From positions 1 through 24,611 of IMG/VR virus record IMGVR_UViG_3300037264_000934: 24,611 nt of DNA, one strand, 5' to 3'. This DNA is from a virus. Below, in pieces: positions 1 through 24,611 of the stretch; the first letter of the stretch is position 1, and the number at the start of each line of letters is the position of its first letter. The notes under the pieces are model-generated. The model saw only the letters and a program-made list of their open reading frames with translations, was not told where the DNA came from and searched no databases. Position numbers and translations under genes: made by a program.

Positions 1-466
1 CGGAGAGACGCATTATCTCCTGGTCCAACCGAGACTCAGCGGCGGCCAGGTCGATGTTCTCCATCCGTCCGGTGGCCTCGCCCATCTCCAGCCGGTACTT
101 GTCGATGCAAATGGCGGCGGCGGTGGCGTAGTCTTTAGTCGCCCCGGACGGTGCCTTCTCCCAGTAGACGGCTAGAACATCTTTCCCCCGGTAGTCCATG
201 TGGGTTTCGTCCATTCGGCCCAACAGGTCGATGGCCTTATCCAACAGCAGGCCACGTAGTATCTCCCGTTTCTTCGCATGGTCGGCTGCTATCGACTGTC
301 GAGCAGCTTCCGTTTTTTGGTCTCGGTCCTGCGACGACACTCCGGCGTCTCTCGCCCAGCGGTTAACGGAGCGGGGCGTGGTTTGCATCTCTCGGGCGAT
401 GATCGTCGGGGATTCGCCGGCTGCTACCCGTCGGGCTGCATCGGTTTTCTGTTCATCAGTGAACAC
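1..466 (-). CDS. terminase small subunit-like protein (C-terminus cut by window edge)
   Basis: The frame is open from a GTG at 466 to the left edge, giving 155 codons, so the C-terminus is missing. The start follows the stop of the upstream gene by 5 nt and is preceded by a GGAGAAGG purine stretch. Residues about 9-40 form a helix-turn-helix (AARRVAAGESPTIIAREM, then TPRSVNRWARDAG), as in DNA-recognition domains of phage small terminases. The rest is Lys/Glu-rich and helical, compatible with an oligomerisation region. The role would be recognition of the packaging site and loading of the large subunit, which is expected just beyond the edge. The call rests on the N-terminal HTH, size and position; another HTH regulator is possible. 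Confidence 0.6.
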   Translation of the reverse strand, partial: MFTDEQKTDAARRVAAGESPTIIAREMQTTPRSVNRWARDAGVSSQDRDQKTEAARQSIAADHAKKREILRGLLLDKAIDLLGRMDETHMDYRGKDVLAVYWEKAPSGATKDYATAAAICIDKYRLEMGEATGRMENIDLAAAESRLDQEIMRLS

Positions 467-471
467 GGGTT

Positions 472-774
472 TCAGGTTACCTTCTCCCCGTACAGGATGG
501 ACTCCAACCCGAGAAGGATGGCTCGCAATTCGACCCACGAGCAAGGATCGGTGTGCCACATCAGCGCCAGTTCTTGATGGTGACAGGCACAATTCGTGTT
601 GAGCAATTCATGGATGCGACCCGCTTTGGGTATCTCATCGAACACCTTGCGAGAACCACCCTGACAGTACCGACCCGACGTTTCGGTGAGGCTGACCACT
701 CCGTTTTTGGGAGCCAGGTGCGGGACACACCGTCCGTGTTCGCATGGAGTCTCAAGAACCAATCGCTGCTTCAT
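472..774 (-). CDS. hypothetical Cys/His-containing protein, 100 aa
   Basis: I do not recognise this protein. I chose the ATG at 774 because it overlaps a possible upstream stop as TGATG; an in-frame GTG at 792 would add six residues. Six cysteines and several histidines are present, including CEHGRC near residue 11, NCACHH near residue 62 and a later WHTDPC, so metal binding is plausible. The C-terminal third is helical and leucine-rich. It sits directly upstream of the small terminase-like gene and is probably co-transcribed with it. No function is assigned. Confidence 0.6.
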   Translation of the reverse strand: MKQRLVLETPCEHGRCVPHLAPKNGVVSLTETSGRYCQGGSRKVFDEIPKAGRIHELLNTNCACHHQELALMWHTDPCSWVELRAILLGLESILYGEKVT

Positions 775-860
775 CAGCGATGACCTGGACACTTAGACAG
801 GTCCCGACAGACGACGGGACAGACACAGAGCTTCACTGAAAACCAGGCGATCCTTCTCAC
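774..860 (-). CDS. possible 28-aa cysteine-rich ORF
   Basis: A GTG-started ORF of 28 codons is joined to both neighbours in the style of this genome: its start overlaps the upstream stop as GTGA, and its stop overlaps the next start as TGATG. The peptide begins MRRIAW and has four cysteines in its second half. The same DNA contains a GTCCCG/CGGGAC hairpin at 801-820, so the segment could instead be a structured leader. The double coupling is the only evidence for translation. Confidence 0.3.
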   Translation of the reverse strand: MRRIAWFSVKLCVCPVVCRDLSKCPGHR

Positions 861-1039
861 TGGTCGTCCTCCACGGAGTCTTCGAGAACGGCAGCGCTCA
901 TTTGGAGAAACCCGCTGAGTCTCTCCATCAAGTCAGGCCGGGACTCGGGGATCAACTCCCCGACGATCTCGGCTAACAGTCCTATCCCAAGCAATGCTTG
1001 TTCAATACCAATGGCGATAAGGCTTTCGTCATGTCTCAT
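857..1039 (-). CDS. hypothetical protein, 60 aa
   Basis: The ATG at 1039 overlaps the upstream stop as ATGA, which fixes the start; longer in-frame versions only read through the upstream gene out of frame. The product is acidic and mostly helical, with a hydrophobic stretch (IGIEQALLGIGLLAEIVGEL) at about residues 10-29 that looks amphipathic rather than a clear membrane span. It ends EDSVEDDQ, and similar endings are seen in neighbouring small genes. Function is unknown. It belongs to a run of small genes between the accessory genes and the terminase. Confidence 0.6.
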   Translation of the reverse strand: MRHDESLIAIGIEQALLGIGLLAEIVGELIPESRPDLMERLSGFLQMSAAVLEDSVEDDQ

Positions 1040-1302
1040 GGTGTCTCGCCCTCCACGGAGAGAGCCGATAGGGCATCGAGGAGATGAACAACCAGCGTTT
1101 CGTTGTCGTCGTGCCAATCCATGATTAGACCGACCACAGCATCAGGCCATTCTCCGTTGTCGTCTCGTTGGATGACTAGCCAGCCCTCATCGTGGCAAGC
1201 AGATAGCAGATCGGCGGCGGTGGCTGGTTCATTGCCGTATCCGATGTTGTCGTGCTGATCTCTCAGCACGACTTCCAACTCGGCGTGATGTAGTTCAGGC
1301 AT
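1036..1302 (-). CDS. hypothetical acidic protein, 88 aa
   Basis: The start ATG overlaps the previous stop over 8 bases (ATGCCTGA), and the purine-rich AAAGGAC lies a few bases upstream, inside the end of the previous gene. The protein is strongly acidic with a mixed helix/strand pattern and two Asp/Trp/His clusters (GEWPDAVVG and MDWHDDNE). No known domain is evident. It ends LSVEGETP, in the same sequence context as the ends of its neighbours. Small acidic early phage proteins often act as inhibitors or decoys of host proteins, but nothing here shows that. Confidence 0.6.
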   Translation of the reverse strand: MPELHHAELEVVLRDQHDNIGYGNEPATAADLLSACHDEGWLVIQRDDNGEWPDAVVGLIMDWHDDNETLVVHLLDALSALSVEGETP

Positions 1303-1591
1303 GGTCGTCCTTTACGGAGAGAGGTTCAACGAACGGTCCATTCTGTTGAGCGATGGCCTCGTCCATAAGAACTTCGTCGGCCAGCCATCTGCGCTGTGCA
1401 ATTAGATTCAGCCCCAGCCGAGCCTCGTAATCATTCTCGGTCCCGAGAGATCTGCGGAGCCACCGATCTAATAACGCCAATTCGTAATCGCTCGGAAAGG
1501 TTCTCCATGCCGCAACCGCCGAGATCGTTGGTATCCAGGCTTCTTGCTCGGGACTCAGGGTGATGTCGTTACCCACGGTCATCAGTTCCAT
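1295..1591 (-). CDS. hypothetical protein, 98 aa
   Basis: I chose the ATG at 1591, which lies behind the purine stretch GTAGAGGACGA; a second in-frame ATG is at 1582. The protein is predicted helical, with WRTFPSDYELALLDRWLRR followed by RLGLNLIAQRRWLADEV, and ends LSVKDDHA. I recognise no domain. It is followed with an 8-bp overlap by the next small gene, so the two are probably translationally coupled. Confidence 0.6.
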   Translation of the reverse strand: MELMTVGNDITLSPEQEAWIPTISAVAAWRTFPSDYELALLDRWLRRSLGTENDYEARLGLNLIAQRRWLADEVLMDEAIAQQNGPFVEPLSVKDDHA

Positions 1592-1592
1592 C

Positions 1593-1691
1593 TCATTGTT
1601 GGTCGTCCTCTACCTCATCCTCCCAATCCGCTTGGAAGGCGAGAGCAGCCGGCATGGTTTTCCCTGACCCTCTCGGCCCTCTCACTGCCAC
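1593..1691 (-). CDS. short ORF with a Walker A-like motif, possible remnant
   Basis: A GTG-started frame of 32 codons encodes VRGPRGSGKT, a textbook P-loop sequence, near its start and ends EDEVEDDQQ. The ending resembles that of the gene ending at 857 (EDSVEDDQ), with mostly synonymous codon differences, which argues that this frame has been translated. A P-loop NTPase cannot fold in 32 residues, so this may be a truncated remnant or part of a recombined gene. A competing frame is a 34-aa GTG ORF at 1615-1719 that overlaps the upstream stop as GTGA. An internal ATG at 1655 has a better ribosome site (CAGGGA). Confidence 0.3.
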   Translation of the reverse strand: MAVRGPRGSGKTMPAALAFQADWEDEVEDDQQ

Positions 1692-1715
1692 CGTTCACTT
1701 TGTCAAGTTGGCGAT

Positions 1716-2156
1716 TCACCCGCTCATTGGGTGTCGCCTTCTACCCAAGTCCAACCAGGCCCGAGCCGCAGCAGCAAGCACAGCGACAGCAGACGGGAAC
1801 CCTGCGACGGTATGACGGGACAGTTCTCGCACATCGTCGCCATCCAATACGGCCAACGCTGCTCGGACTTGCGAGAAGCTGAGTAGAGAACTCAAAGCTC
1901 GCTCCTCTGAATTATTCTCCTCCTCCTCTATACGGAATATCAGGTAACGGCCAGGTCGGTGAACTTCAATCGTCGGGATGCTGCCGCCCAGCTCGGGTAT
2001 CGGTGAATCGAACGTGTGGACTGACTCGGCTCCTTGTTCTAGTAGAGCCTCAACCAGATCAGTCACCGAAGGTTCTTTGTAGTGGTGAGCAAATCCCCAT
2101 CCCTCGCGGACGTAACCGCCTTGCATCATCAAACGCCACGTTTGTTGTTTGCTCAT
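1716..2156 (-). CDS. hypothetical protein, 146 aa
   Basis: The start is taken at ATG 2156, 19 nt after the methyltransferase stop; an earlier in-frame start at 2189 would overlap that gene and lacks support. The N-terminal half reads as mixed helix/strand (WRLMMQGGYVREGWGF, then VTDLVEALLEQGAESVHTF). A central acidic patch (RIEEEENNSEE) is followed by a helical, alanine-rich C-terminal half ending in a basic segment. I do not recognise the family. It is in the accessory part of the presumed early operon. Confidence 0.6.
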   Translation of the reverse strand: MSKQQTWRLMMQGGYVREGWGFAHHYKEPSVTDLVEALLEQGAESVHTFDSPIPELGGSIPTIEVHRPGRYLIFRIEEEENNSEERALSSLLSFSQVRAALAVLDGDDVRELSRHTVAGFPSAVAVLAAAARAWLDLGRRRHPMSG

Positions 2157-2165
2157 GGGTGGTAC

Positions 2166-3055
2166 TGGTGGAGCATCACGAACCCCCAAAACTCATGACA
2201 AGCAGATATTCGTGGACGCGGACCAGACGGCGGTCGCCCTTGTCGAACTGTCCGATCCTCTGTATCGCTCCGTTGTTCACAAGACGTAAAACGACTTCTT
2301 CCTTGAGCGACCAACCGTGGGCGGCGTGAAGTCGCACAACATCGTGGTGTAGCGGAAGAATGGTTCCTCCAGCGTCACGGAGTAGGCCGACGACCCAACA
2401 GGCCACGGCTCCCGGTTTGGCGACACGAGTGGTTTGTTCAACAACCTGGTCGAGCCCTTTAAGAAACGACCCGTAAGACGGCAACATGGACAGGTCCGCC
2501 GGTCCGCCGTCGTACTGCTCAAGGTCGTAGTAGGGCGGACAGGTGATGATGAAGTCGGCCCAATTTGTCGGAGCGACCACATCTCTAGAATCGCCCTGGA
2601 CGACAAGAGCCTTCCCGGTTACCCCCGCGTTGTCGATTCGCTTCCTAACAGCCTCGACTTCGTTGGCGCGGAGTTCCACCCCTAAATAGTCATACCCACT
2701 AAGAGCTGAAAGAACAGCTCGTGTCCCGCCTCCGCCGAACGGGTCGAACACTTGGGCAGGCGAGTCAGGGGCAAAACAGTTCAAGGCGTATTGAGTGACG
2801 GAGGGGCTGAACACTGAAGCGGTCACCTTGCCCCGGTAAACGGACGCATCATGCGTTTCCTGAGTGAACGAACCGTCCCGTTCTTCACCGCCGTCGCCCA
2901 ACTGTCGTTTAAGTTCCTTCGTGAAAGGGTCGCTGTAATCTATATCCCAAACGGTGGTCGGCCATAACCCGTAACGTTCTTTGGCTGTAGCAAACACAGG
3001 GTTCTCGTTTCCGAACAGGTCTGGTTGAACACTCATGAGTGGTGGAGCATCACGA
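2166..3055. repeat. exact 16-bp direct repeats flanking a methyltransferase gene
   Basis: The sequence TGGTGGAGCATCACGA occurs at 2166-2181 and again at 3040-3055. Both copies contain the stop codon of a gene in the same phase, and each lies just upstream of the next start codon (10 and 4 nt). Together they bracket the methyltransferase gene almost exactly, so recombination between them would remove it cleanly. The span given includes the gene between the copies. Confidence 0.75.
2176..3036 (-). CDS. DNA methyltransferase (amino-methyltransferase type), 286 aa
   Basis: Start is ATG 3036 (MSVQPDLFG), 13 nt after the HNH gene. The S-adenosylmethionine-binding motif I is DPFGGGGTR (residues 98-106) and the catalytic motif IV is TCPPY (165-169), followed by DLEQYDGG. 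Motif I before IV, with a Rossmann-like core and no DNA-cytosine-C5 motifs, indicates exocyclic N6-adenine or N4-cytosine methylation. Cysteine replaces the usual Asp, Asn or Ser before PPY. No restriction endonuclease is adjacent, so an orphan anti-restriction enzyme is likely. It is related to the methyltransferase at 5566-6501 and is flanked by 16-bp repeats. Target sequence is unknown. Confidence 0.85.
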   Translation of the reverse strand: MSVQPDLFGNENPVFATAKERYGLWPTTVWDIDYSDPFTKELKRQLGDGGEERDGSFTQETHDASVYRGKVTASVFSPSVTQYALNCFAPDSPAQVFDPFGGGGTRAVLSALSGYDYLGVELRANEVEAVRKRIDNAGVTGKALVVQGDSRDVVAPTNWADFIITCPPYYDLEQYDGGPADLSMLPSYGSFLKGLDQVVEQTTRVAKPGAVACWVVGLLRDAGGTILPLHHDVVRLHAAHGWSLKEEVVLRLVNNGAIQRIGQFDKGDRRLVRVHEYLLVMSFGGS

Positions 3056-3406
3056 CACCACCGAACGCAACATCTGATTGAGTCGTTCAACTTCGAACTT
3101 CCAGTCGATCCGGTCATACATGAGAGCCTGCCCGCGGATGGTTTCCCACCGCGCCGGCCACTTCGTAGACACCCAAATCTCGAACTCCAACGGATGATGC
3201 GTGAAGTACATGTGGCAGCCCTGGCAGAGACACAACCCGTTCGACTCGTCAGTCCGAACCGCCTTGTAGCTCCGAGAGATGATGTGAGCGCATTGCAGAT
3301 TCCCCGAATGGTTGGGGCGGTCGGATTCGCAGTAGCCGCGGGATCGGACCACCTTCGAGAACAACACGTCGGCCTGGTGCATGAAGTTGGTTCTACGTTT
3401 GGTCAT
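3050..3406 (-). CDS. HNH endonuclease, 118 aa
   Basis: The ATG at 3406 overlaps the end of the LexA-like gene by 14 bp; the longer in-frame reading from 3475 would overlap that gene far more. The HNH core is CAHIISRSYKAVR (residues 39-51) and SNGLCLCQGCHMYF (55-68). Catalytic or metal residues H41, N56 and H65 and zinc-ligand cysteines C26, C39, C61 and C64 are all visible. The layout resembles phage recombination-type HNH nucleases (NinG-like). It may process recombination or packaging intermediates or act as a homing nuclease. Its closeness to an annealing-protein gene in the same operon favours a recombination role, by inference. Confidence 0.8.
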   Translation of the reverse strand: MTKRRTNFMHQADVLFSKVVRSRGYCESDRPNHSGNLQCAHIISRSYKAVRTDESNGLCLCQGCHMYFTHHPLEFEIWVSTKWPARWETIRGQALMYDRIDWKFEVERLNQMLRSVVS

Positions 3407-3611
3407 CGGTGATCCTGAGAGTGCGAGGTTGATTCCGTACACGAGTAACCCACCCAAGCCAAACAAGACGGTCAAGACGCCGATGAACCGGACTCGTCGA
3501 TGAGAGACCGAGAGCTGCGCCGAGTTCCCGCACGGAAGGCGGATAGCCCTTCTCCACGGTGAGCCGCTTCAACTGAGCGAGGGTTTCGCGGTCGTTATCG
3601 GTGGCCTGCAT
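3393..3611 (-). CDS. LexA-type winged-helix DNA-binding protein without peptidase, 72 aa
   Basis: The protein matches the N-terminal DNA-binding domain of LexA: KGYPPSVRELGAALGLSS (residues 21-38), then a recognition helix (SPVHRRLDRLVWLGWV) and RNQPRTLRI as the wing. Full LexA is about 200 aa with a C-terminal Ser/Lys autopeptidase; here the gene stops at 72 aa, so it cannot self-cleave. It could compete with host LexA at SOS operators or repress phage genes. An imperfect palindrome resembling an actinobacterial SOS box lies just upstream. The HNH gene overlaps its 3' end. Confidence 0.8.
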   Translation of the reverse strand: MQATDNDRETLAQLKRLTVEKGYPPSVRELGAALGLSSTSPVHRRLDRLVWLGWVTRVRNQPRTLRITDDQT

Positions 3612-3623
3612 AACACCACCTTA

Positions 3624-3635
3624 GTACGACTGTTC
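3624..3635 (-). promoter_or_regulatory. candidate LexA/SOS-box-like operator
   Basis: On the minus strand GAAC-AGTC-GTAC lies 12 bp upstream of the LexA-like gene. It differs by one base from the GAAC-N4-GTTC core of Gram-positive SOS boxes and extends to an imperfect palindrome TAGAAC/GTACTA. Two more GAAC half sites lie within the previous 20 bp. Autoregulation is a reasonable inference. No clear -35/-10 pair was found. Confidence 0.35.
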
Positions 3636-3651
3636 TACGGGTTCAAGCGTT

Positions 3652-4155
3652 CTAACGTCGCCAGCATGTCCAGGCGTTCCACCCCTGGATCTCATAAACC
3701 TCGCGGGCTACCCACAGGTTCAACTCGGGACTCTCCAAATCGGCACGAGACAACCCGAAATGTTCCCCCCAGATCGAAGCCATGATCTGCATCAGCCCGG
3801 TCGCCGTACTTCGAGGGTTGCGGGCGTGAGGGTTCCCCCCCGACTCGCAGACCATGATCCGGGTGGCCATGTCAACCGCCTCCTGACCCAAATCCGAGAA
3901 GTGGCCGGCGATCAGAGGAGCCCACTGGGCCACGTCCGTAGTCCCGTTGCCCATCCCCGAATAGTGGCCCGGTTCGGTCGCTGCCGCGTATTCGGCCGGG
4001 TCGCCAACCTGGATGTGGAAGATCCGTTCGTAGCCTTCCGGGTGGGTGTCCCACTCCATGTTGATTTCCGTCAAGTGTGTCCAGTACGGGTCGGGTGGAA
4101 CAGTCTGGAAAGGGGATAGAGCAACGACGAATAGAAGGGTGAGGAGGGGATACAT
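3652..4155 (-). CDS. secreted lytic transglycosylase (SLT/lysozyme-like fold), 167 aa
   Basis: The N-terminus (MYPLLTLLFVVALSPFQ) looks like a secretion signal. Residues about 95-165 carry the goose-type lysozyme/transglycosylase signature: CESGGNPHARN with E104 as predicted catalytic acid, then TGLMQIM and IWGEHFG. C103 and C164 could form a disulfide. The enzyme would cut the glycan strands of peptidoglycan outside the membrane. It is preceded by an AAGGA ribosome site and sits far from the lysis cassette, downstream of a Mom-like gene. It may help DNA injection, superinfection control or lysis; the sequence does not say which. Confidence 0.8.
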   Translation of the reverse strand: MYPLLTLLFVVALSPFQTVPPDPYWTHLTEINMEWDTHPEGYERIFHIQVGDPAEYAAATEPGHYSGMGNGTTDVAQWAPLIAGHFSDLGQEAVDMATRIMVCESGGNPHARNPRSTATGLMQIMASIWGEHFGLSRADLESPELNLWVAREVYEIQGWNAWTCWRR

Positions 4156-4196
4156 TGGCCGGCGTCCTTACGGTTGCGGTTGCTGCACCAGTCAAC

Positions 4197-4784
4197 CTAC
4201 CCGCTCCAATTCTTCGGGTCAATGAGCGAGCATTTCCTGACCTTGTACTCCCACCGGACCTTAGGTGAAGTGTCCACGTCCACCGGACGACGACGCGACC
4301 CTGTATCCCAAGCCTGGTGCGTCTCCTGCTTGTTTGAGACATACCAGTTCGCCGCCTTGTAGATCGTTCCCTGGTGGACGCTTGTCATCTGATAAGACAG
4401 GACACGACACACGTCTGGTTCGTCGCGACGAATCCCCTTTACCATCCCGCCCAGCATCCGCGTCGCGGTGAACTTCGGCGCATAGTCGGGGATCGCCAGT
4501 CTCCGCAGTTCGAGAAGGTGCGACGTTTCGTGACTCAACCGGTTCCCGGCGACTGGTCGCGTCCAAATCCCCACCCCATAAACGCCGTTGTCGAACACCG
4601 CCGCATAAGCGAGTCTGACATCTCCAAACGACCACGCGCCGGGTTCGGGAAGTTGCGAATGCCATAACCGGTTGTATCTGGTCGCAGCATCCATGTCGAG
4701 TCGGAGGATTTGGAGCTGCCTCGCAGAATCCGCGGTCAGCGTCGGCCACCCAAAGAGGGGTTCGAACGTTTCGATGGTCATCAT
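4197..4784 (-). CDS. Mom-like DNA modification protein (GNAT-type fold), 195 aa
   Basis: The start overlaps the previous stop as ATGATG; ATG 4784 or 4781 are both possible. The family signature is visible: NRLWHSQLPEPG near residue 37, a central segment (VFDNGVYGVGIWTRPV), then LELRRLAIPDYAPKFTATRM, and later VLSYQMTSVHQGTIYKAANW. This matches phage proteins related to Mu Mom, which modify adenines to make phage DNA resistant to restriction. The molecule here may transfer another group. A Com-like zinc finger occurs at 18700-18888, and two methyltransferases are also encoded. The family call is firm; the chemistry is inferred. Confidence 0.7.
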   Translation of the reverse strand: MMTIETFEPLFGWPTLTADSARQLQILRLDMDAATRYNRLWHSQLPEPGAWSFGDVRLAYAAVFDNGVYGVGIWTRPVAGNRLSHETSHLLELRRLAIPDYAPKFTATRMLGGMVKGIRRDEPDVCRVLSYQMTSVHQGTIYKAANWYVSNKQETHQAWDTGSRRRPVDVDTSPKVRWEYKVRKCSLIDPKNWSG

Positions 4785-5050
4785 GTCAACATCGCCGGCG
4801 GGAACGGACACACCCGAGCAACAGGATGCTCCCGTATGGGTCGGCCACAGTGGAAGCAGGACAAGGCGCCCGTGCCCGGGAAGTTCGAATCGCCATATCC
4901 TGACGTTCTCGCTTTCGGCTGATAGTTCCGGGTGTTCTCCCGGTTACAACTACGACAGGTCACGTTCCCCATCACCGACGTCAGATATTCGGTGGGGATA
5001 CGAAGGCCGCAAGCTGATAAGTCTCCGTCGCTTGTCCGGTGGGTGAGCAT
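4781..5050 (-). CDS. zinc-ribbon protein, 89 aa
   Basis: ATG 5050 lies 8 nt after the previous gene; an in-frame GTG at 5074 would overlap it by 16 bp. The protein has an H-x-CG ... VTCRSC pattern (residues about 4-35) and a second pair CFHCGRPIREH near residue 67, so one or two zinc sites are likely. Proteins with the N-terminal half of this pattern are common small unknowns in actinophages. It precedes the Mom-like gene with an ATGA overlap. Function is unknown; nucleic-acid binding is possible. Confidence 0.6.
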   Translation of the reverse strand: MLTHRTSDGDLSACGLRIPTEYLTSVMGNVTCRSCNRENTRNYQPKARTSGYGDSNFPGTGALSCFHCGRPIREHPVARVCPFPPAMLT

Positions 5051-5058
5051 TTGGTGTT

Positions 5059-5232
5059 TCAATCCAGCTCCCACAAGCCGCAGATAATCAGAACACAGAC
5101 GACGGATGCGGACATGCCCAGGAAGAACGGGCCGAGTCCAGGACGTAATCCTGCTACGGCGACACCTTCAATGACAGCGACAAGGAGAGCGGCGGTGGCC
5201 AGGTTGCGGACAATGTGAAATGAGCGGATCAT
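5059..5232 (-). CDS. small membrane protein, 57 aa
   Basis: The ATG overlaps the previous stop as ATGA. Two hydrophobic segments are visible, about residues 12-29 (ATAALLVAVIEGVAVAG) and 35-54 (FFLGMSASVVCVLIICGLW), separated by a short turn RPGLGP. The topology would be a hairpin in the inner membrane. Such small phage membrane proteins can be holin-like or act in superinfection exclusion, but no family is recognised. It lies in a run of three small genes between a methyltransferase and the Mom-like region. Confidence 0.55.
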   Translation of the reverse strand: MIRSFHIVRNLATAALLVAVIEGVAVAGLRPGLGPFFLGMSASVVCVLIICGLWELD

Positions 5233-5435
5233 TCTTCCTCCTCATAGTGAACGGACCATCGGTACTGATCCCAATCCCAGGACACGATCAGTTCCATTAC
5301 CCGATTAGTCATTGAGAAGACCAGACTCGTCGGAAGGCTTTCCCCGCGGAACGCCCGCTCAATGTCGATTCGGAGTCGATCTAGTTTTTCCTGGGGTGGA
5401 GTCGGCCCCCAACTCATGCTCGTCGGAAGGCTCAT
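5229..5435 (-). CDS. hypothetical protein, 68 aa
   Basis: ATG 5435 overlaps the stop of the preceding membrane-protein gene as ATGA; a TTG at 5444 is in frame but less likely. The sequence has a helical middle (EKLDRLRIDIERAFRG), a short strand-like part (SLVFSMTNRVMELIVSWDW) and an acidic end (HYEEEE). I recognise no family. It sits between two small membrane-protein genes and is probably translated with them. Confidence 0.5.
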   Translation of the reverse strand: MSLPTSMSWGPTPPQEKLDRLRIDIERAFRGESLPTSLVFSMTNRVMELIVSWDWDQYRWSVHYEEEE

Positions 5436-5569
5436 ATCGTCCAAACTCCGAGGTCTTGGTATCGGGTCAACCCGTATCCAGTATCAGTGAACATAAGCGA
5501 GAAGGTGAAGACGATCGTTACGACGAGGAGAAGAACAGCGAAGTAGAGGAGAGCGAAACGGAGTCTCAT
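5432..5569 (-). CDS. small single-span membrane protein, 45 aa
   Basis: The ATG overlaps the methyltransferase stop as ATGA. Residues about 5-26 (FALLYFAVLLLVVTIVFTF) form one clear transmembrane segment after a basic MRLR start, followed by a short polar tail, which suggests an inside-in, C-out anchor. No further domain is present. Its function is unknown. Coupling to both neighbours is the main evidence that it is translated. Confidence 0.5.
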   Translation of the reverse strand: MRLRFALLYFAVLLLVVTIVFTFSLMFTDTGYGLTRYQDLGVWTI

Positions 5570-6501
5570 TCGAGGGGGTCGATCCGTTGGGCATTGGCAG
5601 CGGCTTTCATCCCGTCGCCTTTCACACAGACGACGACATGCTGGTGGATCATTGTCGGCTTCCGTCCAGCGTTGAACGTGGCGGAGGCGCGTAGTCGGGC
5701 GGTCCCGACCGGATTCAATAACACGAGGTCGCCGTAGTAGTCGGCGCCTGCCCGTCCGAACGCTTCGACGGTCATGCCAACAAGATCGACCATCCGACCG
5801 GATTCTCGGTAGTTGCCTACGACGAACACGGCGAACCGGTCGTCAGCTAATCGAGAGACGGCTTTGTCTATTGCCGTCCGATAGGGGCCGATGAACCTGT
5901 CGGCTTTCATAGTGGACAAATCCCTCGGGTCGTCGCTGTACCGTTCCAACGTCCCGTAAGGCGGGCAGGACAGGATCAGATCGGCGGTTACGTCCGGTTG
6001 GTAGGTGGACGCGTCGCCGATATGCCACAGAGGAACGGGATTGTGGGGGGCCAACACCCGGTTCGCGGTTCGTTGGTTGGTGCCAACTTGGTCCGGTGAC
6101 AGGTCGACGCCGTGATACGTCCGGCCGAGGAGGGCGGACACGATGCCCCGAACAGGGCCACCCGCGAACGGGTCAAGGACAACGCCGGAAGCGGGTGACC
6201 ACCAGCGGAGGACCAGTTCGGTTAGGACCGGGTCGAACAGGGAGGTTCGACTATCACCAGTCGTGGCGATCATCTGCGACACTGGATCAGTCCCGCCGGA
6301 CTTGTTGAATGTCAGATCATCGGCCCGCCCCAACCCGTCGTCGTCTAGGTGTAGGGAGTCCCACAGACCGCGACGTTCCTGCCACCGGCCTGACTTGGTG
6401 TCCAACACCGAAAATGGAGGTATCCCGAATCGGTCGGCCAAGCCCCATTGTTCGATGTATTCGTCGGGTTCGAACAGGCCCGTTTCGAATAGGTCACTCA
6501 T
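5566..6501 (-). CDS. DNA methyltransferase (amino-methyltransferase type), 311 aa
   Basis: The N-terminus carries PPFSVLDTKSGRWQERRGLW (residues 28-47), typical of a phage-encoded DNA methylase family. Motif I is DPFAGG (110-115) and motif IV is SCPPY (178-182), followed by LERYSDDPRDLSTM. The C-terminal segment (FNAGRKPTMIHQHVVVCVKG) also matches the family. Exocyclic amino methylation of adenine or cytosine is expected, with cysteine before PPY instead of the usual Asp, Asn or Ser. The start overlaps the previous stop as ATGA. It is a distant paralog of the enzyme at 2176-3036. No cognate nuclease is nearby, so protection of phage DNA is the likely role. Confidence 0.85.
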   Translation of the reverse strand: MSDLFETGLFEPDEYIEQWGLADRFGIPPFSVLDTKSGRWQERRGLWDSLHLDDDGLGRADDLTFNKSGGTDPVSQMIATTGDSRTSLFDPVLTELVLRWWSPASGVVLDPFAGGPVRGIVSALLGRTYHGVDLSPDQVGTNQRTANRVLAPHNPVPLWHIGDASTYQPDVTADLILSCPPYGTLERYSDDPRDLSTMKADRFIGPYRTAIDKAVSRLADDRFAVFVVGNYRESGRMVDLVGMTVEAFGRAGADYYGDLVLLNPVGTARLRASATFNAGRKPTMIHQHVVVCVKGDGMKAAANAQRIDPLE

Positions 6502-6722
6502 ACCGGAAGCCTCATCTGATCTGTCACGGCGAGTTCGTACACTGTCTGCGGTGTCCGATGGTCATGCCACTGGTTCTTACAGGGTCTCGACGAGATCATC
6601 CACCCCTGCTGACGTAGCTCCAAGATCCGGGCGGCGTACCGGGGGATGAACTCTCTCAGCAGGTCGGTGCCGCACACCGGGCCCGCCTGCAACATTCCTA
6701 AAACCCTTTCGCGCTGGTTCAT
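6498..6722 (-). CDS. small winged-helix DNA-binding protein, 74 aa
   Basis: ATG 6722 overlaps the previous stop as ATGA; the longer in-frame version from 6908 would overlap the previous gene and carries its out-of-frame reading. The fold pattern is a compact winged helix: RERVLGMLQAG, CGTDLLREFI, then AARILELRQQGWMISS and a final strand TVYELAV. Similar 70-80 aa proteins are common in phage early regions and are thought to be transcriptional or replication accessory factors. It lies between a zinc protein and a methyltransferase. Confidence 0.65.
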   Translation of the reverse strand: MNQRERVLGMLQAGPVCGTDLLREFIPRYAARILELRQQGWMISSRPCKNQWHDHRTPQTVYELAVTDQMRLPV

Positions 6723-7021
6723 AATTGTCCTTTCCGCACCGGGGGAGTCATCTTCCCAGGAACCCCCCCGGCACGCTCGCGCTTCAGCTCCTCCCTTCTG
6801 TTGAGGAGGCAGCGTCTGCACCGACCCAAACGGCCGTCGCTGCTCCGGTGGTATCTGTAGAAGGATTCCACGGTTTTCGTTTGATAACAGGCTGAACATT
6901 TCTTCCATCCGAACGGCAATGATGGTTTCAGTGTTTCTTTCTCCCGGATTTTCACCATACGTTCCAGCGAAGCGACAAGATGTTTCGCTGCCAGGTTCAA
7001 GTCGGCGTCAGTGATATTCAT
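6719..7021 (-). CDS. zinc-binding protein with paired CxxC motifs, 100 aa
   Basis: The start overlaps the winged-helix gene stop as ATGA. After a helical N-terminus there is KKCSACYQTKTVESFYRYH and then GRLGRCRRCLLNRREE, the spacing of a zinc finger found in many phage proteins and in HNH-nuclease N-termini. No HNH core follows, so catalysis is not expected. The C-terminus is basic (ELKRERAGG). It probably binds nucleic acid. Co-location with the candidate origin gene may be meaningful but is not proof of a replication role. Confidence 0.6.
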   Translation of the reverse strand: MNITDADLNLAAKHLVASLERMVKIREKETLKPSLPFGWKKCSACYQTKTVESFYRYHRSSDGRLGRCRRCLLNRREELKRERAGGVPGKMTPPVRKGQL

Positions 7022-7509
7022 GGCACACCAAAAGCGGCGAGCCGGATTAGGTAGGTTCCCCAGGGTTCGCCTTCTTCTCTTGGAAGTGCGTTAAGCGCCT
7101 CTGGATCAATTGGTTCTGAAGATGAATCTGGATTGTCGGACACTGGTGACCCCACCTCCCGGACACTGGTGTCCACCCGGTGGGGTCGTGGGTGTCCACC
7201 CCCCCTGGACACTGGTGTCCGCCCCCTACCCCTGGAAATAGCGAACGGCAACGTGTAAAGGTTGGAGGTCTGATCTCCCGCATCAGTGAACCGACGGTTC
7301 ACTTCGAGAGCTCCCATCTCAAGGAGAATCTGCAAAGCTCGACGGACCGTCCGGTCAGACACGTCCAACGCCTCGCCGATAGTCGCCTGAGACGGCCAAC
7401 ACTGGCCGGACTTGTGGTCGGCTCGGAGCGCCAAGTAGAAGTAGACACGCAGGGCGGCGGGAGACGCTTCGATGAGGTAGTCGGGAATGATGGCGAACTG
7501 CGCCGCCAT
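7018..7509 (-). CDS. winged-helix protein, candidate replication initiator, 163 aa
   Basis: ATG 7509 is preceded by GGAGG with an 8-nt spacer, which decides the start over a TTG at 7524. The N-terminal 85 residues are a helix-turn-helix domain (FAIIPDYLIEASPAALRVY, WPSQATIGEALDVSDRTVRR, LQILLEMGALEVNRRF) as in phage and plasmid replication initiators. The C-terminal half is a low-complexity Arg/Gly/Pro/Ser linker with a short helical end (GTYLIRLAAFGV). The DNA encoding the linker holds four 23-bp repeats, as in the lambda O gene. No helicase loader or helicase follows, so host replication proteins would be recruited. A transcriptional regulator is the alternative. Confidence 0.65.
   Translation of the reverse strand: MAAQFAIIPDYLIEASPAALRVYFYLALRADHKSGQCWPSQATIGEALDVSDRTVRRALQILLEMGALEVNRRFTDAGDQTSNLYTLPFAISRGRGRTPVSRGGGHPRPHRVDTSVREVGSPVSDNPDSSSEPIDPEALNALPREEGEPWGTYLIRLAAFGVP
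7138..7229. repeat. four 23-bp iteron-like repeats (candidate replication origin)
   Basis: Units start at 7138, 7161, 7184 and 7207. Three share the palindromic core GGACACTGGTGTCC (7161-7174 and 7207-7220 exact; 7138-7151 with one change). The third unit keeps the right half GGTGTCC. The period of 23 is not a multiple of 3, so the repeats do not encode a repeated peptide and must be kept at DNA level. A less GC-rich tract (about 41% GC over 7101-7137) follows on the coding strand. This layout matches the lambda origin within gene O. Confidence 0.6.
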
Positions 7510-7547
7510 GCTGGTAACCTCCAAGTTGTAATATAGGCACCACTCAT

Positions 7548-7581
7548 AGTAATCCCCCGCTCCTCACACCGGGGGATTACT
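7548..7581. promoter_or_regulatory. 12-bp perfect hairpin between two genes
   Basis: AGTAATCCCCCG (7548-7559) pairs exactly with CGGGGGATTACT (7570-7581) around a 10-nt loop. The stop codon of the upstream gene lies inside the stem. There is no U-run after it on the minus strand, so a classical terminator is not supported there; on the plus strand only TTT follows. It may be a protein-binding site, attenuator or mRNA stability element ahead of the initiator-like gene. Confidence 0.55.
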
Positions 7582-7786
7582 TTCGTCCAATTTCCGCGAA
7601 CAAGCCTCTGAACCATCTCATATCTCTCTGACCTGTTTCGGTCCGCAACGCAGCCCGGACCCCCACCTCAGCCACGTAGGTTCGGACAGCCAGCCGGTGC
7701 AACAACACGATGATGTTGTCGACGGTTAACGCCTCGCCGGAGGTCAGGGGATGGGAGAGTGGGGCCTGACCCCCGGCAAGACTCAT
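7577..7786 (-). CDS. hypothetical protein, 69 aa
   Basis: ATG 7786 overlaps the previous stop as ATGA; the longer frame up to 7861 overlaps the upstream gene. The sequence has an N-terminal polar part and a helical C-terminal half (VDNIIVLLHRLAVRTYV and AEVGVRAALRTETG), with a basic end (FAEIGRK). I recognise no domain. Its stop lies within a strong hairpin. It may be an RNA or DNA binding accessory protein, but this is a guess. Confidence 0.5.
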   Translation of the reverse strand: MSLAGGQAPLSHPLTSGEALTVDNIIVLLHRLAVRTYVAEVGVRAALRTETGQRDMRWFRGLFAEIGRK

Positions 7787-8394
7787 TCGTCCCTCGTGGA
7801 CATGACCAGGACGAATCCGAGAACCGCCGACACCGCGCCAGCGAACACGAGGGTCGCCCACATCACAGTTGACAATCCCGTGAAGGGCAGGACAGGCGCC
7901 GTCGTAGTCGGATCAAGAGTGGAGGTCGAGCACACCGGGACCAACACGTCAACGAACTCCGGCTCAACGGTCCAACCGTCCTCAACTATTGGGATCAGCC
8001 GAAACACGGTCGGCGTCCCAACCTCCCCCCACTTGGTTCCAGGCTCAAGAAACGGGTTGCCCAAATCTCCTACCAGCTCGCCGGTGCCGGGCACCGTGTC
8101 CAAACTCCACACGTCCACCCGTGTGATGCCTTCACCCCACTCGACAGTGACTTGATCGCATGTTGCCGAGGCGGACCAAGAGGCGACCAATGAACCGGGC
8201 GTCGTTGTTGTCGATTCTGAGTTGGTCGTCGTGGTTGTACCAGCAGTCGTAGAGGTCGTGGATTCGGCAATAGTTGTCGTCGGTTGTTCCGTAGTAGAAA
8301 CGGTCTCCGTCGTTGTTGTCCATTCGTTCCCTCCATACGCTGGCAGGGCAAACCCCACCACCAGGATTATCCCTGCCGTAAGTATTCGTCTCAT
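7783..8394 (-). CDS. LPFTG-type cell-wall-anchored surface protein, 203 aa
   Basis: The layout is that of a sortase substrate. A signal peptide (MRRILTAGIILVVGFALPA) is followed by a Thr/Ser-rich linker (residues about 26-67), a globular part (68-157) with two cysteines (C79 and C155) and then LPFTG (169-173). A hydrophobic span (176-198) and a short tail ending RDE complete the sorting signal. The host sortase would attach it to peptidoglycan. A phage gene of this type suggests alteration of the infected or lysogenic cell surface, such as blocking superinfection. The start overlaps the annealing-protein stop as ATGA, so it is in the early operon. The globular part is not recognised. Confidence 0.75.
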   Translation of the reverse strand: MRRILTAGIILVVGFALPAYGGNEWTTTTETVSTTEQPTTTIAESTTSTTAGTTTTTNSESTTTTPGSLVASWSASATCDQVTVEWGEGITRVDVWSLDTVPGTGELVGDLGNPFLEPGTKWGEVGTPTVFRLIPIVEDGWTVEPEFVDVLVPVCSTSTLDPTTTAPVLPFTGLSTVMWATLVFAGAVSAVLGFVLVMSTRDE

Positions 8395-9044
8395 GCGTTC
8401 CCCTCTAGTGTCGGTTGTTCGATCGGACGTTCCGCATACTGGGCCTCCATGTTCTTGAAGATCCGTTTCGCCTCATCCATTGAAGTCAACGCCACGATGC
8501 CCAAGTATTCCATCGCCGACTGATACGCCATCTTCCTCTCCTTTACGCTCCACGCCTTGAAGATCTTGCCCTCCTCGGCCAGCCATCCGAACCCGACTTC
8601 CGCCTGAGTCGGCTCCCGCACGACCTCATCGAGAGTGTGGGTGTCAGCGTCAGCATCCTCCCCCGACCCGATTAACAGCACCTGGGTCAGCGCATATTTG
8701 AAAGCCATCTGCTCGGCTTTGGTGGTCGACTTGTCGCCGTAGTCAATGGCTTCGCCTCCCATTGACGTGACCACCAAACTGCCGTCCTTCGCGGCGAAGG
8801 TGTATTCCATCGTGACGGTGCAACGCCAGCCCCGAGCCCCCGACTTGGACACGACCTCGGCGTAATCTTTCTCCAAGAGGCGAGGGGTTACCGAGATGGA
8901 CAGGGACGAGAACACAGGCTTAGCCGCAGCAACAATGGAGTCGATGGACCGGAACATGAACCCCTGCTCCTTGTTCTTTTCGGTCTTGTTCAGCGCCCCG
9001 ATCTGGCCAGCAGCATCAGCGAGAGCCTTATAAATCTCGCTCAT
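8391..9044 (-). CDS. erf: ERF-family single-strand annealing protein, 217 aa
   Basis: Start ATG 9044 (MSEIYKAL) overlaps the previous stop as ATGA. The longer in-frame opening to 9425 is an artefact of the repeat region upstream. The ERF signature is present: NKTEKNKEQGFMFRSIDSI (residues 19-37), DGSLVVTSMGGEAIDYGDK and TKAEQMAFKYALTQVLLI, then SGEDADADTH. ERF proteins anneal complementary single strands in phage recombination and can circularise the genome. No associated exonuclease is visible, though the HNH gene is in the same operon. The C-terminal part is helical and variable, as is common in the family. Confidence 0.85.
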   Translation of the reverse strand: MSEIYKALADAAGQIGALNKTEKNKEQGFMFRSIDSIVAAAKPVFSSLSISVTPRLLEKDYAEVVSKSGARGWRCTVTMEYTFAAKDGSLVVTSMGGEAIDYGDKSTTKAEQMAFKYALTQVLLIGSGEDADADTHTLDEVVREPTQAEVGFGWLAEEGKIFKAWSVKERKMAYQSAMEYLGIVALTSMDEAKRIFKNMEAQYAERPIEQPTLEGNA

Positions 9045-9892
9045 CGGTCTCTCATCGCATAACCCAGCTCGCCGGGTCCGACAGGAATCACGAGTTCCAA
9101 TCCGGCCTGGTAGGCGTCGCGGATGCCCACCGTCAAGAGTTGCGGATCGTCCTTCGTCCATTCTTGGATTGCGGCGAATTCGACGGTGAGAGCAGCCCAA
9201 GCATCCCGAGCAGCCCGAGCATCCCAAGCAGCCCAAGCAGCCCAAGCATCCCGAGCATCCCAAGCAGCCCGAGCAGCCCGAGCATCCCGAGCAGCCCAAG
9301 CAGCCCGAGCATCCCGAGCAGCCCGAGCATCCCGAGCAGCCCGAGCAGCCCGAGCATCCCAAGCAGCCCGAGCATCCCAAGCAGCCCAAGCAGCCCAAGC
9401 ATCCTCGAACCTTCGGAGCTTCCAATCAAGACCTCGGGCAGCGAGAGCAGCCTTGAGTCCCCGCTCCACGTCCCGCACGTTGCGGCGCGAACGACCGAGC
9501 GCCTCCAACCAGGCCAATTGAGAGTCGACCATGTGGTCACAATGGGGGGCGAACGGCGCGGACATTGCGGTGACCGCCTCCCGCCAAACGTGATCATCGG
9601 CGACCCCGACAATGCGAAGGGATTCGGCGCGGCACTTGTCGCCCCGTTCCACCCAATCACCGACCGTTTCCACTTCCAGGAGTACTGAGGGGCGCCCGTC
9701 GGACCACATGCCGGCGATGCGGAGGGCGGTTACGGGTTGGAGACAAAAGTTCCAACCCGGAGCACATTCAGTGTTGGTCCGGTCGAGTTTGCGCTTCAGG
9801 AGGACCGCCCCCAAAGTCCCATCCCAAACCGGCTTCCCACCCCGCAATGGGGGCCGGTACTCGCTGGTCAACACTTTGAACCCGGTGGTCAT
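9041..9892 (-). CDS. phage protein with A-(W/R)-(A/D) tripeptide repeat, 283 aa
   Basis: The N-terminal 140 residues (TGFKVLTSEYRPPL, then CAPGWNFCLQP and LLEVETVGDWVERGDKC) resemble the phage DUF7666-like domain. Residues about 163-235 consist of a tripeptide repeat, Ala then Arg or Trp then Ala or Asp, predicted to form a long helix. A 45-residue C-terminal tail follows (EFAAIQEWTKDD). The start overlaps the previous stop as TGATG, and the stop overlaps the ERF start. The function of such repeat proteins is not known; DNA binding or oligomerisation is possible. The repeat DNA is described separately. Confidence 0.7.
   Translation of the reverse strand: MTTGFKVLTSEYRPPLRGGKPVWDGTLGAVLLKRKLDRTNTECAPGWNFCLQPVTALRIAGMWSDGRPSVLLEVETVGDWVERGDKCRAESLRIVGVADDHVWREAVTAMSAPFAPHCDHMVDSQLAWLEALGRSRRNVRDVERGLKAALAARGLDWKLRRFEDAWAAWAAWDARAAWDARAARAARDARAARDARAAWAARDARAARAAWDARDAWAAWAAWDARAARDAWAALTVEFAAIQEWTKDDPQLLTVGIRDAYQAGLELVIPVGPGELGYAMRDR
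9189..9404. repeat. 9-bp tandem repeat C(A/G)AGCA(G/T)CC, 24 units
   Basis: I count 23 consecutive units matching C(A/G)AGCA(G/T)CC from 9198 to 9404, preceded by one imperfect unit at 9189. Only two positions vary, one toggling Arg/Trp and the other Asp/Ala in the real frame. None of the six frames has a stop inside the array, which produces long spurious ORFs on both strands. Slippage by whole units would change length without shifting frame. Confidence 0.9.
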
Positions 9893-10359
9893 CAGCGGTT
9901 CAACATTTCTACGGGGACCGCCTGCATCCTCGGTTCCCCTACCCGTCGTTTCTCGAAGAACGTGTCCCTGACCGCGGGTGGCAACGATCCTTTCCGGGCG
10001 GTGTTCGGGTTGAACGCCTTACCAATCTCAGAAGGGTTCTCCTCCAGCCAAGTAATGAACCCGACCGGGTCGACACACTCCTCCACTTTCCTGACCCCTA
10101 ACCAGACGAGATACCCGGACGCTTCCACGTTCGAATGGGACTCCGAGAACCGGGCGGCGAGTTCGGTGGCGACGACGGCTTCCACGGCGCGGGCGGCGGT
10201 CACCCACTCCTGAGATGTGACCCAAAGTTCGGCTAGCTCCTGGGTTCCGATGTCGTCGGGTACAAGTTCGTTGTAAGTGAAGGCTTTGGTTTCCGACCGG
10301 AGGCGGGTCGCTTTGTCCAACAGGTCGGCGATGCGGGGGAGAGCATCGTGGGTGTTCAT
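9892..10359 (-). CDS. hypothetical protein, 155 aa
   Basis: The start overlaps the upstream stop as ATGA. The N-terminal 90 residues are helical (IADLLDKATRLRSET, ELAELWVTSQEWVTAARAV, AVVATELAARFSES). The C-terminal part reads KVEECVDPVGFITWLEENP, then NTARKGSLPPAVRDTFFEKR. I recognise no domain. It stands two genes upstream of the annealing protein, so an accessory role in recombination or replication is possible, but nothing specific is seen. Confidence 0.6.
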   Translation of the reverse strand: MNTHDALPRIADLLDKATRLRSETKAFTYNELVPDDIGTQELAELWVTSQEWVTAARAVEAVVATELAARFSESHSNVEASGYLVWLGVRKVEECVDPVGFITWLEENPSEIGKAFNPNTARKGSLPPAVRDTFFEKRRVGEPRMQAVPVEMLNR

Positions 10360-10568
10360 ATCTGCTCCTCGGACATGCGATCAATTTCCAAATCGGCGGC
10401 GAACGATTCCCACACGTCGGTAGGTTGAACATGGAACCGGTGCCTCGGGAAATGCTTGCGGCATACCAGGTCGTTTACCAGCGGGTCACGGAGGAACACG
10501 GTTTCACGGTCGTCGCCGCATACTGGACACGCCGCCCGTGACAGATGGTCGAGGCGGTCGCTAATCAT
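10356..10568 (-). CDS. small zinc-finger protein, 70 aa
   Basis: The ATG at 10568 overlaps the previous stop over 8 bases (ATGATTAG). The motif is CPVCGDDRETVFLRDP (residues 14-29), followed by VCRKHFPRHRFH, giving a C-x2-C ... C-x2-H ligand set for one zinc. The C-terminus is acidic and helical. Such modules bind nucleic acid or protein in many phage accessory factors. The function here is unknown. Confidence 0.6.
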   Translation of the reverse strand: MISDRLDHLSRAACPVCGDDRETVFLRDPLVNDLVCRKHFPRHRFHVQPTDVWESFAADLEIDRMSEEQI

Positions 10569-10692
10569 CGTCTTCCTCCAACATCCGCATCAGATAACCG
10601 ATGATCAGATCTTTCAGAGTGACGCCCTTCTGCGCGGCTCGAACTTTCAACGCCTGGTGGAGAGAGTCGGGGATCGGGTAGTTGATGTTCAT
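10561..10692 (-). CDS. ribbon-helix-helix DNA-binding protein, 43 aa
   Basis: A short gene with start overlapping the previous stop as ATGA and end overlapping the next start. The N-terminal strand MNINYPIPDSLHQALKV is followed by AAQKGVTLKDLIIGYL, the usual strand-helix-helix pattern of Arc/CopG proteins, where the dimer strand enters the DNA major groove. The tail is acidic (EEDDD). Proteins of this size act as autoregulated repressors or partition factors. Its operator is not identified. Confidence 0.7.
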   Translation of the reverse strand: MNINYPIPDSLHQALKVRAAQKGVTLKDLIIGYLMRMLEEDDD

Positions 10693-11120
10693 GCGTTCAA
10701 CCCTCGCTCATACCAGCCATACACGCAGCGAGTCTCATCGCGGGACGGGTCGTAGGTGTCGTGGATCACGCCGTCGATGACCGCAGTGATGTGACGGCTA
10801 AGGCGGGTGATGATCGGCCCTTCATTAGGGATCTCGCCGTCTCGGAGATGCACCTTGCAGCCAGACCCGATCTTCATCGTCGCATTCCAGATCCACCCGA
10901 GATCGAAAAGGTAGGGCTCATAGTCCTTGCGGAAGATGCCCTTACGCGCTGTGCGCTCGCCGGTTCGGATGTCGTGACGCTCAGCCAGATCGGAGTAGAT
11001 CTGTCGGTAAGGAAGGCCGGTAGCGATAGCGATAGCACGGGTCACGCAGTCTCCGGTGTCGCCTTTGAACCCTGCTCGACTTCTGCCCCCATCGTCGTAT
11101 GCCCATCTCATGTAAGTCAT
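10689..11120 (-). CDS. cysteine-protease-fold protein, 143 aa
   Basis: The pattern is GDCVTRAIAIATGLPY (C25 at the start of the first helix), later TRLSRHITAVIDGVIHDTYD with H110 and Asp residues in the strands, and then RCVYGWYERG. This is the arrangement of papain/C39-type peptidase folds found in phage proteins that begin with a DDGGR segment. Cys-His catalysis is thus plausible but untested, and the fold may be used non-enzymatically. It is the first gene of the leftward early block after the lysis cassette. The start at 11120 has a weak ribosome site; ATG 11111 is an alternative. Confidence 0.6.
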   Translation of the reverse strand: MTYMRWAYDDGGRSRAGFKGDTGDCVTRAIAIATGLPYRQIYSDLAERHDIRTGERTARKGIFRKDYEPYLFDLGWIWNATMKIGSGCKVHLRDGEIPNEGPIITRLSRHITAVIDGVIHDTYDPSRDETRCVYGWYERGLNA

Positions 11121-11247
11121 CTTAGCAGACTTCGCAACATATCCAAATCATGGACGCGGATCTGGAGGCATCGCTCGCACTCCCGCATTAACGAGAACCC
11201 CCGCGGACGGGGACTCCCTCATGTCGGGCCGTTCTTTACCGACAGGT
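11121..11247. other. 127-nt intergenic region with a small GC hairpin
   Basis: This is the longest gap in the window and separates the lysis cassette from the early block. CCCCG (11199-11203) can pair with CGGGG (11208-11212), extended by GAG/CTC across a small internal loop. No U-run follows. A promoter for the early block is expected here; only a weak TATGTT (TAnnnT) possibility near 11130-11140 was seen. A 24-aa ORF in this gap has no family support. Confidence 0.4.
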
Positions 11248-11523
11248 TCAAATAGGGGCGTTGTCTCCTGCGACCAGACGAGTAACCGTGGTGGTCATCG
11301 GGTCGGAGATCGGAGTCACCCGAGCTTCCATGTAGTAGGCGGTGAACACCGACCCCACCGAAGCGACCACGGTACCGATCAGGACCGTGAGAAGTCCCAG
11401 AGTCTCCGAGTTGAGTTCGGTGACACCGAGGGCGTTGAGGACGGGGAGCAGCGACATGGAGATGGTCTGCACCGAGGCAAGGACAGCCAGCGCCAAGCGT
11501 AAGGGCCGGGGGCGGGCCTCCAT
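11248..11523 (-). CDS. holin-like membrane protein, 91 aa
   Basis: The start overlaps the endolysin stop as TGATG. Two transmembrane segments are seen at about residues 8-30 (LALAVLASVQTISMSLLPVL) and 42-64 (LGLLTVLIGTVVASVGSVF), with a basic N-terminus and a short polar tail. This size and topology, next to an endolysin, fit a holin that makes the pore or triggers release of the endolysin. The rest of the cassette is a second membrane protein on the other side of the endolysin. Which of the two is the true holin is not decidable here. Confidence 0.7.
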   Translation of the reverse strand: MEARPRPLRLALAVLASVQTISMSLLPVLNALGVTELNSETLGLLTVLIGTVVASVGSVFTAYYMEARVTPISDPMTTTVTRLVAGDNAPI

Positions 11524-12152
11524 CAGATCACTCCGGCCCGGTCCAAGTGAACCATCAGCACTTCTTTGGTTATCACATCCTGAGGGTCGGAGTCCCTACT
11601 GTCGTCGGCCTCGTTGTTGAGCAGCCCGGCGGTCCACGCCTTCGTCCAAGAGTTCTTCGCCCAACTGGAAACCTTGTCCCACTGTGGCTCTCCATTCGGT
11701 CCGTCCATGCTTCCTCCGTTCAGATCCCACGAGGACCCGTTGTTGTCTGCCGATTCCAATGTTGACATGTGGAAATGGTTTGTGTGCGGGTTCGGCCCCA
11801 GATACTCGTACCAGGTCCACGCCGGATGAGCCCCCGAGCTGGATGCGAACTTGCGGCCGGCGTAGATCACATATTTCACCCGAGGGTCTTTGGAGAGGCG
11901 GATCGAGTCGGTCCAAACATTCCCCTGATCCACGGTGACGGTCACGTCCATCGCCCGGACAATCCCCGGCCCGGTGTAAGGCGTCGGCCGATGGTCAGAT
12001 TTGGGGTTTACCTGGTCGTGGGTTTTGGAGGCGACCGTCCCGTCATGGTTGGTAGGCCGACCGGCCACGGCAGTCACTTGGCCTCCGAGAGCGCGGATGG
12101 ATGGGGGACACGTCCAGCGGCGCCCCTCCCAATTGAGGCCTTGGTATCTCAT
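11523..12152 (-). CDS. endolysin, M15-type zinc peptidase, 209 aa
   Basis: The peptidase signature is SDHRP with H54, then GIVRAMDV with D69, and HTNHFHMS with H126 and H128. These are the zinc ligands and active site of D-alanyl-D-alanine or L-alanyl-D-glutamate peptidases (VanY/M15). The enzyme cleaves the peptide stems of peptidoglycan at lysis. About 70 C-terminal residues (ending LMVHLDRAGVI) have no recognised motif and may bind the cell wall. It has no signal peptide, so export would depend on a holin. It follows the upstream membrane protein with no gap. Confidence 0.85.
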   Translation of the reverse strand: MRYQGLNWEGRRWTCPPSIRALGGQVTAVAGRPTNHDGTVASKTHDQVNPKSDHRPTPYTGPGIVRAMDVTVTVDQGNVWTDSIRLSKDPRVKYVIYAGRKFASSSGAHPAWTWYEYLGPNPHTNHFHMSTLESADNNGSSWDLNGGSMDGPNGEPQWDKVSSWAKNSWTKAWTAGLLNNEADDSRDSDPQDVITKEVLMVHLDRAGVI

Positions 12153-12533
12153 TTAGCCTCCTGCTATCGCCGCAATGATTTGGGAGACCCCGGCGACAAC
12201 CGCGACGACGATCGCCACCCACGCTCCCACCGGCAAACGGACTTTGACCCCGCCGTTCCCGAGAGCGTCTTTCACGGTTGCCATATCTGAGACCAGAGTA
12301 TCAACCTTGTCGACCAGACCGTCGTTACGGACCGCGGGCTGGTCAAACAGTTGAGGTACGGCGGCACCTTCGAGCACGTCAATGATCTGGTTCACATTCT
12401 TTTCTAGTTGGGTGTGCCGGTGGTTGGCGAGCCCAGCGTCGAGACGGGCGATCCCCGCAATCGCCTCCTCCATCTTCGGGTAAAGGTCGGCGGCCTCCAA
12501 GTCGTTGTTGCGGCGGCGGGGAGGGTCAGTCAT
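12153..12533 (-). CDS. membrane protein of the lysis cassette, 126 aa
   Basis: The N-terminal 100 residues are polar and helical (YPKMEEAIAGIARLDAGLA, QLEKNVNQIIDVLEG). The C-terminus has one clear transmembrane segment, residues about 102-124 (VGAWVAIVVAVVAGVSQIIA). A coiled-coil N-terminus with a single C-terminal span resembles XhlA-like phage lysis proteins. It sits immediately upstream of the endolysin. It may act as a holin partner or antiholin; the sequence does not separate these. Confidence 0.6.
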   Translation of the reverse strand: MTDPPRRRNNDLEAADLYPKMEEAIAGIARLDAGLANHRHTQLEKNVNQIIDVLEGAAVPQLFDQPAVRNDGLVDKVDTLVSDMATVKDALGNGGVKVRLPVGAWVAIVVAVVAGVSQIIAAIAGG

Positions 12534-12546
12534 CGGAGAGATTCTA

Positions 12547-12630
12547 TTAGGCGCCGAGCCAGGGATAGGGGTTGGGATCGTCGGGATCAGGTGCGAGCCT
12601 GTCTTCCAGCCAGCGCCAGAACCGTCTCAT
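12547..12630 (-). CDS. 27-aa Arg/Trp-rich small ORF
   Basis: An ATG overlaps the stop of the upstream gene as ATGA. The peptide begins MRRFWRWLEDRLAP and continues with a Pro/Asp-rich tail (DPDDPNPYPWLGA). The amphipathic basic-aromatic start suggests membrane or RNA contact. Similar tiny coupled ORFs appear elsewhere in this genome. No known family is recognised. It stands between a receptor-binding-like gene and the lysis cassette. Confidence 0.45.
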   Translation of the reverse strand: MRRFWRWLEDRLAPDPDDPNPYPWLGA

Positions 12631-13262
12631 AGGGCTTTGACCATGATCCAGGGGGTACTGATAGTCGCCTCATCTGCGGTGTCAGACGCCGACCACACCA
12701 ATTCAAACGTGTTGGACCCAGCGGTGAGCCCGGTCCTGTAATGGACTCGGAACGCCGAGGTGATATTGCTGGCCGGGTCGGATTCGTTATATGTCCCCCA
12801 GGCGGTTGAGGCGGCCACATCCAAAGCCCCAGCTCTCAAGATCTGATAGGAGAGTTGGACGTTGTTTCCAATGGTGTTGTGGTAGACGAACCGGGCGCCG
12901 AAGTAGACAATGGCGGAGGTGCCGGTGGTGAGGGTGACCGCTACCTCTTCTAGGTTCCCAACTTCGATCTCGGGTGAGTCAAACGGGACGAAAACGGCGG
13001 AGTCGCCTGTAGTGGTTGTCCCCGAATCGTAGCCCTGGTTTCTCCACACCGGGGCAGAACCAGTGGACACCAGTCGGTAGCCCGCCGCACCGAGCGCCAG
13101 GCGAGACCCCATCGAATTAGCAGCATCGGCATAGGGCAGATCCCCGGCCGTTGTCACCGTGGCCGCAGAAGTTTCCAAGAAGTTATCCCGAATGTGGGCG
13201 TTCATGGTGGCCGCCGAAGGATTCTCGCCGGTGACCCAAGTGCGCGGTGCGGTCCAGGCCAT
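12627..13262 (-). CDS. tail fibre / receptor-binding-like protein, 211 aa (paralog 2)
   Basis: The start MAWTAPRTWVTGENPSA followed by MNAHIRDNFLETSAATV is a signature of phage tail-tip proteins that begin by binding the tail. The rest is beta-rich with Thr/Ser/Gly repeats. The segment VQLSYQILRAGALDV and WGTYNESDPA are shared with the preceding gene, so the two are tandem paralogs that have diverged in their centre. The C-terminus ends TPWIMVKAL. It may form or decorate the receptor-binding fibre. The overlap with the upstream gene is TAATG. Confidence 0.65.
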   Translation of the reverse strand: MAWTAPRTWVTGENPSAATMNAHIRDNFLETSAATVTTAGDLPYADAANSMGSRLALGAAGYRLVSTGSAPVWRNQGYDSGTTTTGDSAVFVPFDSPEIEVGNLEEVAVTLTTGTSAIVYFGARFVYHNTIGNNVQLSYQILRAGALDVAASTAWGTYNESDPASNITSAFRVHYRTGLTAGSNTFELVWSASDTADEATISTPWIMVKAL

Positions 13263-13894
13263 TACAAACCTTCAACCACGATCCAGGGGGAACCAATCAC
13301 TCCCGCCGCCCCGGTAGAGACCAGAGCTTGAACCGTGAAGGTGTTGGTCCCAGTGGTGAGAGCGTTTTGGTAGTGGCCCCGTCCAGCACTGATCAGCGTC
13401 CCGGCCGGATCGGATTCGGTGACGGTCCCCCAAGTGTTCGACGAGGAGATCGAGGTCGCCCCCGACACCCGGTAGGAGAGTTGGACGTTCGACCCGAGAG
13501 TCGGATGGTCCACATATCTGGCACCGAAGAACACCATCGCCTGAGTGCCGGTCCCGACCGACACTGCCACTGTGGTACCCGTACCCCACAAGGCGTTAGA
13601 CAGGTCAGTGAACGAGGTAGGCCAGGCCGCCGCCGCGGTGTAAGTAGCGTCGCCGACTAGTCCGTCCGTGGCCCGCCAGGTGGGAGTGGTTCCATTGGAG
13701 ACGAACGTCCAGCCAGCAGTCCCGATCGCTATCCGAGACCCCATGCTGTTGGCTGCATCGGCGTAGGAGATGTCCCCCGCGGTGGTCACCGTGGCGGCCG
13801 AGGTCTCCAAGAAATTGTCCCGGACGTGGGTGTTGAGCAGGGCCGCCGTCACTGTTTCGCCGGTAACCCAAGTGCGCGGTGCGGCCCAGGCCAT
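13262..13894 (-). CDS. tail fibre / receptor-binding-like protein, 210 aa (paralog 1)
   Basis: The start (MAWAAPRTWVTGETVTAALL, then NTHVRDNFLETSAATVTTAG) is nearly the same as in the following gene. Residues about 40-55 (DISYADAANSMGSRIAIG) are also shared. The middle differs, and the end ESDPAGTLISAGRGHYQNAL aligns again. Beta-rich, low-complexity sequence fits a trimeric fibre or tip protein. It lies downstream of the tail-tip protein and a zinc-ribbon gene and begins as TGATG. Host-range determination is the likely role, by position. Confidence 0.65.
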   Translation of the reverse strand: MAWAAPRTWVTGETVTAALLNTHVRDNFLETSAATVTTAGDISYADAANSMGSRIAIGTAGWTFVSNGTTPTWRATDGLVGDATYTAAAAWPTSFTDLSNALWGTGTTVAVSVGTGTQAMVFFGARYVDHPTLGSNVQLSYRVSGATSISSSNTWGTVTESDPAGTLISAGRGHYQNALTTGTNTFTVQALVSTGAAGVIGSPWIVVEGL

Positions 13895-14196
13895 CAGACA
13901 CCCATGATCTGATTCTCGGCGTCCAGATCAGAAAGAGTCTCACCAGGATTCCAGTTCCGGGTAGACGGGACTTTGCGTGCCGAGACCACACGATCGATCT
14001 GCTCTCGTTCGTCGGGGAACACCACATCAGAAACGGTGCCGCACTCCGCACAATGCATCTTGTCCCGGTAGATCCCGTACTCCCGGCCGTCGCTCAGATG
14101 ACGAAGCTCGGGCCACACCCTTTCTGCCCCGGCACAGTACGGGACCGGACAGTCGGCCACCCACCGGCCCTGATTCAGATAGGCGGCCGCTTTCAT
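13894..14196 (-). CDS. zinc-ribbon protein of the tail operon, 100 aa
   Basis: Cysteine pairs DCPVPYC (residues 15-21) and HCAECG (48-53) can bind one zinc. Around them the chain is polar, ending in an acidic C-terminus (LSDLDAENQIMGV). Proteins of this form recur in actinophage tail regions, without known function. It overlaps the tail-tip gene by ATGA and the receptor-binding-like gene by TGATG. It may help fold or assemble tail-tip proteins. Confidence 0.6.
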   Translation of the reverse strand: MKAAAYLNQGRWVADCPVPYCAGAERVWPELRHLSDGREYGIYRDKMHCAECGTVSDVVFPDEREQIDRVVSARKVPSTRNWNPGETLSDLDAENQIMGV

Positions 14197-15389
14197 GCCA
14201 GTACCGTACCCGTGCCCAGGTCGTCGGTTGAGCCAACCTGCCAGTAGCCCATAGTCTCCCTAGTGGACAACGGCCCTAGCGTGTAGGAGGTCACCCACTC
14301 CTTTCCCGGTGTGAACACATGGCTGATCCCTTCAACGGAAACCACTTCGTTGAAGTTGGAGCCCGACCCGATCGGGTTGTGTTTCACCCGCACCAGATCC
14401 CTCAAGTCCAAGTCCAAGACCTGGGGCCAGAGATCGGTGTCAGAACGGGGCACGACAGTCAGGGATTCCAGCCGGGGCGTGATGTTGGCGTAAACATCCA
14501 CCATCCATTCCGCCAGGTTCAAGGCTTCATTGTCGTTGGAGAACGGCCCGGTGAAAGGGAAGGTCCGGCGCCAGTTGGAGTCGATGGAGCCGGTGTCCTC
14601 GGATTCTTGGGTGACCGCCGTGCCGGTAGTGGAGCGGGTGATCTTGGCCTCGTTCCACAGGTAGTCATCGTTGTAGACAGGGACGATGTCCACAAACGGC
14701 AACTCAGTGGAACCACCGCCGAACACCGCCTGCGGAGTGGTGACCCCCGAGAAGTGGGTCCGAGTGTGGTAGGTGACGTTCCCGTTGGCCGAGAGGAACA
14801 CTGTCCCGAAGTCGCATTGCGCCACGTCCCGCATATGGGACAAGGCCGGGGTCCCTACCGCCACGGTCCCGGCTGCGATGGTGACCAGCCCGGTTTCCAG
14901 GGTGCGCCGAGACGAGTTCCAGCCCACTGCGTTGAGCACCGTCCCGATCCGGGCGTCGGCCAACTGGCTGGCATAGGTGGAACCGGCGTCGAGGGATTGC
15001 AGCGCCTTGGACTCGTCGACACAACTCAGGGTGACCACCGAATCCTTGCCCATCTCCGGGTAGGTGACATCCCAGGATTCTGCGATCCCCCGGTACAGGT
15101 GGTAGGTGGTCGCTGAATGGACCGCCTTGATTCGGATCGGGGTCGAGACCTTCACGTTGGGGTCGTAAGGGCTTCCGGTGTTGTTGGGGTCGAACCGCCC
15201 GTCCCGGTTGTCCAAGGTGATGACCGCGGCTCCGGCGTCGAACTCGGAGAACAACGCGGACCGGCCCCGGCTGATGTCCACCGTTTTCGCGTAAGTGTCG
15301 ATCGAAGTCCATGACCCCCCGGTGGCCGAAGGCAGGGTGCCGAACCGGGCTTCGATGGAGAAGGTGACTGAAGCGTCAAACCGGCTCAC
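14193..15389 (-). CDS. minor tail / tail-tip protein, 398 aa
   Basis: The GTG start overlaps the tape measure stop as GTGA. The N-terminal part (SIEARFGTLP, then DISRGRSALFSEFDAGAAVI and LDNRDGRFDPNNTGSPYDPN) is a typical beta-sandwich of tail-tip proteins. The middle has DAGSTYASQLADARIGTVL, and the C-terminal half ends in a beta domain with LDLRDLVRVKHNPIGSG and TPGKEWVTSYTLGPLS, as in baseplate hub proteins. It would cap the tail tube and contact the host. The position directly after the tape measure agrees. Confidence 0.75.
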   Translation of the reverse strand: MSRFDASVTFSIEARFGTLPSATGGSWTSIDTYAKTVDISRGRSALFSEFDAGAAVITLDNRDGRFDPNNTGSPYDPNVKVSTPIRIKAVHSATTYHLYRGIAESWDVTYPEMGKDSVVTLSCVDESKALQSLDAGSTYASQLADARIGTVLNAVGWNSSRRTLETGLVTIAAGTVAVGTPALSHMRDVAQCDFGTVFLSANGNVTYHTRTHFSGVTTPQAVFGGGSTELPFVDIVPVYNDDYLWNEAKITRSTTGTAVTQESEDTGSIDSNWRRTFPFTGPFSNDNEALNLAEWMVDVYANITPRLESLTVVPRSDTDLWPQVLDLDLRDLVRVKHNPIGSGSNFNEVVSVEGISHVFTPGKEWVTSYTLGPLSTRETMGYWQVGSTDDLGTGTVLA

Positions 15390-17080
15390 CTCGGACCACC
15401 ACGACGTTCCAACACCACAAGGTCGTCACGGACAATCCGGGCCAAAGTCTTACCGTCAAGTTGAAGTTGAACGATCAACGGCCGACCGGAGACTCCGCCG
15501 CCGAGTTGGTTGTTGGGGATGATCTGTCCCGCCACGTCAGGAACGAAGGCTTCCGGACCTCGCTCGCCGACGAGTCCCAGCCGGCCAGGGTTCATATGCC
15601 CGCCATGCTGGAATTGGCCGACCCTCGGAGTCAGTATCGGGGCGCCGGTCCTCGAGTCGAACCGAATCGGGTTTCTGAGGGGAGTGGCGTTGTAGTCCAG
15701 CATAGAATCGATGATGAGCCTGATGGCTTCCTCGGTTAACCCGGCGGCTCTCATCATGTTCTCCAACGCGGTCGTTGATTCTCCAGAACTCTCGGCAAAC
15801 AGCAAGCCCGCTGCTTCGGCCTCGAATTGGGCGTCGGCCAGGTCTAGTGCAGCCTGCATGGTGGCATAGGATTTCGGGCCAGAGTCGACCAGAGCATCGG
15901 TATAAGCCTTCTGCGCTTCGGCCAGGTTTTGAGAAGCGTCGAACAGGGCGAAGGCAGGGTCGGCGGCGGCTCGCATCTCGTCCGAGAACTCATCGAGTGC
16001 CCCTGTCGCTGCTTCCACTTCCTCCCGAAGCGGATGGATGCCTTTGCTCCTGGCCGCCTGAGCGGCACGGACAAGCTCGTCCTCAAGTTGCTCGTCCATT
16101 TCGGCGATGGCCTCGTTGCTGAACCCGAGCGAGCGCAACAACTCGTCGTCGGCGTCCCGCATTTTCAACAGTTCCTCGATGGAAAGGTCGAGATGGGGAG
16201 CAAGATCTCCGAACGACTGGCCGAATTGATGCATGATGGTGATAGCGGCAGCGGCGGTGTCGGCAACCACTCCAACCCGAAGCTCGAACAGTTGAAGCGC
16301 CTTCTGAGCATCCGACCCTTCACCCCACACAATGCCGACCTCTTGAGCACCCATAGCCAAGCGCCCCAAAGCATCAATGACGAAGATCCCGACCCCCTCT
16401 TTCGCTTCATCGAACGCGACCTTGAACCGTCGCATCGCTCCTTCCCCGGTGGCGGCGGCAGCCTCGGTCGCCCCGCCCATCGTCCGGTGGGCCTCCTGCA
16501 ATACTTCATCGAAGTCAAGGACCGCGCCCTCAGCATCCTTGGTTGCTACCCCCATCCGACCGAGGGCGGTCACGTTCCCCAGCGCCGCCTTGCCTATGGC
16601 TCTGGTCACCGATTCGAGGGGGACACCTTTCGCGGTGGCAATGTCCATCGCGATGCCCATCGTCTCCTGGGCTTTTTCCAGGTCTCCGGTGGTACGGACC
16701 AGTTCGGCTAGAGCTGGCCGGAGTTCGTCGTCGGCTATTCCGGTCGCCCGCTGGGTTGTGTCAATGAACTTCTCGGTGGCTTCGACTTCGGCCTCGGTCG
16801 CCCCGACCGTGTTCTCTAAGGCGAGCTTTAGTTGTACCTGAGCCGCCTCATCTTCGAGTGCCGCCTGCGTGGCGTCCTTGAGGAACCCGACCATCTGCGA
16901 ACCGACGAAAGCGGCGCCGGCCAGTTTGGCGGCACCGGCCATGCCGGAGAATCCCTTGCCGGTGGTCTTGGTAGCCCGGTCTACATCGCCGAGCTTCCGT
17001 TTGGCCCCGTTCATCGCCCGGTCGAAATCCCGGACATCGCCCTCAAGACGTGCTACCAGCGTGGCGATTTCAGTAGCCAT
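15386..17080 (-). CDS. tape measure protein, 564 aa
   Basis: This is a long helical protein with an N-terminus typical of tape measures (VARLEGDVRDFDRAMNGAKR, then GDVDRATKTTGKGFS and GLLFAESSG later). Residues about 50-70 (AAKLAGAAFVGSQMVGFLK) are hydrophobic. The C-terminus has VGERGPEAFVPDVAGQIIPN, a motif common in tape measure ends. With about 1.5 Angstrom of tail per residue the tail would be near 85 nm, an estimate only. It overlaps the chaperone extension as TGATG and the next gene as GTGA. Confidence 0.9.
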   Translation of the reverse strand: MATEIATLVARLEGDVRDFDRAMNGAKRKLGDVDRATKTTGKGFSGMAGAAKLAGAAFVGSQMVGFLKDATQAALEDEAAQVQLKLALENTVGATEAEVEATEKFIDTTQRATGIADDELRPALAELVRTTGDLEKAQETMGIAMDIATAKGVPLESVTRAIGKAALGNVTALGRMGVATKDAEGAVLDFDEVLQEAHRTMGGATEAAAATGEGAMRRFKVAFDEAKEGVGIFVIDALGRLAMGAQEVGIVWGEGSDAQKALQLFELRVGVVADTAAAAITIMHQFGQSFGDLAPHLDLSIEELLKMRDADDELLRSLGFSNEAIAEMDEQLEDELVRAAQAARSKGIHPLREEVEAATGALDEFSDEMRAAADPAFALFDASQNLAEAQKAYTDALVDSGPKSYATMQAALDLADAQFEAEAAGLLFAESSGESTTALENMMRAAGLTEEAIRLIIDSMLDYNATPLRNPIRFDSRTGAPILTPRVGQFQHGGHMNPGRLGLVGERGPEAFVPDVAGQIIPNNQLGGGVSGRPLIVQLQLDGKTLARIVRDDLVVLERRGGPR

Positions 17081-17253
17081 CAGAGTTTGCCCTTCCGACG
17101 TTTCTGGCGGTCACGTTCCTTGCGCTGCTCGTCGGCGGAGAGCGAGTAATGAGCGAACCATTCCAGAAGTTCGGCGGCGGGCATCTCGGTTTCGAGTTGA
17201 TGGACGGTCATGCCCAACCGTTCCGCTAGTCGGAAGAGGTCTCGGCGCCGGCT
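17080..17253 (-). CDS. tail assembly chaperone, -1 frameshift extension
   Basis: If ribosomes slip back by one base at 17253, translation continues through SRRRDLFRLAERLGMTVHQL to a stop at 17080, adding 57 residues. The extension (AAELLEWFAHYSLSADEQ, then a basic end) matches the usual second domain of tail chaperones (lambda gpT-like). The fused product would be 174 residues. An internal ATG at 17211 could start a 43-aa peptide, but the fused form is what this family makes. It ends in the TGATG overlap with the tape measure gene. Confidence 0.8.
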   Translation of the reverse strand, partial: SRRRDLFRLAERLGMTVHQLETEMPAAELLEWFAHYSLSADEQRKERDRQKRRKGKL

Positions 17254-17603
17254 TTTCCCAAGACCACCTTCTCCTCATCCACATCACCGAGGCCGGCGGC
17301 TCGATTGGCTGCGGCCAGGAGTACCTGGAAGGCAGAAGATGATTTAGTGAGGAGGGTGTCCCGGTCGGCGGGGTCGAAGATTCTCTCGTCGGTGTCCGGA
17401 TCGTAGGTGGTGGCGATCACCGTTTCTACCGCGAGGAGCTGGCCGTTGAGGTCCCCATTTGGTTTCCGGCATTTCTCCAACAGCTCATACTGCTCTTTCA
17501 CGGTCTTGGACTTGACCTTTACCTTGACCTTCCATTCGGGGATATCGACGATCTCGAAGCCGATGTCGTCGGCTCCCAGGATGGTGTCTCGCAGTTTGCT
17601 CAT
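17226..17603 (-). CDS. tail assembly chaperone (0-frame product), 125 aa
   Basis: A strong ribosome site AAGGAGG lies 4 nt before the ATG. The protein has an N-terminal beta region (IGFEIVDIPEWKVKVKVKSK) and helices (TVKEQYELLEKCRKPNGD), with a conserved end before the frameshift. Sequence VVLGK is encoded by the slippery region, and the normal frame stops 9 codons later. Such chaperones bind the tape measure during tail assembly and are made as a short and a long product. Position between tail tube and tape measure fits. Confidence 0.85.
   Translation of the reverse strand: MSKLRDTILGADDIGFEIVDIPEWKVKVKVKSKTVKEQYELLEKCRKPNGDLNGQLLAVETVIATTYDPDTDERIFDPADRDTLLTKSSSAFQVLLAAANRAAGLGDVDEEKVVLGKAGAETSSD
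17253..17259 (-). promoter_or_regulatory. G GGA AAA slippery heptamer for -1 frameshift
   Basis: On the minus strand the sequence is TTG GGA AAA GCC in the 0 frame, so the heptamer G GGA AAA has the X XXY YYZ form and differs in one base from lambda's GGGAAAG. The -1 frame is open for 57 codons and encodes the second half of a tail chaperone. I saw no clear stimulatory stem-loop, although GC-rich DNA follows. Confidence 0.8.
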
Positions 17604-17612
17604 AGGGCCTCC

Positions 17613-18269
17613 TTAGTTGGTCGAATAGTAGAGAGGCCCCGTTATCTGAAGCTCTACATCCTCGGTCAGGTTGTCATCAACCGGCGCCGCATAGGAGTCC
17701 GCCGAAACGTAGGCGTAGCCCTCATACTTGTTGTCGTTGTCGGTGACCAGTTCCACGATGAAAGCTGATTCGAGGTTGAGCCGGTCCCAGAACACCGGCC
17801 CGGTAGCCGTAGAAACCAGTCGTCCCAGCGAAGCCGAGGCCTGGGACAGTCCCGGGAGGAAGCGTCGCCATTGGGTATTGGCCGTCGAAGTGGAGAAAGT
17901 GGTCACGTCCAACATATCCACTTCGGCGTCCACCGACCAGGATTTCCCACCGGCCAGATACGATGCGGTGTGGGTCACGGCGTCGATGGTGTAGGTCCCG
18001 GTGGAAGGGTCGCCGGAACGCCAGTTGAAAATGCCCCGGACATAGTTGATGTCGTACAGTGTCGCCGACTGCTGGGAGGCTCCCCGCCACACCTTGAACG
18101 CGGTAGACGAGGCGGTGATGTCGAAATGGCGTTTGCCGGTGTCGTTGATCTGGACGTACCCGGTGTTGGTCCCCGCCCCGGTGCTTCGAGTGGAAGCGTT
18201 GTCAGTGGAGGAGGTGCCCACCACTGAGGTGTAGCGAACCTTCGAGCTTTTCCCGGAGACCTCGGCCAT
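17613..18269 (-). CDS. major tail tube protein, 218 aa (longer paralog)
   Basis: The N-terminus (MAEVSGKSSKVRYTSVVG) and the block VDMLDVTTFSTSTANTQWRR, then FLPGLSQASASLGRLV, are shared with the preceding gene (MAELSGKNAEVTYKAG and the same VDMLDVTTFST block). This one carries an extra beta-rich part of about 80 residues. It begins directly after the upstream stop (TAA ATG). The tail tube is built of hexamer rings of such a protein. Which paralog forms the main tube is not known; one may be a minor ring. Confidence 0.75.
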   Translation of the reverse strand: MAEVSGKSSKVRYTSVVGTSSTDNASTRSTGAGTNTGYVQINDTGKRHFDITASSTAFKVWRGASQQSATLYDINYVRGIFNWRSGDPSTGTYTIDAVTHTASYLAGGKSWSVDAEVDMLDVTTFSTSTANTQWRRFLPGLSQASASLGRLVSTATGPVFWDRLNLESAFIVELVTDNDNKYEGYAYVSADSYAAPVDDNLTEDVELQITGPLYYSTN

Positions 18270-18674
18270 TTATGTCGCCGTGGAGTAGGACAACGCTCCG
18301 GTCCCCTGGAACCCGCAGGTCACCTCGACCTTGCCGTCGACTGCAGCCGACACATTGTGGGTTTGCCACCACACCTGTCCGGTGAACTTCGCTCCGCCCA
18401 TCTTGTCCATAAACAACTGGATGGAGCCGGTGGCCGGGGTCAGGGTGTTGTTGCGGATGTTGTTCAATGCGGTGGAGGCGGCGTCGAAGTTGCCTCCCGC
18501 CGAACCGGTCCAGGCTGACAGCCCGGTGATGAAATCCCGCCATTGCAGAGTGCCCGTCGAGAAGGTGGTCACGTCCAACATGTCCACTGTGGGGTCTATG
18601 GACCAGGTGTCGAAGATGAGCACCGACCCGGCCTTGTAGGTGACCTCGGCATTCTTCCCGGATAGTTCAGCCAT
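18270..18674 (-). CDS. tail tube protein, 134 aa (shorter paralog)
   Basis: A ribosome site GAAGGAGAAGG precedes the start. The motif VDMLDVTTFSTGTLQWRDF followed by ITGLSAWTGSAGGNFD is typical of tail tube proteins, and the protein ends GFQGTGALSYST. The length of 134 residues is near the minimum for a tube subunit. The next gene is a longer relative. The strong ribosome site suggests high expression, which fits a main tube subunit. Confidence 0.75.
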   Translation of the reverse strand: MAELSGKNAEVTYKAGSVLIFDTWSIDPTVDMLDVTTFSTGTLQWRDFITGLSAWTGSAGGNFDAASTALNNIRNNTLTPATGSIQLFMDKMGGAKFTGQVWWQTHNVSAAVDGKVEVTCGFQGTGALSYSTAT

Positions 18675-18699
18675 TCCTTCTCCTTCGCTTCAACTTAGT

Positions 18700-18888
18700 T
18701 TAGGTGCTGTAAGCCATCGAGTATTGCACCTGTTCCACGACCAGCTCCTGCACCCTCCGGCAACGGTGGCATTTCACTTCCAACCGGCCGTCCATTCGGG
18801 TTTCGGTGGACACCCGGAACAGGATGCCGCCACACACCCCAGTCTTGTGCGAGCCTGCCGATAGCTGACAGCGGTACTCCCTCCACAT
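18700..18888 (-). CDS. Com-like zinc-finger protein, 62 aa
   Basis: ATG 18888 overlaps the upstream stop as TGATG. The segment CGGILFRVSTETRMDGRLEV is followed by KCHRCRR, as in Mu Com, where a zinc knuckle unmasks the mom ribosome site. Cysteines C7, C19, C40 and C43 are possible zinc ligands, but the first pair is split by an insertion. It lies in the tail operon, 14 kb from the Mom-like gene. It could regulate translation of that gene or have been reused. The alternative frame at 18695-18886 lacks these features. Confidence 0.6.
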   Translation of the reverse strand: MWREYRCQLSAGSHKTGVCGGILFRVSTETRMDGRLEVKCHRCRRVQELVVEQVQYSMAYST

Positions 18889-19067
18889 CACGTTGACTCC
18901 ATGACGACCAGAGCGAAAGTGTCGACCAGTTGCTCGGCGCCCCTCCGGGTGAAACCGGCTTCCACTAGTTGACCGCGGAACATCCCCAACAGTTCAGCCA
19001 ACCTCCGCAACGGAGCTTCCGCCTGTTCCAGACGATGCACCAAGACAGGATCGATCTCGGCTTGCAT
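18888..19067 (-). CDS. hypothetical helical protein, 59 aa
   Basis: The ATG at 19067 overlaps the tail terminator stop as TGATG. The sequence is mainly helical (DPVLVHRLEQAEAPLRRLAE, then MFRGQLVEAGFTRRGAEQLV) and slightly acidic. I do not recognise it. It sits between tail terminator and Com-like genes and may be an assembly accessory protein. Confidence 0.55.
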   Translation of the reverse strand: MQAEIDPVLVHRLEQAEAPLRRLAELLGMFRGQLVEAGFTRRGAEQLVDTFALVVMEST

Positions 19068-19492
19068 CACACGGCCTTCGTTATGAGGTAATTGCAGGCC
19101 ACCAGATAGCGGTCGTTCTCGTCCCGTTGCAGAAAGAACGGGGCCTGCGCCGCTGAGATGTCGTGGTACAGCTTCCCGGTGGAGGTCGGAAGGTTCCGTC
19201 CCGCCAGACCATCCAGAAGGGTGTAGATGGTCTGCGCTCGGGTGCGGGCCGTCTGATACGAAGTGGACCGGGAGATGGCCTGCACCGAAGGACGTTCCAT
19301 CGCCACCCGAGCCGAATATTGGGCGGTGGAGAAGGTGTAGACGTTCTCGATGCCCGGAGTCTCGTAGAGGACCGTGGCCGTGTTCGGCACCGCCGCATTG
19401 TCCAAGAACAACGCTTTGAACAGGTTGGTCCCGACCGCGAACGAAGTGGACGAAGTGTCGATCCAGGAGGCGAGGTCGTCAAGGACCGCCAT
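19067..19492 (-). CDS. tail terminator / minor capsid-like protein, 141 aa
   Basis: The ATG at 19492 overlaps the previous stop as TGATG. The chain starts VLDDLASWIDTSS, has ALFLDNAAVPNTATVLYETP and then MERPSVQAISRSTSYQTART and IYTLLDGLAG, ending with a beta segment (PFFLQRDENDRYLVACNYLI). This pattern is that of phage tail terminators and tail completion proteins, which cap the tail tube at the head side. Order within the operon supports the call, before the tail tube genes. Confidence 0.65.
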   Translation of the reverse strand: MAVLDDLASWIDTSSTSFAVGTNLFKALFLDNAAVPNTATVLYETPGIENVYTFSTAQYSARVAMERPSVQAISRSTSYQTARTRAQTIYTLLDGLAGRNLPTSTGKLYHDISAAQAPFFLQRDENDRYLVACNYLITKAV

Positions 19493-19863
19493 CAAAACAG
19501 GTCCAGGTTCTTGCCGAGCCGAGCTGCTAAACCCCTCGCTGCATTGTGAACCGGTGTCTCCAAATACTTCGAGGTTCCCACCGTGTGTCGATAGTCGGTC
19601 CGCTCATGCTGGACCAATGCGTAGGCCGAAGCTGCTCCGCCGAAACCGAGCGTCACCGACGATCGGGTACCGGAGACCACCGGGGGTTGAACATGGCCGG
19701 AGGCCCGCAGGGGGTTGTCTCGCACCGGGACGTAGTTGGCTTTGGAGTCGGTCATGATCCGCTGGCCTTCAACGTAGAGGGCTCGGCCCAAATCGGCTGA
19801 AGCGGTTTTCGGGTCGAGCCGTTTCATCAGCGCATCGATCCCGGTGATGGTGAACCTAGCCAA
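19492..19863 (-). CDS. HK97 gp10-like neck/tail completion protein, 123 aa
   Basis: The start is a TTG that overlaps the previous stop over 8 bases (TTGGCTAG). The sequence has VEGQRIMTDSKANYVPVRDN, then PLRASGHVQPP and SSVTLGFGGAASAYALVQHE, with YRHTVGTSKYLETPVHNAAR at the end. This matches the HK97 gp10 family of neck proteins that join head and tail. The TTG start is likely because the first residues (MARFTITGIDAL) fit the family. The other frames lack the motifs. Confidence 0.75.
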   Translation of the reverse strand: MARFTITGIDALMKRLDPKTASADLGRALYVEGQRIMTDSKANYVPVRDNPLRASGHVQPPVVSGTRSSVTLGFGGAASAYALVQHERTDYRHTVGTSKYLETPVHNAARGLAARLGKNLDLF

Positions 19864-20179
19864 GGAACCCGACCAAATGATGCACCCCGGATTCGTCGGG
19901 GAACGCCTGGAGTGCCATCAGCGGACCGAGAGTGGAGCCGTTCACCGTGACCCGAGAGTGCGGCGAGAACGTGGAAGTGGAAGCAATGTAGATTTTGGCC
20001 TGGGCCAGTTCCTCGATCCCCTCGAAGGTGCGGACCAATTCCTGTTTGCGGACGTAGCGGGCCTCGTAGGTGGAGCCTGCCGCCGCATAGGTCGGGTTGC
20101 CGTAGCCGTCGACCGAGGAGAGGGCGTAGACCCGCACCGTGTCGTTCATCAGGCCCAAGAAGTCCGACTCGAAGCTCAC
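19856..20179 (-). CDS. head-closure / stopper-like protein, 107 aa
   Basis: The GTG at 20179 overlaps the previous stop as GTGA; a longer frame from 20233 overlaps the upstream gene. The chain reads FLGLMNDTVRVYALSSVDGY, then YEARYVRKQELVRTFEGIEE and ends PHSRVTVNGSTLGPLMALQA, a small beta barrel pattern typical of head-closure (SPP1 gp16-like) proteins. It lies between the adaptor and the gp10-like genes, which is the normal order. The function would be to close the head after packaging. Confidence 0.7.
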   Translation of the reverse strand: MSFESDFLGLMNDTVRVYALSSVDGYGNPTYAAAGSTYEARYVRKQELVRTFEGIEELAQAKIYIASTSTFSPHSRVTVNGSTLGPLMALQAFPDESGVHHLVGFLG

Positions 20180-20610
20180 GTTGCAACCGTCTCGTGGTCG
20201 AATTGGCCGACCCGAGCGAACCCCTGCGCCCAATCCGTATCGTCCTGGTTGGCGTCCTTGTCCGCAACCGAAATCCCGCCGACGTAGGGACCGACCTTGC
20301 GAACTCCGATCATTCGGAGGGCTTTCGACTTGGAGCCGAGAATCTCCGATATGGACATCCCCGATCCGTAATCCAGTTTCAGGTCGCCGACCTGCTTGGA
20401 GACCACCCCTGCCAGGGTCTGGCCCCGGTCCGAACCGATCAGGGAGGCGACCGCAGCAGAAGCGGCGAGGTGGGCATTCCCGTAACCACCGGCGAAGTAG
20501 TCGATCTCGGCGTCGGCGAATATCTCCGAGCCGGTGGAAGTAGAAACGTCGCCGATCAGCAACCGGATCTCGTCTCCGATATCCGTCGAAGGGTGGCCCC
20601 TATAAGCCAC
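20176..20610 (-). CDS. head-tail adaptor (connector) protein, 144 aa
   Basis: A GTG start overlaps the tiny upstream ORF. The helices DEIRLLIGDVSTSTGSEIFA, DAEIDYFAGGYGNAHLAASA and ASLIGSDRGQTLAGVV followed by KQVGDLKLDYGSGMSI are typical of the gp6-like adaptor family, ring-forming proteins under the portal. It is the first of the connector genes in order. Few start alternatives exist; this GTG has only a weak purine stretch upstream. Confidence 0.75.
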   Translation of the reverse strand: MAYRGHPSTDIGDEIRLLIGDVSTSTGSEIFADAEIDYFAGGYGNAHLAASAAVASLIGSDRGQTLAGVVSKQVGDLKLDYGSGMSISEILGSKSKALRMIGVRKVGPYVGGISVADKDANQDDTDWAQGFARVGQFDHETVAT

Positions 20611-20680
20611 TCTGCCGCCGTTCGATCTCGTGGAGGTAGCGGTGCATCTTCTTCCACCAGCGGCGAGCCCGCCAGCGCAT
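20600..20680 (-). CDS. 26-aa basic Arg/Trp-rich ORF
   Basis: The ATG overlaps the previous stop as TGATG, and the stop lies inside the following adaptor gene. The peptide starts MRWRARRWWKKMHRYL and has over ten basic residues. It cannot be assigned to a family. A coupling role for the GTG-started adaptor gene is possible, since ribosomes ending here are placed at its start. Real translation is unproven. Confidence 0.45.
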   Translation of the reverse strand: MRWRARRWWKKMHRYLHEIERRQSGL

Positions 20681-21009
20681 CACTCTGCGACGCCTAACCA
20701 TACGGTCGTAGCCGCGGTGCGATTGTTAGCGGAGAGCGTCAGACGGAGCTTGTCGAACACTCTGGTCTGTCCGGTGGAGGCCAGGTAGACGTTGCCGGTC
20801 GAGTTGGCGGTCGACAACACCAGGACGTTCGACCACACCCCCGAGTTGCCGAGGGAGCCTTGAACCGAGCCGACCATCGTCTGAGCGGTGGCGCCACCGA
20901 CATAAGCCAGTGAGGCGATGCGGAACCCCCCACCGAAGAAGGCGGGGCCGAAGTTCCCGGTGGCGGTCGAAACCGTGACCGACTGTGCAGGTGGAGCGTT
21001 GCGATTCAT
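20680..21009 (-). CDS. small beta-rich head protein, 109 aa
   Basis: The ATG overlaps the previous stop as ATGA with GGAGA upstream. The sequence is Gly/Ser/Thr/Val-rich with alternating beta strands (SVTVSTATGNFGPAFFGG, GSVQGSLGNSGVWSNVLVLS, NVYLASTGQTRVFDKLRLT). This looks like a decoration or head fibre protein rather than an enzyme. The specific family is not recognised. It is between the Rossmann-like gene and the connector genes. Confidence 0.55.
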   Translation of the reverse strand: MNRNAPPAQSVTVSTATGNFGPAFFGGGFRIASLAYVGGATAQTMVGSVQGSLGNSGVWSNVLVLSTANSTGNVYLASTGQTRVFDKLRLTLSANNRTAATTVWLGVAE

Positions 21010-21842
21010 TCAGTCTCCTTTGGTTCTGATTCTACCTTTCCATTCTGTGAGGTATAGACCAACCCAAGATCCTGAGGTCGCATGTTCTTCAGATTCCATT
21101 GGACATCCTGCATCGCCCCGTCCAGCTGGTTGATGGCAGCGATCATCTGGGTCCGCTGGTTTTCCAACTGTCCCAGCTCGGTCTTGATCTGCTCCTTGCG
21201 TTGGCCCACCTCTTGAAGTCTGGTCATCCACTTGTCGATGATCGGTTCGGGGTCCTCGAACCCGTAAAGGTGAGTGGCTTTTAAGAGGTCGGTGCCTTTC
21301 GGAAGGTGGATGCCGATTCCCCGGCCGGCGGCGAGACCCAAGAAATATTCGCATGAGGGCCGTTGCTCCTGGTACTCGCTCCCCAGCAGAGTGTCTTGAG
21401 CCATGTCCACTCCGGTCACCGAAAGCTCGGTGCACCCCGAGGAGATAGCGAAGGCGATCAGCCAGGAGATGGTGTTGTTGAAGTAGGCGGGCGGATAGCC
21501 CTTGACCAGCTCGGTCCACGGGAACGGCATCTGATTCGGGATCTCGTACTTGCCCAAATCCTGGGGCCGGAGATACACCGGGCCTTGGAACGCTTTCAGC
21601 CAGTCGAGATGCTCATGGTCCTTGCCGTGGAACTTCTGCAAATCGTGGAGGTTGTACCAGACGTCCCAGGGCTTGTCGGGAAGTTGGGTGTGCAGACGGT
21701 TGATCCCCCAGCACTCCCAACCTTCCTGGCCGAACGGTGCCTCGTTGAAGTGGCCTTCGGCGAAACCAACAATGGCGACTTTGGGTTGGGTCAGGGTGCG
21801 GAATGGACTCTCGGTCCTGGTCTCTACTGTCATGGGGCGCAT
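21006..21842 (-). CDS. Rossmann-like protein with C-terminal coiled coil, 278 aa
   Basis: The start has AGGGG 5 nt upstream. The N-terminus is KVAIVGFAEGHFNEAPF followed by CWGINRLHTQLPDKPWDVWY, as in a family of phage proteins with a nucleotide-binding or MptE/DUF115-like fold. A middle segment is SWLIAFAISSGCTELSVTG. Residues from about 205 form a coiled coil (VGQRKEQIKTELGQLENQRT). Its role in virions is unknown; such genes recur in structural operons. A glycosyltransferase-like role is possible but not visible. Confidence 0.5.
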   Translation of the reverse strand: MRPMTVETRTESPFRTLTQPKVAIVGFAEGHFNEAPFGQEGWECWGINRLHTQLPDKPWDVWYNLHDLQKFHGKDHEHLDWLKAFQGPVYLRPQDLGKYEIPNQMPFPWTELVKGYPPAYFNNTISWLIAFAISSGCTELSVTGVDMAQDTLLGSEYQEQRPSCEYFLGLAAGRGIGIHLPKGTDLLKATHLYGFEDPEPIIDKWMTRLQEVGQRKEQIKTELGQLENQRTQMIAAINQLDGAMQDVQWNLKNMRPQDLGLVYTSQNGKVESEPKETE

Positions 21843-21855
21843 GGTACCCCTAAAC

Positions 21856-21888
21856 AGACGAGGCCCCGGTTAGCCCGAAGCCTCGTCT
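21856..21888 (-). terminator. 9-bp hairpin between head genes, possible terminator
   Basis: AGACGAGGC (21856-21864) pairs exactly with GCCTCGTCT (21880-21888) around a 15-nt loop that can form a small inner stem. It lies between the beta-rich head protein gene and the Rossmann-like gene, 13 bp upstream of the latter. Only a short GTTT follows on the minus strand, so the terminator is weak or works as an attenuator. A second short hairpin (CCCC-gct-GGGG) lies just after the previous stop. Confidence 0.5.
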
Positions 21889-21936
21889 TATGCGCTGATC
21901 TAAGGAGGATCTTGCGCGTCCCCAGCGGGGGAACTC

Positions 21937-22356
21937 TTATGAGCCGCCGGTGGAACCGGTGGTAGCGGATAGCGTCCACATTGCAGTGGAACCCATCGAC
22001 AGGATCGCCCACTGCGAGGTGGAGTTGGCAATGAAATGAATGGAAGGTGGATCGGCTCCTGTGGTAGCCGGAGCCGCGGTGTTGAACGTGGTCCCGTAGA
22101 ACACTGAGGCGGTAGCCCAAGTGTTGACGTTGGCTTCCAGAGAAGTGGTCCCGTTGTTCAAAACGGCCATGACCTCCTGGCCGATGAACGACGGTTCCGG
22201 CAGGATGATGTCGCCGGCAACCCCCGACGAGGCGTAGGCCAAAAGGTTCAAGCCGGTTTTCAACGTGACGAAGGCGTTGCCCACGGTGAGCGACGTGACC
22301 CTGACCGCGTCGCCCGCAGGGGAGAAGAACGGCCGCTTGGAATACTCTCTACCCAT
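21937..22356 (-). CDS. small beta-rich head protein, 139 aa
   Basis: ATG 22356 is favoured over 22371 because AGGAGG lies 6 nt upstream and because it overlaps the previous stop over 8 bases (ATGGGTAG). The protein has an N-terminal basic part (GREYSKRPFFS) and beta strands rich in Ser/Thr/Ala (VGNAFVTLKTGLNLLAYASS, IGQEVMAVLNNGTTSLEANV), ending TLSATTGSTGGS. It probably decorates the capsid, by composition and position. It is not assigned to a family. Confidence 0.55.
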   Translation of the reverse strand: MGREYSKRPFFSPAGDAVRVTSLTVGNAFVTLKTGLNLLAYASSGVAGDIILPEPSFIGQEVMAVLNNGTTSLEANVNTWATASVFYGTTFNTAAPATTGADPPSIHFIANSTSQWAILSMGSTAMWTLSATTGSTGGS

Positions 22357-22645
22357 AAGGGGCCTCCTCAATCGCTGTGACCAAATCCCGTTTCGTCATC
22401 CCCCGCTTCACCTCTGCTCCGACCTCCCGGCCATGCTCGATCAGCTCGTCCACCGTCAGCTTGGAAAGCGGCCGGGTCACCGGGTCCATGTCGATGAACC
22501 GGGTGCGTTGCAGGGAGCCGAGCTTGGACATTCCTACCTCTCCGGCGGCGAGGATGGCGTCACGGGAGATGGCGTCTCCACGGTCATACCATGTCCCCAT
22601 CCACTGGAAGCGGTTGAGCACTCGATACTGCTCAGCTACCGGCAT
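22349..22645 (-). CDS. hypothetical protein with SAP-like C-terminus, 98 aa
   Basis: The ATG overlaps the stop of the tiny upstream ORF as TGATG. The N-terminal half is beta-like (EQYRVLNRFQWMGTWYDRGD) and the C-terminal 35 residues (LTVDELIEHGREVGAEVKRG, MTKRDLVTAIEEA) resemble a helix-extended-loop-helix or SAP-like domain seen in small head proteins of phages. It may bind DNA or the capsid. It is co-translated with the capsid operon. Confidence 0.55.
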   Translation of the reverse strand: MPVAEQYRVLNRFQWMGTWYDRGDAISRDAILAAGEVGMSKLGSLQRTRFIDMDPVTRPLSKLTVDELIEHGREVGAEVKRGMTKRDLVTAIEEAPYG

Positions 22646-22743
22646 CAGGTTCTCACCACATTCCCAACTAGTGACGCTGACACATCGAACTCCTTAGCCA
22701 AGGCTTGATAGCTGAAAGCTAATTCTTCACGCCACGTAGTCAT
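22645..22743 (-). CDS. 32-aa ORF with helix-turn-helix-like sequence
   Basis: The ATG lies 5 nt after the major capsid stop, and the stop TGA overlaps the next start as TGATG. The peptide contains YQALAKEFDVSASLVGNVVR, whose spacing fits a helix-turn-helix as in C-terminal modules of phage HNH or homing nucleases, here without the nuclease. The ribosome site is weak (TAGG), so translation probably depends on coupling to the capsid gene. It may be a gene remnant or a small regulator. Confidence 0.5.
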   Translation of the reverse strand: MTTWREELAFSYQALAKEFDVSASLVGNVVRT

Positions 22744-22748
22744 ATTGC

Positions 22749-23696
22749 CTACGTAATGCAGTCGTCAAAAAAGTAACCGAGGGCCGAAGCGGTGACAGCA
22801 TGGTCGAAGGTGCGGAAGGACTGCACCCTGGGGAACGCCCCCTGCTCGGGGATGTCGAAGCGCTCAGTAGCGATCCCGTCCGGCCCGTAAGCGCTCCAAG
22901 TGAAGGTCCGGCCTGCGGTCGGAGTCCGCACCCCACCACCCGAGGTATGGATCAGGAGGGCGTCGTCGCCAACGATCATCGCACCGGTAGCAGCCAACCC
23001 TTCTTCGGCGGTGTTCCGGGCGGCCGAGGCCACCAGCACTTCGTCCAACCCGAGAACCGCAGCCACCAGACTTTCGGTGACCACGCCGGTTACCGAGTAC
23101 TTGATCCGGTCCAAGAGGTCCGGATGGTTGCGAAGGCCGTTGGCCCACGCCGAGTACCCGACCACCAGTTTGTTAGGTCTCCGGCCAGTGTTGCCCAGGA
23201 CCGTCACATCTCCGGTGGTCACGTTCTCGATCGGCGTCGATGAGGCGTCGTCCCAACGGGTGAAGTTAGTGGCCCCGGTGACGGTGGTGCCCCACACCCC
23301 GGAGGTCATCGCCGCCGTGACGAAGGCAACTTCCTCACGGATCATCAGGTCTTGCATCAGAACCGCGGCGGCGTCCTCTTCGAGGTCGATGCCGCGGTCG
23401 GCGTTGGCCCGCTCGTGGCGGCCCACGTCGTAGTGGACACCCCACACTTCGATCCAAAACGGAGTGTTGGAGAGCCGGAAGTCACGACCCGCAGTCGGGC
23501 CTTTGCCCGCATACGCCTCGGCGTCGGTCCTCAACAGGTCGGCGGAGGTGTAGATGTGGTAGCGGTTTGATTGCGTCGGGCTCGAAGCCACCGGGAAGGC
23601 CCGGCGTGCTACGAACTGGTCTGCGTTCTGGAAGGAGACGGCCACCGAGAAATCGGTGAGTGCCGCATCCACATGAAGTTCTGATGGTCCAGGCAT
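22749..23696 (-). CDS. major capsid protein, 315 aa
   Basis: An AGGAG ribosome site precedes the start. The length and sequence (FSVAVSFQNADQFVARRAFP, then WGVHYDVGRHERANADRGID and VVGYSAWANGLRNHPDLLDR) fit the HK97-fold major capsid proteins of small siphoviruses. The N-terminal arm and the E-loop-like part (SNTPFWIEVWG) are as expected. It lies after scaffold and decoration-like genes, in the standard order. No cleaved prodomain is obvious, which agrees with a separate scaffold. Confidence 0.85.
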   Translation of the reverse strand: MPGPSELHVDAALTDFSVAVSFQNADQFVARRAFPVASSPTQSNRYHIYTSADLLRTDAEAYAGKGPTAGRDFRLSNTPFWIEVWGVHYDVGRHERANADRGIDLEEDAAAVLMQDLMIREEVAFVTAAMTSGVWGTTVTGATNFTRWDDASSTPIENVTTGDVTVLGNTGRRPNKLVVGYSAWANGLRNHPDLLDRIKYSVTGVVTESLVAAVLGLDEVLVASAARNTAEEGLAATGAMIVGDDALLIHTSGGGVRTPTAGRTFTWSAYGPDGIATERFDIPEQGAFPRVQSFRTFDHAVTASALGYFFDDCIT

Positions 23697-23707
23697 CTCT
23701 ATATCTC

Positions 23708-24097
23708 CTAACCGGCTGTCCGTACCACTTCAACAACCCGGCCCGCCCCACCCGATGAGCCGCTGAGGATGACTCCCCAAGCCGTCGAGTCGGTGGTCGG
23801 GACGATTCCGAGGCCGAGCGTCGAGAATCCGATGGTGTTCCCGGCGTCCAACGTGGAAGCCGCCAGCCGTACCTTTATCACCGGGCCCCAACCCACCAGC
23901 ACAGATTCGACCCCGGCTCCTACCGTGGTAGCGGTGACCGAGTAGAGGGTGCCAACGATCAGCCCCGAGTTGTCTGTGGTCCCGGCCCCGAGCACGACGT
24001 GGCCGGTCGAGTTGATCCCGACCCCGGCGTAGAGCATGGTCGATGAGAAAGTGGCCCCGGCGATGGCCGAGAATTTGTTGGTGGCGTAATCACCCAT
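23708..24097 (-). CDS. head decoration-like protein, 129 aa
   Basis: The start overlaps the scaffold stop over 8 bases (ATGGGTGA). The protein is beta-rich and Gly/Thr/Val-rich (SSTMLYAGVGINSTGHVVLG, AGTTDNSGLIVGTLYSVTAT), with no enzymatic motif. This composition and position upstream of the capsid gene fit a capsid decoration or stabilising protein. The exact family is uncertain. Its end is followed by a short gap with the capsid ribosome site. Confidence 0.6.
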   Translation of the reverse strand: MGDYATNKFSAIAGATFSSTMLYAGVGINSTGHVVLGAGTTDNSGLIVGTLYSVTATTVGAGVESVLVGWGPVIKVRLAASTLDAGNTIGFSTLGLGIVPTTDSTAWGVILSGSSGGAGRVVEVVRTAG

Positions 24098-24611
24098 TAC
24101 GGGTCTCCTCTCGCAGGGCCTTACCTTGCTCGGTCTTCCAGAACTCCGCCCGCAACACTCTTACATCCTTCTCCGAGCCGGCGGCTACCGCCTTTTCGAC
24201 GTAGGCGGTCTGAGCGGATGCGGCGTCGGATTCTCCTTCACCCTTGCCGCCTACCTCACCGAACAGGGCGGCCAGGTCTTTACGCTGGGCGGCCGCGGTG
24301 AGAGCGCCTTCGATCTTGGCGAAAGCCTCGGGCGCCTTTTCGGAAAGCTCGGCGAGAACCGGCCCTACCTCTTCGGGTTTGCCCAGCAAGGCGGTGAGCG
24401 GTCGGGCCTTGGCGACGTATTCGGCTTCCCTCCGGGTGCGCCGCTCGGTGTCAAGATCGGCGCGGACTTTGGCCAGTTCGTCGGCTTGGGCTTTGAGGAT
24501 GGCCTGAACTTCGGGTGGGGCGTCCTTCGCCAACTCTTCCACCGTAGGTTCGGGAGTCAACGATTCGACCTTTGCTTCAAGGTCGGAAATCTTGGTTTCA
24601 GCCTCCGCCAG
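24090..24611 (-). CDS. scaffold-like protein (N-terminus cut by window edge)
   Basis: The frame is open to the right edge. The visible 173 residues begin in LAEAETKISDLEAKVESLTP, a coiled coil, so a TTG at 24560 is probably an internal Leu codon and not a start. The chain is highly charged and helical (QAILKAQADELAKVRADLDT, RRTRREAEYVAKARPLTALL), with a Gly/Ser-rich hinge (GGKGEGESDAASAQ) and a C-terminal helix. Such proteins guide capsid assembly. Position just upstream of decoration and capsid genes fits. The missing part and the portal or protease genes would be beyond the edge. Confidence 0.7.
   Translation of the reverse strand: MAEAETKISDLEAKVESLTPEPTVEELAKDAPPEVQAILKAQADELAKVRADLDTERRTRREAEYVAKARPLTALLGKPEEVGPVLAELSEKAPEAFAKIEGALTAAAQRKDLAALFGEVGGKGEGESDAASAQTAYVEKAVAAGSEKDVRVLRAEFWKTEQGKALREETRNG

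Follow-up and report, generated by a model that had tools for sequence, protein, structure and literature searches.

The stretch of DNA analysed here (the window) is a linear viral contig from IMG/VR, 24.6 kb in length (24,611 nucleotides) and probably a fragment. On its minus strand, positions 7018–7509 hold a gene that starts with ATG (an alternative TTG lies at 7524) and encodes a 163-aa protein which, on the strength of Pfam, PHROG and AlphaFold results, we read as a winged-helix (HTH_36) replication initiator. The first half of the protein matches HTH_36 (Pfam E = 3e-11), with weaker matches to other HTH families, and RepA_N (PF06970) was absent from the same Pfam scan. PHROG matches are to ‘replication initiation protein’ and ‘O-like’ families (best phrog_270, E = 2e-14), the match ending at residue 129 of 163. 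In the AlphaFold model, a winged helix–turn–helix (wHTH) domain at about residues 8–88 (pLDDT above 90 at residues 11–70) is followed by a low-confidence linker at about residues 90–135 (pLDDT mostly below 60) and then by a short tail, with a short predicted helix at residues 150–159. A foldseek search with the model returned generic winged helices with low TM-scores and transcription regulators on top, the Rep–DNA complex structure 5kbj being among the weak matches; a search of PDB sequences gave no match. A C-terminal partner domain of the lambda O style, which would recruit a helicase loader, was not found in the protein.

Inside this gene, at 7138–7229, lies an array of four iterons, the feature that the initial annotation had singled out. 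The repeats start at 7138, 7161, 7184 and 7207, and both coordinates and sequence bear out the exact 23-bp register and the described make-up of the palindromic core as two exact copies, one copy with a single change and one half site. Iteron 1 (7207–7220), closest to the wHTH-coding part, and iteron 3 (7161–7174) are exact copies of GGACACTGGTGTCC; iteron 4 (7138–7151), GGACACTGGTGACC, carries the single change and adjoins an AT-rich tract; and iteron 2 (7184–7197), GGTCGTGGGTGTCC, has the GTGTCC arm only. Tandem Repeats Finder reports a period of 23 with 3.9 copies at 7137–7226. With up to one mismatch, GGACACTGGTGTCC occurs three times in the whole record, each time in the array (7138, 7161 and 7207), and a reversed control pattern occurs nowhere in it at the same tolerance. 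The iterons encode the low-confidence linker, with the short C-terminal helix of the model beyond them; HTH_36, the replication-initiation PHROGs and the modelled succession of wHTH domain and linker all agree with the earlier placement of the array in the linker-coding part of a predicted initiator.

A period of 23 does not divide by 3, which puts the copies in different reading frames, and peptide repeats do not explain them, as had been argued from the sequence at the outset. The four copies are read as GSPVSD, VDTSVR, GHPRPH and RTPVSR, with all three frames used. As a null for the array we generated 5,000 synonymous recodings that left the protein unchanged: the observed sequence has three sites that match at 11 or more of 12 positions, against a mean of 0.14 and a maximum of two in the recodings, and the lag-23 self-match of the array has P = 0.0004. 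On both grounds, the three frames and the synonymous null, a peptide-repeat origin was rejected. The predicted RNA fold of the array is unremarkable (z = −0.9, with 34 of 200 shuffles equally good), and neither a known RNA family nor an RNA structure at the array is supported. We regard as barely credible the wider idea that the repeats have nothing to do with protein binding and are plain products of coding or slippage, or part of an mRNA structure. A low-confidence, probably disordered linker could tolerate such repeats, and a slippage-type array of 9-bp units does exist elsewhere in the window, at 9190–9401; against this stand the use of three frames, a synonymous null that almost never gives the sites, the ordinary fold and the recurrence of the same palindrome in distant proteins, described below.

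Positions 7101–7137, which adjoin the array on its 3′ side (coding strand), form a candidate DNA unwinding element. The initial annotation had noticed a less GC-rich tract here, and the numbers agree: it is 59% AT, against a mean of 40% in this 60% GC genome, and ranks within the top 0.7% of the window's 37-bp stretches for AT. A or T occupies 11 of its 12 third codon positions, compared with 27% in the wHTH part, and its AT content was reached by none of the 5,000 synonymous recodings. Since such recodings rarely or never reach them, the iterons and the AT-rich tract both look selected at the DNA level.

The surrounding genes place the locus in a recombination/replication region, with a neighbouring ERF-family single-strand annealing protein at 8391–9044 on the minus strand (Pfam ERF E = 7.5e-18). 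Genes flanking the initiator match endonuclease VII, HTH_39, ERF or nothing, with no lambda-P-like gene beside it in this incomplete record; no helicase, loader or primase was recognised in the 24.6-kb fragment, and no partition or terminase gene was found near the array. The earlier statement that no other replication gene is visible thus holds for the fragment and does not extend beyond it, as the record is probably partial. For the same reason cumulative GC skew, proposed as a marker of the origin, was uninformative: in this partial genome it has no turning point at 7.1 kb.

Several other features of the window are worth recording. The gene at 7783–8394 (minus strand) encodes a 203-aa protein that begins with a hydrophobic segment, contains a Thr/Ser-rich stretch and has, near its C-terminus, an LPFTG motif that precedes another hydrophobic segment and a short charged tail; because it has the look of a sortase-anchored surface protein, it suggests a Gram-positive host. 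The 9-bp array at 9190–9401, within 9041–9892 (minus strand), comprises 23.6 copies of GAGCAGCCC and yields AAW/DAR-type amino-acid repeats, the other frames there also being long and open. Two related DNA methyltransferases (phrog_12517/498) and a Mom-like DNA modification protein are encoded at 2176–3117, 4197–4811 and 5566–6501 (minus strand), a heavy investment in DNA modification for one fragment.

Close relatives of the window were found neither in IMG/VR, by wHTH, ERF or methyltransferase peptides, nor among GenBank phages by megablast, and conservation was therefore assessed through motif scans and distant relatives. Two GGACACNNGTGTCC palindromes exactly 23 bp apart occur in nine viral contigs. 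When the gap between palindromes was left free (0–30 bp), 13 viral and 14 genome contigs were retrieved, and pairs at 22–26 bp spacing were present in 12 of the 13 viral and 4 of the 14 genome contigs. These pairs lie in the linker just past a wHTH domain in every case except locus L004, and their carriers include Nitratidesulfovibrio prophages, a Planctomycetota contig, an Aestuariivirga contig and metagenomic phages. Contigs with only 15-bp or at least 30-bp spacing have no wHTH gene at the sites; such pairs, in Massilia, Kribbibacterium, Streptomyces, Rhodovulum and others, were set aside as unrelated inverted repeats. Relaxed motif scans returned 52 and at least 120 contigs. GGACAN4TGTCC pairs 21–25 bp apart fell in a wHTH open reading frame (ORF) at 101 of the 129 viral-contig loci listed, and pairs of the nGACACNNGTGTCn variant did so at 46 of 56 loci, against a background in which wHTH ORFs make up 7.6% of the DNA; as these loci are kin, forming 53 clusters at 50% identity, the associated p-values are indicative only. 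Some of the leftover loci are cut off at contig ends or have a winged helix seemingly too diverged for the profile. The spacing histogram of the clusters is conditioned on the scan, which allowed 21–25 bp, so our claim about spacing uses the free-gap scans alone. Judged at the level of sequence, the array-in-initiator arrangement recurs in dozens of unrelated phages.

Similar repeats were also seen in other settings. The exception noted above, L004, has three GGACAC..GTGTCC palindromes at 13739–13797, 23 and 22 bp apart, with no obvious winged-helix gene, the best weak winged-helix match lying about 1.2 kb away. Two loci (L040, 9599–10168; L064, 8977–9531) have a RusA-resolvase-like gene with GACAC..GTGTC repeats in its own coding sequence, and in L040 the nearest winged-helix match is about 4 kb from that gene. 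Several contigs of a single Alphaproteobacteria MAG (L015, L024 and L025) carry dispersed GGACACTAGTGTCC pairs at 30–40 bp spacing, outside winged-helix genes.

To guard against circularity, we also picked 24 phage loci by protein similarity only. In-gene repeats at lags of 20–26 bp, with a period of about 21–25 bp, were detected in 19 of them (18 at the 0.005 floor and one at 0.025), at most 550 bp from the domain start, and no array was detectable in the remaining five. Retention of the protein by relatives that had lost the repeats had been named as an outcome that would speak against an origin; what we found is mostly the opposite, although about a fifth of these relatives lack arrays. The array motifs are mostly other than the window's: GGGGTACCCC in Arthrobacter phage Edmundo, GGTATACC in both Lactobacillus phage LJ and Lactococcus phage D7138, and CGACAAAATTGTC in Cellulophaga phage phi39:1. 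The site sequence changes along with the protein, while its position just after the winged helix is kept. Conservation of the 23-bp spacing had been proposed as a check; what persists in relatives is an in-gene array with a 21–25 bp period, and the sequence of the sites varies. Among unselected HTH_36 matches from whole genomes, arrays were present in only 12 of 69, and because many of these matches resemble transcription regulators of the GntR type, HTH_36 alone is insufficient. Many relatives carry the annotation of replication initiation protein, and several stand beside a gene for a DnaB-like helicase, a helicase loader, replication protein P or a putative DnaC. The genes of two short GGACA-type initiators (L030 and L079) run directly on into one for a primase-helicase (PHROG E about 1e-83). 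Among the neighbours checked in a Nitratidesulfovibrio prophage (L020) and in L008, nothing was recognised as a helicase, loader or primase. Phage GAP31 (L199) has two TGACAAAAACG copies about 24 bp apart, at about 2285–2325, directly past the stop codon of a winged-helix gene whose 98-aa product has a replication initiation protein annotation, possibly a version in which the array sits just outside the gene.

The AT-rich flank also has its counterpart in the family. In 51 cluster representatives, AT content averages 59.7% over the 40 bp that follow the array on its 3′ side; the corresponding figures are 48.8% for the 5′ flank, 47.5% farther out in the 3′ direction and 47.2% in the contigs overall (Wilcoxon p about 1e-5 to 2e-7). 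The AT peak is sharp when sequences are aligned on the end of the array and diffuse when they are aligned on the end of the domain, and it is strongest at third codon positions, where AT climbs from 0.40 (wHTH part) to 0.64. The tract of the window lies on the same side of its array as in the family average.

These observations bear on the idea that the palindromes are operators from which the winged-helix protein, as a repressor, acts on its own or a neighbouring gene from within the coding region. Palindromic, dimer-type sites would suit a repressor, MarR-like regulators head the fold matches, and some Arthrobacter phage homologues are annotated as ‘transcriptional repressor’. For operators, however, one would not expect sites that follow the DNA-binding domain, away from the promoter, nor two to five of them at 22–24 bp with a one-sided AT-rich tract, nor DnaB, DnaC or primase-helicase neighbours, and we consider this reading quite improbable; autorepression on top of an origin function is possible. 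That the same protein instead binds the array as a partition or maintenance (centromere-like), packaging or recombination site seems to us very improbable. Centromeres also have iteron-like arrays and the region contains the ERF annealing gene, but the window has no partition or terminase gene nearby, the relatives adjoin helicase, loader or primase-helicase genes, and a one-sided AT-rich tract suits an unwinding element.

The modelled recognition helix of the window's initiator spans residues 52–65 (H52–65), placing R56 at helix position 5; its core RTVRR (residues 53–57, in SDRTVRRALQ; codons at 7339–7353, minus strand) is the predicted reader of the GGACA arm. Among initiators whose genes carry GGACA sites, 36 of 37 clusters combine an R or K at helix position 2 with an R at position 6. 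An arginine at position 5 goes with an outer G in all 25 clusters that have it, compared with 14 of 28 clusters with other residues (p = 2e-5), and in a scan that left the outer base free, G was present in 4/4 cases with Arg at position 5 versus 3/17 with others (p = 0.006). The pairing in the window, SDRTVRRALQ with GGACAC sites, fits this pattern. Recognition helix and site covary across these sequences, in indirect support of the proposed binding. A simpler statement, by which a pair of arginines goes with GACA arms, was borne out by the phage set (4/5 versus 0/13, p = 0.002) and failed as a sufficient rule in the unselected genome set, so that a partial code is retained. Three loci of that unselected draw (L249, L280 and L277) have R/K..R helices yet GTCA-type or mixed arms; their arrays are palindromic (for example, GGTCAAAAATGACC, period 22) and perhaps represent a sister specificity. 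The array of phage Lietuvens (L197) lacks GACA arms.

We conclude that the array is, with high probability, a phage replication origin inside its initiator gene, at which the protein would bind the palindromes, the AT-rich tract would open and a helicase would be loaded. The candidate in-gene origin of the initial annotation gains support from the in-gene arrays of relatives, their AT-rich tract on the same side and their DnaB, DnaC, P or primase-helicase neighbours. The four sites are very probably the initiator's own binding sites. As we envisage it, the 163-aa protein would bind the 14-bp GGACACNNGTGTCC palindromes every 23 bp, presumably as one dimer each, and side-by-side binding would build an O-some-like complex. 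Strain from this initiator–iteron complex could then open the tract at 7101–7137, where a helicase would be loaded; because no phage loader or helicase was recognised in the fragment, this would most likely be host DnaB or an unrecognised phage partner. The initial annotation had suggested that host replication may be recruited here; recruitment of host DnaB is possible, but a partner could be encoded in the part of the genome that this record lacks. What the sequence backs is the array, its independence of frame, the AT-rich tract, the layout in unrelated initiators and the covariation of helix and site; that the protein binds the sites and dimerises, that the tract is unwound, that a helicase is loaded and that replication starts here is what we propose to explain them.

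For the family as a whole, a proposal that we hold to be evenly poised is that the HTH_36 initiators of phages belong to a single, very broad class with an iteron origin of 21–25 bp period in their own linker, in which many divergent members from different phyla share GGACAN4TGTCC, read by a [RK][TSQ][VI]xR helix with an arginine at x selecting the outer G, the window being a minimal version without a recognisable phage loader. If so, genes that hold the target of a DNA-binding protein along with the protein itself would make a protein–DNA recognition code readable from sequence databases. As far as searched, it is new how widely the GGACAN4TGTCC subset extends and that helix and site covary; no description of the shared array was found in the open-access literature (subscription literature lay outside the search). 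The analysis places a probable replication origin at base resolution in an uncultured phage and would extend the lambda-style origin within an initiator gene over a large HTH_36 family in which a GGACA palindrome recurs. As each gene carries protein and sites, origins could be annotated automatically in phage contigs, and specificity rules for winged helices could be derived from such genes and tested in bulk.

The general kind of origin is already known from lambda O, SPP1 gp38 and pSK41 Rep, and the window, with its winged-helix initiator, regular in-gene iterons and adjacent AT-rich tract, is best read as joining that kind. A review by Weigel and Seitz (2006) reportedly covers origins within phage initiator genes. 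Phages of Staphylococcus, Lactobacillus and Cellulophaga have HTH_36 ‘replication initiation proteins’ with the same kind of domain and, just after it, in-gene arrays with a period of 21–24 bp; their sites differ from the window's (CGACAAAATTGTC, GGTATACC and others), and a DnaB-like helicase gene follows two of them, phi39:1 gp41 and Lb LJ gp07. SPP1, likened here by description, has oriL inside gene 38, which encodes the gp38 initiator (PMC6316719), but it also has the loader gp39, the helicase gp40 and a second origin, oriR, none of which is seen in the window. The N-terminal wHTH of pSK41 Rep binds four Rep boxes in the middle of rep, where the origin DNA encodes the linker (PMC5703833). 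Unlike the RepA_N plasmid initiators (pSK41 Rep, pTZ2162 RepA; PLE RepA), the initiator of the window belongs to a phage and has HTH_36 instead of RepA_N, with no C-terminal primase-interaction domain seen. Lambda O, like its counterparts in the Stx phages P27 and 933W, is a dimeric initiator with palindromic iterons in mid-gene and an AT-rich flank (PMC7466680). For Stx phage P27, synonymous changes that disrupt the iterons are reported to abolish replication (PMC7466680). With lambda O the window shares in-gene palindromic iterons and an adjoining AT-rich tract, and its protein matches O-like PHROGs; unlike lambda, it has GGACAC..GTGTCC sites rather than iterons of the ATCCCTCAAAACGAGGGA type, just a short tail past the linker, and no counterpart found of the P gene product with which O partners. 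The label ‘lambda-O-like’ therefore describes the way of working proposed for this locus and not strict family membership, for which a P-like partner or a C-terminal partner domain would be expected.
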